Assembly: GCF_001647275.1 (NCBI RefSeq)
Contig: NZ_LRMM01000001.1
Location: 124,001 to 188,000 of the forward strand
DNA: 64,000 nt
Direction of reading: 5' to 3'
DNA from: Rufibacter ruber
Lineage (GTDB): Bacteria > Bacteroidota > Bacteroidia > Cytophagales > Hymenobacteraceae
Part shown: in pieces, positions 1 to 64,000 of the stretch
How the letters are laid out: every line of letters begins with the position of its first letter
Position numbering within the stretch: position 1 is the first letter of the stretch
Position numbers and translations under genes: made by a program
The notes under the pieces: generated by a model
Seen by the model: the letters and a program-made list of their open reading frames with translations, nothing else
Told to the model about the DNA's origin: nothing
Databases searched by the model: none

Positions 1-2
1 TC

Positions 3-779
3 ACCAGCGCCCTCCAGCACGCGCAATGGGTACGCCTGCAACTGAACCGCGGCACCTACAAAGGCAAACGCATCTTCTCTGAGGCCGCCAGCCACCAGAT
101 GTGGACCATGCACAACCCCTTCCCTATTCCGCCCCAGGCCGAAGAAATCAACCCCACCACCCATTTCTCCGGGGCCGGGCTGGGCTGGATGCTCAATGAC
201 TACGAAGGCCGTAAAATCATTGCCCACGGCGGCGGCCACGAAGGCATGAACAGCCGCACCGTGCTGGTGCCCGAAGAAAAACTGGGCATTGTGATTCTCA
301 CCAACAGCATGAGCAGCATCATGGCACCCGTAGCCACCTACACCGTTGACCAATTCCTGGGCATCAAAAACGGCCGCGACTGGAGCCAGTTCAACCTGGA
401 CATGGCCGCCAAGTTCAAAAAGCAACAGGAAGCTACCGCGGCTAAAAAGCCGAAGGAGAAAGCCGCTAAAGCGAAACTGCTGCGCGACCTGAATGACTAC
501 GTGGGCACCTACCGCAGCCCCTTGTACGGCGACGCCATGATTCGCCTGCAGAACGGTAAACTGGTACTGGATTTGGTGCCGGCCCCAGCACTAGGCGGTG
601 AATTGTCTCTCTGGAAAGGCGATATCTTTGATTTGGACTGGAAAAATGACTTCGCGCTGTTGACGCCTACGCGGGTGCGGTTTCTGCCGGGGAAAGACGG
701 TGCTGTGGGCGAGATGCGGCTAGATGCCAACAACCCAGACTTCCATTTTTCTGAGCTGGAGTTTAAGCGGGTAAAGTAG
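3..779 (+). CDS. Serine hydrolase, class C beta-lactamase-like, C-terminal part
   Basis: Reading frame already open at the window edge, so the N-terminus with the SxxK nucleophile is missing. The visible part ends the penicillin-binding/class C beta-lactamase fold: an AHGGGHEGMNS segment matches the third active-site motif region, followed by LVPEEKLGIVILTN, the usual last strand. A Lys/Ala-rich linker (about 35 codons from position 400) leads to a small beta-rich tail (DLNDYVGTYRSPLYG), the pattern of DUF3471. Such enzymes are usually exported peptidases or esterases of unknown substrate. A 42-bp palindrome begins 9 bases after the stop and may end the transcript. Family assignment is good; substrate cannot be told. 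Confidence 0.8.
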   Translation, partial: TSALQHAQWVRLQLNRGTYKGKRIFSEAASHQMWTMHNPFPIPPQAEEINPTTHFSGAGLGWMLNDYEGRKIIAHGGGHEGMNSRTVLVPEEKLGIVILTNSMSSIMAPVATYTVDQFLGIKNGRDWSQFNLDMAAKFKKQQEATAAKKPKEKAAKAKLLRDLNDYVGTYRSPLYGDAMIRLQNGKLVLDLVPAPALGGELSLWKGDIFDLDWKNDFALLTPTRVRFLPGKDGAVGEMRLDANNPDFHFSELEFKRVK

Positions 780-787
780 AACCTCCG

Positions 788-831
788 CTGCGTTTTCGGC
801 CTATTTTTTGAAAAACAGGCGAAAAACGCAG
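788..831. repeat. Palindromic intergenic repeat, family A, copy 1
   Basis: CTGCG and CGCAG ends with TTTTCGGC and GCGAAAAA arms around a T-rich/A-rich centre. It follows the hydrolase stop by 8 bases. Confidence 0.8.
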
Positions 832-1076
832 TTACACCACTTTCGCATCCTATAATTTTATTGGAATTATCCCAACGTTAGGAACCAGACCGCAGGGGTA
901 AGGGTTCTTCTGAAACTTAGGCGCAATTTCAGACCAATTGATTCATAAACAGACTACTAGCGCCTGTCAGGTTGTTTTTCAGGGAACAAACTACCAGTTG
1001 TTTATTTTCTCAGGATTATTCATTAGTATTATACTACTAATCACCCAACACTAACATTCCTTTAAACAAACTACTT

Positions 1077-4064
1077 ATGTCAAAGAAGAGTACACTGGCG
1101 GTGCTGCTGGCGGCGGCGCTGCTGACGCAGGCCCAGGCGCAGACCAACAGGAAGCCGGCCACCCCGGTGAAGAAGACCGCCTCCGCGGCCAAGGCCCAGC
1201 AGGGCACGCGGCTGGTGGAGAAGGTCACCAGGAAGGGCGGCGAGCTGGTGATCCCCTACGAGAAGTACGTGCTGCCCAACGGCCTGACCGTGATCGTGCA
1301 CGAGGACCACTCTGACCCCGTGGTGCACGTGGACGTCACCTACCACGTGGGCAGCGCCCGCGAGGAGGTGGGCAAGTCGGGCTTCGCCCACTTCTTCGAG
1401 CACATGATGTTCCAAGGCTCCGACAACGTGGCCGACGAGGAGCACTTCAAGATCGTCTCCCAGTCTGGCGGCACGCTCAACGGCACCACCAACCGCGACC
1501 GCACCAACTACTTCGAGACCGTGCCCAGCAACCAGCTGGAGACCGCCCTCTGGCTGGAGGCCGACAGAATGGGCTTCCTGCTCGACGCCGTCACCCAGAA
1601 GAAGTTTGAGGTGCAGCGCGAGACCGTGAAAAACGAGCGCGGGCAGCGGTACGACAACTCGCCTTACGGTTTGGTGTATGAAAAAGTAAGCGCGGCGCTG
1701 TACCCGTATGGCCACCCATACTCCTGGACCACCATTGGCTACATTGAAGACCTGAACCGCGTAGACGTGAACGACCTGAAGAACTTCTTCCTGCGCTGGT
1801 ACGGGCCCAACAACGCCACCCTCACCGTGGGCGGCGACGTGACCCCGGCCCAGGTGGTGAAGCTGGCTGAGAAGTACTTCGGCCCCATCCCGAAGGGGCC
1901 GGAGGTAAAGAACATGAAGCTACCGGCGCCGGTGCTCACCCAGGACCGTTACATTTCGTATGAAGACAACATCCGGTTCCCTATGGTGCAGATGACCTTG
2001 CCCACGGTACCGGCCAGTCACCCAGATGAAGCGGCCTTAGATGTGTTATCACGCGTGATTGGCGGCGGCAGAACGTCTATCATCTACCAGAACCTGGTAA
2101 AAACGCAGAAGGCCAATCAGGCAGGTGCGTATCATTCCACCTCAGAACTGGCCGGTGAGTTCACCTTGACCGCCCGCACGTTCCCAGACAAGTCTCTGGC
2201 AGACATGGAGAAGGAGCTGCGCAACGCCATTGCCGAGTTTGAGAAGAAAGGCGTGTCTGATGATGATCTGGAGAAATTCAAAGCCTCGGCGGAAGCCAGT
2301 TTTATCAACCGCCTGTCCAGCGTATCTGGCAAGACCTCTACGCTGGCTGCCTACCAGACCTTCAACGGCAACCCTAATTACCTCAAGCAGGAGATGCAGG
2401 CAATCCAGTCTGTGACCAGAGAAGACGTGATGCGGGTGTACAACAAATATGTGAAGGGCAAGAAGGCCGTCATCCTGAGCGTGGTGCCAAAAGGCAAACC
2501 AGAAATGGTGGCCAAGGCCGATAACTACACTGTTGACAAATCTGGCTACAAAGCCCCGGCAGATCAGTACGCCGGCCTGAAGTATGTGAAAGCCAAAGAC
2601 ACCTTTGACCGCAGCAAGAAACCTGCCGCCGGCGCCAACCCCACCATCACCGTTCCGCCGTTCTGGAAGCAGAATCTGGCCAACGGCATCAAGGTGATTG
2701 GCTCTAAAAACGATGAAGTACCTACCGTAACGTTGCTGTTCACCCTGCAGGGCGGGCACAAGCTGGAGGCGCATGATCCGTCTAAAGCCGGTATTGCCTC
2801 TTTGACGGCCTCCATGCTGAACGAGTCTTCTGTGAAGCGTTCTGCCGAGGACATCAGCACCGAGATGGAGAAACTGGGCTCCTCCATTTCCTTCGGCAGT
2901 GGTTCTGAAAGCATGACCGTGCAGGTGCAGTCGCCGGTGAAAAACCTGGACGCCACCCTGGCCCTGCTGGAAGAGCGCATGTTCAGCCCTAAGTTTGACC
3001 AAATAGAATTTGACCGCCTGAAGAAGCAGCGCCTAGAGGCCATCAAAAACCAGAGCACCCAGCCTACCGTGGTGGCAGACAACGTGTACAACAAAATGCT
3101 GTACGGTGAAGGCAACATCAGAGCTGTACCAGTAGTGGGAACGGTGCAAACGGTCGAAAATATTTCGCTGGAAGACGTGAAGAAATTCTACCAGAATTAC
3201 TTCTCGCCAAGCGTGACCAACCTGGTGATTGTGGGCGATGTGGAGCAGAACCAGATCATGCCCAAGCTGGCGTTCCTGAACAAGTGGCAGCCGAAACAGG
3301 TGACCATGCCGTCAGATTTTAAAACCGCCGGTATTGACAAGACCAAGATCTTTATTGTAGACAAGGAGAAAGCCGCCCAGTCTGAGATCCGGATTGGTTA
3401 TATGGCGCTGCCGTATGACGCCACCGGCGAGTACTACAAAGCTTCTTTGATGAACTATGTGCTGGGTGGGGCCTTCAACAGCCGCATCAACCTGAACCTG
3501 CGCGAAGACAAAGGCTACACCTACGGCGCCCGCTCGGGCTTCTCCGGCACCGAGGAAGCTGGTCCGTTCACGGCCTCTGCCGGGGTTCGCTCCAATGCCT
3601 CAGATGCCTCTGTGGTAGAGTTCATGAAGGAGATCAAGCGCTTCCGGGAAGAGGGAATCACCGACGAGGAACTGGCCTTCATGAAGAGCGCCATCGGCCA
3701 GTCAGACGCCCGCCGCTATGAGACCTCGTTCCAGAAGGCGGCCTTCCTGAACAACATGCTGCGCTACAACCTCACGCCTGACTACGTAGCCAAGCAGAAC
3801 GAAATCCTCCAGAACATCACCAAGGAGGAGATCAACGCGCTGGCCAAAAAGTACCTCCCTGTTGACAATATGAGCATCATGCTGGTAGGAGACAAAGCGG
3901 CTATCAAGCCGGGCCTGGAGAAACTGGGCTACGAGGTGGTGGAGCTTGATCCGGACGGTGCCCCAATCGTAGCCAAGGTGGAGGCCCCGGCCATCACCGC
4001 AGAGCCGAAGAAGGAGGATCCTAAGAAAGGCAAGAAGGCCAAGAAAGAGGGACGCATCTTCTAG
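1077..4064 (+). CDS. M16 family zinc metallopeptidase, two-domain form
   Basis: Predicted exported protease of the pitrilysin/insulinase family, 995 residues. A signal peptide with a Leu/Ala core ends near AQA at residues 20-22. The inverted zinc motif HFFEH lies at residues 105-109, with the third ligand expected at E187 in the NERGQ segment. A second M16 half fills residues ~530-930 and lacks HxxEH, as is normal for two-domain chains that form a closed clamshell. The last ~25 residues are Lys-rich (KKEDPKKGKKAKKEG). The gene stands alone with its own terminator. Codon use in the first ~550 bases is almost purely G/C-ending and then relaxes (see findings). Confidence 0.93.
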   Translation: MSKKSTLAVLLAAALLTQAQAQTNRKPATPVKKTASAAKAQQGTRLVEKVTRKGGELVIPYEKYVLPNGLTVIVHEDHSDPVVHVDVTYHVGSAREEVGKSGFAHFFEHMMFQGSDNVADEEHFKIVSQSGGTLNGTTNRDRTNYFETVPSNQLETALWLEADRMGFLLDAVTQKKFEVQRETVKNERGQRYDNSPYGLVYEKVSAALYPYGHPYSWTTIGYIEDLNRVDVNDLKNFFLRWYGPNNATLTVGGDVTPAQVVKLAEKYFGPIPKGPEVKNMKLPAPVLTQDRYISYEDNIRFPMVQMTLPTVPASHPDEAALDVLSRVIGGGRTSIIYQNLVKTQKANQAGAYHSTSELAGEFTLTARTFPDKSLADMEKELRNAIAEFEKKGVSDDDLEKFKASAEASFINRLSSVSGKTSTLAAYQTFNGNPNYLKQEMQAIQSVTREDVMRVYNKYVKGKKAVILSVVPKGKPEMVAKADNYTVDKSGYKAPADQYAGLKYVKAKDTFDRSKKPAAGANPTITVPPFWKQNLANGIKVIGSKNDEVPTVTLLFTLQGGHKLEAHDPSKAGIASLTASMLNESSVKRSAEDISTEMEKLGSSISFGSGSESMTVQVQSPVKNLDATLALLEERMFSPKFDQIEFDRLKKQRLEAIKNQSTQPTVVADNVYNKMLYGEGNIRAVPVVGTVQTVENISLEDVKKFYQNYFSPSVTNLVIVGDVEQNQIMPKLAFLNKWQPKQVTMPSDFKTAGIDKTKIFIVDKEKAAQSEIRIGYMALPYDATGEYYKASLMNYVLGGAFNSRINLNLREDKGYTYGARSGFSGTEEAGPFTASAGVRSNASDASVVEFMKEIKRFREEGITDEELAFMKSAIGQSDARRYETSFQKAAFLNNMLRYNLTPDYVAKQNEILQNITKEEINALAKKYLPVDNMSIMLVGDKAAIKPGLEKLGYEVVELDPDGAPIVAKVEAPAITAEPKKEDPKKGKKAKKEGRIF

Positions 4065-4108
4065 TTCTTCTGCAATACCAGACACTGCTCCGGCAGTGAC
4101 CTGCTTTG

Positions 4109-4150
4109 GAGGCGTTTCCGGGAAAAGAGCCCGGAAACGCCTCTTTTTTT
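4109..4150 (+). terminator. Rho-independent terminator after M16 protease
   Basis: Near-perfect stem: GGCGTTTCCGGG pairs with CCCGGAAACGCC across an AAAAGAG loop, followed by CTCTTTTTTT. It lies 44 bases after the stop. Confidence 0.9.
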
Positions 4151-4454
4151 CGTGCTCCCCAGGTCTTCCAAGTGCCTTTATGCCTCAGGTCAGCTTGTGG
4201 TCAGGGGAAGTGCTCCGCAGATTCTTCTGTCTGCTGCTGCCCTGGCTGTGGCGAGGTCTGGTTTGCTGTTCCCCTGGCGGTGACGGTTAACGACGGAGTG
4301 CGTAGTCTGTAGTTGCTGTTGGCTAGCTGCTGCAGGGGCAATGCTTAGTCTGCTGTTCCCCTAGCTGCGGCAGGAATGTGAAGTTCGCTGTTCCCCTGGC
4401 TTTGGCGTTTGATGCGTTGGTTTAGTAGCTGCGTTGTTTCACCTCTTCTGCTAA

Positions 4455-5190
4455 GCGCTCACGGCCGCGGGGCCCCGTCCTGGGGGTGAGCACTGCTGTT
4501 AAAACTAGGCCCTCCGGCCTTGCCGCCGGAGCGGCACCGTATTAACAGAGGCGCTCACCCCCAAGACTGGTTTGGGTTCCATTGCAGCTATTGCTTTTCT
4601 TGATGTAGATTGTTTGCAGGTAACTATTGCAGTCCCGCTAGCCTATGGCGAGCCCGTGCTGCGCACATCTGCCAGGGGCAGAAGTGCTAATTATCAGAGG
4701 TGCCACCAGTAGAAGTGTTGATTGTTCATTGTTGTTTCTTTGCTTACTTATTGCTGCTTGTTTGTCACAATCTCTGGTTCAAGTTTCCAACTTGGACCTA
4801 TAATGGCGGAAGCTTTCAGCTTCCATGGGGCGGCCGCCTCACATGACCTCTGCCCTCTATAGCTCCCTCTTCTGCCCCTCTATGGCTCGGAAGTTACTTC
4901 CGTGCCTTCTAACGCCAGCTGATACTCACGCGCTGGCGCGAGTCCCCAGACGCGTGCCTACAGCTGACGGGCGGTCTCTGGCTGCCCTCGCGGCGCGGCA
5001 GCGAAACCAGACATTGCTGCTTCTTTCGTGTTGAATTGCCTAAAGAGAAAAGAAAGGACTCAAGACTCAGGACCCAGAACTCTCTCCCCTACTCCCCCTT
5101 TGAAGGGGGCGAAGGGGGATGTTTACTCAGGAGGACACGCATGCCTGATACTCCCCTCCCGGGAGAGGCAGGGGCAGGTTCCATACGCCT
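4455..5190 (+). repeat. Long mosaic intergenic repeat, family B copy 1
   Basis: Non-coding block filling the gap between two convergent genes. It starts with a G+C-rich core, then a run of small hairpins: GGTTCAAGTT/AACTTGGACC, GGAAGC/GCTTCC, GGAAGT/ACTTCC, a GGCGCGAGTC-type hairpin, and a CCCCCTTTGAAGGGGG-type hairpin at the far end. The same modules recur in the same order near 11.1-11.8 kb and 23.4-24.4 kb (inverted) and in part near 16.6-17.2 kb. Short ORFs inside it are not conserved between copies. Confidence 0.8.
4477..4567 (+). repeat. 91-nt structured core of family B, copy 1
   Basis: Three nested inverted repeats: outer GTCCTGGGGGTGAGC with GCTCACCCCCAAGAC (one mismatch), middle CTGTTAA with TTAACAG, inner CTCCGGC with GCCGGAG. 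The length is exactly 91 in all four copies. Confidence 0.85.
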
Positions 5191-5261
5191 GCCACCGCTG
5201 TACCGCCTGCCCTAAGACCCTTAACGCGGTCCAAGGGCCTGCGGGCGTCTGTGCCAAAAGC

Positions 5262-5299
5262 CGTTTCCGGCCTGTTTTTCGTAAATCATCGCTAAAACG
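5262..5299. repeat. Palindromic repeat, family A, degenerate copy
   Basis: CGTTTCCGGCCTGTTTTTC left arm with a decayed right arm GCTAAAACG. It abuts the end of the TonB receptor gene. Confidence 0.5.
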
Positions 5300-5305
5300 C
5301 ACAGG

Positions 5306-7597
5306 CTAAAAACTCTTCTTCACCTGTATGCCCCCATAGAAATTCCTCCCGGGTGCAGCCTGAAAATACCGGCCTCCAAAACCATTCAGATCATTGCCCA
5401 GGCTGTAGGCGCGGTTGGTGGCGTTGTCTATACCTGCGTACAGATCCAGTCCCCATTTATCCTGCCAGGTGCGTCTAAAGCCGGTGCGGGCGCCAAAAAT
5501 GTAAAACTCTGGGGCATAAACGGTATTGGCATCATTCAGCGGAATCTCTGCGGTGTAATTGGCGGTGGCGTTGAGGTAAAAACCCGGCCTGGTGTCAGCG
5601 TCTAAACCTAGCGTAAGCACGTGCTGGGGTGTACCTGTGAGTTGGTTGCCAGAATAGTCATTCTCCCCAGATTGGTATTGCTGAAACCTGAAACGGTTAA
5701 ACGCATACGTGCTCCAAACCCGAAGCATCTGTAGACCCTGGGTGGGGGCTTGCACCAACGCGTAGCCCAAAGAAGCCTCTATGCCTTGTTGCCTGGTGGC
5801 ACCTGCATTTATAAAATATTCTATTGCTACCTTTTCACCATATGCCAAAACCGAATCGGTACGGCGAACAATCGTTTCATCCAGGTTAAAGAAGTAGCCC
5901 GCCACATCAAAACTCAACCGCCGGTTCAAGTAATATCCCCGCAACCCTACTTCATAGTTCACTCCCTGCTCTGGTTGCAGGGTGGTATTGAATTGGCCGC
6001 TGCTGGGCCGCAACTCGGCGTCTGTGGGCGGAGAGAAACCGGTGCTGATGCTGGCGTGGGCCGAAAGCTCCGGCGAAAACACTTTCACCAGCCCCACGCG
6101 CGGCGAAAACTGTGGCTCCAGGTTTCTGGCGCGTACGGGTACAGACGAAGCAATAGCCGCATCAAACACCCTGGTCAATTCATACCGCACGCTGTTCAGG
6201 CTCGCTCCTACGGTAAAGATGAACCGGGCGGGCAGGTCAAGTTCGGCCTGGCCGAAAACAAAGCTTTGCTGCTGCCAAATCTCATCATCATATTTCAAAT
6301 CCCCTGTTTCGCCGGCTTGGTTATGATAGTGGCGGGAATTCATGAAGCTCCTGAACGCCTCAGCGCCCAGCGTGAAGCGGGCGGGCAGAGTGGCCAGCTG
6401 TGTGCGGTAGGTGGTGCGGGTTCTTCCGCCGAAGGCCTGGTTCGTGTTCCGCTCATAGTCTGTGGGGAACGGGTTGTCAAAGAAGCTGAAAACCCCAAAC
6501 AGGGAGGTGGTGTTGCTCCACTGGTCATTGAAATGGTAGGTATGCACCAGTCCCAGATTGATGCCTTCCAAGTCAATGGAAGCCTTCTGGTCTTTGTTCA
6601 TTTGGCGGGCGGCACGGGGATTCTGGCTAAACTGTTCGCGGGTGAGGGCCCCGGGCAGCTCATAGTACAGGTCAGAATAGTAGGCGTGAAAGGAAAAAGT
6701 CTGCTTCTCTGACGGATACAGCTGGCCTGAGACGAGCAGCGTCTTCCGGTCCAGGGCGCTCTGCTCCCTATAAGCGTCTAATTTCTGCGCGTCATACCGC
6801 ACCAGCAGGTTTGATTTCTCCCCGCCTACGGCCGCAGAGGCAAACCCTCGGCGCAAGCCGAAAGAGCCTACCAACCCACCTACCGCGGCACTGGTTTCGC
6901 CGGCGGCCGGGCGCACAGTCTCCAGCAGCACCGCCCCGCCGGTACCGGCCCCGTACACGCTGCCCGCAGGCCCTTTGATCACCTCTACACTGCCAATGGT
7001 GGCGGCATCTAGCAGGTTGAGCGGCAGCGTACTGTTCGCCTCTACCAGAGGCACCTCATTCAGGTAGACCTTCACGTTACGCACGCCAAAGGGTGCCCGC
7101 AGACTGCTGCCCCTAATGGAGAGACGGTAGCTGCCGGTGGCCCGTTCCTCCATGCGCACCCCCGGAATGGTATTGAGCGCCGGTACCAGCGTAGTCTCAC
7201 TGAAACGCTCCAGCTCGCGCTTTTCCAGCAGGGCAACAGAGCCGGCCGTCTCCTGCAGAGGCCGTCTGCTCTCATAGCCGGTCACCACCACCTCGCGCAG
7301 CTGGGTAGTGTGGGCAGTGAGCGGTACTGTAAGGCTGGCGGGAAGGCCCTGTACCGCGTAGGTGCGGGTGCGGTAGCCCAGAAGGGCAATGGAAAGGGAA
7401 TCGGCGGTAGCCGGAATCTCTAGTGAAAAACGCCCCTGGGCGTCACTTACGGAACCTACCGCAGTCCCTACCGCCCCAACGCTGGCACCGGCCAGCGGCT
7501 GCCGCGTCTGTGCGTTCAGCACACGGCCAGAGATTTTGGTTTGGGCAGCAACTGCAGCAGAAAGGCAAAACAGACAGAAAAGAAACAGGTATTTCAT
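5306..7597 (-). CDS. TonB-dependent outer membrane receptor
   Basis: Outer-membrane gated channel of 763 residues importing an unknown ligand, energised by TonB. A signal peptide (residues 1-18, cut after AVAA) is followed by a carboxypeptidase-regulatory-like domain (residues ~22-95, SGRVLNAQTRQPLAGASV). The plug begins at LREVVVTGYESR, and the PGVRM and IEVIKGP-like (VEVIKGPAGSVYG) motifs are clear. The rest is a 22-strand-type barrel ending in an aromatic residue (KKSF). No SusD partner is adjacent, so it is more likely a siderophore, metal or small-molecule receptor than a SusC. It is divergent from the sugar dehydrogenase; the 154-base gap probably holds both promoters. Confidence 0.93.
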   Translation of the reverse strand: MKYLFLFCLFCLSAAVAAQTKISGRVLNAQTRQPLAGASVGAVGTAVGSVSDAQGRFSLEIPATADSLSIALLGYRTRTYAVQGLPASLTVPLTAHTTQLREVVVTGYESRRPLQETAGSVALLEKRELERFSETTLVPALNTIPGVRMEERATGSYRLSIRGSSLRAPFGVRNVKVYLNEVPLVEANSTLPLNLLDAATIGSVEVIKGPAGSVYGAGTGGAVLLETVRPAAGETSAAVGGLVGSFGLRRGFASAAVGGEKSNLLVRYDAQKLDAYREQSALDRKTLLVSGQLYPSEKQTFSFHAYYSDLYYELPGALTREQFSQNPRAARQMNKDQKASIDLEGINLGLVHTYHFNDQWSNTTSLFGVFSFFDNPFPTDYERNTNQAFGGRTRTTYRTQLATLPARFTLGAEAFRSFMNSRHYHNQAGETGDLKYDDEIWQQQSFVFGQAELDLPARFIFTVGASLNSVRYELTRVFDAAIASSVPVRARNLEPQFSPRVGLVKVFSPELSAHASISTGFSPPTDAELRPSSGQFNTTLQPEQGVNYEVGLRGYYLNRRLSFDVAGYFFNLDETIVRRTDSVLAYGEKVAIEYFINAGATRQQGIEASLGYALVQAPTQGLQMLRVWSTYAFNRFRFQQYQSGENDYSGNQLTGTPQHVLTLGLDADTRPGFYLNATANYTAEIPLNDANTVYAPEFYIFGARTGFRRTWQDKWGLDLYAGIDNATNRAYSLGNDLNGFGGRYFQAAPGRNFYGGIQVKKSF

Positions 7598-7751
7598 GGA
7601 GACGGCACCAGCGGCAAGAATGATATTTCTACGGACAATTCAGATAAGTACTTGTAACAAACCTACCGCAATTCGGTTAGAAATAAGTAACCAAACCGCA
7701 GCTTCCGGCTGGTCTCCTTACGGAACCCGCCCCTGCGAAAGCCATGAAACT

Positions 7752-8948
7752 ATGAAAAAAACCTCCTCCGCTGTAACCGCCGGGCTCTTGTCCCTTTTAT
7801 TTGCCGCCTCTCCGGGGCATGCCCAAACCAAGAAACCCGCCGTCTCTGAAAGCATGCAGGGCCATATCTTTAAACCTGCCGTACTGGAACCCACAGAGGC
7901 ACATGTGCGCCAGCTCAAGGTGCCCGCCGGGTTCACCGTGACCAAGTTTGCCGAGAATCTGGGCAAACCCCGTATGCTGGCGGTGGCACCAGACGGCACG
8001 GTCTATGTGACCAGCCGTGAGGCCGGCACCGTGACCATGCTCAAAGACAAAAACAAAGACGGCAAAGCCGATGAGACCAAAGTGGTGGCCCAGAAGGAAA
8101 ACATGCACGGCATTGCCCTCAAAGACGGCAAAGCCTACCTCATCACCGTAAATGACGTCTACACCGCAGACCTGAACAAAGACGGCACGCTGGGCTCCCT
8201 CAAAGAAATCATGACGGGCCTGCCCGAAGGCGGCCAGCACAACAACCGAACCCTGGCCTTTGGACCTGACGGCAAACTCTACATCAGCGTGGGCAGCACC
8301 TGCAACGCCTGCGAAGAAACCACTGACCTGAACGGCACCATGCTCCAGGCCGATGCCGACGGCAAGAACCGCCGCATCTTTGCCAAAGGGTTGCGCAACA
8401 CCATCGGGTTTGGCTGGCACCCGCAAACCAAGGCCATGTACGGCTTTGACCACGGCATAGACTGGCTGGGAGACGAAGAGGCCAAAGAAGAGTTCAACCG
8501 CCTGGAAGACGGCGCCGACTACGGTTGGCCGTACGTCTACGAGAACGGCAAAGCCAACAAAGCCGATGAGCCCAAAGGCATGAGCTGGGAAGAGTACGCC
8601 AAAAAAGCCAAGAACCCGGTGCTCCTGTACCGGGCCCACGCGGCGCCGCTGGGGCTGGCGTTTTACACCGGCTCCCAGTTTCCGAAGGAGTACAACGGCG
8701 ACGCATTTGTGACCATGCACGGCTCCTGGAACCGGAAAGAAGCAGTAGGCTATAATGTGGTGCGGGTAAAATTCCAGAACGGCCAGCCTACCCAGATAGA
8801 TGATTTCCTGACGGGTTTTCTCCTGAACGGCAACAAAGCCCAGTTTGGCAGGCCCTGCGGCATAGCGCAGCACCCAGACGGCTCCCTGCTCATTTCAGAT
8901 GATGAGAACGGGGTCATCTACCGGGTGGCGTACACCGGCAAAAAGTAA
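7752..8948 (+). CDS. PQQ-type sorbosone/glucose dehydrogenase-like protein
   Basis: Exported six-bladed beta-propeller of 398 residues, family of soluble glucose/L-sorbosone dehydrogenases. The ATG at 7752 is chosen because it opens a proper signal peptide (Lys-rich start, hydrophobic core, cut near GHAQ); the frame is open further upstream but runs antisense over the receptor gene. Signature segments include GQHNNRTLAFGPDG, GLRNTIGFGWHP and MHGSWNR, which line the cofactor/calcium site in this family. A heme domain is absent. Whether it truly uses PQQ and which aldose it oxidises cannot be read from sequence. Confidence 0.88.
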   Translation: MKKTSSAVTAGLLSLLFAASPGHAQTKKPAVSESMQGHIFKPAVLEPTEAHVRQLKVPAGFTVTKFAENLGKPRMLAVAPDGTVYVTSREAGTVTMLKDKNKDGKADETKVVAQKENMHGIALKDGKAYLITVNDVYTADLNKDGTLGSLKEIMTGLPEGGQHNNRTLAFGPDGKLYISVGSTCNACEETTDLNGTMLQADADGKNRRIFAKGLRNTIGFGWHPQTKAMYGFDHGIDWLGDEEAKEEFNRLEDGADYGWPYVYENGKANKADEPKGMSWEEYAKKAKNPVLLYRAHAAPLGLAFYTGSQFPKEYNGDAFVTMHGSWNRKEAVGYNVVRVKFQNGQPTQIDDFLTGFLLNGNKAQFGRPCGIAQHPDGSLLISDDENGVIYRVAYTGKK

Positions 8949-8973
8949 ACCGCCGGTTTTCGCCTGTTTTCCA

Positions 8974-9020
8974 AAAACCAGCCCAGAAACAGCCGTTTTG
9001 GGGCTGGTTTTGTTTTTTTT
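8974..9020 (+). terminator. Terminator after sugar dehydrogenase
   Basis: AAAACCAGCCC pairs with GGGCTGGTTTT, followed by TGTTTTTTTT. The left arm overlaps a degenerate family A palindrome (about 8954-8994), suggesting the terminator grew out of that repeat. Confidence 0.8.
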
Positions 9021-9187
9021 CGGCACCAGAACTTCGCATTTCTCCAGTAGGTGTGAGTAGTATCTTTCACCGGTTTACGGCTGTTGCGGAGTAAGCGCCC
9101 ACTCACCGGTGGCCCAACGCTCCTGACAAGCAATGGCTGAAGATTCAACTCCAGCCATTGCGTTTGTCAAAGTTGCCAGGAAAGTTT

Positions 9188-9227
9188 CTGTTTTAGGCCT
9201 GTTTTCTCAAAATCAGCGCCAAAACAG
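9188..9227. repeat. Palindromic repeat, family A
   Basis: CTGTTTTAGGCCTGTTTTC, short centre, then GCGCCAAAACAG. Upstream of the DUF4932-type gene. Confidence 0.7.
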
Positions 9228-9405
9228 CAGGATTGCCCTCTGCAGGAACCCTAGAATAAAAAACATTTTTCCTCCGGAAGGAAATAAAACGGCTTTCTTT
9301 TCGACCATAATTTATATTACTTTATATCAGCTGTTGACTTCCAGAAAGAGAACCTCAACCGTTTATCTCGTATCAGTCTGTTTGTTCATATACTTGGTAA
9401 CTCCC

Positions 9406-10518
9406 ATGCTGCACTTTCTCACCAAAGCGGTACTGGCCGCTTGCCTGCTCCTGCTCCCCCACCTGCCAGCGGTTGCCCAACAGAAAGAGATAATAGTAGA
9501 AGTCAATAAGAATATAGAGGTCTTGTGCGCCTTGAACAACCAGCTCTCTGCGGCCTTTCTCCGGGACTCAGTGGCAGATCCTTTCCTGTACACCTCAACA
9601 CGGCTTATGCGGTTGAATTATGAACATTTTTTGCCGTACCAGAAGCACCCAGCCGTGGAGGCTACCCAGCACCTGTCAGATAAAATTGGCACGGGTGTGT
9701 ACCTGTTAGGGCTGTTTTATGAAGAGCTGCCCAGGGTAAAGCAAAAGCAGCCGGTCTCTGAGGTTATTCTGCGGGAGATTCACCCCCACCCAGACACTGC
9801 CGCCCAGGTGGTGCAGGCCTACATGCAACTGGTGGCGCAATTCTACCAGGATACCCGGTTTGACCGTTACCTTCGGCAGAACCAACCCACCTACCAGCTG
9901 GCCATACAGGAAGTCCGGAAAAGCCTCCCTGGCCGTGCCTTTCTCCCCACCCTGGAAAACTATTATGGTGCCTCCAAAGGAAGCTATCACTTAGTGGTGA
10001 TGCCCTTCTTCAAGTCAGGCTGGGGCCTCTCCTGGCAGGTGGAGGATCACGGGAAAACGCACCTCTACAACATTGCGGCCCCCATGCAGGAACAGGTTCT
10101 TGACAGGAACAAAAGAACGTTAGCCGCCGGGTATGACAACCCAACTGAAATCAGGAATCTGTCTGTCCATGAGTTTGGCCATTCGTTTGTGAACCCTCTC
10201 ACCACCCAACCACCGCTTGAAGCACAGATCAACCAGTATGCGCACCTGTTCAAGCCCATCCCCCATCAGCCCCAGTACACAGATTGGCTAACCAGTTTTA
10301 ATGAGCATCTGGTACGGGCCGGTGAAATACGCATTGCACTGCAAATGGGTACTGCCCAGGGCGCCCAGGCCCTACAGACCTCCTACCGAGACTGGATGTA
10401 CCTGCCCCACTTCCTGCAACAGCTTTCCAGGTATGAGCGCAACCGGATACAATACCCCACCCTGGCCTCCTTTCTCCCAGACCTGGTTGCGTCCCTGTCA
10501 GCACTTGGCCAAAAGTAA
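9406..10518 (+). CDS. DUF4932-type protein with HExxH motif
   Basis: Predicted exported 370-residue protein. The ATG at 9406 begins a clear signal peptide (core LAACLLLLPHLPAVA, cut before QQK); the longer frame starting at 9133 reads through a palindromic repeat. HEFGH at residues 255-259 with a following SFVNPL resembles a gluzincin zinc site, and the overall layout matches the Bacteroidota DUF4932 family as I recall it. The family is presumed metallopeptidase-like without a known substrate. No operon partner; a small lipoprotein follows 145 bases downstream in the same direction. Confidence 0.75.
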   Translation: MLHFLTKAVLAACLLLLPHLPAVAQQKEIIVEVNKNIEVLCALNNQLSAAFLRDSVADPFLYTSTRLMRLNYEHFLPYQKHPAVEATQHLSDKIGTGVYLLGLFYEELPRVKQKQPVSEVILREIHPHPDTAAQVVQAYMQLVAQFYQDTRFDRYLRQNQPTYQLAIQEVRKSLPGRAFLPTLENYYGASKGSYHLVVMPFFKSGWGLSWQVEDHGKTHLYNIAAPMQEQVLDRNKRTLAAGYDNPTEIRNLSVHEFGHSFVNPLTTQPPLEAQINQYAHLFKPIPHQPQYTDWLTSFNEHLVRAGEIRIALQMGTAQGAQALQTSYRDWMYLPHFLQQLSRYERNRIQYPTLASFLPDLVASLSALGQK

Positions 10519-10663
10519 GGGCAACAGAGACCAGGGCGGCACAGCATTGAGCCCCCTGTCACCTGGCACACCTGCCTTATCTACTTCTGCCATTCTCCCG
10601 TAAACGGAAGCAGGCGTTTCACACCTAAAAAGGTGACACCCTGCCACCTAAACCAAGAGAACT

Positions 10664-10882
10664 ATGAAAAAGACAGCAAATTTACTGGCTACTGCTTTTA
10701 CCGCCGCCTTCCTGTTCACCTCCTGCGGTGATTCCAAACCCACAGAAACCACCGGCAACACCGTAACCGAAGACATGGTAGACGGCGCCGACGGCGGCTT
10801 AGACTCCCTGAACACCTCTGAACCAGACTCTCTGGACACGTCTCAGCAAGACATGACCACCCAAACTGATTCGGCCAGGTAG
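10664..10882 (+). CDS. Small acidic lipoprotein
   Basis: 72 residues. A signal peptide with lipobox LFTSC (Cys21) predicts a lipid-anchored envelope protein. The mature part is short, acidic and disordered, rich in Asp, Ser and Thr, with the repeated phrase DSL-NTSEPDSLDTSQ. No domain recognised. The ATG has AAGAGAA just upstream. Such small lipoproteins are common in this phylum and function is unknown. Confidence 0.7.
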   Translation: MKKTANLLATAFTAAFLFTSCGDSKPTETTGNTVTEDMVDGADGGLDSLNTSEPDSLDTSQQDMTTQTDSAR

Positions 10883-10908
10883 GCCATAGTCTTTTAGAAA
10901 AATCATTA

Positions 10909-10950
10909 CCTGTTTTGGAGCCGTTTTTCTGAGAACAGCTCCAAAACAGG
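10909..10950. repeat. Palindromic repeat, family A, arm-changed variant
   Basis: CCTGTTTTGGAGC pairs with GCTCCAAAACAGG. The usual GGCC step has become GGAGC with a matching GCTCC on the other arm. It follows the lipoprotein stop. Confidence 0.85.
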
Positions 10951-11089
10951 TACTCTGTGTACTGATTGATGTTTCCCGCCAGTACAAGGTTTAGTGAAGA
11001 CGTGCTGTTTTTCAATCGGGTCCTTAGTGAAGGGCAGGAGAACTCAAGTTTGCTGAGCTGCGGCAAAAAACTGAGTCAGGCGTAATGAA

Positions 11090-11845
11090 CCTGCCCCTTC
11101 CAGGGAGGGGTGTATCAGGAATGCGTGGGGCAAATGGCGGGTGACCGTACCTCAGCAATGCGTGGAACGGCAGGTGTCAACATCCCTCTTCGCACCCTTC
11201 AAAAGGGGGAGTATTGGAGTGAGTTCTGAGTCCTGAGTTCAAAGTCCTTTCTTTTCCCCCCAGACAAATCAGCACGAATGAAGTAGCAATGCCTTGTTTC
11301 GCCGCCGCGCCGCGAGGGCAGGCAGAGACGGCCCGTCATCAGTAGGCACGAGTATGGAGACTCGCGCCAGCGCGTGAGTATCAGGTAGCGTTAGAAGGCA
11401 CGGAAGAAACTTCCGCGCCATAGGGGGCAGAAGAAGCAGAAGTAATGTGAGGCTGCCGCCCCATGGAAGCTGAAAGCTTCCGCCATTATAGGTCCAAGTT
11501 GGAAACTTGAACCAGAGAAATCGGCAGGCAAGCAGCAATAAGTAAACAAACAACAATAAACAATCAACACTTCTGCCAGTGGCACCTGGGTTAATCAACA
11601 CTTCTGCCCCTGGCTGATGTGCGCAGCACGGGCTCGTCTCAGGCTAGCGGATCAGCAACGGTTACCTGCAAACCAATTAACAACCAGAGAAGCTGATCAG
11701 GAGGGGAACCCAAACCAGTCCTGGCGGGGAGCGCCTCTGTTAATACGGTGCCGCTCCAGCGGCAAGGCCGGAGGGCCTAGTTTTAACAGCAGTGCTCACC
11801 GCCAGGACGGGGCCCCGCGGCCGTGAGCGCTTACCGGAAAACATG
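11090..11845 (-). repeat. Long mosaic intergenic repeat, family B copy 2
   Basis: Inverted copy of the 4.4-5.2 kb block. Going along the plus strand: the CCCTTCCAGGGAGGGG hairpin, the Lys/Arg-shadow ORFs, the GGCGCGAGT-type hairpin, GGAAGAAACTTCC, the GGAAGCTTTCAGCTTCC-type hairpin, GGTCCAAGTTGGAAACTTG, then the 91-nt core. It lies between two convergent genes. Confidence 0.8.
11718..11808 (-). repeat. 91-nt structured core of family B, copy 2
   Basis: Outer arms GTCCTGGCGGGGAGC and GCTCACCGCCAGGAC (one mismatch), middle CTGTTAA/TTAACAG intact. The C-to-G swap in the outer stem is matched on the other arm relative to copies 1 and 4. Confidence 0.85.
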
Positions 11846-12190
11846 AAACAATGCAATGAGTGAGGCACCGCGTCAACCACCAAAGCCAGGGGAACAGCAG
11901 ATTACACATTCCTACCACAGCCACGGGAGCAGCAGACCGCGCATTCCCACTGCAGCAACACCGCCAAGGGAAACAGCAAACTTCACCCAACCAAGGGAAC
12001 TGCAGACAAAGAAAACCTGATCAGCAGCAGCAAACTATCCATTACCAAAAGAAACAGCGAACCGTGCAATCCAGCAGCAGATAGCAGGGTACAGCTGAGT
12101 ACTCCAGCCACCCGGAGCCGCCGTCAAAAAGCTATCCCGTTCTAGTCAATCTCTAAAACTGCCCCCTTCATTAACCAATGAGCCCCACTC

Positions 12191-12229
12191 CTGTTTATGG
12201 CCTGTTTTTCAAAAAGTAGCCCAAAAACG
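12191..12229. repeat. Palindromic repeat, family A
   Basis: CTGTTTATGGCCTGTTTTTC with AGTAGCCCAAAAACG. Immediately beyond the hom terminator. Confidence 0.65.
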
Positions 12230-12232
12230 AAA

Positions 12233-12257
12233 ACGCCCGGCTTTAAAAGCCAGGCGT
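12233..12257 (-). terminator. Terminator of the metY-metX-hom operon
   Basis: On the minus strand ACGCCTGGCTTT pairs with AAAGCCGGGCGT and is followed by TTTCGTTTTT. It lies 64 bases beyond the hom stop. Confidence 0.8.
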
Positions 12258-12320
12258 CTTGCGCGATTAAAACAAACTAATTTAAACAAGCTACTATCTT
12301 TAGAGTTGGCCGCCTCTCAG

Positions 12321-13568
12321 CTAGGAAAGCTCCACGGCCTCATACTTTTTTACATTCTTAGGCGAGGCAAAGTCAGAAGACAAAGCTAAGATGAAGGCAC
12401 CCGCCTCTCTTATTTTATCCTGGTTGCGCAGCAGGCTCTCTAAGGTGACCATGCCTACCACAGAGTCAGAGTCGGCGGCGCTTTCAATAATGCGCTGGCG
12501 GTAGAAGTCCAGCGACTCCAGTAAGTTGGGGTCAGAGGTACGCAGGTACACCTCAATCTGAAAATCAAGCGCCAAAGCAGGCTCTGCCTGACGCTGCTGC
12601 AATTTCTTATAGCCGTAGCGGTACCCGTTGCTGATGGAGATAACATCAGACAGCACAGCCGCCCCGGTAGGGTGCCCTCCCGCGCCTTTGCCTTTGAAAA
12701 GCTGCGGGCCGGAGTAGCCACCCTGCACCACCACCCCATTAAACTCCTGTTCCACCATCTTCAGGTCGTCGGCGTCCCCTACTAAGCTTGGCAAGACCAG
12801 GGGCACAATCTCCCCTTCTGGTGTTAGGTGCACAGATGCCACTAACTTGATGGTACTGCCATTCTGCCGGGCAAACTCCAGATCACGGTTGCCTAGAGAG
12901 TCAATCCCGAAGAAAGCCACCTCCTGCGGTGCCAAAGTTCTGCCAAAAGCGTGCGCAGTGAGAATGCACAGCTTGTGGCGGGAGTCAGCCCCAGCCACGT
13001 CTAACCAGGGGTCCAGTTCGGCAAAGCCTTTGTCCTGCGCCTCTTTGAGGGCATCTGCGTACGGCTTCTGTTTCTGGAAAATCTGGCTTAATATATAATT
13101 TGAGGAGCCGTTGAGAATGCCATGCACGCGCTCCAGCGGTTCATTTGAAAAATATTCCTCAACGGTTCTTATGATGGGGATACCGCCGGCCACAGCCGCT
13201 TCATACAGCAAGACACCTCCAAACTGCTCCTGCAGTTCCAGCAATTCAGGCAGATGGTAGGCTACTAGTTTTTTGTTTGCGGTCACCACCCGCCTGCCCT
13301 TTCGCAAGGCGGCGGTCACTATGCCATAGGCTTCTGTGGCATCACTGATGGCCTCCACCAACAGGTCAAGCTGATCATCTGCCAACACTTCCTCCGGATT
13401 GAATGAGAACTCTTCTGCCGGTAACGGACGGACTTTAGCGGGATCTTTCACGCAGATCTTCTCAATCTGAAACGGCAAGTTCTTCTCCCGCGCCAGAATA
13501 TCATACAGCCCCTGCCCTACGCACCCAAACCCAAACAAGCCTATCTTTAGAATACGGTTGGAATCCAT
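12321..13568 (-). CDS. hom: Homoserine dehydrogenase
   Basis: Reduces aspartate semialdehyde to homoserine with NAD(P)H, the branch point for methionine and threonine. 415 residues. The Rossmann motif GFGCVGQG lies at residues 13-20, followed by the ANKKL catalytic-domain segment (~94-98) and the conserved GGIPIIR and LNGSSNYIL stretches of the substrate domain. It is monofunctional, with no aspartokinase fusion. Third gene of the metY-metX-hom operon; its ATG lies inside the end of metX (22-base overlap), which points to translational coupling. It is thus under the SAM-I riboswitch and leader ORF far upstream rather than with the threonine genes at 43-47 kb. Confidence 0.95.
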   Translation of the reverse strand: MDSNRILKIGLFGFGCVGQGLYDILAREKNLPFQIEKICVKDPAKVRPLPAEEFSFNPEEVLADDQLDLLVEAISDATEAYGIVTAALRKGRRVVTANKKLVAYHLPELLELQEQFGGVLLYEAAVAGGIPIIRTVEEYFSNEPLERVHGILNGSSNYILSQIFQKQKPYADALKEAQDKGFAELDPWLDVAGADSRHKLCILTAHAFGRTLAPQEVAFFGIDSLGNRDLEFARQNGSTIKLVASVHLTPEGEIVPLVLPSLVGDADDLKMVEQEFNGVVVQGGYSGPQLFKGKGAGGHPTGAAVLSDVISISNGYRYGYKKLQQRQAEPALALDFQIEVYLRTSDPNLLESLDFYRQRIIESAADSDSVVGMVTLESLLRNQDKIREAGAFILALSSDFASPKNVKKYEAVELS

Positions 13569-14602
13569 GTCTTTCTCTTTGGTTTTTTCTGTAAAAATGT
13601 CTCTAATATTTCCTGTAGCTGGGCAAACTCCAGCAAGAATCCATCATGTCCGTATTCTGAGCGCACCACCTCAAAGGTAGAGTTTGGGATGTGCCGGGCC
13701 ACCAGCCGCTGCTCAGTGAGCGGGAACAGCACATCTGAATCTACGCCAATGACCAAGGTCTCTGCCTGCACCTGCGCCAGCGCTTCTTCAACTGACCCTC
13801 TTTCCCTGCCCACGTTGTGGGAATCCATCATTTTGGTAAGGTGCCAATACGAGAAAGCATTGAAGCGTCTGGCCAGTTTCTCGCCCTGGTACTGCTGATA
13901 AGAAGCCGCCCTGAAATTGTCCAGCCTATTATTATGGGTCTCCCGCTGAGAACGGTTATATGCCTGGTAATTGCGGTAAGAGAGCAGGGCAACCGCCCGG
14001 GCAGTTTTCATTCCGTTCAAACCGGCATCATCTGTGTTCAACTGCCAGGTCACATCCTGCTCAATGGCCATACGCTGGCTCTCGTTAAACGCCACCCCCC
14101 ATGGGGTCTGGCGGGCGTTAGAAGCCACGTGCACCAGCTTGTTTACCAGTTCTGGGTTACTCACTGCCCACTCCAGCGCCTGCTGACCCCCCACCGAGCC
14201 ACCTACCAGCACGTCAATCTCCTCAATCTCCAGGTGTTCCCGCAGGTAGTTGAAGGCCCGTACCACATCACGGTTGGTCAAGGTGGGGAAAGTGTGGTAA
14301 TATGGCCTCCCTGTATCTGGGTTCAGGGAGAGCGGACCGGTAGAACCATAGCAACTGCCCAGGGTGTTGGCGCAGACAATAAAGTGCCTGGCCGGGTCAA
14401 AAATCTTGCCCTCGCCAAACAGGCCGCCCCACCAGTCATTGACAAAGGCATTGGCAGTTAAAGCATGGCATACCCAAACTACATTGCTTTTATCAGCATT
14501 CAGGGTGCCCCAGGTGGTGTAAAAAAGCTGGAAGCCGGGCAAAGATTGCCCAGACTCCAGTTGGAATTCATCATAAAAGGTAAAGACGCGTCCTTTCAGC
14601 AT
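13547..14602 (-). CDS. metX: Homoserine O-acetyltransferase
   Basis: Transfers acetyl from acetyl-CoA to homoserine for methionine synthesis. 351 residues, alpha/beta-hydrolase fold. The nucleophile elbow GGSVGGQQALEW has Ser136, the acid is in the VIGVDSDVLFPL segment, and the catalytic His is in SEYGHDGFLLE near the C-terminus. Pairing with metY (an acetylhomoserine user) supports acetyl rather than succinyl transfer, though single-residue specificity changes exist in this family. Nine bases separate it from metY, and it overlaps hom. Confidence 0.95.
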   Translation of the reverse strand: MLKGRVFTFYDEFQLESGQSLPGFQLFYTTWGTLNADKSNVVWVCHALTANAFVNDWWGGLFGEGKIFDPARHFIVCANTLGSCYGSTGPLSLNPDTGRPYYHTFPTLTNRDVVRAFNYLREHLEIEEIDVLVGGSVGGQQALEWAVSNPELVNKLVHVASNARQTPWGVAFNESQRMAIEQDVTWQLNTDDAGLNGMKTARAVALLSYRNYQAYNRSQRETHNNRLDNFRAASYQQYQGEKLARRFNAFSYWHLTKMMDSHNVGRERGSVEEALAQVQAETLVIGVDSDVLFPLTEQRLVARHIPNSTFEVVRSEYGHDGFLLEFAQLQEILETFLQKKPKRKTWIPTVF

Positions 14603-14611
14603 GGCAAGCTA

Positions 14612-15958
<1,347 letters not shown>

Positions 15959-15990
15959 TTACACTTGAAAAATTGAACAAAAACAGGATA

Positions 15991-16044
15991 CTAGGAAAAC
16001 TTACGCGTAGGCGCGTCTCCCCGCGGCAGCGCGGTAAGCCCTAG
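15991..16044 (-). promoter_or_regulatory. Hairpin region between leader ORF and metY
   Basis: On the minus strand an outer CTAGG/CCTAG pair and CTTACCGCG against CGCGTAAG (one bulge) form a long hairpin. An alternative, mutually exclusive CCGCG-CTGC-CGCGG hairpin lies in its 5' half. It starts 18 bases after the leader ORF stop and ends about 45 bases before metY. Two competing folds at this place fit an attenuation or ribosome-access switch; that role is inference. Confidence 0.5.
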
Positions 16045-16062
16045 AAAACCAGAAGGTTCAGA

Positions 16063-16197
16063 TTAGCGACAACAGCAACAACAGTCCTGAATGGACATTC
16101 GCATTTCTGTTGGGCAGAAAGAAGGGGTGTAACCATGGAGCGTCACCAACGGGTGCGCCAAAGCATTGCTAGAAGTGGGTTGGATAGTAATTTCCAT
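16063..16197 (-). CDS. Poly-cysteine leader peptide ORF of the met operon
   Basis: 44-codon ORF: ATG at 16197-16195, stop TAA at 16065-16063. The protein begins MEITIQPTSSNALAHP, contains HGYTPSFCP, and ends SIQDCCCCCR: five consecutive Cys codons (16083-16069: TGT TGT TGC TGT TGT), one Arg, stop. It starts 8 bases after the end of the SAM-I riboswitch and ends 116 bases before metY. Cys runs at the end of a short ORF ahead of sulfur-metabolism genes are known as cysteine-responsive attenuators in mycobacteria; I know of no description in Bacteroidota. No Shine-Dalgarno site is visible; P1 of the riboswitch lies where the ribosome would bind, so SAM could control its translation. Confidence 0.6.
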   Translation of the reverse strand: MEITIQPTSSNALAHPLVTLHGYTPSFCPTEMRMSIQDCCCCCR

Positions 16198-16204
16198 CTT
16201 CGTA

Positions 16205-16320
16205 TCAATTTATATTCCCCAGGGCAATATGTCCGCTGGGATCAGGAATTAGCACCTTACCTCTTAGTAGGTTGCTAGAGCTTCATTGAGCCTGTCTCTC
16301 CGCTCTTCTTTATAAATCAA
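16205..16320 (-). promoter_or_regulatory. SAM-I riboswitch (S-box) upstream of metY
   Basis: 116-nt aptamer on the minus strand. P1 forms from UUGAUUUAUA and UAUAAAUUGA (10 pairs counting three at the end, two of them G-U). Then come the conserved GAGCGGAGAGAC, the kink-turn AAUGAAGC, GCAACC, the P3 pair ACCU/AGGU, the hallmark AAGGUGCUAAUUCC, and P4 CCCAG/CUGGG. All core S-box segments are present in order. No clear terminator follows directly. The next element is a leader ORF 8 nt after P1, so control may be on translation initiation or on the joint leader. Confidence 0.93.
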
Positions 16321-16346
16321 CTACCGGAATAATTGACTTGATACTG

Positions 16347-16377
16347 CAAATGTAAAGCCCGAAAGTTCATCTGCAAA
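16347..16377 (-). promoter_or_regulatory. Bacteroidota-type promoter of the met operon
   Basis: On the minus strand TTTG (-33), a 19-base spacer, and TACATTTG (-7, matches TAnnTTTG). The start of transcription should fall near 16340, about 20 bases before the riboswitch. Confidence 0.8.
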
Positions 16378-16599
16378 CAATTTATAAAAAATTTTACGAA
16401 TTAATTTTACGAAGGCTTTAACCAAGGGTTGTTCAGGTTGCAATATTGACAGCAGAAACTAACATTCATTAGCATGTTGTTATTTGTTTTGATCTGAGGG
16501 GAGGGAATGGGATAGCGTTTTGTCTGTTCCAAAGCTGGTGCTGGTACTGTTGTTTCCTTTCATTGCTGCTAAAATGCGAAGTTAGTTGTCCCCTTGGCG

Positions 16600-17225
16600 G
16601 TGGCGTTTGCTCCGGTGCCTCACTCACTGCATTGTTTCATCTTTTCCGGTAAGCGCTCACGGCCGCGGGGCCCCGTCCTGGCGGTGAGCACTGCTGTTAA
16701 AACTAGGCCCTCCGGCCTTGCCGCCGGTGCGGCACCGTATTAACAGAGGCGCTCACCCCCAGGACTGGTTTGGGTTCCTCTCCTGCTACTTCCTGTACTT
16801 GCTCTGTCTGTTCCAGTAGGTAACCGTTGCTGATCCGCTAGCCTGTGGCGAGTCCGTGCTGCGCACATCAGCCAGGGGCATGGGTGGTGGTGGATTGGCT
16901 ATGGCAGATTGAGTGGCAGATTCATAGCTGCTGCTGCTGCTGCTGCTGGCGCGAGTCTCCAGACTCGTGCCTAGTGATGATGGGTAGTCTCTGACTACCC
17001 TCGCTGCCGGGCAGCGACCATGCGCAGTGCTGGTTTACTCGTGCTGGAATGCCAGAGCGGAATAAATGACTCAGAACTTTAGACTCAAGACTCCTTTCGT
17101 TATTCCCCCTTTGAAGGGGGCGAAGGGGGATGTTGACACAGGAGGGCACGCATGCCAGAGGTACGGGGCATAGGCCTCACACATTCCGGATAGCTCCCCT
17201 CCTGGGAGGGGTTGGGGTGGGTTTC
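16600..17225 (+). repeat. Long mosaic intergenic repeat, family B copy 3
   Basis: Shares the G+C-rich core, the CCGCTAGCCTGTGGCGAG and GTGCTGCGCACATCAGCC segments, the GCGCGAGTCTCCAGACTCG hairpin and the final CCCCCTTTGAAGGGGG module with copy 1. It lacks the middle GGTTCAAGTT hairpins. Seven CTG triplets (16928-16948) stand at the join. It separates the divergent met operon and purC. Confidence 0.75.
16675..16765 (+). repeat. 91-nt structured core of family B, copy 3
   Basis: GTCCTGGCGGTGAGC against GCTCACCCCCAGGAC (one mismatch), CTGTTAA/TTAACAG, and an inner TCCGGC/GCCGGT hairpin. Confidence 0.85.
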
Positions 17226-17435
17226 ACGCATGGCTGATCTCGTTGCGGTTTCCGGCGAGTCTGGAGAGATGTCTCATTCCATGGTGCGTGAAAGAGTCGC
17301 GCGCCAGGTATATGTTCCAACTATCAGCAATAAACCAGCAGCCATTCTTGTAAAAATCAAATAACGTCAGGAGCACCTGAGAGCATCAGGGTTAACGGCC
17401 GCCACTGACGTTCCACGGCCAAGTAGCTACCACCC

Positions 17436-17483
17436 TTTTCTGTTTCCGGGCTGTTTTCTCAAAAACAGCTCTAAAACGGAAAA
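17436..17483. repeat. Palindromic repeat, family A
   Basis: TTTTCTGTTTCCGGGCTG with CAGCTCTAAAACGGAAAA. Between family B copy 3 and the purC promoter. Confidence 0.7.
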
Positions 17484-17525
17484 TAGAAGATGCACCCAGC
17501 CACTGAAAACAGGACGGGAGGGCAC

Positions 17526-17555
17526 TTGCCCCGTGCCGTTCCTTTCCTAACTTTG
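17526..17555 (+). promoter_or_regulatory. Promoter of purC
   Basis: TTG, a 19-base spacer, TAACTTTG (matches TAnnTTTG). The purC ATG follows 19 bases later, giving a short untranslated leader. Confidence 0.7.
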
Positions 17556-17574
17556 CCGGGGTTAGCCCATTTGT

Positions 17575-18510
17575 ATGCAAGCGTTAAAAGAAACCAACTT
17601 CCACTTTCCTGAGCAGACCGGCTTTTACAGAGGCAAGGTACGGGATGTTTATTACTTCAAAGACAAGTTAGCCATGGTGGCCACAGACCGCATCTCAGCG
17701 TTTGATGTGGTATTGCCGCGGGCCATCCCCTACAAAGGACAGGTGCTCAACCAGATAGCGGCCAAGTTCTTGGCGGCAACCGCCAATGTGGTCCCCAACT
17801 GGGTCATAAGCCAGCCGGCGCCCAACGTAACCATTGGCCGCCAGTGCGAAACCTTTAAAGTAGAGATGGTGATCAGGGGCTATTTAGCCGGCCATGCGTG
17901 GCGGGAGTACAGCGCAGGGAAACGCTTGCTCTGCGGGGTGGCCATGCCAGACGGCCTGCGCGAAAACGATCCGTTCCCGGAGCCCATCATCACCCCCACC
18001 ACCAAGGCTGCCGAAGGCCATGATGAAGACATCTCCCGGGAGGAAATCCTGAGACAGGGTATTGTGTCAGAAGAAGACTACCTGCAGCTAGAAGCTTACA
18101 CCCGGGCACTCTTCAAGCGGGGTTCTGAGTTGGCCGCAGAGCGCGGGCTCATTCTGGTGGACACAAAATATGAATTCGGCAAAGCCGATGGCACGATTAT
18201 GGTGATTGATGAAATTCATACCCCAGACTCCTCAAGGTTCTTTTATTCAGAAGGTTATGAAGACCGGCAAAATGCAGGGCAGTCGCAACGGCAACTTTCA
18301 AAGGAGTTTGTACGTCAATGGTTGATTGAAAATGGTTTTCAGGGAAAAGAGGGGCAGCAGGTCCCTGAAATGACTGATGACAAAATAACGGAGATCTCGC
18401 AGCGTTACATTGAATTGTACGAGCAGGTGCTGGGGGAGAAGTTCATTCCCCAAGATTATGCCAGCCAGCCAGATACGCTGCAGCAGAGCATTGCCGTAAA
18501 CATTTTTTAA
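17575..18510 (+). CDS. purC: SAICAR synthetase (phosphoribosylaminoimidazole-succinocarboxamide synthase)
   Basis: Joins CAIR and aspartate with ATP in purine synthesis. 311 residues, the longer SAICAR synthetase form. The ATP-binding start [13 protein letters not shown] (residues 17-29), [12 protein letters not shown] and the later LVDTKYEFG and [11 protein letters not shown] motifs are all present. The start ATG fits the promoter just upstream. It stands alone; the next gene, a STAS protein, follows after 68 bases. Confidence 0.95.
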
Positions 18511-18578
18511 CATACTTTGTTAGAGATATTCCACCAATTTTTGGTAAATTCGCATTCTAAACCTTTTTGCTGTTACTT

Positions 18579-18956
18579 ATGAAGTACACAATTGATAAAA
18601 AAGAGAATTACACTATCATCACCATAGATGAAAAGAAACTCGACACCACAATCGCCCCTGATTTGAAGTCTGAGTTTGTGAAGTTGAATGCAGAAGGTAT
18701 CACTAACTTGATCTTAGATCTTACCAACGTAAAATATACAGATTCATCAGGGCTTTCTTCAATCCTGATTGCCAACCGTCTTTGCAACTCTTCTGGCGGG
18801 GTTCTGATCCTGACCGGCCTGCAGGAGCACGTGACCAAGCTGATCACCATCTCTAAGCTGGAGTCTGTGTTGAATATTCTGCCTACCGTTGAAGAAGGCA
18901 TTGACCGCGTGTTCCTGCACGAGATTGAGAGTGATCTTACCAACAAGGAAGAATAG
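18579..18956 (+). CDS. STAS-domain anti-sigma-factor antagonist-like protein
   Basis: 125 residues, a single SpoIIAA-like STAS domain. The phosphorylatable serine region is YTDSSGLSSILIAN, after a LILDLTNVKY strand. In this family the unphosphorylated form binds a partner kinase/anti-sigma factor; no such partner is adjacent. The ATG at 18579 (MKYTIDKKENYT) is preferred over a start 12 bases upstream because the fold begins there. Followed by rnz after 23 bases in the same direction, a probable two-gene unit. Acidic C-terminal tail. Confidence 0.85.
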   Translation: MKYTIDKKENYTIITIDEKKLDTTIAPDLKSEFVKLNAEGITNLILDLTNVKYTDSSGLSSILIANRLCNSSGGVLILTGLQEHVTKLITISKLESVLNILPTVEEGIDRVFLHEIESDLTNKEE

Positions 18957-18979
18957 TTCAGGTTTAAGGGGGAGACAGC

Positions 18980-19897
18980 TTGGATTTTGAACTGAAAATT
19001 CTTGGTTCCGCTTCGGCCCTACCCTCTCCAGACCGTTTCAATACTGCCCAACTGCTCACGGTTGGGAACCAAATCAATCTGATTGATTGCGGCGAAGGTA
19101 CACAAATGCAGCTGATGCGATACAAAGTAAAGCATCAGCGCATTTGTAACATCTTCATCAGTCACCTGCACGGTGACCACTACTTTGGGCTGGCAGGTTT
19201 GCTTTCCACCATGCACCTGCAGCAGCGCACAGCCCCCCTCCACCTCTTCGGCCCCAGGGGCCTGGCTGAAATACTTACCCTTCAGTTCAAGTACGGCGGC
19301 ACCCAACTCACCTACCCCATCCATTTCAATGAGGTAGACACCACGGCCTTCTCCAAGATCTTTGAAGATAAGTTCATGACGGTGCACTCGCTGCCCATGC
19401 AGCACCGGGTGCCTTGCTGCGGCTATCTGTTCAGGGAAAAACAAAAGCCCCGCCACTTACTAAAGTCCAAACTGCCTGATTTTCTCACGCCCCCGCAACT
19501 GGTGCGGCTCAAGTGGGGAGAAGACATCTTTGATGAGAATGGCGAGGTACTGGTGCGGAATGCAGACGTGACCACAGATCCCAAACGCAGCCGCAGTTAC
19601 GCCTACTGCGCAGACACCAGGTACAAAGAAGATATTCTCCCTTACATCTCTGGGGTTGACCTGCTCTACCATGAGTCTACGTTCCTCCAGGAGATGGCCG
19701 CCCGGGCCGAGTACACCTTTCACAGCACCGCCGCCCAGGCCGCTACCCTGGCCGCAAAAGCCCAGGTGAAACGGCTGCTGCTTGGCCATTTCTCCACCCG
19801 CTACAAAGACCTCACTCCCCTGCTGGAGGAAGCGCAGGCAATTTTCCCCAATACCAACCTGGCCACTGAGGGCAAGACGGTGAGCGTACTGGAATAG
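18980..19897 (+). CDS. rnz: Ribonuclease Z
   Basis: Metallo-beta-lactamase-fold endonuclease that trims the 3' end of tRNA precursors. 305 residues. The zinc motif SHLHGDH at residues 61-67, IDCGEGTQMQL near 35, and the C-terminal GHFSTRYKD histidine segment match RNase Z. The start is TTG: an in-frame stop lies 15 bases upstream and no ATG is available before the conserved DFELKILGSASA start. AAGGGGGA sits ahead of it, a stronger Shine-Dalgarno than most genes here, which may offset the weak codon. Confidence 0.93.
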   Translation: MDFELKILGSASALPSPDRFNTAQLLTVGNQINLIDCGEGTQMQLMRYKVKHQRICNIFISHLHGDHYFGLAGLLSTMHLQQRTAPLHLFGPRGLAEILTLQFKYGGTQLTYPIHFNEVDTTAFSKIFEDKFMTVHSLPMQHRVPCCGYLFREKQKPRHLLKSKLPDFLTPPQLVRLKWGEDIFDENGEVLVRNADVTTDPKRSRSYAYCADTRYKEDILPYISGVDLLYHESTFLQEMAARAEYTFHSTAAQAATLAAKAQVKRLLLGHFSTRYKDLTPLLEEAQAIFPNTNLATEGKTVSVLE

Positions 19898-20231
19898 CCT
19901 TCTGGTTTAACGTGCCCCCACTCCTTTTTCATTCGCCCACTTCTCACAAGAGGCGGTACTTCTGTTCCCCCTCATGGGAAGGAAAACAAAGTTGTCGCCT
20001 AGTTAGAAATTTTCTGCTTTCGGTGCTCCTGTTTACTTTAGCACTGGATTAGAGCCAGAAGCAGTGGAGAGCTCCCTTTTGTAATGGGTGCAGAACTCTG
20101 CGCATCATGTTAAGCTCCTGTTTTGGGGCTGTTTTCTAAAAAGTAGCCCTAAAACGCTGGCAGGGCTGGGCGCTTGCGCCAGAGGCACCAGGGCAACAGG
20201 AACCACGCAACCGTTTCACAATTTAAACTTT
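19898..20231. other. Intergenic gap with one palindromic repeat
   Basis: 334 bases with no supported gene. It holds one family A palindrome and otherwise nothing recognised. Confidence 0.6.
20118..20156. repeat. Palindromic repeat, family A
   Basis: CTGTTTTGGGGCTGTTTTC with AGTAGCCCTAAAACG. Read in frame it adds a false N-terminus to the transporter gene. Confidence 0.7.
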
Positions 20232-21026
20232 ATGCAAAACTCCGGCACATTCAAGTCTTCAATGGGTTACAGGAAACGGCAGTTGTTCATGGTGCTGAGC
20301 GGCATTTTTTTAACCAATGCCTTGCTGGCAGAACTGATTGGGGTAAAGATCTTCTCGGGCGAAGGGGTGTTTGGCCTGGCAGGCGCCCAGATCCCCGTGC
20401 TCGGCACCAAGTTCGACTTTAACCTGACCGCCGGGGTCATCATCTGGCCGGTTGTGTTCATCACCACCGACATCATCAATGAGTACTTCGGGAAAGACGG
20501 GGTGAAACGGATCAGTTTCCTGACGGCGGGTTTAATTGCCTACGCCTTTGTAGTGATTGTAGCCGCCACCTGGCTGCCACCCGCACCATTCTGGCAGGAG
20601 GTGAACAGCCAGGGCCCCAACGGCGCGCCGTTTGACATGGACTATGCGTACAACAGGGTTTTCCGGCAGGGCCTTGGAATCATAGTGGGTTCGCTGGTCG
20701 CTTTTTTGGTGGGGCAGCTGCTGGACGCGCACGTTTTCCATTGGCTCAAACACCTGACCGGAAGCCGCAAGATCTGGCTCAGGGCCACCGGCTCCACCCT
20801 GGTCTCCCAGCTGGTAGACACGGTGGTGGTGCTGTTTATTGCGTTCTATCTTTTCGGGGACTGGAGCCTTACGCTGGTGCTGTCTGTCTCGGTGATCAAC
20901 TACCTGTACAAGTTTACGGTGGCGGTGCTGCTCACGCCCCTGCTGTACCTGGCGCACGGGGTTATTGACCGGTACCTGGCCAACGACCAAGACGTTCCTT
21001 TTGACACCTTCATCTCCAAAGACTAA
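20232..21026 (+). CDS. Queuosine precursor transporter (YhhQ/VUT family)
   Basis: Inner-membrane protein of 264 residues with about six hydrophobic segments (for example LFMVLSGIFLTNALLAELIG, GVIIWPVVFITTDIINEYF, IIVGSLVAFLVGQLLDAHVF). The NEYFG step and the segment LVSQLVDTVVVLFIAFYLFG are typical of the VUT family, which salvages preQ0/preQ1 for queuosine. The ATG at 20232 is chosen because the upstream extension is only repeat sequence. queE, the enzyme route to the same precursor, is also in this window at 47.4 kb, so the organism seems able both to make and take up the precursor. Confidence 0.88.
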   Translation: MQNSGTFKSSMGYRKRQLFMVLSGIFLTNALLAELIGVKIFSGEGVFGLAGAQIPVLGTKFDFNLTAGVIIWPVVFITTDIINEYFGKDGVKRISFLTAGLIAYAFVVIVAATWLPPAPFWQEVNSQGPNGAPFDMDYAYNRVFRQGLGIIVGSLVAFLVGQLLDAHVFHWLKHLTGSRKIWLRATGSTLVSQLVDTVVVLFIAFYLFGDWSLTLVLSVSVINYLYKFTVAVLLTPLLYLAHGVIDRYLANDQDVPFDTFISKD

Positions 21027-21028
21027 TT

Positions 21029-21072
21029 TCTGTTTCCGGCGTATTTTTCTGAAAACAGGCTAAAAACGCAGA
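21029..21072. repeat. Palindromic repeat, family A
   Basis: TCTGTTTCCGGCGTATTTTTC with GAAAACAGGCTAAAAACGCAGA. Two bases after the transporter stop; may act as terminator. Confidence 0.75.
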
Positions 21073-21284
21073 TACGGCGCAGCAGAAAAAGGAACCTTTG
21101 CGGCGGCAGATGTGAGGTTCTACCAAAGGCTGTGGGTGACGCGGCAGTGATGCTGGCGTAGGCCCGGCAGATGCGCGGCGGCATTTTTTTTCGGCCCTGG
21201 GCCGAAACACAACCCAACCCTACGGCTGCTGCACCTGAGGCGCTGTGTTTGGTGGCCGCGGTGGGCTTTCTCCCCCCTCCGGGG

Positions 21285-21330
21285 TTTCTGTTTTGGAGCC
21301 GTTTTTCTCAAAACAGCCCCAAAACAGAAA
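21285..21330. repeat. Palindromic repeat, family A, arm-changed variant
   Basis: TTTCTGTTTTGGAGC with CAGCCCCAAAACAGAAA. Upstream of the hydrolase gene. Confidence 0.75.
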
Positions 21331-21391
21331 ACTAAGGTACCGCTCAAGGCAACCGCAGTGGGGTATCAACAAAGGGTGGCTATCTTTGTGC

Positions 21392-22048
21392 ATGGCTTTC
21401 CCTCCTTTGTACCTGCTCAGCGGCCTGGGCGCAGATGAACGGCTGTTCCAGTTTTTACGGTTGCAGCACCCAAACCCGGTGGTGGTGAAATGGGTTACGC
21501 CGGCGCCGCATGCCACGCTGGCGCAGTACGCCCAGCAGGTTTTGCCCCAGATTCAGGACCGTTCAGCGCCGGCGGTGCTCATTGGCCTGAGCTTTGGCGG
21601 CATGGTGGCCCAGGAGCTGGCCAAGCTGATCCCCACCCAAAAAGTTATTCTGCTCTCCAGCCTGGCCCATACCCCGCAGCTGCCCTGGTACTACCGCGCG
21701 GGCGGCTTGCTGCGCCTGCAGAAGTGGCTCCCTTTTCAATGGGCCAAATCCTTCCCGGCACCCGGCGAATGGCTTTTTGGGGCGAAGTCGCCGCTGGAGA
21801 AGCAGGTCTTCCGCTCTATCATCCAGGACACCGACCTAGACTTTCTGCGCTGGTCCCTCACCGCCATTCTTGGTTGGCAGCACCGGGCAGAAGCGTCTGA
21901 GCAGCTGGTGATCATACACGGCACCCGCGACAAGATCTTGCCGGTGCCGCTAGCCCCCCGGGTGCACCTGGTGGAGGGCGGGGAGCACCTGATGGTGATG
22001 AGCCGCGCGGCGGAAATAAGCGCCCTGCTCAACCAGCACCTGCGGTAA
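21392..22048 (+). CDS. Alpha/beta hydrolase, small
   Basis: 218 residues. The oxyanion start YLLSGLGADERLFQ, nucleophile elbow GLSFGG (Ser67), acid region IIHGTRDKILPV and catalytic His in EGGEHLMVM give a full triad. Cytosolic; no signal peptide. The ATG at 21392 is preferred, since the upstream frame is repeat sequence. A TATCTTTG box (21381-21388) ends three bases before this ATG, so either the mRNA is leaderless or the box is chance. Substrate unknown. Confidence 0.82.
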   Translation: MAFPPLYLLSGLGADERLFQFLRLQHPNPVVVKWVTPAPHATLAQYAQQVLPQIQDRSAPAVLIGLSFGGMVAQELAKLIPTQKVILLSSLAHTPQLPWYYRAGGLLRLQKWLPFQWAKSFPAPGEWLFGAKSPLEKQVFRSIIQDTDLDFLRWSLTAILGWQHRAEASEQLVIIHGTRDKILPVPLAPRVHLVEGGEHLMVMSRAAEISALLNQHLR

Positions 22049-22089
22049 GCTGTTTTTGCCTATTTTCTGAAAAACAGGCCAAAAACAGC
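22049..22089. repeat. Palindromic repeat, family A
   Basis: GCTGTTTTTGCCTATTTTC with AACAGGCCAAAAACAGC. Directly at the hydrolase stop codon. Confidence 0.8.
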
Positions 22090-22150
22090 ATCGGTTTTCG
22101 GGGTTTGGGCGGCAATTGCTTACTTTGTACAAATTAACAGTACTGAACCC

Positions 22151-23124
22151 ATGGCTAGAATCCTTACCGGCATCCAAAGCAGCGGCCGCCCGCACCTGGG
22201 CAACCTGCTGGGTGCCATTCTCCCCGCGATTGAGCTTTCTAAGAAGGCTGAGAACGAATCGTTGTACTTCATTGCCGACCTGCACTCCCTCACCTCTATC
22301 AGAGATGCGCAGGAACGCAGAATGAACACCTACGCGGTAGCCGCGGCCTGGCTGGCATTTGGCCTGGACACAGACAAGCATATTTTCTACCGCCAGAGTG
22401 ACGTGCCGGAGGTGACCGAGCTGACGTGGTATCTGAGCTGCTTCGCCCCTTACCCCATGCTGGCCAACGCTCACTCGTTCAAAGACAAATCGGCGCGCGC
22501 GGCCTGGCAGATGTCAATGCCGGCCTGTTCACCTATCCTGTGCTCATGGCCGCTGATATTCTGCTCTATGACGCTGAGTTTGTACCCGTGGGCAAAGACC
22601 AGGTGCAGCACCTGGAGATCACCCGTGACATTGCCAGCACGTTTAACCATCTCTACGGCGAGGTGTTTGTGCTGCCAGAGGCGAAGGTAGACGAGAACGT
22701 GATGACGGTACCGGGCATTAACGGTGACAAAATGAGCAAGTCATACGGCAACACCCTTGATATTTTCCTGCCAGACAAGGAGCTGCGCAAGCGCGTCATG
22801 AGCGTTGTTTCTGACAGCAAAACCCTGGAAGAGCCCAAAGACCCTGAAACGGACAATACCTTTAAGCTGTACTCGCTGCTAGGCTCGCCTGAGCAGGTGG
22901 AGGACCTGCGCCAGAAGTATTTGGCGGGCGGCTTTGGGTACGGTCACGCAAAACAAGCCCTCTTTGATCTGATTCTGGAGAAATACGCAGCCCCCCGGGA
23001 GCGCTTCAACTACTACATGAACAACCTCCCCGAACTAGACGCCAAACTGGCCGAAGGTGCCGCCAAAGCGCGCGCCATTGGTGCCCCTGTATTGAAGAAG
23101 GTCCGGGAGAAGCTGGGGTTTTAG
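22151..23124 (+). pseudogene. trpS: Tryptophan--tRNA ligase, frame broken by a 2-base GC insertion
   Basis: Class I aminoacyl-tRNA synthetase charging tRNA-Trp. The first frame gives residues 1 to ~120 (MARILTGIQSSGRPHLGN with the HIGH-type motif, then LANAHSFKDKSAR). The rest continues in another frame (GLADVNAGLFTYPVLMAAD, KMSKS in GDKMSKSYGNT) to 23124. The switch lies in an alternating GC run at about 22495-22508. Removing one GC pair restores SAR-GLADVNAGLF, the same spacing as E. coli KSARYAENINAGLF. Since the enzyme is essential, either the base call is wrong, a second copy exists, or the frame is bypassed. Otherwise all motifs are intact. Confidence 0.88.
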
Positions 23125-23159
23125 AAGCGTATCACGTAGCGTGTATCACGTATCAAGAC

Positions 23160-23203
23160 AAAAAGCTCCTGTTTGCTAAGAACAGGAGCTTTTCTGTTTT
23201 TAT
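23160..23203 (+). terminator. Terminator of trpS
   Basis: AAAAGCTCCTGTT pairs with AACAGGAGCTTTT over a 7-base loop, then CTGTTTTT. Confidence 0.85.
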
Positions 23204-23429
23204 CGGTTTTGGTGAAGACACATAACTGTCTGCTCTTAGTAGATTCCATTGATTTTTGGATGGAGGTAGCCAAGAAGATGTTTCAGACGATCCAGGTCCT
23301 TCAGACGCTCCCAAAAATTGCTGACGGTACGTGGCTGTTTATTGGAAGAAGGAACTGGCGCGAGGCTCCAGTCTCGCGCCAAAGGATGGGACGAGGCTCC
23401 AGACTGGCCGGTAACCGAGATAAGATCAG

Positions 23430-24413
23430 CCATGCGTGGAACCCACCCCTACCCCTCCCGGGAGAGGAGTATCTGGCATACGTGGACCGGCAGGTGTCAA
23501 CATCCCCCTTCGCCCCCTTCAAAGGGGGAGAATAGAAGTGAGTCCTGAGTCTTGAGTCCTGAGTCTTGATTTCTGAGTCTTGAGTCCTTTCTTTTCATCT
23601 TAGGCAGTTCAGCATGAATGAGGCAGCAATGCCTTGCCTGGTTTCGCAGCCGTGCCGCGAGGGCAGACAGAGACCGCCCATCACGCCGCTCTTCCGGATT
23701 TTTATCCGGAAGCAGGTACTGAGGGAATTTGTAATCCCCGTTACGCCGCCTTTGAACAACTGTTACTGCGGATTGCAAATCCGCGGGGAGTTTTGATTCG
23801 GGATTGCAAATCGCGAAAAGCGGAGAAAGTAAAAGCCCTCTGCCTCCAAGGGGGGGGTGTTCGGGAATGCGTGGGGGCGTATACTACGCGCCCCTACAGC
23901 AATGCGCGTCCTCCTGTGTAAACATCCCCCTTCGCCCCCTTCAAAGGGGTGTATCAGGCAGCGTTAGAAGGCACGGAAGTAACTTCCGCGCCATAGGTGG
24001 CTATAGAGGGCAGAGGTAATGTGAGGCTGCCGCCCCATGGAAGCTGAAAGCTTCCACCATTACAGGTCCAAGTTGGAAACTTGAACCAGAGAAAGCGGCA
24101 GGCAAGCAGCAAGAAGTAAACAAACAAACAACAATGAACAATCAACACTTCTGCTGGTGGCACCTGGGTTAATTAGCACTTCTGCCCCTGGCTGATGTGC
24201 GCAGCACGGGCTCGCCATAGGCTAGCGGATCAGCAACGGTTACCTACTGGAACAGACAGAGCAAGTATAGGAAGTAGCAGCAAAGGAACCCAAATCAGTC
24301 CTGGGGGTGAGCGCCTCTGTTAATACGGTGCCGCTTCAGCGGCAAGGCCGGAGGGCCTAGTTTTAACAGCAGTGCTCACCCCCAGGACGGGCCCCGCGGC
24401 CGTGAGCGCTTAC
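23430..24413 (-). repeat. Long mosaic intergenic repeat, family B copy 4
   Basis: Inverted relative to copy 1. From left: CCCCTCCCGGGAG-type and CCCCCTTC..GAAGGGGG modules, runs of GAGTCCTGAGTCTTGAGTC, extra hairpins such as CTTCCGGATTTTTATCCGGAAG split by its loop and GCGGATTGCAAATCCGC, then GGAAGTAACTTCC, GGAAGC/GCTTCC, GGTCCAAGTTGGAAACTTG and the 91-nt core. It lies between convergent genes. Several short ORFs read across it but none is shared between copies. Confidence 0.78.
24298..24388 (-). repeat. 91-nt structured core of family B, copy 4
   Basis: The outer stem is a perfect 15-bp pair, GTCCTGGGGGTGAGC with GCTCACCCCCAGGAC; CTGTTAA/TTAACAG inside. Confidence 0.88.
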
Positions 24414-24685
24414 CGAAAAAGATGAAACAGCAATGGGATTTCGCACCGGAGCAAACATCCCAGCCAGGGGAACACCAAACTACGCATTGCCGTGGCAGTG
24501 GCAGCAGCATGACTATAAGGCACCTCATCCAACAGCCAAGGCAGCCTCAACCAGCCAAGAAAACAGCAGACAACGCATTGCAAACGGCAAAGGCCGCACA
24601 GCCAAAGCAAGAACAAACTAAGCACTACAGCTCTAAAACTGGCGTTTCATTCATCAGCAAGCACCAAATAAACTACAGGAAGACC

Positions 24686-24725
24686 CTGTTCTAAGCCTAC
24701 TTTCGCCAAAACAGGCCAAAAACGG
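24686..24725. repeat. Palindromic repeat, family A
   Basis: CTGTTCTAAGCCTACTTTC with AAAACAGGCCAAAAACGG; less perfect than most. Confidence 0.6.
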
Positions 24726-24766
24726 AAACGGCTCCGGCGCGGGGAAAACCCGCACGGGAGCCGTTT
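24726..24766 (-). terminator. Terminator of the 24.8-kb hypothetical gene
   Basis: AAACGGCTCC pairs with GGAGCCGTTT around an inner GCGGG/CCCGC stem; on the minus strand it is followed by CCGTTTTT. Confidence 0.75.
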
Positions 24767-24807
24767 CATGAAAGTCTTGCTACGTGCTACGTGCTACTTG
24801 ATACGAT

Positions 24808-25209
24808 TTACTCCGCTCTCCAAACTTCTTCCCGCACGTTCTTGCCCACGCTCAGAATCAACCGGGCGGGGTTAGGCACCAGCAAAAGGCGGGCTTCTTT
24901 GTTCGGGTAGGCATCAGCCTCCACCCAAACCCCTTCTTTGCCGGTAATGTCTACCTGCCCCTCTGGGTTCAGCGCCTCTGGCAGATAAGCCGTGGGCAGC
25001 AGCACATCAGTGTCTGGACAATGCTTCTGGTGCACATCACCCAGCACCTCCTCCAGATACTCCCCGAAATTGTCGTTGAAGTCGTCTTCCTGGTCATGCA
25101 GCTCCTCTTCTACATCATCATAGCGGTCATCATTGTACGAGAGCTGGCCTAATTCCTGCTTTTTCCGGATAAGGGCCACAAGGGAAGTATTCAAGTCTTG
25201 GGTATTCAT
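24808..25209 (-). CDS. Hypothetical protein, acidic
   Basis: 133 residues, no signal peptide. The first half is predicted helical and strongly acidic (YDDVEEELHDQEDDFNDNFG), the second half more beta-like with Pro turns (LLPTAYLPEALNPEG, ARLLLVPNPARLILSVG). No family recognised; the even composition and full codon structure support a real gene. It has its own terminator on one side, and hppD starts divergently 160 bases on the other side. Confidence 0.7.
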   Translation of the reverse strand: MNTQDLNTSLVALIRKKQELGQLSYNDDRYDDVEEELHDQEDDFNDNFGEYLEEVLGDVHQKHCPDTDVLLPTAYLPEALNPEGQVDITGKEGVWVEADAYPNKEARLLLVPNPARLILSVGKNVREEVWRAE

Positions 25210-25369
25210 GCCTATCTTATTTTTCCCAAAGTTGGGAACAACTTACACAATTTACAAGTAGCCGCGGCAAATCAGCCGCCTAACACTTGTTTGCTTTTGC
25301 TAACTATTCTTCTATTTTTACAGGAATTACCGTATTCTATTCCAGAAACATCCAAAAATAACCAACCAT

Positions 25370-26494
25370 ATGGAGACAGCCACTGATTTAAAAAAAGACA
25401 CCCCCGTAGACTTTCTGCCGCTCAACGGCACAGATTACCTGGAGTTCTACGTAGGCAACGCCAAGCAGAGCGCCTACTACTACCAAAGCGCGTTTGGGTA
25501 TGAGCTGGTGGCCTATGCCGGGCCAGAGACAGGCGTGCGCGACCGGGCTTCTTATGTGTTGCAGCAAGGCAAGGTGCGGCTGGTGCTCACCACGTCTTTG
25601 CAACCAGATTCTGCTATTTCTGAGCACGTGCGCCTGCACGGTGACGGCGTAAAGGTCATGGCGCTGTGGGTAGATGACGCGTACAAGGCCTACGAGGAAA
25701 CCACCCTGCGCGGGGCCAAATCGGCGGGGGAGCCACAGACCCTCACAGATGAGTTTGGCGAGGTAAAAATCGCCTCTATCTACACCTATGGCGAAACCGT
25801 GCACACGTTTGTGGAGCGCAAGAACTATACCGGCGCCTTCATGCCCGGCTATGTGGCCCGCAAAAGCAACATGCCCATCACGCCGGTGGGCTTCAAACAC
25901 GTAGACCACTGCGTGGGCAACGTGGGCTGGGGCGAGATGAACCAGTGGGTAGATTTCTACGCGCAGGTAATGGGCTTCCAGCTGCTGCTCACCTTTGATG
26001 ACGAAGATATCTCCACCGAGTATTCGGCGCTCATGAGCAAGGTGATGAGCAACGGCAACGGCTACGTGAAATTCCCCATCAACGAGCCCGCTGAGGGCAA
26101 GAAGAAATCGCAGATTGAGGAGTACCTTGATTTCTACCACGGCCCCGGCGTGCAGCACATTGCCATTGCCACAGATGACATTGTGCACACCGTGGGGGAA
26201 CTGCGGCGGCGCGGCGTAGAATTCCTGAGTGTGCCCGGCTCCTATTATGAAGACCTGCTGGAGCGCGTGGGCAACATTGATGAAGACCTCAAACCGCTCC
26301 AGGACCTGAACATTCTGGTAGACCGTGACAATGAGGGGTACCTGCTCCAGATCTTTACCAAACCCGTAGAAGACAGACCCACGGTGTTCTATGAGATCAT
26401 TCAGCGCAAAGGGGCCAAATCCTTCGGGAAAGGCAATTTCAAGGCCCTGTTTGAGTCTATTGAGCGCGAACAGGCGCTGCGCGGAAATTTATAA
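25370..26494 (+). CDS. hppD: 4-hydroxyphenylpyruvate dioxygenase
   Basis: Non-heme iron enzyme converting 4-hydroxyphenylpyruvate to homogentisate in tyrosine breakdown. 374 residues, two vicinal-oxygen-chelate halves. The iron ligands are readable: H180 in HVDHCVGNV, H263 in GVQHIAIATDDI and E342 in YEIIQRKG. The C-terminal gating helix region is present. It is not next to homogentisate dioxygenase here. The start ATG at 25370 gives METATDLKKDTPVDFLPL, reasonable for bacterial HPPD. Could in principle be the hydroxymandelate synthase paralogue, but length and the C-terminus favour HPPD. Confidence 0.95.
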   Translation: METATDLKKDTPVDFLPLNGTDYLEFYVGNAKQSAYYYQSAFGYELVAYAGPETGVRDRASYVLQQGKVRLVLTTSLQPDSAISEHVRLHGDGVKVMALWVDDAYKAYEETTLRGAKSAGEPQTLTDEFGEVKIASIYTYGETVHTFVERKNYTGAFMPGYVARKSNMPITPVGFKHVDHCVGNVGWGEMNQWVDFYAQVMGFQLLLTFDDEDISTEYSALMSKVMSNGNGYVKFPINEPAEGKKKSQIEEYLDFYHGPGVQHIAIATDDIVHTVGELRRRGVEFLSVPGSYYEDLLERVGNIDEDLKPLQDLNILVDRDNEGYLLQIFTKPVEDRPTVFYEIIQRKGAKSFGKGNFKALFESIEREQALRGNL

Positions 26495-26529
26495 AACCCG
26501 TACCCGCTTTTTTGAGTAGTACCAGTAGG

Positions 26530-26571
26530 TGCGTTTTTGGCCTCGTTTTCAGAAAACAGGCCAAAAACGCA
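26530..26571. repeat. Palindromic repeat, family A
   Basis: TGCGTTTTTGGCC with GGCCAAAAACGCA: perfect 13-bp arms. Confidence 0.85.
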
Positions 26572-26730
26572 CTTTCGTTTACCTGCGGCCGGTAATTGGC
26601 GGGCAACCCTCCTCCCGGCCAATCCAGGCAGAAGACGGGTGGCAAACCTTAAAAGCAGGCATTCCATTCCGCTGTGCGGATGGGAAAAAAGAATTTACTA
26701 TTATTGAACCATTAAATACAAAAAACACGA

Positions 26731-26773
26731 AGCTGTTTTGGGGCTGGTTTCGTAAAAACAGCCCAAAAACGCT
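26731..26773. repeat. Palindromic repeat, family A
   Basis: AGCTGTTTTGGGGCTGG with CAGCCCAAAAACGCT, 22 bases before the phosphomutase ATG, so it would lie in or near the mRNA leader. Confidence 0.75.
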
Positions 26774-26795
26774 TTTCCTTTTCTCTACTATCACT

Positions 26796-28544
26796 ATGGA
26801 AAACCATCTTTCACTGGAACCGGCGGTACAGACCAAAATCAACGCGTGGCTGGAAGGCGGCTATGACGCCGACACCAAAGCTAAATTACAGAAGATCATT
26901 GACGCCGGTGACGCCGACACCCTCACCGATTCCTTCTACAAAGACCTGGAGTTTGGCACCGGCGGTCTGCGCGGCATCATGGGCGTGGGCAGCAACCGCA
27001 TGAACCGCTACACCGTGGGCATGGCCACGCAGGGGCTGAGCAACTACCTGCTCAAGTCGTTCCCGGAGCAGCAGATCAGCGTGGCCATTGCTCATGACAG
27101 CCGCAACAACTCAGATGTGTTTGCCAACGTGGTGGCAGATGTGTTCAGCGCCAACGGCATTAAAGTGTACTTCTTCAAAGAGCTTAGGCCCACGCCCGAG
27201 CTGTCTTTCGCCATCAGGCATTTAGGTTGCCAGAGCGGCGTTGTCTTGACAGCTTCACACAACCCCAAAGAATACAACGGCTACAAGGCCTACTGGAATG
27301 ACGGCGGGCAGGTAACCGCCCCGCATGACAAGAACATCATTGCCGAGGTGAACAAGATCCAGAGCGTTGAGCAGGTGAAGTTTAAGCGCAATGAGGCGAA
27401 CATAGAGTTCATTCTGGACGAAGTAGACCAGGCGTACCTGGACAAAGTGGCCACGCTGTCAGTAGACCCGGCCATGATTCAGCGCCAGAAAGACCTCAAA
27501 ATTGTCTTCACCCCTATTCACGGCACCGGTATTACACTGGTACCGCGCGCGCTGGAGCGTTTTGGGTTTACCAATGTACACGTGCTGGAGGCGCAGGCTA
27601 CGCCCGATGGGAATTTCCCGACGGTAGTGTACCCCAACCCCGAGGAAAAAGACGCCATGAACCTGGCCATGCAAAAAGCAAGGGAACTGGATGCTGATTT
27701 AGTGCTGGCCACTGACCCAGACGCAGACCGCGTGGGCATTGCCGTGAAAGACCAGAAAGGAGAATGGGTGCTGCTCAACGGGAACCAAACCGCCGCCCTG
27801 CTCACCTACTACATCTTGCAGGCCTGGAAAAAAGCAGGCAAACTCACGGGCAGAGAATACGTGGTGAACACCATTGTGACCACAGACCTCATCAACCGCG
27901 TAGCTGAGGGCTTTGGCGTAGACTGCTATGAGACCCTCACCGGCTTCAAGTACATTGCCACCATCATGCGTGACAAGGAAGGCGAGGCCCAGTATATCTG
28001 CGGCGGTGAAGAGAGCTACGGCTTCTTGGTGGGAGACTTTGTGCGGGACAAAGATGCCGTTTCTTCCTGCGCCATGATTGCTGAAATGGTGGCGTCTGCC
28101 AAAGACCAGGGCAAGAGCCTGTTTGAGCTCATGATCCAGATGTACCAGGAGTTTGGCTTCTACAAAGAAGACCTGATCTCCCTGACCAAGAAAGGCCACC
28201 GCGGTGCCCAGGAAATTCAGGAGATGATGCAGGAGCTGCGCGAGAATCCGCCCCAGACCATTGCAGGTTCAGACGTGGTGGAGGTGATTGACTACAAGAC
28301 CGGCTTCAGAAAGAACCTGAAGACTGGCCAGGAAACCGCTACCGGCCTGGAGAGCTCCAACGTGCTCCAGTTCCTCACCGAAGACGGCACCAAGGTTTCG
28401 GCCAGGCCGTCTGGCACTGAGCCAAAGATCAAATTCTACTTCAGCGTGCGGGAGCCGTTGGCCACTGCGGGTGAGTTTGAGCAGGTGGGCCAGAAACTGG
28501 ACCAGAAAATACAGCAGATCATTTCTGATCTAAAGCTGAAGTAG
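26796..28544 (+). CDS. Phospho-sugar mutase (phosphoglucomutase/phosphomannomutase type)
   Basis: Interconverts hexose 1- and 6-phosphates, 582 residues, four-domain alpha-D-phosphohexomutase. The phosphoserine is S154 in LTASHNPKEYNGYK, the metal loop is ATDPDADRVG, sugar selectivity CGGEESYGFL and phosphate clamp ARPSGTEPKIKFY. The size and FGTGGLRGIMG start match the long PGM2-like form, which often acts on glucose-1-P and may also use deoxyribose/ribose phosphates. The ATG at 26796 is chosen over an upstream frame that reads through two palindromic repeats. It links glycogen-derived glucose-1-P (glgX cluster at 54 kb) to glycolysis. Confidence 0.92.
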   Translation: MENHLSLEPAVQTKINAWLEGGYDADTKAKLQKIIDAGDADTLTDSFYKDLEFGTGGLRGIMGVGSNRMNRYTVGMATQGLSNYLLKSFPEQQISVAIAHDSRNNSDVFANVVADVFSANGIKVYFFKELRPTPELSFAIRHLGCQSGVVLTASHNPKEYNGYKAYWNDGGQVTAPHDKNIIAEVNKIQSVEQVKFKRNEANIEFILDEVDQAYLDKVATLSVDPAMIQRQKDLKIVFTPIHGTGITLVPRALERFGFTNVHVLEAQATPDGNFPTVVYPNPEEKDAMNLAMQKARELDADLVLATDPDADRVGIAVKDQKGEWVLLNGNQTAALLTYYILQAWKKAGKLTGREYVVNTIVTTDLINRVAEGFGVDCYETLTGFKYIATIMRDKEGEAQYICGGEESYGFLVGDFVRDKDAVSSCAMIAEMVASAKDQGKSLFELMIQMYQEFGFYKEDLISLTKKGHRGAQEIQEMMQELRENPPQTIAGSDVVEVIDYKTGFRKNLKTGQETATGLESSNVLQFLTEDGTKVSARPSGTEPKIKFYFSVREPLATAGEFEQVGQKLDQKIQQIISDLKLK

Positions 28545-28571
28545 ACCTCAGTTTCTCAACTAGTCACCCCA

Positions 28572-28616
28572 AGAAAACCCTTTTGGAATGCGTCCAAAAG
28601 GGTTTTCTGTTTTCAG
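28572..28616 (+). terminator. Terminator of the phosphomutase gene
   Basis: Perfect 16-bp stem AGAAAACCCTTTTGGA with TCCAAAAGGGTTTTCT over a short loop, then GTTTTC which merges into a family A palindrome. Confidence 0.85.
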
Positions 28617-28647
28617 GCTGTTTTCAGAAAAACAGGCTGAAAACAGA
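28606..28647. repeat. Palindromic repeat, family A
   Basis: TCTGTTTTCAGGCTGTTTTC with GAAAAACAGGCTGAAAACAGA. Overlaps the end of the terminator. Confidence 0.85.
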
Positions 28648-28680
28648 TATGAAATAAAAGCCAGCCGCCCTTCCCGTACA

Positions 28681-28724
28681 TTCTGTTTTTAGCCTGATTT
28701 TGAAAAAACAGGCCAAAAACAGAA
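28681..28724. repeat. Palindromic repeat, family A
   Basis: TTCTGTTTTTAGCCTG with CAGGCCAAAAACAGAA. Second copy within 120 bases, same gap before the GH2 gene. Confidence 0.8.
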
Positions 28725-28855
28725 CGTACAGAAACCTCCCCGGCCCAGAGCTTTTCTGTTCCTCCGCACTATTCGGCACTTCTGATGACCTGAGATCAAA
28801 GATTCCCGTTAAAGACAGGAAACCTGTTTTGAAACTGTTTTCAAACCTTTGACCT

Positions 28856-30688
28856 ATGAGTTCGCAGCAACCCAATTTAAGCACCACCAAAAGCTTTGAA
28901 GAAGCCGCTATTGCCAAACCAGACCAAAATCCTTTGCCCCGGGCAATCCTCAGGCCCAACAACTATTTCCTGCTAGACGGGGAATGGAAGTTTGAGCTGG
29001 ATACCGACGACAGAGGCCTGCGCGAGTCCTGGTTTCTGGGCCACAACTATGCCCATACCGCCAACTGGCCAGGATCTGTGGAAGAGCACCTGGCTCAGGC
29101 CAAAGGCCAGATACAAGAAGGGCCGGCGTGGCATGACAAAGTGGTGGTGTGGTATGAGCGGGAATTCCCCAGGCCCCAGCGCGGTGAAAAGAATGAGAAC
29201 ACCATGTTCCAGATCACTTTTGGTGCGTGCGGCTATGAAACCAGGGTCTGGCTCAACGGCCGGCTCCTGACCTCAGTTGAGGGCGAAGATGTGCACTACG
29301 GTGAGTACACCTCCTTTTCGTATGAGCTGAACGAAGAACACCTGCTCCCCGTGAACTGGCTCACCGTACGCATAGCAGACACCATGGACGCTGAGATACC
29401 GCGCGGAAAGCAGGAGTCACACGTGTACAAGCGGGGCGGTATCTGGTATCAGACCTATACCGGTGCCGTACGCAGCGTCTGGATGGAAACCGTTGAGCGC
29501 AACCGTCTGCGGTCACGCATTGGAGTGCAGAGCATTATTGAAGACTCCTTGGTGCGCTTTACCTTCACTTCCCGCATTCATGACCCCGGCATGTACACGC
29601 TCCGGCTGCAGGTGTTTGAACAGGACAGTGACAGCCCTGAACCGTTTGCCACCTCAGATTACCTGTTAAAGCTCAGTGAAGGGCAAAAGCTCCAGAACGT
29701 GGTCATGCAGATTCCTAACGCCCAGCTCTGGAGCCCTGAGCACCCAAAGCTGTACCGGCTGGTGGCCCAGCTCATAGACGCCAACGGCTACACCGCCGAA
29801 ATTCAGGGCCATTTTGGCATGCGTAAAATTGAGGCGCGGGGCCGTCATATCTACCTGAACAACCAGGAGATTTACATTGACGGAATTCTGTACCAGCCCG
29901 GCACCGCCACCTATGAGGAAATGCGCCGCCACATGTACGCCATGAAAGAACTGGGTTGCAACCTGGTGCGGGTGCACATAGCCGGGGTGGACCCGCGCAT
30001 CTACAACCTGGCAGATGAAATTGGCCTCCTGCTTTGGGTGGAAGTCCCCAGTCCGCACAGCTCCACCCAGAAGAGCCGGGAAAACCATTACGCAGAGCTC
30101 CTCAGAATGCTGGCCCTGATTGAGACCAACCCGTCTGTGATCATCTGGTCCCTTTACAATGAAGACTGGGGTGCCCAGGACATTGCCACCAACCCAGAAA
30201 CCCGCCAGTACATCATGGACACCTTCCATTACATGAAGATCAGGTATCCGCAGTTTCTGGTGGTAGACAATGACGGGTGGCAGCACATCTCGTATGAAGG
30301 CAAGCTGAAGTCAGACATGCTGACCGCCCACGTGTACACCCCAGAGGTGGACCGCTGGTGTGAAGTGCTTGACCAGATCACCGAAGGCCAGATGGAAGGG
30401 GTTGCCGCTTTCCCACTGGTGGTGGGGGACCAGTATTTCTACCGGGGCCAGACCCCCGTGATCATTAGCGAATGGGGAGGTTTCGGGTTCTCTGACTACG
30501 GCGGGCCCAATGACCTGGAGGAACGCGCTGACCGAATCAGGGTCTTCAAGGAGGAGATGCGCAAACGCCCTATAGCCGGTGATGTGTATACCCAGGCCAC
30601 CAACATTGAAGACGAGCGAAATGGTTTGATAGACCCCCACACCGGCGAACTCTCTGTACCGGCTGGTCTTTTGAATTCCAGAAAATAG
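28856..30688 (+). CDS. Glycoside hydrolase family 2 (beta-glucuronidase/galactosidase-like)
   Basis: 610 residues with the GH2 order: jelly-roll sugar-binding domain (about 45-200), Ig-like domain (~205-305), TIM barrel (~310-600). Acid/base E436 in IIWSLYNEDW and nucleophile E539 in IISEWGGFG. No signal peptide, so probably cytosolic, acting on small imported glycosides. It ends soon after the barrel, shorter than LacZ. No polysaccharide-utilisation genes adjoin. Substrate (glucuronide, galactoside or mannoside) cannot be settled from sequence. Its own terminator follows. Confidence 0.88.
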   Translation: MSSQQPNLSTTKSFEEAAIAKPDQNPLPRAILRPNNYFLLDGEWKFELDTDDRGLRESWFLGHNYAHTANWPGSVEEHLAQAKGQIQEGPAWHDKVVVWYEREFPRPQRGEKNENTMFQITFGACGYETRVWLNGRLLTSVEGEDVHYGEYTSFSYELNEEHLLPVNWLTVRIADTMDAEIPRGKQESHVYKRGGIWYQTYTGAVRSVWMETVERNRLRSRIGVQSIIEDSLVRFTFTSRIHDPGMYTLRLQVFEQDSDSPEPFATSDYLLKLSEGQKLQNVVMQIPNAQLWSPEHPKLYRLVAQLIDANGYTAEIQGHFGMRKIEARGRHIYLNNQEIYIDGILYQPGTATYEEMRRHMYAMKELGCNLVRVHIAGVDPRIYNLADEIGLLLWVEVPSPHSSTQKSRENHYAELLRMLALIETNPSVIIWSLYNEDWGAQDIATNPETRQYIMDTFHYMKIRYPQFLVVDNDGWQHISYEGKLKSDMLTAHVYTPEVDRWCEVLDQITEGQMEGVAAFPLVVGDQYFYRGQTPVIISEWGGFGFSDYGGPNDLEERADRIRVFKEEMRKRPIAGDVYTQATNIEDERNGLIDPHTGELSVPAGLLNSRK

Positions 30689-30695
30689 TCCCGGT

Positions 30696-30740
30696 TTGGG
30701 TGATCTTTCTGCAAAAAAAGATCACCCAAGCTTTTTTCCA
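30696..30740 (+). terminator. Terminator of the GH2 gene
   Basis: TTGGGTGATCTTT pairs with AAAGATCACCCAA, then GCTTTTTTCC. It starts 7 bases after the stop. Confidence 0.85.
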
Positions 30741-30758
30741 TCTCTTCCCTTCCACCGT

Positions 30759-31241
30759 ATGAAAGTTAAACTACTACTGCTCCACTCCCTCCTTCTGTGC
30801 TGCCTTCTGTTGAATGCCTGCAGTGAAGATGACCATGAGGAGAATGGCCCCGCTGGCACCATCACGGCCCAGATCAACGGCCAGGACTGGAAAGCCGTCC
30901 GGGTGTCGGCGGCTTACAATGAAGCGTACCAGGACTTGCTCATAGGGGGCGAAAGCGCCAGCGGCGAAGGAATTTCCCTTGCCATTGACAATGTGACCGG
31001 CACGGGCACCTTTACCGGCAACTCCAGCGGGATTGTGGTAGGCACCTACCTGAGCGGCAACTCCAATGAGCAGTGGAGCTCTTTCCTGAACGGAGACTGT
31101 CTCATCAATGTCACCAAATTTGATAAATCCAGCAGAACCATTTCCGGCACCTTTGAATTTGTAGGCGAAAATGACAGCCAGACCTCCACCAAAACCATCA
31201 CGGGAGGCAAATTTACAGACGTGCGGTTTGAGCCCTTTTAA
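30759..31241 (+). CDS. Lipoprotein, DUF6252-like
   Basis: 160 residues. Signal peptide with lipobox LNAC (Cys21). The mature part is a beta-rich module starting ITAQINGQDWKA and ending ISGTFEF...TITGGKFTDVRF, the pattern of Bacteroidota DUF6252-type envelope lipoproteins. The ATG at 30759 is chosen for the signal peptide. Surface or periplasmic role unknown. The next gene follows after 71 bases. Confidence 0.8.
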   Translation: MKVKLLLLHSLLLCCLLLNACSEDDHEENGPAGTITAQINGQDWKAVRVSAAYNEAYQDLLIGGESASGEGISLAIDNVTGTGTFTGNSSGIVVGTYLSGNSNEQWSSFLNGDCLINVTKFDKSSRTISGTFEFVGENDSQTSTKTITGGKFTDVRFEPF

Positions 31242-31312
31242 AGGAGACAGAGCAGCCACAAAAACCTTATGCCTTACAAGTTGTCTTTATAACAGAACCA
31301 GATGTACTACCT

Positions 31313-32077
31313 ATGACTATTCAAAAACACTTTGTCTGCCTGCTCCTGCTGCTGGCAGGAACGGCCCAGGCCCAGCAACTGGCACCGGCTGAAAAAATAG
31401 AAACCAAAAAAGGCACCCTTACCATTCAGCCTATCCTGCACGCCACCCTGGCGCTGCAATGGGATAACAAAACCATTTATGTAGACCCTACCGGCGGTGC
31501 CAAAGCTTTTGCCGGGATGACCGACCCGGACCTCATCCTGATCACAGACATTCACGGGGACCACCTGGACCTGAAAACCCTGGAAGCCCTGAATACCAGC
31601 AAAGCCAGAATCATAGCCCCTCAGGCAGTTGTGAACCAGCTTCCTGAAAGCATGAAAGCCAAGGCGGTGGTACTGGCCAACGTCGAAAAAACCACTCAGC
31701 TCTCCATCCCCATCACGGCGGTGCCCATGTACAACCTCCCGGAAACCGCCGACTCCCGCCACCCCAAAGGGCGCGGGAACGGCTACCTTCTGGAGATGGG
31801 CGGCAAGCGCATCTATCTGTCCGGTGACACCGAAGACATCCCAGAAATGCGTTCCCTCAAAGACATTGACGTGGCGTTTGTGTGCATGAACCTCCCCTAC
31901 ACCATGGATATCAACCAGGCCGCCGCGGCCGTGCTGGCTTTTAAACCCAACGTAGTCATTCCCTATCACTACCGCGGGCAAAACGGGTTAAGTGACGTAG
32001 CAGCTTTCAAGCAGCTGGTGGCAGACGGGAAGAAAAAAATAGAGGTGAAGCTTTTACAGTGGTATCCTGAGAAATAA
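31313..32077 (+). CDS. Exported MBL-fold metallo-hydrolase (UlaG-like)
   Basis: 254 residues with a signal peptide (core VCLLLLLAGTAQA). The metal motif is ITDIHGDHLDL (HxDH), with LSGDTEDIPEM supplying the bridging Asp and VIPYHYRG the last His. The compact fold without extra domains resembles UlaG-type hydrolases. Export is common for such proteins in this phylum. Substrate unknown; likely a phosphoester, lactone or similar. May be co-transcribed with the upstream lipoprotein. Confidence 0.85.
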   Translation: MTIQKHFVCLLLLLAGTAQAQQLAPAEKIETKKGTLTIQPILHATLALQWDNKTIYVDPTGGAKAFAGMTDPDLILITDIHGDHLDLKTLEALNTSKARIIAPQAVVNQLPESMKAKAVVLANVEKTTQLSIPITAVPMYNLPETADSRHPKGRGNGYLLEMGGKRIYLSGDTEDIPEMRSLKDIDVAFVCMNLPYTMDINQAAAAVLAFKPNVVIPYHYRGQNGLSDVAAFKQLVADGKKKIEVKLLQWYPEK

Positions 32078-32130
32078 AGTCTCTTTCGTACCCACACACA
32101 CGTACCACCGCGCCAGCAGTACTGGAGCAG

Positions 32131-32176
32131 ACTCCTGTTTTCGGGCTGTTTTTCTGAAAACAGCGAAAACAGGAGT
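32131..32176. repeat. Palindromic repeat, family A
   Basis: ACTCCTGTTTTCGGGCTG with CAGCGAAAACAGGAGT; outer ends extend the pairing with ACTCC/GGAGT. Confidence 0.8.
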
Positions 32177-32181
32177 TACAA

Positions 32182-32227
32182 AACAAGAAAGCCGGACCTG
32201 CCTTTGGGCAAGTCCGGCTTTCTTGTT
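32182..32227. terminator. Bidirectional terminator
   Basis: AACAAGAAAGCCGGAC pairs with GTCCGGCTTTCTTGTT (16 bp). It serves the MBL gene on the plus strand and the convergent 122-residue gene on the minus strand. Confidence 0.85.
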
Positions 32228-32238
32228 AGGCAGCATTG

Positions 32239-32607
32239 TTAAATACGGGTGGGATCGTTTTCAGAGGGTTCTGTCTCATCACTGCCAAAAGGCTGGTCTG
32301 AGCTTCGCACGCCGTTAACGCTGCCGTCCATCTCCTCATAGCTCCCCTCAAATTCAAAACCGGGGCCTTGGGCAAAAGACTCAGTGTCTGTACGGTCATT
32401 CGCGCCGTAGCCGGTGATCTCATTACCGCCAATGTGCAGGTTCTCCAGCTTATCTTTCTGGTCATTGCGTTCGGTGTCTCCCCCGGGCCCAATGTTGCGT
32501 TTAGCGGTAGGGTCTGGATGGTTGCCGGGTGCATTGCGCTGATGGCTCTCATCATGGATGTTGCCGGGGCTATCTGGGTTTTGCCTATCTTCGTCTCTGG
32601 TGGCCAT
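32239..32607 (-). CDS. Hypothetical hydrophilic protein
   Basis: 122 residues, no hydrophobic segment, rich in Asp, Glu, Asn and Gly, predicted disordered (for example KLENLHIGGNEITGYGANDRTD). Family not recognised. The frame is preferred over an overlapping 109-residue frame because its composition is biased in the way of small stress-linked hydrophilic proteins seen in this phylum, and it ends right before the terminator. Function unknown. Confidence 0.6.
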   Translation of the reverse strand: MATRDEDRQNPDSPGNIHDESHQRNAPGNHPDPTAKRNIGPGGDTERNDQKDKLENLHIGGNEITGYGANDRTDTESFAQGPGFEFEGSYEEMDGSVNGVRSSDQPFGSDETEPSENDPTRI

Positions 32608-32746
32608 AGTTCTAGTGGTTAGTTTCTGGTTTATGTACGCAGAGCAGAAAGGCTGGTTCTAAATCAGAGGTAGAGACACCACGCTGGTCTACCGGAAGAA
32701 TGAAAAGGGGAAACCGTAGCTGGAGCCGAACCGGTAAATCATAGAC

Positions 32747-33067
32747 TTACTTTTTCTTTCCCTTCTTGCCCTTTTTGCCTTTATACTTCCCTTCTTTCAA
32801 AGCCTTTTTCTGCTGCCCCGGGGCAAACTCCTTAGCAGACTGCGCACCTACTACTTTTTTTGCCTGCCCAGGGGGCATTCCGGCGGTTGATGGTTCTGAA
32901 CCAGGCAAATAGATTCCTGTTGTGCGTACTCCGGGGTGCTGGCTCTTAGATGTTCTGGTTGAGGAGGGAGTGCGGGAGCTGCTGGTATTTCTGGAGCTGG
33001 AACAGCCAACCGTACTTACCAGAAACAGGATTAAAACCACTGCCTGCACGTAAAACTGCTTTTTCAT
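32747..33067 (-). CDS. Small basic lipoprotein with PGQAKK/PGQQKK repeats
   Basis: 106 residues. Lipobox STVGC (Cys22), then a Ser/Thr/Arg-rich linker, then MPPGQAKKVVGAQSAKEFAPG and PGQQKKALKEG, ending in a run KYKGKKGKKGKKK. The paired PGQ-x-KK motifs recur in small proteins of this phylum, some of which I recall being named quinol oxidase subunit 4; nothing in the sequence supports that name. The basic tail could bind DNA, LPS or peptidoglycan. Confidence 0.65.
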   Translation of the reverse strand: MKKQFYVQAVVLILFLVSTVGCSSSRNTSSSRTPSSTRTSKSQHPGVRTTGIYLPGSEPSTAGMPPGQAKKVVGAQSAKEFAPGQQKKALKEGKYKGKKGKKGKKK

Positions 33068-33419
33068 AAATGGAAGCCAATAGGGTGAAACGGTTACTTT
33101 AGAGTAGCTGACACAAGAATAAAGCCAGAAATGAAGTTACTATGTCTTTATACCACTCTTAGAAGATGGGTGTGTTACGAACAGGATCGTTCATGGTTGC
33201 CCCCCTATATCTTTCTGAACCTGCAGAAGCCACTTCCCAACAGCTGCTGTTTCATTTGAAGGCTGCAATTCTTTCAGGACCAATACCTATATTAGTACCT
33301 CAGTAAAGTAAAGGAATTTCTTACTCTGAACATGAAACCCTTGTTTTCAGCAAATGCGAGAGAGTTACATTACCGCTTACTGTACGCTGCCTTATTACTT
33401 ACAACACAAACAAACTTTT
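33068..33419. other. Gap between divergent genes
   Basis: 352 bases between the divergent lipoprotein and S9 peptidase genes, presumably holding both promoters. No clear TTTG/TAnnTTTG pair and no repeat was seen. Confidence 0.5.
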
Positions 33420-35882
33420 ATGAAAAACTTAGTCTTATCTAAACGGCCTAAGGTGGCTCTTTGGCTGCTGGCGCTCTCCTTGTCCAGCCCCGTGGTAGCC
33501 CAAGGCCCCAAAGATTTAAACGTGACGTACCAGCGTCCCGCTGAGGCAATTGCCAAACTGATTGAAGCCCCCGCCACCCCGTCCGTATCCTTTGACGCCA
33601 AAGGCGAATGGATGCTGGTCATGGAGCGGCCGGGCTATCCTTCCATAGAAGAGGTTGCTGCCCCTGAAGCCCGCATTGGCGGACTCCGGATCAATCCGGC
33701 GGTAAACGGTGCCAGCCGGGGATCTTCGTTCAACAGCCTTCTACTGAAGAAAGTAAAGGGGGGGCAGGAGTTCCCGGTACAGGGGCTTCCGTCCAACCCC
33801 AAGATTTCTGATGTCACCTGGTCACCAGATGAGAAGCAGGTGGCGTTTCTCAACACCGCACACAACGGCATTGAGCTCTGGGTGTTGAATGTGCAGGACA
33901 GAGCCGTGAAGAAGCTGACCGCAGCGCAGGTGAATGATGCCTATGGGAACGCTTTTACCTGGACCCCAGACAGCAAAGCCTTGTTGGTGAAACTTGTAAA
34001 CCCCACCCGCGGCGAGGCTCCCAAGTCAAACACCACCCCGGCAGGTCCCGTGATCCAGGAAAACCTGGGCAAGACTGCCCCTTCCCGCACCTATCAGGAC
34101 CTGCTCAAGAATAGACAGGATGAAGCCCTCTTTGACTATTACCTCAACAGCCAATTGGTGCAGGTGAGTTTAGACGGAAAGCAGACACCGGTGGGCGTGC
34201 AGGGGGTGATCCGGTCCTTTGATGTGTCGCCAGACGGGCAGTACCTGCTGGTGTCTACCACCCACCGGCCCTACTCTTACCTGGTGCCTTCCTACCTGTT
34301 CCCCTACTCGGTTCAGGTGCTGGACCGCCAGGGGAAACTGGTGAAACAGATCGCTGATATTCCGTTGGGGGAAAACATTCCGGTAGGTTTTAATGCGGTG
34401 GCGGCCGGCCCCAGAAATGTGGCCTGGCGCCCTGACCAACCTGCTTCCTTGTACTGGGTAGAAGCCCAGGATGGCGGTGATGATAAAAAAGAGGTGCCTG
34501 TAAGGGACCTGGTGTACACCCAGCCCGCTCCGTTTACCGCCGCACCGGTGGCCATTGCGGGTACTAAACTCCGTTACAGCGGAATTACCTGGGGCAACAA
34601 TGATTTGGCTATTGTCACCGAGCGTTGGTGGCGCACCCGCCAGGAGCGCCGCACCCGTATAAAGCCCAGCCAACCCAATGCCCAGCCCTCCCTGCTTCTG
34701 GAACGCTCCTATGAAGACCTTTACACAGACCCGGGTTCACCTGTCATGGTAAAGAACCAGTACGGCCGCAACGTTCTTCTCACAGACAAGTCTGGCAACC
34801 TGTTCATGATCAGTGAGGGTGGCTCCCCGCAGGGAAACCGCCCTTTCCTGAGCAAGTTCAACCTGAATACCCGTAAGAATGACATTCTATGGCGGTCAGA
34901 GGCCCCGTACTATGAGCGTCCGGTTGATGTGCTGGACCCAGAGAAAGGGCTGTTTATTACCCGCCGCGAATCTGAAAATGACCCGCCCAATTATTTCCTT
35001 CGCACCGTTGGCGCTAAGAAACTGACAGCGGTAACCAAATTCCCGCATCCGGCCCCAGAATTGATTGGGGTAGAGAAACAACTGCTCACCTACAAACGCA
35101 ATGACGGGGTTACCCTCACGGCCACCCTGTACACCCCCAAAGGCTACAAAAAAGAACAGGGCCGTCTGCCTATGCTCCTTTGGGCGTACCCACGGGAATT
35201 CAAAGACGCCGCGGCGGCCGGACAGGTGAAAAGTTCACCGTATGAGTTTACCCGCATCAGCTATGGCTCCCCCTTGTTCTGGGTTACCAGAGGCTATGCC
35301 GTTTTAGACCGTACAGACATTCCTATTGTGGGCGAAGGCAATGCCGAACCGAATGACACCTACGTTGAGCAGTTGGTGGCCAGTGCCAAAGCGGCAATTG
35401 ATGAAGTCACCAAAATGGGAATTGCTGACCCTGTCCGCGTAGGCGTGGGAGGTCATTCATACGGGGCCTTCATGACCGCAAACTTACTGGCCCACTCTAA
35501 CTTGTTTGCCGCCGGTATTGCCAGAAGCGGTGCCTATAACCGCACCTTAACGCCCTTCGGATTCCAGGCTGAGGAACGCACGTTCTGGCAGGCGCCTGAG
35601 GTGTATGCGAAAATGTCGCCGTTTAATTATGCTGACAAGATCAAAACCCCGCTCCTGCTCATTCACGGGGAAGCCGACAACAACTCCGGCACTTTCCCCA
35701 TCCAAAGTGAGCGCTTCTACAATGCCTTAAAAGGCCATGGCGCCACCACCCGCTATGTAGTACTGCCCGCTGAGAGCCACGGCTACGGAGCCAAAGAATC
35801 AATCATGCACATGCTCTGGGAGATGGACCAGTGGCTGGAGAAGTATGTAAAAAACAAGCCCCAACCGCAGACCATGCGGTAG
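33420..35882 (+). CDS. S9 family prolyl oligopeptidase-like peptidase
   Basis: 820 residues, exported (signal peptide at residues 1-30, core VALWLLALSLSSPVVA). An N-terminal beta-propeller (about 35-560) precedes an alpha/beta-hydrolase domain. Triad: S680 in GGHSYGAFM, D753 in HGEADNNSG and H787 in ESHGYG. The size and the YGSPLFWVTRGYAVLD stretch resemble the glutamyl-endopeptidase-like S9 branch known from chloroplasts and bacteria. The ATG at 33420 is chosen for the signal peptide. Stands alone. Confidence 0.9.
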   Translation: MKNLVLSKRPKVALWLLALSLSSPVVAQGPKDLNVTYQRPAEAIAKLIEAPATPSVSFDAKGEWMLVMERPGYPSIEEVAAPEARIGGLRINPAVNGASRGSSFNSLLLKKVKGGQEFPVQGLPSNPKISDVTWSPDEKQVAFLNTAHNGIELWVLNVQDRAVKKLTAAQVNDAYGNAFTWTPDSKALLVKLVNPTRGEAPKSNTTPAGPVIQENLGKTAPSRTYQDLLKNRQDEALFDYYLNSQLVQVSLDGKQTPVGVQGVIRSFDVSPDGQYLLVSTTHRPYSYLVPSYLFPYSVQVLDRQGKLVKQIADIPLGENIPVGFNAVAAGPRNVAWRPDQPASLYWVEAQDGGDDKKEVPVRDLVYTQPAPFTAAPVAIAGTKLRYSGITWGNNDLAIVTERWWRTRQERRTRIKPSQPNAQPSLLLERSYEDLYTDPGSPVMVKNQYGRNVLLTDKSGNLFMISEGGSPQGNRPFLSKFNLNTRKNDILWRSEAPYYERPVDVLDPEKGLFITRRESENDPPNYFLRTVGAKKLTAVTKFPHPAPELIGVEKQLLTYKRNDGVTLTATLYTPKGYKKEQGRLPMLLWAYPREFKDAAAAGQVKSSPYEFTRISYGSPLFWVTRGYAVLDRTDIPIVGEGNAEPNDTYVEQLVASAKAAIDEVTKMGIADPVRVGVGGHSYGAFMTANLLAHSNLFAAGIARSGAYNRTLTPFGFQAEERTFWQAPEVYAKMSPFNYADKIKTPLLLIHGEADNNSGTFPIQSERFYNALKGHGATTRYVVLPAESHGYGAKESIMHMLWEMDQWLEKYVKNKPQPQTMR

Positions 35883-35973
35883 AAGTCTTCTGGTGAGAAA
35901 ACAAAGAAGCTGTTTAGAGTTTTGGTAACTGCCAGGCAAAGGCTACCGGATAAGGTATTTCATATTCCAGTGG

Positions 35974-36019
35974 TTTCTGTTTTCGGGCTGTTTTCTGAAA
36001 AACAGCCCGAAAACAGAAA
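35974..36019. repeat. Palindromic repeat, family A, best-matching copy
   Basis: TTTCTGTTTTCGGGCTG and CAGCCCGAAAACAGAAA are perfect complements around a TTTTCTGAAAAA centre. After the S9 gene. Confidence 0.9.
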
Positions 36020-36150
36020 TTAAATTCTCTGCAAAACATCTTTCTGTCTAAACTCTAAACAGCTTCAATGTCACAAACCTAAATGAGTGTCAGAAAGCTT
36101 CAAATTATAAATCTACTAGCTATTGGCTATATTTGGCATTTTGATTTGTG

Positions 36151-37056
36151 CTATAATAACCAATTACTAATCATTTTAATCTCAGGAAAAAAGTATGTTT
36201 CTAATATCATTGAAGCATTTTCATTTTCTTTTTTAGAATTATATAATTCCAAAGCCTGCTTACAAATTTGATTGATTGCATTTGAAGGTGATGTTTTTGC
36301 TTTTTCTTTAATTTCCCTTATTTCTCTACAGTTTATTGCAATTGGAATAGATTCTTTTCCCCTCGGATTTTTTATATAATCAATGCATTTTACTTCACAT
36401 GTGTCTTTTACTATTTCTTCTACGCACAAACATTCTATACTATCACAAGATGTAAGATACACAGCGGAAATGGCCGATGTAATATCTAAATAATCATTCT
36501 TGTCACTTATCAAACGAAATTCGTTTTCACCTTGCCAACTTTCCTGTTTTGTAAAAAACATCTCTTTAGATTTTTCTTTTATAAAATCCTTAATATCTTT
36601 TATAGTCTTAATATTAGAAGGAATAGAAACACTACCATTTACAGCAGGATAATAATTTACAATATCTTTGAAACAGTCATCAGGTATGTTTAACTTATTG
36701 TAATCAAATTCTATGCATACGCCTTTTCTTTTATCGCCATAAATTCCCCACATTAAAGGTGACATACATCCTTTTATGTAAGAGTCGTAGTCCATCGTAA
36801 AACTTATCTGTTTATATGAAGTCCTAATGTCTCTATAGGCAAAAATTAGTGGAGTTTGTTTAAGGTTTGCCGCTTGAATCCCTCAATTCATTTCTAAAAT
36901 ATCATTTACCTCTGTAAGTGTCCCAAACTTAAGCTTTTTAGTACACCATATTTTTACAAAAGTATTAAAGGAGGTATAATGATATAACTTTTTATATTGT
37001 TCCGCACCTTTTAATTTTTCTCCTGGAAATTGTCCATATGATGTATAAGTTACCAT
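36151..37056 (-). pseudogene. DUF2971-like protein interrupted by an in-frame TGA
   Basis: ATG at 37056 gives MVTYTSYGQFPGEKLKG, then LYHYTSFNTFVKIW and KKLKFGTLTEVNDILEMN, followed by TGA at 36885-36883. The same frame continues GIQAANLKQTPLIFAYRDI into MWGIYGDKRKGVCIEFDY and WQGENEFRLI, ending at 36151. Both halves together (about 301 codons) match the layout of DUF2971 proteins, found near phage and defence genes. The DNA is markedly A+T-rich against its neighbours, a sign of transfer. Either a single nonsense change or a base-call error. The 214-codon downstream part alone could start at the ATG at 36795. Confidence 0.75.
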
Positions 37057-37231
37057 AGATTAGTATTTTTCCTTTTCTTAGCATGAAGAGCACAATTGCC
37101 AAATAAACGTATGACCTAAGTTTATTTGCCCTATAAATATAGCAAAACTTACGCTTTGCATTCTATATTCAGCTAATAGAAAACTACTCTACTGAATATA
37201 CTAAACACCCCACACATAATAAAACCCTCAC

Positions 37232-37271
37232 CCGTTTTCCGCCTCTTTTCCCAAAAACAGCCCGGAAACGC
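37232..37271. repeat. Palindromic repeat, family A
   Basis: CCGTTTTCCGCCTCTTTTC with AAAAACAGCCCGGAAACG. Between the A+T-rich gene and lepA. Confidence 0.6.
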
Positions 37272-37335
37272 AAATCCCGCCAGAAAAAGTCTCGCTGCGG
37301 GCGCCCAACCCGTTCCACCGGCGCACTTTTCTTTG

Positions 37336-37343
37336 TATCTTTG
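37336..37343 (+). promoter_or_regulatory. Probable -7 box of lepA
   Basis: TATCTTTG matches TAnnTTTG and lies 19 bases before the ATG. No TTTG is found at -33, so this is tentative. Confidence 0.4.
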
Positions 37344-37362
37344 GAGATTGTAACCGATTCCT

Positions 37363-39150
37363 ATGAAGAACATCCGCAATTTTTGCATCATTGCGCATAT
37401 TGACCACGGCAAAAGTACCCTGGCCGACCGTCTGTTGGAGTTTACCCAGACCGTTGCCGAGCGGGAAATGCAGAACCAGTTGCTAGATAACATGGACCTG
37501 GAGCGGGAGCGGGGCATCACCATCAAGAGCCACGCCATCCAGATGAACTATCATTATAAGGGCGAAGACTACGTGCTCAACCTCATTGACACCCCCGGCC
37601 ACGTGGACTTCAGCTATGAGGTGTCGCGGTCCATTGCCGCCTGTGAGGGCGCGTTGCTCATTGTAGATTCCAGCCAGGGCATTGAGGCGCAGACCATTTC
37701 CAACCTGTACCTGGCCATTGGCAATGACCTGGAGATTGTGCCGGTGCTGAACAAGATTGACCTGCCGCACGCCATGCCCGAAGAGGTGAGCGACCAGATT
37801 ATTGACCTTATTGGCTGCGACAAGGAAGACATTATCCATGCCTCGGGCAAAGCCGGTATTGGCATTGAAGAGATTCTAGCCGCCATCTGCGAGCGTATTC
37901 CGGCCCCCAAAGGCGACCCCGAGGCTCCGTTGCAGGCCCTCATTTTTGACTCGGTGTTCAACTCGTACCGCGGCATTGAGGTGTACTTCCGGATCATGAA
38001 CGGCACCCTGCGCAAAGGCGACAAAGTAAAATTCATCGCCACGGGCAAACAGTACGAGGCCGATGAGATTGGGGTACTCAAGCTGAACCAGGAACCCAAG
38101 CAGGTCATGGCCGCGGGCAACGTGGGCTACCTGATTTCGGGCATCAAAAACGCCAAAGAAGTAAAAGTAGGGGATACCATCACCCACGCCGCTAACCCAG
38201 ATACCATCCAGATTCAAGGCTTCGAGGAAGTGAAGCCCATGGTATTCGCCGGTATTTACCCCGTTGAAACCACTGAGTACGAGGAACTGCGCTCTTCCAT
38301 GGAGAAACTGCAGCTCAATGACGCGTCGCTGGTGTGGGAGCCGGAGACGTCGGCGGCCCTTGGGTTCGGGTTCCGTTGCGGGTTCCTGGGCATGCTGCAC
38401 ATGGAAATTGTGCAGGAGCGCCTGGAGCGCGAGTTTGACATGACCGTGATCACCACCGTACCCAGCGTGCAGTTCAAGGCCTTCACCACCAAAGACGGCG
38501 AGGTAGCGGTAAGCGCCCCGTCAGAAATGCCGGAACCTAACTTCATTGACCACATTGAAGAGCCGTTTATCAAAGCGCAGATTATCTCCAAAGCCGAATT
38601 TATTGGCCCCATCATCTCGCTCTGTATGGACAAGCGCGGCATTCTGAAGGCGCAGAACTTCCTGACCTCAGACCGCGTGGAGCTGATTTTTGAGATGCCG
38701 CTGGCCGAAATCGTGTTTGACTTCTTTGATAAACTCAAAACCATCAGCCGCGGCTACGCGTCTCTGGACTATGAACTGATTGGGTTCCGGGAATCACACA
38801 TGGTCAAGCTGGACATCATGCTCAACGGCGAAAAAGTAGATGCGCTCTCCGCCATTGTGCACCGTGACAAAGCCTATGACTGGGGCAAGCGCCTCTGCGA
38901 GAAATTGCGGGAGCTGCTGCCGCGCCAGATGTTTGAGATTGCCATTCAGGCCGCCATCGGGCAGAAGATCATCGCTCGTGAAACGGTGAAAGCCCTCCGC
39001 AAGAACGTATTGGCCAAATGCTACGGCGGTGACATTTCCCGTAAACGGAAGCTCCTGGAGAAGCAGAAGAAAGGAAAGAAACGCATGCGCCAGGTAGGCA
39101 ACGTGGAAATTCCGCAGGAAGCCTTCTTAGCCGTTTTGAAACTAGATTGA
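37363..39150 (+). CDS. lepA: Elongation factor 4 (back-translocating GTPase)
   Basis: Ribosomal GTPase that rescues or resets stalled ribosomes. 595 residues, full length. Switch and P-loop motifs are clear: AHIDHGKST (11-19), [20 protein letters not shown] and NKIDLPHA. The LepA-specific C-terminal domain with [20 protein letters not shown] closes the protein. The start ATG has no Shine-Dalgarno, as usual here. A terminator follows within 10 bases. Confidence 0.97.
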
Positions 39151-39156
39151 TTTACA

Positions 39157-39187
39157 AAATCCGATGTGAAAGCATCGGGTTTTTTCT
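39157..39187 (+). terminator. Terminator of lepA
   Basis: CCGATG-TGAAAG-CATCGG stem flanked by AAAAT and GTTTTTTC. Confidence 0.85.
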
Positions 39188-39291
39188 TTAGTAGGGGCAA
39201 TCTCTGGTGGTTGCCCAAATGCAATTATGAATGTATAAGGGTAACCATCAAGGATTGCCCTTACAATGAATATCAGAACGAAAATGATTTA

Positions 39292-39335
39292 TTCCGTTTT
39301 CGGCCTATTTTCCAGAAATCAGGCCAAAAACAGAA
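39292..39335. repeat. Palindromic repeat, family A
   Basis: TTCCGTTTTCGGCCTATTTTC with CAGGCCAAAAACAGAA. Confidence 0.75.
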
Positions 39336-39366
39336 CGAGTGCGTGCCCTCGATTTTCCTCCCCATT

Positions 39367-39457
39367 TTGTCATCCTGAAAGGATCTTGTGGGCAAGCTAG
39401 AACGGCTTTTAATTAAAGCTACTACCGTGCGCCCACAAGATCTTTCCAAGATGACAA
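39367..39457. repeat. MITE-like inverted-repeat element, family C copy 1
   Basis: 91 bp. Terminal arms TTGTCATCCTGAAAGGATC-TTGTGGGC and GCCCACAAGATC-TTTCCAAGATGACAA, nearly complementary for 27 bases, around an A+T-rich centre. A second copy in the same orientation lies at 40110-40201, so the two flank the cytochrome gene. Confidence 0.8.
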
Positions 39458-39573
39458 TAGTAATGAGGTTTGATCACTATTAATCCGTTCTCCTTATATT
39501 TAATGGAGTTTCAACCTGCTTTGCCTATGTTCCAGAAAAACTTAAAGTTGCTGCCTGGCTGCTGAATACCGCA

Positions 39574-40017
39574 GTGTTTCTGCTTATGGTGGTGGTGGGG
39601 GCGTTGGCGTATCAGTTGGTGACAAACAAAGATGCGTTGCTAGGGCAGGAGGAAGAGGTCTTCTATTGTGGAACTATAGATGAAGACTTGGCTTTATTAA
39701 CAGGAGAAGATTTGAAGAACGAAACCGGGAAGGCGTTATTTCTAAATAACTGTATTCAATGCCACGGTTTTACTGAAGTTGTAGTAGGCCCGGCATTAGC
39801 TGGCGTTATGAAACGGCATTCTAAAGAATGGGTGTATTCCTTCGTTCTGAATTCTTCTAAAATGATAGAAGAAAAAGACTCTGCAGCAGTAGCTATTTTC
39901 GAGGAGTATGCCAAAACGCAAATGCCAGCCTTCGCCTTTTCCAGGGCTGAATTAGATTCCCTGTTTGATTACATTTCTGACCAGCCGAGGGACGTGCCTG
40001 CAGTTGAAACGGATTAA
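39574..40017 (+). CDS. Small membrane-anchored cytochrome c
   Basis: 147 residues from GTG. An N-terminal hydrophobic segment (FLLMVVVGALAYQLV) is a membrane anchor. Heme motif CIQCH at residues 60-64 and probable distal ligand M117 in TQMPAFAF make a class I cytochrome c. Upstream in the same frame the sequence KLKVAAWLLNTAV extends the anchor but has no start. An ATG at 39527 in the neighbouring frame (MFQKNLK) would join it after one missing A in the AAA run near 39544, so the annotated start may reflect a one-base deletion. The gene lies between two family C elements and is more A+T-rich than its neighbours. Confidence 0.8.
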   Translation: MFLLMVVVGALAYQLVTNKDALLGQEEEVFYCGTIDEDLALLTGEDLKNETGKALFLNNCIQCHGFTEVVVGPALAGVMKRHSKEWVYSFVLNSSKMIEEKDSAAVAIFEEYAKTQMPAFAFSRAELDSLFDYISDQPRDVPAVETD

Positions 40018-40040
40018 GGATAATTAATTGCTATAACTTG

Positions 40041-40085
40041 AAACTCCATTTTGCTGTTTCCAGAAACAGGCCGAAAACGGAGTTT
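40041..40085. repeat. Palindromic repeat, family A, short centre
   Basis: AAACTCC..GGAGTTT ends with TGTTTCC-AGAAACA centre; the left GGCC arm is eroded. Confidence 0.6.
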
Positions 40086-40109
40086 GTCTAAATACACTTT
40101 CATAATAGT

Positions 40110-40201
40110 TTGTCATCCTGAAAGGATCTTGTGGGCGAACTAGAAAAGCATATACATAACCGCCTTTGCCGTTCGCCCACAAGGTCTTTCTAAGATGACA
40201 A
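40110..40201. repeat. MITE-like inverted-repeat element, family C copy 2
   Basis: 92 bp. The same TTGTCATCCTGAAAGG and CTAAGATGACAA termini as copy 1, with a different A+T-rich centre. Shared ends and free centre suggest the termini are what is maintained or moved. Confidence 0.8.
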
Positions 40202-40331
40202 GAATGAGGTAGGGTTGTGAGGCTCAGGAGTAATTACTAAATGTCAATTCTTAATTGCTAAACCACAATTAACCCCCTATGGCTCAACTATGGCGCGGAA
40301 ATTCCTTCCGTGACTTATTAAACACAGCCCT

Positions 40332-40370
40332 CCGTTTTTGGCCTGCTTTCCAGAAAACAGCTCAAAAACG
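40332..40370. repeat. Palindromic repeat, family A
   Basis: CCGTTTTTGGCCTGCTTTC with AAAACAGCTCAAAAACG. The rest of the 40.0-40.6 kb gap holds a GGAAATTCCTTCC hairpin and A+T-rich DNA with nothing recognised. Confidence 0.65.
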
Positions 40371-40635
40371 CAATCTCCTGCTTCAATTCTTCGGCTTGAC
40401 ACGAAACGTGGCGAAAGTTTACCAACGTACGTGGCCGGGTAAATGAGCATCTCAGGTTGGTAAACTTGCTTGAAGGCTACCCACAAGTTTCCGCGGCGCT
40501 CAAACTGGCGGGAGAGTACATTGCATAAGCGTGGTTACCGTTCACCCAAAAGTTTCTTTCAGAAGGACAAAGAAGGAAGACTAGCAGATAATTGAACAAC
40601 AAGTATTAATCAACAACTAGCAATCAACAATCCTA

Positions 40636-41271
40636 TCAGCTGGTCAAATCATAAATGGCTTTAATCTCCTGCAGAATCTGCTCAAAGTTGATGTTGAGGT
40701 CAATAATGTTGCCGGTATGGATGTCAAAGACCCAGCCGTGTACCTGGGGGAATCCGGTTTCCTGGTAACTCAGCTGCAGGGCGGCGGTTTTGATGATGTT
40801 GGTGCACTGTTCCAGCACGTTCAGCTCCACCAACCGGTTGAACCGCTCGGTTTCCCCGGCAATGGCGTCCAGCTCGGCTTTGTGGTGGCGGTACACGTCA
40901 CGTATGTTGCGCAGCCAGGGGTTGAGAATTCCCAGATCCTTGGGTTGCATGGCCGCTTTCACGCCGCCGCAGTTGTAATGGCCGCAGACAATGATGTGCT
41001 TCACCTTGAGGTGCCGGATGGCGTAGTTCAGCACGGCCATCACGTTCAGGTCCACGTTGTTTACCAGGTTAGCCACGTTGCGGTGTACAAACACCTCGCC
41101 GGGCCCCAGGCCCATCAATTCCTCAGCGGTCACGCGGCTGTCTGAGCAGCCAATGTACAGGTAATCGGGGTTCTGGTCCTGGGCCAGGTGCTTGAAAAAA
41201 TCTGCGTTGGTGCTGGTTTTCTGGGCAATCCATTGGCGGTTATTCTCAAAGATGTCTTCGTAGCTGGTCAT
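40636..41271 (-). CDS. can: Beta-class carbonic anhydrase
   Basis: Zinc enzyme hydrating CO2 to bicarbonate, 211 residues. Ligands C42, D44 and R46 in YIGCSDSRVTAEE, H98 and C101 in VCGHYNCGGV. The usual GLGPGEVFVHRNVANLV stretch is present. Cytosolic; supplies bicarbonate for carboxylases. Single gene; the folD gene starts divergently after 226 bases. Confidence 0.96.
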   Translation of the reverse strand: MTSYEDIFENNRQWIAQKTSTNADFFKHLAQDQNPDYLYIGCSDSRVTAEELMGLGPGEVFVHRNVANLVNNVDLNVMAVLNYAIRHLKVKHIIVCGHYNCGGVKAAMQPKDLGILNPWLRNIRDVYRHHKAELDAIAGETERFNRLVELNVLEQCTNIIKTAALQLSYQETGFPQVHGWVFDIHTGNIIDLNINFEQILQEIKAIYDLTS

Positions 41272-41497
41272 AGCGGGAGTTAGTTGGAGGTACTGCGGTA
41301 AAAATACGGGATAGGCTAACAGAATGATGAGCCAGGGCTGAAAAAAAAGAAAAGTTGGGTTTAAGTTCCTTTCGTTTTAACAGCCGGAGAACTGTTTCGG
41401 CGTAGCCGAAGGTGAAATATCTGCAAATAAATGACGGACGTTTGGCCGGAGGCTTGTACTTTTGGCTTTCGTTCATCTCTTCATTTCTTTACTACCC

Positions 41498-42379
41498 ATG
41501 ATTCTCTTAGACGGTAAGAAAACCTCTGAAGCCATTCAACGTGAGATTGCGGCCGAGGTAGCCGACATCAAAGCCAAAGGAGGGAAAGTACCGCACCTGG
41601 CGGCTATTCTGGTGGGCCATGACGGCGGCTCCATGACCTATGTGAACAACAAGGTGCTGGCCTGCGAAAATGTAGGCTTTGAATCTACCCTGCTGCACTA
41701 TGAAGACGACATCACCGAAGAGGAACTGCTGAACAAGATCAGGGAAATCAACCAGGACGATACCATTGACGGTCTCATTGTGCAGCTGCCGTTGCCCAGG
41801 CACATCAGCTCAACCCGGGTGCTGGAGGTGCTGGACTATAAGAAAGACGTAGACGGTTTCCACCCGCTCAACGTGGGGCACATGGTAGCCGGCCTGCCCG
41901 CCTATCTTCCCGCCACGCCCTATGGAATCCTGCAACTGCTGGAGCGCTACAACATTGAAACCAAAGGCAAGCACTGCGTGGTGGTAGGCCGAAGCAACAT
42001 TGTAGGCACGCCCATCAGCATTCTCATGAGCAAGTGCACCTATCCCGGTGAAAGCACCGTGACCATTTGCCACCGCAACACCGTTGATTTGGCGCACCAC
42101 ACCCGCCAGGCCGATATCCTGATTGTAGCCGTGGGCAAGCCCGGCCTGATTACCGCAGACATGGTGAAAGAGGGGGCCGTGGTGATTGACGTGGGTACCA
42201 CCCGCGTTGAAGATGCCACCCGTGCCCGCGGCTGGCGCCTGCGCGGCGATGTGGACTTTGACCACGTAGCGCCCAAATGCAGCTACATCACCCCCGTGCC
42301 CGGCGGAGTAGGCCCCTTAACCATTGCCATGCTCCTGAAAAACACGCTGCGTGCCGCCAAAAAAGAAGTGCACGATTAA
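41498..42379 (+). CDS. folD: Methylenetetrahydrofolate dehydrogenase/cyclohydrolase
   Basis: Bifunctional folate enzyme interconverting methylene-, methenyl- and formyl-tetrahydrofolate. 293 residues. [10 protein letters not shown] has the catalytic Lys; [37 protein letters not shown] and [15 protein letters not shown] are all classic. The ATG at 41498 ([14 protein letters not shown]) matches the family start; a TACTTTTG -7-like box sits at 41457. Feeds one-carbon units to purC's pathway and to methionine synthesis. Its own terminator follows. Confidence 0.96.
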
Positions 42380-42396
42380 GATTTTGCAATAGCCTG

Positions 42397-42440
42397 AAAG
42401 CGCCACCCTGTATCAATGACGGGGTGGCGCTTTCTGTTTT
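42397..42440 (+). terminator. Terminator of folD
   Basis: AAAGCGCCACCC pairs with GGGTGGCGCTTT, followed by CTGTTTTT that runs into a family A repeat. Confidence 0.85.
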
Positions 42441-42474
42441 TGGTCTGTTTTCAGAAAAACAGCCCGTAAACAGA
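42433..42474. repeat. Palindromic repeat, family A
   Basis: TCTGTTTTTGGTCTG with CAGCCCGTAAACAGA; overlaps the folD terminator tail. Confidence 0.7.
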
Positions 42475-42574
42475 TGAGCGGCGTCTCCTCTCCCTGGAGG
42501 GAAAGGGTGAGGGGGCAGCGGCGGCTGTCAGAAGCACGATTGTCAGGTATAGGTTAATTTAAAGGATTGGGATA

Positions 42575-43127
42575 GCCGTTGGCGCAGACGCTCGCAGGTC
42601 CTCCGGACGCTACGAGGTCTTTGGAGCATTGCTGATTGCTCTTTGCTTGATTGCTTAGAAAGCGGTGGCAGGAGTTTCAATCCGTGACTAACAGTGCGGC
42701 GAGTCTCCAGACTCGCCGGGACCCAAAAGCTGGGATTTGTGAAAATGGAGTCTGGAGGCTCCCGCCACTCATCGGCACGAGTCTGGAGGCTCGCGCCAGA
42801 AAAGATTAGGTATCACCCAATACGAGATTTTCTATGGCGCGTACTTTACTTCCGCACCTTTCTCCTGCTTAGTCTTTACTTTTTTTAAAACGAATATACC
42901 CTCATCCTAACCTTTTCCCAGGGGGAGAAGGAACTCAGTTGTTTGTGTTTCTGGCCTGTTTTCTGGAAAGTAAGCCAAAAACGGCCTTCATCTCCAGCAG
43001 TGAATTCCCCTCCTCAGAGGGTAGGGGTGGGCCACGCATTCCAGGGCTTAATCATCAGCCATCGCAACTACGCCTGTTCCCAAGACCTCGTAGCGTCCGG
43101 AGGACCTGCGAGCGTCTACGCCAACGG
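42575..43127. repeat. Non-coding block bounded by 50-bp inverted repeats
   Basis: Left end 42575-42624 (GCCGTTGGCGCAGACGCTCG, then CAGGTCCTCCGGACGCTACG) and right end 43079-43127 are inverted copies with about two differences. Between them lie hairpins of the family B kind (GCGAGTCTCCAGACTCGC, GGCACGAGTCTGGAGGCTCG) and a family A copy, but no gene. Related single ends occur near 5213-5258 and 58648-58694. Confidence 0.65.
42945..42984. repeat. Palindromic repeat, family A, degenerate
   Basis: GTGTTTCTGGCCTGTTTTC with AGTAAGCCAAAAACGG inside the 42.6-43.1 kb block. Confidence 0.55.
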
Positions 43128-43136
43128 CAAACAGAA

Positions 43137-43169
43137 AGCCCTCACCAGTTTTCAAAACCTGTGAGGGCT
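43137..43169 (-). terminator. Terminator of the lysC-thrB-thrC operon
   Basis: AGCCCTCAC pairs with GTGAGGGCT around an inner AGGTTTT/AAAACTG stem; on the minus strand followed by TTCTGTTT. Confidence 0.8.
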
Positions 43170-43178
43170 CCTGCTACA

Positions 43179-43222
43179 TTTCTGTTTTCGCTGTTTTCCT
43201 AAAAACAGGCCGAAAACAGAAA
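43179..43222. repeat. Palindromic repeat, family A
   Basis: TTTCTGTTTTCG-CTG with CAGGCCGAAAACAGAAA. One base from the thrC stop. Confidence 0.75.
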
Positions 43223-43223
43223 C

Positions 43224-44543
43224 TTATAACGTTCCTTCTTTGTGTGTCTGCTTCAGAAGCAGCGCCAGTTCTTTGTAATCATTAGGCAGAATGGTCACTT
43301 GCTTCTGCCTACCCAGAAACGCCTGCAGCTGCTCCGGTACCGCAATCTCGTGCCCCAGCACGGCTTCAATGCTGTTCTTGAATTTGGCCGGATGGGCGGT
43401 TTCCAGAAAGATGCCTTGCGTTCTTAAACCAGACATAAGCTTTTTCAGGCTGAGGAAGCCAATGGCCCCATGGGGGTCTAACAGGTAGTCACGCGCTTCA
43501 TACACCCGCTGAATAATTTCTTTGATTTGGTCATCGTCGGCCCAGAAACCTTTCACCACCTGCTGCAGGGCGTCCAGTTTGTTCCCGAACAAATGCTGAA
43601 TACGGGGGAAGTTGTTGGGCGCGCCCACGTCCATGGCGTTGGCAATGGTGGCCACAGAGGGAGCCGGTTGATAGTCGCCGGTTTCCAGGTAGTCAGGCAC
43701 AATCTTGTTACGGTTGGTGGCGGCAATGAAATAGGAGATAGGCAGTCCCATTTGCCGGGCCACCAGCCCGGCCGCCAGATTCCCGAAGTTGCCGCTGGGC
43801 ACTGAAACCGTGAGGCCGGTCTGGTCAGGGTGACGCAGTTTCCATTGGCCCCAGGCGTAGAAGTAGTACACCATCTGGGGCAGCCACCGCGCCACGTTGA
43901 TGGAGTTGGCCGAGGAAAGGTTTTTCACCTGGTTCAGCTCCCCGTCAGAAAACGCCTGTTTCACCAACGCCTGGCAATCATCAAAAGTGCCTTCTACGGC
44001 CACGGCGCTAATGTTCTGCCCCAATGTGGTGAACTGCACCTCCTGGATTTCGCTCACCCCGCCCTGCGGGTACAGCACCACCACGTCAATGTTCTCCAGC
44101 CCCAGAAACCCGTTGGCCACGGCACTGCCGGTATCACCAGAGGTGGCCACCAGCACCGTTACCGGCTTGTCCCGGTCAGCAAACGCCTGCAGGCAGCGCG
44201 ACATGAAGCGGGCCCCCACGTCTTTGAACGCGCAGGTGGGGCCGTGAAACAATTCAAGGGCGTACAGACCTTGCTCCACTTCTACCAGCGGAATTGGAAA
44301 AGTAAAGACGTCTTCACAAATCTGCTGGAGCTGTGCTTCTGTGAGGTCTGGTTGCACAAAGGGCTTGAGAACCTGAAACGCCACCTGGGGCAGGAGCAGG
44401 TCTGGCAGCGCCTCAAAAAAGGAGTCGGGCAGCTGGGGGATCTCCTTCGGAAAAAAAAGGCCTTTGTCCTGGGGTAATCCTTTCAGAACGGCTTCTTTGA
44501 AGCTCAGTTCCTGTACATGGCCGTTGGTGCTGTAGTAGTTCAT
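43224..44543 (-). CDS. thrC: Threonine synthase
   Basis: PLP enzyme turning O-phosphohomoserine into threonine. 439 residues. The PLP lysine is K107 in GPTCAFKDVGARF; the ATSGDTGSAVANGF phosphate/PLP loop and SVPSGNFGNLAAG are conserved. The MNYYSTNG start matches the long threonine synthase form. Last gene of lysC-thrB-thrC; two bases separate it from thrB, so translation is probably coupled. Confidence 0.96.
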   Translation of the reverse strand: MNYYSTNGHVQELSFKEAVLKGLPQDKGLFFPKEIPQLPDSFFEALPDLLLPQVAFQVLKPFVQPDLTEAQLQQICEDVFTFPIPLVEVEQGLYALELFHGPTCAFKDVGARFMSRCLQAFADRDKPVTVLVATSGDTGSAVANGFLGLENIDVVVLYPQGGVSEIQEVQFTTLGQNISAVAVEGTFDDCQALVKQAFSDGELNQVKNLSSANSINVARWLPQMVYYFYAWGQWKLRHPDQTGLTVSVPSGNFGNLAAGLVARQMGLPISYFIAATNRNKIVPDYLETGDYQPAPSVATIANAMDVGAPNNFPRIQHLFGNKLDALQQVVKGFWADDDQIKEIIQRVYEARDYLLDPHGAIGFLSLKKLMSGLRTQGIFLETAHPAKFKNSIEAVLGHEIAVPEQLQAFLGRQKQVTILPNDYKELALLLKQTHKEGTL

Positions 44544-44545
44544 AG

Positions 44546-45502
44546 TCAGGCAGAGGCTAAGGTAGTTTGGGCAATAAGACGCACCCCTTCTTTAGGTACT
44601 GGTGAAAGGTAAGATTTGGTTTCAATGCCACTGTGGGCGTACACTTTTTCCATGGCCGCGCTTACGGCCTGCGCCGTTTCACGGGTGGCCGAAAGGGCAA
44701 AAATGGACGGGCCGGACCCGGAGATGCCGCAGCCCAGGGCACCAGCGGCCAGCGCCGCCTCCTTCACCTGCTTAAACAGCGGGATCAGGATGGAGCGCTC
44801 CGGCTCAAAGATTTCATCATGCAGGCTTCGGCCAATGAGGCCGTAGTCTTTTTTCAGGAGCCCCACCATCAGCCCGGCCAGGTTTCCCCACTGCCGTATT
44901 CCCTTCTTTAAAGGAATCTCCTGCTTGAGAATGCTGCGGGAAAGGGAGGTTTTCAATTCTATCTGCGGATACAGGACCGAGCAGAACATGTCTACCGGTA
45001 CCCCCAGCGGCACGACATCTAAGGGGGCGTAGTCGCGTACCAGCACAAACCCGCCTAAGAGGGCAGGGGCTACATTGTCTGCGTGGGCAGAACCGGAGGC
45101 TTTGCGCTCCCCTTCCATAGCGTATAAAACCAGCTCCTGGGTGGTGAAAGGTTTCCCTAACAGCTCATTGACGGCAAAAGCGGCGGCGGCAGAGCTGGCG
45201 GCGCTGCTGCCCAGGCCACTCCCAACGGGCATGCCCTTGTGCAGCTGCAGCTCAAGCCCTTGCTCCAGCTGCAGGTCATCCAGCATTTTCTGGGCTACAA
45301 CACCAATTACGTTTTCTTTGGGGTCAGCGGTAAGCCCGTCTACGCCGGTGACGGCGGTAATGGTGATGCCGGGTTTATCTGCTAAACGCGCCCATACTTC
45401 ATCACCGGGTTGGTCTAAGGCGAAGCCCAATACATCAAAACCACAGCACACATTGGCCACGGTGGCCGGGGCATACGCCTTTATAAATTCATTCTGGTTC
45501 AT
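44546..45502 (-). CDS. thrB: Homoserine kinase
   Basis: GHMP kinase phosphorylating homoserine with ATP. 318 residues. The ATP loop is PVGSGLGSSAAS (92-103); AYAPATVANVCCGFDVLGFA at the N-terminus and GCGISGSGPSIFAL near the C-terminus are the other GHMP motifs. Sits between lysC (10-base gap) and thrC (2-base gap). Its homoserine must come from Hom encoded in the methionine operon at 12-13 kb, or from another copy outside the window. Confidence 0.96.
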   Translation of the reverse strand: MNQNEFIKAYAPATVANVCCGFDVLGFALDQPGDEVWARLADKPGITITAVTGVDGLTADPKENVIGVVAQKMLDDLQLEQGLELQLHKGMPVGSGLGSSAASSAAAAFAVNELLGKPFTTQELVLYAMEGERKASGSAHADNVAPALLGGFVLVRDYAPLDVVPLGVPVDMFCSVLYPQIELKTSLSRSILKQEIPLKKGIRQWGNLAGLMVGLLKKDYGLIGRSLHDEIFEPERSILIPLFKQVKEAALAAGALGCGISGSGPSIFALSATRETAQAVSAAMEKVYAHSGIETKSYLSPVPKEGVRLIAQTTLASA

Positions 45503-45512
45503 GTCTGTTTTG

Positions 45513-46922
45513 TTACGCCAGCACCGCCTCGGCTTGCGCTGGCTTGGTCAAAAAGAAGCGGTCATGGAGCAGGTTCACCGCCTGGTGCGCATCTTCAGAG
45601 CGTACAACAACTGAGATGATGCGCTCTGTCGCCCCTTGGGCGATGGCCCGTATGTTGATCCCGTGGTCCCCCAGCAGTGAGAAGGCCTTGCCGGCAATGC
45701 CCGGCTGCTGAATCATGCCGTTGCCTACCATGGCCACAATGCTCATGGGGGTTTCCAGGCTTACCGGGTTGATGAGTTCCTGGGCAATATCCTCGGCAAA
45801 TTCTGCGGTCAAAGCATGTACGGCTTTTGCGCCCTCTGTCTCTGCCAGGCCAATGGTGATGCTTTGCTCAGAAGAAGACTGCGTGATGAAGTACACATTG
45901 ATGCTTTCTTGGGCCACCGCCTTGAACAACCGCATGGCCACGCCGGGCACCCCCACCATGCCGCTTCCGCTGAGGGTGAGAACGGCCATGTGGTCAATGC
46001 AGGAAATCCCTTTCACATTCTGCCTGCTGGGTGCCGGAGACGCGGTGATCAACGTGCCTTTGTGGCCTGGGTTGAAGGTGTTTTTCAGAACCAGCGGGAT
46101 CTTGGCGGCAATGAGCGGGGCAATGGTGGGCGGGTACAGAACCTTGGCGCCAAAATAGGCCAGCTCCATAGCCTCCTCATAACTGAGCTCTTCAATTGAG
46201 AAAGCGGCGCTTGCCTTACGCGGGTCAGTGGTGTACATGCCGTCAACGTCTGACCATATTTCCAGCAGGTCTGCCTGGAGGGCGGCAGCGTACAGGGAGG
46301 CGGTGTAGTCAGAGCCGCCGCGGCCTAAGACGGTGGTTTTGCCTTCCGCGGAGCGGGCAATAAACCCAGGGGCAACGTAGAGGAGGTCTTCTGGCAGGCT
46401 CTGCTGAATATTGGTGTAGGTGACTTTCAGGTTGACCTTGGCGTTGAGGTAGTTGCTGTCTGTTTGAAGGTAGTCGCGGCTGTCTAACAGCGTGTTAGAC
46501 AGGCCATGATGCTGGAACGCCACTGAGACAATGGCAGAGGAGAGGCGTTCCCCGTAGGCCATCATACGCGCCTTGGTGCTGTCACTCAGCTCATCCAGGA
46601 GAAAGATGCCCTTGCACACGTCTTCCATCTCCCTAAAGATCATTTTGATTTTGCCTTTGATGTCAATCTGGTGGCTCATGGGGATCAGCTCCTCAATGGC
46701 CGCCATGTGTTTGGCTTCCAGCTGCTCAAGGATTTCCTGGTAAGAGGCGTCATGGGCGGCGGCTCTCTGGTAAAGGCTGATCAGCAGGTCTGTTACCTTA
46801 GACATGGCAGAAACCACCACCACTTTTTTCTCAGAACGGTCTTTGGCCTGGATAATAGAAATTAACTGACGGATGGCATCTGCGTTGGCAACAGACGTTC
46901 CTCCAAATTTTAAAACCAGCAT
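45513..46922 (-). CDS. lysC: Aspartate kinase, monofunctional
   Basis: First step of the aspartate pathway (lysine, threonine, methionine). 469 residues from the ATG at 46922. KFGGTSVAN at residues 5-13 and GRGGSDYTASL in the kinase domain, followed by two ACT domains (segments VLTLSGSGMVGVPGVAMRLF and IVAMVGNGMIQQPGI) for feedback control. No homoserine dehydrogenase domain. The longer frame starting at 46994 overlaps the leader peptide and is not used. It opens lysC-thrB-thrC behind a Thr/Ile-rich leader ORF. The gene could equally be named thrA. Confidence 0.94.
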   Translation of the reverse strand: MLVLKFGGTSVANADAIRQLISIIQAKDRSEKKVVVVSAMSKVTDLLISLYQRAAAHDASYQEILEQLEAKHMAAIEELIPMSHQIDIKGKIKMIFREMEDVCKGIFLLDELSDSTKARMMAYGERLSSAIVSVAFQHHGLSNTLLDSRDYLQTDSNYLNAKVNLKVTYTNIQQSLPEDLLYVAPGFIARSAEGKTTVLGRGGSDYTASLYAAALQADLLEIWSDVDGMYTTDPRKASAAFSIEELSYEEAMELAYFGAKVLYPPTIAPLIAAKIPLVLKNTFNPGHKGTLITASPAPSRQNVKGISCIDHMAVLTLSGSGMVGVPGVAMRLFKAVAQESINVYFITQSSSEQSITIGLAETEGAKAVHALTAEFAEDIAQELINPVSLETPMSIVAMVGNGMIQQPGIAGKAFSLLGDHGINIRAIAQGATERIISVVVRSEDAHQAVNLLHDRFFLTKPAQAEAVLA

Positions 46923-46963
46923 GTTGTTTGGCTTTTGATGGTAAATCAGATACGGGTGAACCT

Positions 46964-47143
46964 CTACAAAAGGCTCAGGTAGCCGGAATGGCAAAAGTGA
47001 ATGGACGATATGTACAGTAAACCCCCTCCAGGGGTGGTAATAATAATGGTGCCGGTGGTGGTAGAGATAAAAGTAGAAGGCACGGCAGATGAGCCCGTCT
47101 GAACGGAAGAAAAAGGAAGTGCTATTTGGCGGCTGTTTTTCAT
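46964..47143 (-). CDS. thrL: Threonine/isoleucine-rich leader peptide of the thr operon
   Basis: 59-codon ORF from ATG 47143, stop TAG ending at 46964, 41 bases before lysC. The control stretch STTTGTIIITTPGGG lies at 47033-47065: ten codons holding six Thr and three Ile, like E. coli ThrL. Directly after the run comes a CCCC-TGGA-GGGG hairpin. Near the ORF end GGCT-ACCTG-AGCC followed by TTTTG could act as a small terminator; an upstream GGCTCA (47090-47095) could compete for it by pairing with TGAGCC. Attenuation by Thr/Ile supply is inferred from composition and position; the folds are tentative. Confidence 0.72.
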   Translation of the reverse strand: MKNSRQIALPFSSVQTGSSAVPSTFISTTTGTIIITTPGGGLLYISSIHFCHSGYLSLL

Positions 47144-47381
47144 CTGCGGGAGCAATATCTGAAAAGTTTTGAATGAAAAAGAATAAAATATGTGAAAATT
47201 TTATAGACTAACGGTTGTTATTGTTATTTCTGCAGCTGAAGCGGTATATCAACAGGTTCTCTTTACCTTTGCAGCAGCGGCTTTCCCGCAATAGAAAGAA
47301 TACAATTTTGCGGTAGGCACTACTTAATACCATCTGCCGCAACTAAAGCAGGGAAAGCACTGTTTAAATGAGTACAATAAA

Positions 47382-47424
47382 TTCGTTTTCAGGCTGTTTT
47401 TCTAAAAATAGGTCTAAAACAGAA
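47382..47424. repeat. Palindromic repeat, family A
   Basis: ATTCGTTTTCAGGCTG with AATAGGTCTAAAACAGAA, just before queE. Confidence 0.65.
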
Positions 47425-47438
47425 ATGAAAAAAGTGAG

Positions 47439-48098
47439 TTGGTTTTGGAAGAAATAGCAGACGTTAAAATTGCCTCAGTGCATACGGTTCCGGCAGATGG
47501 CACCAAGCTGCCTTTGATGGAGCATTTTTATACCATACAGGGAGAAGGCTACCACACGGGCAAAGCCGCCTATTTTATAAGGTTGGGGGGCTGTGATGTG
47601 GGGTGCCACTGGTGTGATGTGAAAGAGTCCTGGGATGCCAGCCTGCACCCCTTGACAGACACAGACTGGATTGTTCAGCAGGCGATCCAATACCCGGGAA
47701 AGGCGGTGGTGGTCACCGGCGGCGAGCCGTTGCTTTATAATCTGGATTACCTCACCTCAGAACTTCAGAAGCGGGGCATTCAAACCTTTATTGAAACCTC
47801 AGGGGCGTACCCGTTAAGCGGCATCTGGGACTGGGTGTGCCTTTCCCCCAAGAAGTTCAAGGCCCCCTCACCGGGCGTACTGGCCCACGCCGGGGAGTTG
47901 AAGGTGATTGTCTTCAATAAGAGTGATTTTGCCTGGGCAGAGGAGCACGCCGCCAACGTGAACCCCGAGACGCGCCTGTACCTGCAACCTGAGTGGAGCA
48001 AAGCGGCCCAGATCATGCCGCTGCTGGTGGAGTACGTGAAGGAAAACCCCAAATGGCGCATTTCGTTACAAACCCATAAATACCTGAACATCCCCTAA
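47439..48098 (+). CDS. queE: 7-carboxy-7-deazaguanine synthase
   Basis: Radical-SAM enzyme forming the deazaguanine ring for queuosine. 219 residues from TTG. The iron-sulfur motif is C52-x3-C56-x2-C59 (GGCDVGCHWCDVKESWD), preceded by FYTIQGEG; VVTGGEPL follows. The start is uncertain: TTG at 47439 gives the longest N-terminus, while ATG at 47517 (MEHFYTIQGEG) also fits the family; an ATG at 47425 is out of frame. The OmpA-like gene follows after 4 bases. Confidence 0.92.
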   Translation: MVLEEIADVKIASVHTVPADGTKLPLMEHFYTIQGEGYHTGKAAYFIRLGGCDVGCHWCDVKESWDASLHPLTDTDWIVQQAIQYPGKAVVVTGGEPLLYNLDYLTSELQKRGIQTFIETSGAYPLSGIWDWVCLSPKKFKAPSPGVLAHAGELKVIVFNKSDFAWAEEHAANVNPETRLYLQPEWSKAAQIMPLLVEYVKENPKWRISLQTHKYLNIP

Positions 48099-48102
48099 GC
48101 AC

Positions 48103-50025
48103 ATGCAGCGTTTCTGGCGTCTTTTTCTCATAAGTATCTTTATAGTAGGAGGGGCGGCCAGAAGTGCTGCCCAACCGGCTTCCGGCGTTTCTGCCAATGC
48201 CAAAGCCCAGAAGGCGTTTCAGGAGGGAATCAGGCATACCCAGAGCCGGAACTTCCCCAAGGCTATTGAAGCCTATTCTGAAGCCATTAAACGAGACCCG
48301 TCTTTTGGGCAGGCCTATCTGCAGGCGGCTGCGCTCTACCGTGTTCTGCAACAACCCGAAGAGGCGTATCAGTATTATGCCAAAGGGCTTACCTTGGTGA
48401 CTCCCAGCCCGGCGTTAGCCAATGATTACCTCACGTATGCTGACCTGGCCTTTGAGCGGGGGCAGTACCAGGAGGCGACCACTTATTATGAGAAACTCAT
48501 TAGCGCCGGCAAGAACCCCAGACACCTCAAGCATGCCCAGCAGCAGCTCAGCAATGTGCAGTTTGCGCAGAAGGCCATGGCCAATCCCGTTGACTTTAAA
48601 CCGCAGGCCCTGGGGGCGGTGGTAAACAAGTTTGGGCTCCAATACTCTCCGGTACTCACCGCCGACCAGCGGGCGCTGCTTTTCACCGCCCGGGAAGGGA
48701 ATGGCCCCTTAGACGATGAGGACCTGTACCTGGCGTACCGGAAAGACGGGCAGTGGCAGGAGCCGGTGTCAGTGTCTGAGGCTATCAACTCAGAGCTGAA
48801 TGAAGGGGCGGCGTCTATGTCAGGAGACGGCAGGGTGTTGGTTTTTACCACCTGCAACCGGAAAGATTCTTACGGGAGCTGTGACCTCTACATTAGTTAC
48901 CGGCAGGGAAATAAATGGAGCAAGCCCCAGAACATGGGCCGCAATGTGAACACCAGCGCCTGGGATTCGCAACCCAGCCTCTCGGCCGACGGCCGCACCC
49001 TGTATTTCGCGTCAAACAGAAAGGGCGGCTTTGGCGCCGAAGACATCTGGGTGACCCAGCAGCAGGAAGATGGCTCCTGGTCCATTCCGGTGAATGTGGG
49101 CAAATCTATCAACACCCCGGGCCGCGAGGCTTCCCCTTTTTTGCATGCCAGCGGCAACACCCTCTATTTTGCCACCGACGGCCTGCAGGGAATGGGCGGG
49201 CTGGACCTCTTTATGGTGAACCGCGAAGGCAGTGGCTGGGGGACCCCTTCCAACCTGGGCTATCCTCTGAACACCCACCGTGATGAATCCTCTATCTTTA
49301 TTTCCCCGGATAACACTACCGGGTATTACTCTGGGCAGACCACGGGTGGCGGAAAAGTAGAGGTGGCCTTGCTGCAGTTTGAGGTCCCCAGTGCCTGGAA
49401 AGGCAAGACTGTAAGCAACTTTGCCCAGGGCCGGGTCTTTGATGCCAAAACCAAACAACCCCTTCAGGCACAGATCCAGGTCTATGATTTAGACTCGGCG
49501 AGGGTGGTGGCGCAGCAGGTGTCTTCAGATGAGACCACCGGTGAATACACCATTGTAGTGAACCAGGGGCAGCGGTACGCGCTGTATGTGACTGCTCCCC
49601 AACATGTGCTGGAGAGCAGGCATATTTCTCCGTCCTCCACGGCTAAACCTCTGGCGCTGGACTTTTACCTTCAACCCCTGGGCAAAGGCGCTACGGCCGT
49701 ACTGAGCAATTTATTCTTTGATACCGGCAAAGCCTCCTTGCGCCCAGAGTCCAGAACTGAATTAGACAAGCTGTTCCAGTTCCTGAAGTCTAACCCAAAG
49801 ATGCGGGTAGAAATTGCCGGACACACTGATAACGTAGGCCAGCCCGCTGCCAACTTAAAACTCTCTGAAGCCAGGGCCAAAGCCGTGGTCAGTTATTTAG
49901 TCTCAAAAGGAGCCCCTGCGGCAAATTACCAGGCCAAAGGCTATGGCGAGGCGCAACCCGCCGCCCCCAATACCTCTGATGAAAACAGGCAGTTGAACCG
50001 GAGAATCGAATTGCGGATATTGTAG
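48103..50025 (+). CDS. OmpA-family envelope protein with TPR and PD40 repeats
   Basis: 640 residues, exported (signal peptide cut near SAAQ). Order: TPR-like helices (about 30-150, FPKAIEAYSEAIKRDPSFGQ), WD40-like PD40 beta-propeller blades (about 185-425, for example QPSLSADGRTLYFASNRKGG), a carboxypeptidase-like regulatory domain (~445-530), and a C-terminal OmpA domain that grips peptidoglycan (FFDTGKASLRPES, AGHTDNVGQ, LSEARAKAVVSYLV). This layout is common in Bacteroidota and in gliding/type IX secretion loci, but no such genes adjoin. Confidence 0.92.
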   Translation: MQRFWRLFLISIFIVGGAARSAAQPASGVSANAKAQKAFQEGIRHTQSRNFPKAIEAYSEAIKRDPSFGQAYLQAAALYRVLQQPEEAYQYYAKGLTLVTPSPALANDYLTYADLAFERGQYQEATTYYEKLISAGKNPRHLKHAQQQLSNVQFAQKAMANPVDFKPQALGAVVNKFGLQYSPVLTADQRALLFTAREGNGPLDDEDLYLAYRKDGQWQEPVSVSEAINSELNEGAASMSGDGRVLVFTTCNRKDSYGSCDLYISYRQGNKWSKPQNMGRNVNTSAWDSQPSLSADGRTLYFASNRKGGFGAEDIWVTQQQEDGSWSIPVNVGKSINTPGREASPFLHASGNTLYFATDGLQGMGGLDLFMVNREGSGWGTPSNLGYPLNTHRDESSIFISPDNTTGYYSGQTTGGGKVEVALLQFEVPSAWKGKTVSNFAQGRVFDAKTKQPLQAQIQVYDLDSARVVAQQVSSDETTGEYTIVVNQGQRYALYVTAPQHVLESRHISPSSTAKPLALDFYLQPLGKGATAVLSNLFFDTGKASLRPESRTELDKLFQFLKSNPKMRVEIAGHTDNVGQPAANLKLSEARAKAVVSYLVSKGAPAANYQAKGYGEAQPAAPNTSDENRQLNRRIELRIL

Positions 50026-50044
50026 AGGTTTTTTAGGTTTGGTT

Positions 50045-50088
50045 TTCCGTTTTCGGCCTGTTTTCTGAAAAGTAGGCTGGAAACGGAA
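50045..50088. repeat. Palindromic repeat, family A
   Basis: TTCCGTTTTCGGCCTGTTTTC with AAGTAGGCTGGAAACGGAA after the OmpA gene. Further into the 50.0-50.7 kb gap are small hairpins of the family B kind (GGAATTTACTTCC, TCCGGATGACAAATCCGGA) and nothing coding. Confidence 0.75.
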
Positions 50089-50553
50089 TGTTCTTTTGTA
50101 GTGACTGGCTGTTCTTGTAGGTTCATTGCAAGCCCAGAATTGCCGGAAATATCTAAGCAGAAATTCTTTGCATAAAACGCTTGCCCAAAGCAGGTTCTCC
50201 CCTTTCGGAAAGATAAAGAGGGGTGTTTACACAGGAGAGCACCCATTGCTAAGAATTCTTTTTCTATGGTGCGGAATTTACTTCCATGACTTACCTCTTT
50301 AGTCACGGACATAACTTCCGTGCCATTGTTGGGAACGCCATGACCGGCAGATGTAAACACCCCATTAGAGCTTCGCTCGCTGCCTCAAACTCTCATTCGG
50401 GCAATCCTCAAGGGGAGAATCAGTGTATTCAAAAGTTCTTTATGTAGGGGCAACGGCTTTATCTTGGTTTCCTATCACGGGGATTACAACCCCCCTGAGT
50501 ACTTCTCTCCGGATGACAAATCCGGAAGTGCAGGCAGGAAAAGAGAACTGACG

Positions 50554-50598
50554 TTCCGTTTTCAGCCTACTTTTCAGAAACTAGGCTGAAAACGGGAA
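50554..50598. repeat. Palindromic repeat, family A, arm-changed variant
   Basis: TTCCGTTTTCAGCCTA with TAGGCTGAAAACGGGAA: CAGCCTA on one side is matched by TAGGCTG on the other. Confidence 0.85.
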
Positions 50599-50620
50599 TC
50601 TATCAATAACGTAAATACCA

Positions 50621-50663
50621 AAAACAGGAGAGCCCCAGCATTGTGCTGGGGCTCTCCTGTTTT
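50621..50663. terminator. Terminator of citrate synthase, bidirectional
   Basis: Perfect 20-bp stem, AAAACAGGAGAGCCCCAGCA with its complement, 3-base loop, T-run on both strands. Confidence 0.92.
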
Positions 50664-50679
50664 TGTATACACGCTCAGA

Positions 50680-51966
50680 TTAGCGCTCGCTCACTGTCAC
50701 GTAGTCACGTTCAGTAGCGCCGGTGTACACCTGGCGCGGACGCCCGATTGGCTCTTTTGCTTCACGCATTTCTTTCCACTGGGCAATCCAGCCGGGCAGA
50801 CGGCCCAGGGCAAACATTACCGTGAACATCTCAGTTGGGATGCCAATGGCGCGGTAAATGATACCTGAATAAAAATCTACGTTAGGGTACAGCTTGCGCT
50901 CAACAAAATAAGGATCAGACAAGGCGGCTTGCTCCAGTTCCTTCGCAATGTTCAGGATGGGGTCATTCACCCCCAGAGCCGTCAACACCTCATCTGCGGT
51001 TTTCTTGATGATAGTGGCGCGTGGGTCAAAGTTTTTGTACACCCGGTGCCCAAAGCCCATCAAACGGAACGGATCATCTTTGTCTTTCGCCTTGGCGATG
51101 TATTTTTTTGAGTCCCCACCATCTGCTTTGATGGCTTCCAGCATCTCAATCACCGCCTGGTTCGCACCGCCGTGCAACGGACCCCAAAGGGCGCTGATAC
51201 CGGCAGAAACAGAGGAGTAAAGAGAGGCATTGGCAGAACCTACCAGGCGAACGGTAGAGGTTGAGCAGTTCTGCTCATGGTCTGCGTGCAGAATCAGCAG
51301 CTTGTTCAACGCATCTACCACCACAGGATTGATTTCGTAGTCCTCTGTAGGGTACGCAAACATCATGTGCAGGAAGTTGGAGCAGTAGTCCAGCTTGTTC
51401 TTGGGGTAGTTCACCGGGTGACCCACTGAGTTCTTGTAAGACCAGGCGGCAATGGTAGACAGCTTGGCCATTAACCGGATGATGGAGAGGTCTACTTCCT
51501 CTTTGGTCTGGTTCGGGTTCAAAGACTCCGGGTAGAAGGCCGTCAAGGAGCTTACCAGCGCAGACAATATCCCCATTGGGTGCGCATTAGACGGGAAGCC
51601 ATCTAAAATCTTGCGCATGTCTTCATTTACCAGGGTGTGTACCTTGATCTGATTGGAGAACTGGTCCAGCTCCTGCTGCGAAGGCAGTTTGCCGTAAATC
51701 AGCAGGTAGGCAACTTCAATAAAGTTAGACTTCTCGGCCAGCTGCTCAATGGGATACCCGCGGTACCGCAGAATTCCTTCTTCGCCGTCAAGAAACGTGA
51801 TGGCACTTTCTGTGGCGCCCGTGTTCTTGTAGCCGGAGTCCAGGGTAATATAACCAGTTTGCGCGCGTAAAGCCCCAATATCAATAGCTTTCTCGTTTTC
51901 GGTACCCGTTACTACCGGATACTTATACGATTTGCCTTCCAGAATCAGTTCAGCAAAATCAGACAT
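50680..51966 (-). CDS. gltA: Citrate synthase
   Basis: Condenses oxaloacetate and acetyl-CoA at the entry of the TCA cycle. 428 residues, the gram-negative type II length with an N-terminal beta domain (LILEGKSYKYPVV). Catalytic residues lie in LLILHADHEQNCSTSTVR, GPLHGGANQAVIEM, FGHRVYKNFDPRA and VDFYSGIIYRAIGIP. Single gene with a strong terminator. A TAACTTCG box near the start, one base off TAnnTTTG, may be its -7. Confidence 0.97.
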   Translation of the reverse strand: MSDFAELILEGKSYKYPVVTGTENEKAIDIGALRAQTGYITLDSGYKNTGATESAITFLDGEEGILRYRGYPIEQLAEKSNFIEVAYLLIYGKLPSQQELDQFSNQIKVHTLVNEDMRKILDGFPSNAHPMGILSALVSSLTAFYPESLNPNQTKEEVDLSIIRLMAKLSTIAAWSYKNSVGHPVNYPKNKLDYCSNFLHMMFAYPTEDYEINPVVVDALNKLLILHADHEQNCSTSTVRLVGSANASLYSSVSAGISALWGPLHGGANQAVIEMLEAIKADGGDSKKYIAKAKDKDDPFRLMGFGHRVYKNFDPRATIIKKTADEVLTALGVNDPILNIAKELEQAALSDPYFVERKLYPNVDFYSGIIYRAIGIPTEMFTVMFALGRLPGWIAQWKEMREAKEPIGRPRQVYTGATERDYVTVSER

Positions 51967-52503
51967 AGTACTTATTTATAAGTGTTAGGATAGGTTTGTG
52001 TGCCTTGGGAGCGAAGTTAGACAATGAGGTTTAAAAAGAAAAATGTTATGCGGAACATACTTTTTTTAAAAACTGTCAAACCAATTCGCCCTATGGCATC
52101 TTCTATTTCATTTACGGTAATGGGGTAAAAGAGTAGGAACACATGCGGGACCACCGGTTAAATTAGAATAATTCATTTTACCGCGCTGAGAAATGGTTGC
52201 AGCCTCTGAGAAAAGGGCTGCCAGCAGCTTATAATCCCGCCTATTTGAACCAGGAGGCAAACTACGGGTGAAAACAGAAATAGGGGTACATAAGTTTTGT
52301 CCTCTCTGCTGAAACCTCTGGGAAACAATTGTTAGTTAATTCGTAAATTTTCATTAACAGCCTTTTTTTAAAACCATATTTTTGTAAAAAAGGATGGATG
52401 GTGCTATATTTTTAAAGTTTTACAAAATGTTTTGTTATTTTCATAATAGTGTTTACCATTGTGCTATCAATTAGATACTTAGTGTCACTGATTTGCCTTA
52501 CGC
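51967..52503. other. A+T-rich divergent gap
   Basis: 537 bases between gltA and the aldehyde dehydrogenase gene. Clearly A+T-rich with several T/A runs; expected to hold two promoters. No repeat of families A-C and no small gene was seen. Confidence 0.5.
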
Positions 52504-54156
52504 ATGGAAATAACAAACAAAACTTTACCAGTCACCAAAGAAGACCTGAAGGCGATCTTTGTGACAGAAGAACAAATTCCTGAGGAATATTCCCTGAGCG
52601 CAGAATTACACCAGAAAGAATATCTTTCCAACGGGTTCATGAAAATCTGGAACGGCCCCAGCCATTTGGTTTATTCACCGGTGGCGGTTGCCCAGCCAGA
52701 CGGGTCTTATCAGCGCAAACTCATAGGTACGTATCCTATCTGTACAGAGACAGAGGCGTTAGAAGCCTTAGACGCGGCGGTGGCAGCCTATGACAATGGG
52801 CGGGGCCAGTGGCCTACCCTCAGCGTAGATGACCGCATCACGTGCGTTGAGAATTTCACCCAGAAAATGATTGGGCAGAAAGACAGCGTGGTGAAGCTCA
52901 TCATGTGGGAGATTGGCAAATCATATGCTGACTCTGTCAAAGAGTTTGACCGTACCGTTGAATATATCTATGCCACCATTGACGCTCTAAAGAATATTGA
53001 CCGCCAGTCTTCCCGCTTTGAAATTGAGCAGGGCATTGTGGCACAGGTCAGGCGTTCACCGCTGGGGGTGGTGCTTTGTATGGGGCCGTTCAACTATCCG
53101 TTAAATGAGACCTTTACCACGCTGATCCCGGCCCTCATCATGGGCAACACTATTCTCTTCAAGCCACCCAAGCACGGCACGCTTCTGTTTTACCCACTGC
53201 TGAAGGCGTTTCAGGAAAGCTTCCCTGAGGGAGTGGTGAATACCATCTATGGCCGGGGGCATGCCATTGTGCCGGCCCTCATGCAGTCTGGCAAGGTGAA
53301 CGTACTGACTTTGATTGGCTCCAGCAAAGTGGCCGATGAGTTGAAGAAGCTGCACCCTAAAGTAAACCGCCTGCGTGCCATCCTGGGGCTTGATGCCAAG
53401 AATGCCGCCATCATCACGCAGAACGCTGACCTCAAACTCTCTGTAGAAGAGACAGTGCTAGGTGCGCTCTCCTTTAACGGCCAGCGCTGTACCGCCCTTA
53501 AAATCATATTTGTGCACCGCAGCAAGGTAGACGCTTTCCTGGAGCAGCTCACCGCCGCGGTTGGCAAGCTGAAATATGGCATGCCGTGGGAAAAAGGGGT
53601 GGCCTTGACACCGCTGCCTGAGCCGCATAAGCCGGCTTATTTACAGGAGTGCATAGAAGATGCGCTGGCCCACGGGGCCCGCGTGGTCAATGAGGGCGGC
53701 GGTACTTCCTTTGAGTCATTTGTGTACCCGGCCATTCTGTACCCGGTGAATGAGAAGATGAAGCTGTACCGCGAGGAACAGTTTGGTCCGTTGGTGCCCG
53801 TGGTGCCGTTTGATGATATTGAGGAGCCTATCCAGTACCTGATAGAATCTACCCACGGCCAGCAGGTGAGTATCTTCAGCCAGAACCATGAGGAGCTGTC
53901 ACTTTTGGTAGATCCTTTGGTGAACCAGGTGAGCCGGGTGAACATCAATTGCCAGTGCCAGCGCGGACCAGACGTGTTCCCGTTCACCGGCCGCAAAGAC
54001 AGCGCCGAAGGAACGCTGTCAGTGGTAGATGCGCTAAGGTCTTTCTCTATCCGGTCACTGGTGGCTACCAAACTCAATGAAAACAATAAGCAGCTGCTGA
54101 ACCAGATTGTAAGTGACGGGAACTCCAACTTCCTGAGCACGAAATTCATCTTCTAA
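52504..54156 (+). CDS. gapN: NADP-dependent glyceraldehyde-3-phosphate dehydrogenase-like (GapN/aldehyde dehydrogenase)
   Basis: 550 residues, aldehyde dehydrogenase superfamily. Catalytic Cys329 in LSFNGQRCTALKI. CMGPFNYPLNETFTTLIPAL and GRKDSAEGTLSVVDALRSFS match the non-phosphorylating G3P dehydrogenase branch, which yields NADPH and 3-phosphoglycerate without ATP. Slightly longer than streptococcal GapN, as in plant-like and Bacteroidota forms. Specificity for G3P is by family resemblance. Terminator follows. Confidence 0.85.
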   Translation: MEITNKTLPVTKEDLKAIFVTEEQIPEEYSLSAELHQKEYLSNGFMKIWNGPSHLVYSPVAVAQPDGSYQRKLIGTYPICTETEALEALDAAVAAYDNGRGQWPTLSVDDRITCVENFTQKMIGQKDSVVKLIMWEIGKSYADSVKEFDRTVEYIYATIDALKNIDRQSSRFEIEQGIVAQVRRSPLGVVLCMGPFNYPLNETFTTLIPALIMGNTILFKPPKHGTLLFYPLLKAFQESFPEGVVNTIYGRGHAIVPALMQSGKVNVLTLIGSSKVADELKKLHPKVNRLRAILGLDAKNAAIITQNADLKLSVEETVLGALSFNGQRCTALKIIFVHRSKVDAFLEQLTAAVGKLKYGMPWEKGVALTPLPEPHKPAYLQECIEDALAHGARVVNEGGGTSFESFVYPAILYPVNEKMKLYREEQFGPLVPVVPFDDIEEPIQYLIESTHGQQVSIFSQNHEELSLLVDPLVNQVSRVNINCQCQRGPDVFPFTGRKDSAEGTLSVVDALRSFSIRSLVATKLNENNKQLLNQIVSDGNSNFLSTKFIF

Positions 54157-54177
54157 AGCCTACAAATGACTGCAGGA

Positions 54178-54211
54178 AAAAGCCGCCGGGGGAGCCCTCA
54201 GCGGCTTTTTT
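54178..54211 (+). terminator. Terminator of the gapN gene
   Basis: AGCCGC pairs with GCGGCT around a CGGGGGAGCCCTCA loop, then TTTTTT. Confidence 0.75.
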
Positions 54212-54221
54212 GTTTTCCCGG

Positions 54222-54266
54222 TTCTGTTTGTTGGCTGTTTTTCCAAAAACAGCCCCAAAACAGGAA
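54222..54266. repeat. Palindromic repeat, family A
   Basis: TTCTGTTTGTTGGCTG with CAGCCCCAAAACAGGAA. Confidence 0.7.
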
Positions 54267-54385
54267 TAAAAATTCAACATATAGACATTCAGATATAGAC
54301 GCAGAGACTATTTATCCGTACACGAAACCCGGGAATTGAAAATCTACCTCCCCTTGAAAAACGTCTACCTGAACCAAGTAACTAT

Positions 54386-56551
54386 ATGAGTCTTATTACC
54401 TATCCAGGCAATCCTTTCCCTTTAGGTGCCACCTGGGATGGCCAGGGAGTGAACTTTGCACTGTACGCCCCTAATGCCACTGGTGTGGAGTTATGCCTCT
54501 TCTCCAATATTGAAGATGGCACTGAAACGGCCAGAATTGAAATGCTGGAACGCACCTACCAGGTGTACCACCTGTATATCCCTGAACTGGAGCCGGGGCA
54601 GCTGTACGGCTACCGGGTGCACGGGCCGTATGAGCCGGAAAACGGACACCGCTTTAACGCGAACAAACTCCTGATTGACCCTTACGCCAAGGCGGTGGCG
54701 GGCACTGTGAACTGGCATGAATCCTTGTTTGGCTACCAGTTTGGCCATGAAGACGAAGACCTCAGCTTCTCAGAGATGGACAGCGCGCCTTATGTGCCAA
54801 AGTCGGTTGTTATTGACCCCAGCTTTGACTGGGAGGGAGACACCCCCCCCAAGTATGGCTACTACCAGTCGGTGATTTATGAGGCGCATGTAAAGGGGTT
54901 CACCCAGATGCACCCGGAGATTCCGGAGGAAATCAGGGGGACCTATGCGGGTATTGCCCATCCGGCTACCATCAACTACCTGAAGGAACTGGGCGTCACG
55001 TCGCTGGAATTGCTCCCGGTGCACCATTTTATCACTGACTGGTACCTGCAGGACAAAGGGCTCACCAATTATTGGGGCTATAACTCCATAGGTTTTTTTG
55101 CCCCAGATGTGCGGTACTCCAGCAGCGGTGTGCTGGGCCAGCAGGTCACCGAGTTCAAGAACATGGTAAAGGCCCTGCACAAAGCCGGCATTGAGGTGAT
55201 TCTGGACGTGGTGTACAACCATACCGGTGAAGGCAACGAGAAAGGGCCAACCCTCTCCTTTAAAGGCGTAGACAACGCCTCCTACTACCGGCTGGTGGAA
55301 GAAGACAAACGGTACTACATGGACTACACCGGCACCGGCAACACGCTTAACGCCAACCTGCCCAGCGTGCTGCGCCTCATCATGGACAGCCTGCGCTACT
55401 GGATTCTGGAGATGCACGTAGACGGTTTCCGGTTTGACCTGGCCTCAGCGCTGGCCCGTGAGCTGCACGGGGTAGACAAGCTGAGCTCCTTCTTTGACAT
55501 TATTCACCAGGACCCGGTGATCTCTCAGGTGAAGCTCATTGCCGAGCCGTGGGACGTGGGTGAGGGCGGCTACCAGGTAGGCAACTTCCCACCCGGCTGG
55601 ACCGAGTGGAACGGCATGTACCGCGACTGCATGCGCGACTTCTGGCGCGGCGAGGAAAGCATGCTGGCCGAGTTTGCCAACCGCTTCACCGGTTCTTCAG
55701 ATCTGTATTATGATGACTTCAGGAGGCCAACCGCCAGCATCAACTTCATTACCGCCCATGACGGGTTCACCCTGCATGACCTGGTGTCTTACAACGAGAA
55801 GCACAACGAGGCGAACGGCGAAGACAGCAAAGACGGTGATGACCACAACCGCTCCTGGAACTGCGGCGTGGAAGGCCCTACAGATGACCAATGGATCATT
55901 GACCTCCGGAACCGCCAGAAACGCAATTTTTTAGCCACTCTGTTTTTATCACAGGGCGTGCCCATGCTGGTGGCCGGTGATGAGATGAGCCGTACCCAGG
56001 GGGGCAACAACAACGCCTACTGCCAGGACAATGAGATCTCCTGGATTAACTGGCAGCAGGCAGACTCCTCTTTGATGGAGTTCACCAGAAAAATGATCCA
56101 CTTCCGGAAGAACCACCCGGTTTTCCGCCGCAGGCGCTGGTTCAAGGGCCATGAGATTGAAGGGCTTGGGGTAGAGGACATTGCCTGGTTTTTACCCACC
56201 GGTGACACCATGTCTATGGAGCACTGGGATCAGGACCACGCCAAGTCGCTGGCCATTTACCTGAACGGGCGGGGCGTGCACACCCGCGGCCCCAAAGGCG
56301 AAATTTTGATAGATGACTCTTTCTACGTCATCTTCAATGCGTACCATGATTCACTGGAGTTTACCCTGCCCACTGAGAAGTACGGGAGCCAGTGGGAGGT
56401 AACCATTGACACTTTCCGGGATTTGGTGGAGCCGGAAAACCCCACCGTCTACAACGCCGGAGATACGTTTTTAGTAGAGGGCCGGTCAGTGCTGGTCTTG
56501 AAAAACCATGTGCATGAAACTGAAACAGAGGAGGCACCAGCCCATGAATAG
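54386..56551 (+). CDS. glgX: Glycogen debranching enzyme (isoamylase type)
   Basis: Hydrolyses alpha-1,6 branches of glycogen limit dextrin. 721 residues: CBM48-like N-terminus (YPGNPFPLGATWDGQGVNFA) and a GH13 barrel. DVVYNHTGEGNE, nucleophile D351 in GFRFDLAS, acid/base E387 in IAEPWDVGEGGYQVG and ITAHDGFTLHD make the four GH13 regions. First gene of a cluster with treZ (its end overlaps the treZ start by 8 bases) and treY-malQ, so the freed chains probably feed trehalose synthesis. Confidence 0.95.
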   Translation: MSLITYPGNPFPLGATWDGQGVNFALYAPNATGVELCLFSNIEDGTETARIEMLERTYQVYHLYIPELEPGQLYGYRVHGPYEPENGHRFNANKLLIDPYAKAVAGTVNWHESLFGYQFGHEDEDLSFSEMDSAPYVPKSVVIDPSFDWEGDTPPKYGYYQSVIYEAHVKGFTQMHPEIPEEIRGTYAGIAHPATINYLKELGVTSLELLPVHHFITDWYLQDKGLTNYWGYNSIGFFAPDVRYSSSGVLGQQVTEFKNMVKALHKAGIEVILDVVYNHTGEGNEKGPTLSFKGVDNASYYRLVEEDKRYYMDYTGTGNTLNANLPSVLRLIMDSLRYWILEMHVDGFRFDLASALARELHGVDKLSSFFDIIHQDPVISQVKLIAEPWDVGEGGYQVGNFPPGWTEWNGMYRDCMRDFWRGEESMLAEFANRFTGSSDLYYDDFRRPTASINFITAHDGFTLHDLVSYNEKHNEANGEDSKDGDDHNRSWNCGVEGPTDDQWIIDLRNRQKRNFLATLFLSQGVPMLVAGDEMSRTQGGNNNAYCQDNEISWINWQQADSSLMEFTRKMIHFRKNHPVFRRRRWFKGHEIEGLGVEDIAWFLPTGDTMSMEHWDQDHAKSLAIYLNGRGVHTRGPKGEILIDDSFYVIFNAYHDSLEFTLPTEKYGSQWEVTIDTFRDLVEPENPTVYNAGDTFLVEGRSVLVLKNHVHETETEEAPAHE

Positions 56552-58406
56552 CATCAACACAGGCAGACGCACGCTGGGGGTAAGCTTTCCTTCCGGCGGC
56601 CAGGCCGAAGTCTTGGTCTGGGCACCCAAAGCCGAGCTGGTGGAACTGACCCTGAATGAGGGCAACACCATTATCCCACTCAAGAAACAGGACTTGGGGT
56701 ACTGGCATTTGGTGACGGGTGAAATTAAACCTGGCGACACCTATAAGTTTAGAATAAACGAAGAACAGGAATACCCAGACCCGGCTTCGTTGTCCCAGCC
56801 CGAGAGTGTGCACGGTCCCTCACAGGCCGTAGACGTGGCCAGGTTCAAGTGGACGGATGACAATTGGCAAAACCTGCCGCTGGAAGACTATGTGCTGTAT
56901 GAACTGCACGTGGGTACGTTCACAGAAGACGGTACGTTTGCCGGCTTGGAGGAGAAACTGGATTACCTGAAGGAGCTGGGCGTCAATGCCATTGAGATTA
57001 TGCCCGTGGCGCAGTTCCCCGGTGACCGCAACTGGGGCTATGACGGGGTATTTCCCTTCGCCACGCAGAACTCTTACGGCGGACCCAAAGGTTTGCAGAA
57101 GCTGGTAGACGCCTGCCACGCCAAAGGGCTGGCGGTGGTGCTGGACGTGGTGTACAACCACCTGGGCCCCGAAGGCAATTACCTGGGTGTGTACGGCCAC
57201 TACTTCACTGACAAATACAACACCCCCTGGGGCCCGGCCCTCAACTTTGATGACGCCTGGTGCGACGGCGTGCGCCGCTATTTCACTGAGAACCTCCTGA
57301 TGTGGTTCCGTGACTTCCACATTGACGCGGTGCGCATGGACGCCGTGCACGCCATCAAAGACTTCAGCCCGAACCACATTCTGCGGGAGATGAAGCAGCA
57401 CGTGAACCAGCTCCTACAGGAGACCGGCCGCCCGCACTACATGATCGTAGAGCTGGACCTGAACGACACCCGCTTCATCAACCCCTTGGAAGAACAGGGC
57501 TATGGCATGGACGGCCAATGGATAGACGAGTTCCACCACGCCCTGCGCGTGACCATGACCGGCGAGCAAACCGGCTACTACTCAGACTTCAGTGGCATCA
57601 GTCACCTGGCCAAAGCCTACCGGGACGCCTACGTGTTCGATGGGCAATTCTCAGAGCACCGCAAAAAGACCTTCGGTATTAAAGCCGAAAACAACCCCGG
57701 AAAGCAGTTTGTGGTGTTTACCCAGAACCATGACCACGTGGGCAACCGCATGCTGGGCGAGCGCCTGGGCGAACTGGTAAGCTTTGAAATGCAGAAACTA
57801 GCCGCCGGGGCCGTCATTCTAAGTCCGTACCTGCCCATGCTCTGGATGGGAGAGGAATACGCTGAGCCGCACCCGTTCCAGTACTTCGTGAGCCACACCG
57901 ACCCGGATTTAGCAGAGGCCGTGCGCAAAGGCCGCAAAGCCGAGTTTGCCGACTTCCACGCCGAAGGCGAAGCCCCAGATCCCATGGCCGAGGAGACGTT
58001 CTACAACTCCAAACTGCAATGGGAACTGGTGGAGAAAGAACCGCACCAAACGCTGTTTAAGTACTACCAGACCCTGCTGCGCCTTCGCCGGGAACTGCCA
58101 GCCCTGAAGAACCTTGACCGCAAAGCTGTAGAGGCCGAAGCAGATGAGGCTACAAAGACGTTGGTTCTGCGCCGCACCCACGGAGACCAGCAGGTAGTGG
58201 TCCTCATGAACTTCTCCCAGGAGCCGCAGCCAGTGACGGTGCCCTTAGGCGCCAAGCAGCTACAGTTGGTGCTAGATTCGGCTGCGCCCGAATGGAAAGG
58301 CCCCAAAGCCGCCGAAGCCACTGTGGCCGGTGGGGCAGAAGTAACCCTACAGCCAGAGAGTTTGGTGGTGTACAGCACCTCACCCCCCAGCCCCCTCTCC
58401 AACTGA
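56544..58406 (+). CDS. treZ: Malto-oligosyltrehalose trehalohydrolase
   Basis: Releases trehalose from maltooligosyl-trehalose made by TreY. 620 residues. N-terminal Ig-like/CBM48 domain, then a GH13 barrel with DVVYNHLGPEGNYL, nucleophile D266 in DAVRMDAVHAI, acid/base E303 in MIVELDLNDTRF and FTQNHDHVGNRMLGER. The ATG at 56544 lies inside the end of glgX (8-base overlap). The last codons and the stop are supplied by a CCCCCTCTC palindrome (58391-58413), which gives an odd STSPPSPLSN tail and suggests a repeat landed on the original 3' end. Confidence 0.94.
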   Translation: MNSINTGRRTLGVSFPSGGQAEVLVWAPKAELVELTLNEGNTIIPLKKQDLGYWHLVTGEIKPGDTYKFRINEEQEYPDPASLSQPESVHGPSQAVDVARFKWTDDNWQNLPLEDYVLYELHVGTFTEDGTFAGLEEKLDYLKELGVNAIEIMPVAQFPGDRNWGYDGVFPFATQNSYGGPKGLQKLVDACHAKGLAVVLDVVYNHLGPEGNYLGVYGHYFTDKYNTPWGPALNFDDAWCDGVRRYFTENLLMWFRDFHIDAVRMDAVHAIKDFSPNHILREMKQHVNQLLQETGRPHYMIVELDLNDTRFINPLEEQGYGMDGQWIDEFHHALRVTMTGEQTGYYSDFSGISHLAKAYRDAYVFDGQFSEHRKKTFGIKAENNPGKQFVVFTQNHDHVGNRMLGERLGELVSFEMQKLAAGAVILSPYLPMLWMGEEYAEPHPFQYFVSHTDPDLAEAVRKGRKAEFADFHAEGEAPDPMAEETFYNSKLQWELVEKEPHQTLFKYYQTLLRLRRELPALKNLDRKAVEAEADEATKTLVLRRTHGDQQVVVLMNFSQEPQPVTVPLGAKQLQLVLDSAAPEWKGPKAAEATVAGGAEVTLQPESLVVYSTSPPSPLSN

Positions 58407-58413
58407 GAGGGGG
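58391..58413. repeat. CCCCCTCTC palindrome forming the treZ 3' end
   Basis: CCCCCTCTC-CAACT-GAGAGGGGG; the treZ stop codon (58404-58406) lies in it. Confidence 0.75.
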
Positions 58414-58424
58414 AGTCCCACTGA

Positions 58425-58465
58425 CGCGTTTTCGGCCTGTTTTTAGAAAAACAGCTTAAAAACAC
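58425..58465. repeat. Palindromic repeat, family A, degenerate
   Basis: CGCGTTTTCGGCCTGTTTTT with AAAAACAGCTTAAAAACAC; the right arm is followed by a second ACAGCTTAAAAACACACTG, a 20-base local duplication. Confidence 0.6.
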
Positions 58466-58519
58466 ACTGACAGCTTAAAAACACACTGTTAAAATAAAAC
58501 AAACATTGAAATAATCGTG

Positions 58520-58800
58520 CTGATACTCCCCCTTTGAAGGGGGCAGGGGGATGTTTACACAGGAGAGCACGCATTGCAGATAATTCCCCTCCTCGGAGGG
58601 GTAGGGGTGGGTTCAATGCGCCTGCCGCCGCATCGCCTCTTACTCAAAAGACCTCGCAGCGTCTTCCAGACCTGCGAGTGTCTGTGCCAACAGCAGGTTG
58701 CCAGAAGGAAACTCTCAGCTTACGGGTAATTGCACAGGCCGAAGCGGTAGCAACCTGATTGAACCCACCCCTTCCCCTCCCAAGTGGGGAGTTTCTGCAC
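58520..58800. repeat. Partial family B mosaic
   Basis: Contains CCCCCTTTGAAGGGGGCAGG, CCCCTCCTCGGAGGGG, a relative of the 42.6/43.1 kb ends at 58648-58694, and CCCTCCCAAGTGGGG. It has no 91-nt core. Fills the gap between treZ and treY. Confidence 0.65.
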
Positions 58801-58877
58801 GAGTAAGAAAAGAGTAGCTCGTGTAAGGAATTAAAGAAGAGTTTCCATCTCAGTACCAACACCACATAAACCTAAAA

Positions 58878-58920
58878 TCCTGTTTTCCAGCTCTTTTTTG
58901 AAAAACAGGCCGAAAACAGA
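58878..58920. repeat. Palindromic repeat, family A
   Basis: TCCTGTTTTCCAGCTC with AACAGGCCGAAAACAGA. Confidence 0.65.
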
Positions 58921-59008
58921 AACACATAAGCCCCTCTTTACGTGAGGGGTACAGCGGGTGACACCAACCTGAGATTCACTCCATCCAAATACCACACAAA
59001 ATAGAACT

Positions 59009-62000
59009 ATGCACAATCCTGTTGCCACATACCGCTTGCAGTTTCACAAAGAATTTACCTTTGAAGCCTTTGAGCGCATCATACCATATTTACAGAAACT
59101 GGGGGTGAGTACCATCTATGTCTCGCCCATTTTTGCGGCCACCCCGGGCAGCACGCACGGCTATGACGGCACCAATCCGCACCGGGTGAACCCGGAGATT
59201 GGCACCGAGGAGCAGCTGAAAACGCTGGCCGGTTCTTTGAAGGAGCAGGGCATCAGTTGGCTGCAGGACATCGTGCCCAACCACATGGCGTTCCATCCCA
59301 ACAACCCGTTTTTGATGGACGTTTTGGAGAAGGGGCCACTGAGTCTGTACCACCACTTCTTTGACATTAACTGGACCAGTTCGCTGTACCAGGGGCGGGT
59401 GATGGTGCCGTTTTTGGGCTCTAAGCTGGAGGAAGTCATTCAGAACAAAGAGCTGCAAGTGGCTTTTGATGCGGGGCAACAGCGGCTGGTGTTGAAGTAC
59501 TATGACAGCGCCTATCCTTTGAACCCTAAGTCTTACGAAACCCTTCTTCGGGGCGAAGGCGAGCCGAACCAAGCCATTGACCAGTTGCTGGAAAAACTGG
59601 ACGAAGCCCACAAAGACGAGGATCCCAAAGGCTTCTTCCTGAAGTGGGAGGAGTTTCGGCAACAGCTGGTGTCTTTGATGAAGAATGACACGGTGGCCTC
59701 CTCCATTGAGGCAAGTTTGCAGGCGTTCAATGACAACCCGGAGAAGCTGCAGCAACTGGCCGAGCAACAGGTGTACCAGCTGTGCCACTGGCAGGAGACA
59801 GATTCCCAAATTAACTTCCGGCGGTTTTTCACCGTGAACGGGCTCATCTGCCTGAACATTCAGGACCCCGAGGTCTTCCAGATTTACCACCAGTACATTA
59901 AGCAGCTCTTAGACGAAGGTGTGTTCCAGGGCCTGCGCATTGACCACGTAGACGGCCTCTATGACCCCACCGGATATTTGCAACAGCTGCGGGAATTGGT
60001 AGGCGAGGGTACCTACATTGGCGTGGAGAAGATTCTGGAGCCGGGCGAACCCATGCCGAAGCAGTGGCCCATCCAGGGCAACACCGGCTATGATTTCCTG
60101 TCATACGTGAACAACCTGTTCACCTATAAACCTGGGCAGGAAGCGTTTGATAAACTCTACCACCAGTTGGTGGGCGAAGGCGCGGCCGTGCATGACCAGA
60201 TTCACGAGAAGAAAGCCTATATTCTGAACGAGCATATGGGCGGCGAGCTGGAGAACCTGTACCAGTTATTTTTAGAGCAGCGCCTGGTGGATGAAGAAGT
60301 GTTGAGCAGCGTACCGGGGGAGCAACTGAAAGCGGCCATTGGCGAGTTTCTGGTGCAGTGCCCAGTGTACAGATATTATGGTAACCAGATGCCGCTGGAA
60401 GGCGAGGAAGCCGAGGCGTTGCAGAACATCTTCAACGCTATCAGAGAGAGTAAGCCGGAACTTAACGGGGCAGTGGAGATTCTGGAGAGAGCCATTCTGG
60501 GTGCTGCGCCTGAAGGGGAAGATGATACGTACCTGCAGCGGTCGCAACGGTTTTACCAGCGCCTTATGCAGTTCAGCGGCCCCATTATGGCCAAAGGGGT
60601 GGAAGACACCATCATGTACACGTACAACCGCTTCATCGGGCACAATGAAGTAGGCGATGCGCCGGAGGCGTTCGGGGTGAGCCCGCAGGAGTTCCACCAG
60701 ATTATGCAGGACCGCCAGCAGAACTGGCCGCTGTCGCTCAACGGCACCTCTACCCATGACACCAAACGCGGCGAAGACGTGCGGGCGCGCCTGAACGTGC
60801 TCACCGAACTAGGGGAGGACTGGACCGCCGCTGTGCAGGAATGGCGCGAACTGAACGCTGACCTGAAGCAGAACAACATGCCTGACACCAACGATGAGTA
60901 CCTCATCTACCAGACCTTGCTGGGCGCATACCCCATGCCGGGGCAGGACGAGGACGACTTTGAGAACCGGGTGCAGGAATATATCCAGAAAGCCCTCCGC
61001 GAAGCGAAAGTCAATTCCAACTGGACTACGCCCAACGAAGAATACGAGGCCGCAGCCAAAGCCTTCGCGGTAAAGTTGCTGGACAAGAGCCGTCCGTTTT
61101 GGGGCATTTTTGAGAAATTCAGGTCAAAAACGACTGACTTCGGGATTGTGAACTCGCTGAGCCAGGTGCTCTTGAAGTTTACCGCGCCGGGCGTGCCCGA
61201 TGTGTACCAGGGCACCGAACTTTGGGATTTCAGCCTGGTGGACCCTGACAACCGCCGTGCCGTGAACTATGAGAAGCGACAGGCCTGGCTGGAGGAACTG
61301 GACAGCACCGATTTGCGCAAGTTGGAAAACCTGTGGGAAGACCTCTGGGAGAACCGCTATGACGCCCGCATCAAACTCTGGCTCACCCGCACCCTGTTCA
61401 CCGAACGCAAGAACAACGCCGACCTCTTCGCCAAAGGCGAATACCTGCCGCTGGAGGTAGAAGGCGAGGGCAAAGACCACGTGCTGGCCTTTGCCCGCAA
61501 GCATCTGCACACCTGGTACATTGTGGCGGTGCCGCTGCATCTGGCAGCGCTGGCCAAGGAACAGGGCGTAGAAACGCTGGAAGAAATTGACTGGAAAGAC
61601 ACCAAAGTCATTCTGCCCAAAGACGCGCCTAAAGATTGGCAAGACACACTGGTGCGCAGCAACGGCAGCTATGCGCATGAGTTGAGCGTGGGCGACCTGT
61701 TCGGGATATTCCCGCTGGCCTTGCTCAAGCTTAGAGCTAAGAATGAGCGCGGGGCGGGTATTCTGTTGCACATCAGTTCGTTGACCTCGCCGTTCGGGAT
61801 TGGGGATATGGGTCCGGAGGCGCGTAATTTTGCCAACTTCTTACAGGCCAGCAATCAGAAATATTGGCAGCTGTTGCCGCTCAACCCCATTGAGGCGGGA
61901 CAGGGGTACTCGCCGTACAGCTCCATCTCCAGCCGCGCGGGTAATCCGCTGCTCATCTCGCCGGAGTTGCTGGCCAAGGAAGGTCTGCTGAACGCGGAGG

Positions 62001-63239
62001 AACTAAGCCAATACCACCTTCCGCAGACGGGCAGCGTGGACTATGAGCAGGCCAAGCGGGTGAAAGACGAGCTGCTGGAGAAGGCGTGGCAGACGTTTAA
62101 GAACGGTGATTTTACGGCGCTGCAACAGCAGTTTGTGGACTATTGCGGCACCGAGGCGGGCTGGCTCCATGACTTCGCGCTGTACGTGTTGCTCAAAGAC
62201 CAGAACGGCGGCAGCGCGTGGTTCCAGTGGGAAGACCAATACAAACAGCGTGACCCCGAAGCGCTGGAACAATTGGTGCAGGACCACGCCGAAGCCATTG
62301 AGAAAACCAAATGGGTGCAGTTCATCTTCAACAAGCAATGGAAGCGCCTGCGCACCTACTGCAACAACCGCGGCATCCAGATGTTCGGAGATATGCCGTT
62401 CTACATCAGCTATGACAGCGTAGATGTGTGGGGCAACCGCGAGATTTTCGCCGTGGACGAGGAAGGCAACATGACCGGCGTGGCGGGAGTACCACCCGAT
62501 TCTTTCTCGGAGGACGGTCAGCTCTGGGGCATGCCCGTGTTCAAGTGGGACGTGCTAAAGGAGCAGGGCTACGACTGGTGGATGGGTCGTCTGCGCAAGA
62601 ACATGGAGCTCTATGACCTGGTGCGGCTAGACCACTTTAGGGCCTTCGCCGATTACTGGGAAGTGCCCGCGGGCGAGGAAACCGCCAAGAACGGCGATTG
62701 GAAACTAGGCCCGGGCCGATTTCTTCACCTATGTGGAGAAGGAACTGGGCAGCCTTCCGTTCATTGCCGAGGACCTGGGCGAAATCAACGACCTGGTGCT
62801 CAAGCTGCGCGATGATTTCAATCTGCCGGGCATGAAGATTCTGCAGTTCGCGTGGGGCGATGAAATGCCGCAGAACGACTACATGCCCCACAACTACGCC
62901 CGTAACTTCATTGCCTACACGGGCACCCATGACAACAACACCACGCTGGGCTGGTACCGCCAGGAAGGCAAACCGCACCACCAGCAGATTGAGCACTACG
63001 TGGGCCGTGAACTGAGCGAGCACGACATCTGGTGGGTGATGGCGCGCCTGGCCTACGCCTCAGTAGCTAAAACCGCCATCCTGCCCATGCAAGACGTGCT
63101 GGGCATTGACGAACAAGGCCGCATGAACACCCCTGGCCAAGGCCAAGGCAACTGGGGCTGGCGCTTGGTGCCAGGGCAGATTACCAAAGAAACCGAGAAC
63201 CAGTTGAAGGAGTGGACTTGGTTGTATAATAGAGATTAG
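59009..63239 (+). pseudogene. treY: TreY-MalQ fusion (malto-oligosyltrehalose synthase + 4-alpha-glucanotransferase), frame broken near 62712
   Basis: Residues 1 to ~905 are TreY, which turns the reducing end of a maltodextrin into a trehalosyl unit: MHNPVATYRLQFHKEFTFE, nucleophile D312 in GLRIDHVDG, EKILEPGE, NGTSTHDTKRGED. From ~910 (ERGAGILLHISSLTSPFGIG) comes a complete MalQ with nucleophile D1208 in DLVRLDHFRAF. After NGDWKLGPG the frame is lost; continuing one base over gives DFFTYVEKELGSLPFIAEDL and YTGTHDNNTTLGWY to 63239. Restoring a GC at CCGGGC(GC)CGAT repairs it, so a 2-base deletion or a read error is likely. Joined length is about 1,410 residues. As written, MalQ lacks its acid/base half; TreY would remain intact. 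Confidence 0.87.
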
Positions 63240-63257
63240 AAGGAAGAGGAGAGAGGA

Positions 63258-63290
63258 AAAAGGCCATAGAAGATTCTATGGCCTTTTTTA
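63258..63290. terminator. Bidirectional terminator between treY-malQ and the HerA gene
   Basis: AAAAAGGCCATAGAA pairs with TTCTATGGCCTTTTT over a 2-base gap. Confidence 0.88.
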
Positions 63291-63294
63291 AGGC

Positions 63295-64000
63295 CTAAAA
63301 TGGCAGGTCCACTTCTCCGCCTTCGTCGGTCTTTGGATTAGACTCACCTTCAGGTAAAAATTCTTCAACTTCAATATTATTTTGCCATTCATTAGCAATT
63401 AGTTGCCAATCAATTTCTCTTTGTTCATTACCTACCCAAACATCCCAGAATTTTGGATCGTTAGATTGTGGTCTATGCTCTTCTTTAAGTTCTCTTAAAT
63501 CTACTAAGATAGGAATAGGCGATGCCCACCCAAGTAATATTGCTTTTCTAGTTGGCAGAATTGGTAATTCTTTTAACAGTCCACCTATATTATCAGGAAC
63601 TAGTTTTTTAACAAGGTCTTGATCTCGGTCGTTAACAATTCTATGCAGTAAGAATGTATTACATTGAGACAAAACAGTAGGAGATAATTCAGACGGTCTC
63701 TGTGAGGATAAAACCATACTTAAACCAAACTTTCTGCCCTCTCTTGCAATTTTCTCAAACACCTCAACACACAATTGAGAATATTTTGAATCATCATTTT
63801 TACTATCCCTAATAAAAGTATGTGCTTCTTCTAATACAATTACTGTAGGCAACTCTCTTTGATAAAATCTTCTATAGCGTTGAATTGCTTCAAAAGTTAA
63901 TCTAGATAGAACAGCAACAATAGTATGAGTTACATCTGATGGAACTAAGGATAAATCAATAATTGATATTTGTCCGTTTTCTGAGTTGTTTGTTCCTATA
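63295..64000 (-). CDS. HerA-type ATPase (DUF87), C-terminal part
   Basis: Hexameric FtsK/HerA-clan DNA-pumping ATPase, cut by the window edge. Visible from the edge: SIIDLSLVPSDVTHTIVAVL, then Walker B PTVIVLEEAHTFI and the sensor/arginine region SMVLSSQRPSELSPTVLSQCNTF and IVNDRDQDLVKKL, the normal HerA C-terminal order. The Walker A part lies beyond 64000. The DNA is A+T-rich compared with the trehalose cluster, pointing to a transferred region. HerA is found with NurA in repair and with SIR2, DUF4297 or other effectors in anti-phage systems; the partner is not visible here. Confidence 0.85.
   Translation of the reverse strand, partial: IGTNNSENGQISIIDLSLVPSDVTHTIVAVLSRLTFEAIQRYRRFYQRELPTVIVLEEAHTFIRDSKNDDSKYSQLCVEVFEKIAREGRKFGLSMVLSSQRPSELSPTVLSQCNTFLLHRIVNDRDQDLVKKLVPDNIGGLLKELPILPTRKAILLGWASPIPILVDLRELKEEHRPQSNDPKFWDVWVGNEQREIDWQLIANEWQNNIEVEEFLPEGESNPKTDEGGEVDLPF

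Follow-up and report, generated by a model that had tools for sequence, protein, structure and literature searches.

A cysteine-ended leader ORF behind a SAM-I riboswitch in Rufibacter ruber and related Bacteroidota: a probable two-layer sulfur sensor in one mRNA leader

Analysis of a 64,000-nucleotide stretch of the Rufibacter ruber genome (NZ_LRMM01000001.1, positions 124,001 to 188,000; hereafter, the window) revealed a short leader ORF that ends in a run of Cys codons and is located between a SAM-I riboswitch and the metY gene. This arrangement is likely to represent a two-layer sulfur sensor within one mRNA leader, in which a gate responding to SAM would be followed by a gate responding to the translation of Cys and Met codons. 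A single RNA leader would then probably read the supply of both SAM and cysteine, and perhaps that of methionine too.

The leader, the riboswitch elements ahead of it, and the genes behind it are all encoded by the minus strand of the window. The leader ORF (positions 16063..16197; 44 codons and a stop), which has counterparts at related loci, encodes a peptide of 44 residues, MEITIQPTSSNALAHPLVTLHGYTPSFCPTEMRMSIQDCCCCCR. According to the cmscan analysis, it is preceded by a match to RF00162 (16207..16318) with a score of 75.2 bits (E 8.3e-16) against a gathering threshold of 44.4, which identifies the aptamer as SAM-I. The initial annotation had described a 44-codon ORF with a terminal Cys run behind such a riboswitch, and both the translation and the RF00162 match bear this out; the gap between the end of the aptamer and the leader ATG (16197) is 9 nt instead of the 8 given there, whereas the distance of 116 nt from the leader stop (ending at 16063) to the metY ATG (15946) was given correctly. 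The five Cys codons (TGT TGT TGC TGT TGT, 16069..16083), which do mix TGT and TGC as had been noted, precede a single Arg codon and the stop. The Met-Arg-Met codons ATGCGAATG (16096..16104) form part of a Met-rich leader tail. NCBIfam contained no family for the two leaders queried.

The genes downstream of the leader are metY, encoding a PLP enzyme of Cys/Met metabolism (14612..15946; Pfam PF01053, Cys_Met_Meta_PP, E 4.8e-136), a metX-like gene encoding an alpha/beta hydrolase (13547..14602; PF00561), its name being taken from the context, and hom, encoding homoserine dehydrogenase (12321..13568; PF00742). These Pfam domains and their order fit the metY-metX-hom operon proposed initially.

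Several structural elements were observed around the leader ORF. A long hairpin can be folded between the leader stop and metY (15991..16044), with the closing arms CTAGG (16044-16040) and CCTAG (15995-15991). Folds of this region were taken from 11 of the 16 congeners; the hairpin was absent from the RNAalifold result on the genus alignment, and the arms were therefore compared by eye. In this uncounted comparison, the closing arms co-vary in several congeners, and other congeners fold otherwise. In addition, a small hairpin (GTCC-ATTCA-GGAC in the window, 16084-16096) is located directly before the Cys codons in the window and in congeners, and its paired bases vary within the genus as judged by eye. 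Further upstream, an intergenic region of the window (16927-16948) consists of a pure GCT/CTG triplet repeat, which two chance ORFs read as runs of Cys or Gln; this pure repeat contrasts with the mixed TGT/TGC run of the leader.

A protein search in 59 related genomes matched the ORF in several congeners. One match within the genus (L009) was rejected, being located elsewhere in its genome and not at metY; the metY leader of the same genome is L047. All 16 searched genomes of the window's genus have a Cys-ended ORF between the SAM-I aptamer and metY that begins at the same position, and the encoded peptides (11 + 5 loci, 16 genomes) begin with ME or MME and end in or near a Cys cluster. A second SAM-I aptamer is located upstream of metH, and none of the 10 genomes of the genus examined there, including that of the window, has a Cys ORF behind it. 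Since the Cys ORF recurs in 16/16 genomes of the genus and in many other genera and orders, its presence is not due to chance. Conservation was one of the points on which the initial annotation had made its reading depend, and the frame and the Cys run proved to be kept across genera and orders.

Codon changes were counted in 14 of the 16 congeners, which align without gaps. Pairwise changes in codons 2-16 numbered 37 synonymous vs. 499 non-synonymous; in the six codons before the stop they numbered 65 vs. 86, with the Cys codons nearly constant. These counts, together with the near constancy of the Cys codons, indicate that the start of the peptide evolves without protein-type constraint and that its tail is under such constraint. 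The HGYTPSFCP stretch, which had been put forward as possibly conserved, is not: in one congener it reads HGYTLSFCAT, and the central part of the peptide varies freely.

The distribution of the leader was analyzed in a set of 130 SAM-I sites from 59 genomes, 99 outside the window's genus and 31 inside it (further listed sites of the genus were omitted). A leader was called where ATG, GTG or TTG at +3 to +15 behind the aptamer opened a Cys-ended ORF. Genes were assigned to classes from sequence motifs, thirteen of the assignments being made by hand, and for several classes a single example was analyzed with Pfam. As a result, the leader was detected at 75 of the 130 sites. It is present at metY (41/42; 16 of the 42 sites belong to the window's genus), cysH encoding PAPS reductase (8/11), and sulfite reductase (3/3); it also occurs at permease (8/8), ATP-grasp (8/8), TonB receptor (4/5), and other genes (3/8), and was found at none of the metH (0/39), metB/C (0/5), and hom (0/1) sites of this set. 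The initial rationale, according to which MetY competes with cysteine synthesis for sulfide, is too narrow, as cysH, sulfite reductase, permease, ATP-grasp, and TonB receptor genes carry the leader too and metH does not. Start codons were ATG in 57 leaders, GTG in 17, and TTG in one. With ATG as the only start codon and starts allowed up to +100, an earlier count was lower for several classes (40/42 metY, 1/8 permease, and 3/7 cysH sites); widening the start codons to GTG and TTG gained zero metH sites. The combination of SAM-I and a Cys leader was also observed at RimK-like ATP-grasp genes (L167, L222, L224, and others), which are possibly sulfur-related.

A separate sample consisted of 80 named metY loci, chosen as the best among at least 591 matches. 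Of the 76 loci with a placed metY, 32 have an ORF with at least three Cys among its last 12 residues no more than 700 nt upstream. These 32 loci belong, as far as their names tell, to Cytophagales, Sphingobacteriales, Chitinophagales, Saprospirales, and one member of Flavobacteriaceae; the eight placed cyanobacterial loci have no Cys ORF. The ORFs of L086 and L089, counted among the 32, are located far upstream and look like chance occurrences. L127 (Balneola), also among the 32, resembled a Cys leader followed by a terminator; its aptamer was found downstream of the ORF, which likewise looks like a chance occurrence, and the locus was dropped. The Rfam scan detected SAM-I in 42 of the first 60 named loci, in 40 of them within 600 nt of metY. 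The leader start lies 3-15 nt behind the aptamer in 24 of these 40 (28 if two Cys are allowed); in the remaining 12 of the 40, no leader with two or more Cys is present at this position. Among the other 20 loci, SAM-I was detected in six, none with a Cys ORF behind the aptamer within 700 nt. In L104 (Chitinophagaceae), L065, and L105, a Cys ORF is located 310-383 nt behind the aptamer and upstream of metY. In these three leaders, which appear as a decoupled variant, the end of the ORF falls within or next to a small hairpin (GTATGCC/GGCATAC or a similar form).

The presence of the leader follows the kind of SAM-I site. Sites in which the 3' strand of P1 ends in TATAA were designated type B. 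Excluding metH and metB/C, 68 of 77 TATAA sites carry the leader, against 0/43 sites with GATRA or GATATC; of the sites fitting neither ending, 7/8 have it. Two metH sites with TATAA have no leader. Five type-B exceptions (L147, L188, L200, L301, L304) contain an ORF with no Cys run, and under relaxed criteria one or two terminal Cys are still seen in several exceptions, such as MKTRYCC in L218. In L272 (219 onward), a metX-like gene with no Cys leader starts at +11 nt behind a TATAAA-type P1, which indicates that a type-B platform can sit directly on a gene start; judging by this placement, the platform seems to gate the enzyme gene directly.

To the wider phylum, the search was extended with a sample of 148 genomes, in which 90 further sites were taken from the matches listed: the 30 best-scoring and 60 chosen by hand (42 from the same class, 5 from the same order, and 13 from other classes). 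Nine of the 90 sites have TATAA, and five of these nine (L259, L274, L280, L286, L299) have a leader with at least two Cys, three of them (L280, L286, L299) with at least three; of the other four, L272 has the metX-like gene at +11 described above, L301 and L304 have an ORF lacking Cys, and L305 has no leader ORF. The remaining 81 of the 90 sites, many of them metY sites outside the window's class, have no leader; in this sample, the device is thus restricted to that class. Across all data, the device is densest in the window's order.

In the window, P1 can be extended beyond the aptamer model. Its 5' strand GTTGATTTATA (16311..16321) pairs with the 3' strand TATAAATTGAT (16204..16214), which ends 6 nt from the leader ATG. 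Covariation was assessed over 67 of 68 type-B sites anchored on TATA, using 300 shuffles and slid controls. The outer pairs 3, 4, 5, and 7 are formed in 60, 61, 56, and 41 of the 67 sites, respectively, values unreached in any of the 300 shuffles, and the pair types include A-U, U-A, G-U, and G-C; these outer pairs covary. Pair 6 is formed in 48/67 sites, a value reached in two of the 300 shuffles, and pairs 8 to 10 gave nothing clear over the anchored sites. The shuffles ignore how the sites are related; the slid controls preserve this and were lower too (0.32-0.46 for pairs 3, 4, 5, and 7). The next start codon typically follows 12-14 nt after TATA, and P1 ends about 6 nt before the leader start.

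Upstream, a 5' hairpin (16314..16339; arms 16339-16330 and 16323-16314) overlaps by its 3' arm the 5' strand of the extended P1 and is a candidate for the SAM-free alternative to P1. Such a hairpin with a stem of at least 6 bp was found at 40 of 68 type-B sites vs. 19% in shuffles, the other 28 sites being without it; elsewhere it occurs at 26 of 132 sites, which equals the background, and it is specific to type B. The extended P1 and the 5' hairpin together suggest that SAM gates the leader start. In addition, the window contains a promoter-like box TACATTTG (16347..16354) ending 28 nt before the aptamer and matching TAnnTTTG, which we take to be the Bacteroidota -7 promoter box. The box was found at 61/88 type-B sites, where shuffles give 6.7, and there it mostly precedes the aptamer by 22-35 nt; it was also found at 64/131 other SAM-I sites (8.5 expected); being common at other sites too, it is not specific to type B. 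The reach of P1 almost to the leader start, the two kinds of SAM-I platform, and the in-frame enrichment of Met described below go beyond the initial annotation.

The median distance from the leader stop to the gene is 165 nt, and the SAM switch makes no other visible contact with the gene beyond the leader, which argues that translation of the leader matters. One way in which it could matter is translational coupling, where leader translation opens the gene or passes ribosomes on to it and the Cys run tunes the flow. The leader and the gene are presumably on one transcript, and a riboswitch-controlled leader with termination-reinitiation was reported for M. tuberculosis ppe2 (PMC11260477). 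Nevertheless, 165 nt is long for reinitiation, and pairing with the gene initiation region was not found for the leader tail, the post-stop stretch or the leader start (mean z 0.0, 0.3, and 0.06, respectively); we regard coupling as unlikely. Sequestration of the RBS by the leader likewise finds no support as a general mechanism, since no such pairing was found in 93 leaders. These pairing counts, as well as those for tail composition, C/G content, and terminators inside the leader, cover 93 of 108 leaders (15 congeners were dropped), and structure folds cover 92.

Somewhat less probable still is a classical trp-type transcription attenuator, in which pausing at Cys codons would toggle an antiterminator and an intrinsic terminator. 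A leader ORF with regulatory codons is shared with such systems, and the metY locus L109 (Saprospiraceae), which has no SAM-I match, does carry a Cys/Met-rich leader followed by a strong textbook intrinsic terminator. L109 is an exception: between leader and gene, terminator-like sites are no commoner than in shuffles (7/108 vs. 39/540), and neither are they inside the leader (7/93 vs. 22/279). The sensitivity of the scan is low, although gene ends in the window gave an excess (4/22 vs. 2/110 in shuffled sequences). The Cys codons can pair downstream in part of the genus (mean duplex z -2.04 over 16 loci), but this pairing is missing in some congeners and is not general (mean z -0.32). Downstream of the stop, the RNA is weakly structured (mean z -1.04; 18/92 below -2).

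The composition of the leader tail was analyzed in the 93 leaders. Cys, for which the leaders were selected, accounts for 32.8% of the last 15 residues and is the final residue in 61/93. Met, for which they were not selected, accounts for 7.9% of the last 15 residues vs. 1.2% of the head, and in an earlier overlapping set of 34 peptides for 10.0% vs. 0.9%. Within the last 15 codons, ATG occurs 110 times in frame vs. 18 times out of frame. Instead of sensing Met, these in-frame codons might be secondary starts of a short SAM-independent Cys reader, as the tail ATGs are in frame and often directly upstream of the Cys run; several tails have Met inside or after the run (CMCCCIQ, CCCCCMP), where a start would be of little use, and this explanation appears improbable to us. 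Cys clusters are common metal or redox ligands, and the run might sense redox state, a metal or the like via the nascent peptide. This seems very improbable, because the Cys residues are made last and would still be in the exit tunnel when the ribosome stops, and because Met enrichment and the association with sulfur genes fit codon supply better. That the run is a degenerate, functionless TGY triplet repeat of low complexity, in frame by accident, can practically be dismissed, since start position, frame, and proximity to the stop are kept at 60/70 sites, where the Cys-ended frame is that of the start codon, against two matches in the other frames (no start being required there), and since the metH sites of the same set have none; these frame and metH controls are strongly against it. 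Sensing of cysteine, proposed in the initial annotation and here taken to act through Cys-tRNA, is a candidate function that fits the data.

The two-layer sensor could operate as follows. With SAM bound, P1 would form, reach within about 6 nt of the leader start, and thereby mask the site of initiation. At low SAM, the 5' hairpin would capture the 5' strand of P1, and the leader would be translated. Shortage of Cys-tRNA, and possibly of Met-tRNA, would make the ribosome pause at the Cys and Met codons beside the stop, and the pause would promote the downstream sulfur gene. Because leader translation is the only visible output of SAM, an AND gate is proposed in which the gene would be expressed when SAM and cysteine are both low. 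As for the downstream link, the paused ribosome might cover a Rho-loading stretch directly after the stop, in a tnaC-like manner. This involvement of Rho is a guess and the weakest step of the scheme. The Rho signature is weak: C outnumbers G after the stop in 71/93 leaders (with 4 ties), but the effect is small and appears in other parts of the leader too.

Previously, Cys leaders without terminators were described in Actinobacteria in 2005, and a tna-like Rho model was proposed (PMC1262725). Those leaders resemble the present ones: both are short ORFs that precede sulfur genes (cys operons in the actinobacterial case), both have the Cys run close to the stop, and neither has a conserved intrinsic terminator (here, according to a scan of low sensitivity). 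They differ in that here a SAM-I aptamer lies ahead, the tails also contain Met, and the phylum and most of the genes are different. Mycobacterial Cys ORFs are described as starting leaderless (Canestrari et al. 2020), whereas the Rufibacter leader starts about 140 nt inside the predicted transcript. In Rhodobacterales, the uORFC-8-2 motif upstream of cysS is likewise a tandem-Cys uORF, interpreted as ribosome-mediated attenuation, but it has two Cys codons and ends in a U run that was taken for an intrinsic terminator, and the available text mentions no riboswitch (PMC8632094). In the B12 riboswitches of M. tuberculosis metE and ppe2, a riboswitch and a translated uORF also act together; the ligand is B12, and the part of the report consulted mentions no amino acid codon sensor (PMC11260477). 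The SAM-II riboswitch of Sinorhizobium meliloti metA likewise masks an initiation region, with its effect on a start located further downstream; it belongs to another class, and its accessible description mentions no Cys leader (PMC9373788). The aptamer itself is that of the S-box (SAM-I, RF00162). Unlike the usual SAM-I riboswitch, the apparent platform here is an extended P1 beside the leader start with a competing 5' hairpin and no detectable 3' terminator. Leader-peptide attenuation was suggested upstream of amino acid operons in a Flavobacterium transcriptome (PMC9723704) and, in Bacteroides thetaiotaomicron, for some 5' UTRs (PMC7366714), both organisms being Bacteroidota. In the open-licence full-text literature, as far as it was accessible, Cys leaders were found described neither behind SAM-I nor in Bacteroidota; the supplements of these two papers could list one.

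With slightly less than even confidence, a wider reading can be offered, namely, that these leaders make up an RNA regulon spread widely through one class of Bacteroidota. The output of the SAM riboswitch would then be translation of the leader, with no platform at the target gene, and the leader would read Cys-tRNA and Met-tRNA, so that three sulfur signals would act on genes of sulfate reduction, sulfhydrylation, and uptake. The finding predicts dozens of translated small ORFs. It also offers a test of leader pausing without visible intrinsic terminators, a question that the 2005 study left open for mycobacterial cys operons (PMC1262725). The arrangement would place a metabolite riboswitch and an amino acid leader peptide, which are usually apart, in series in one leader, and would show one way in which Bacteroidota could couple sulfur assimilation to SAM and cysteine.
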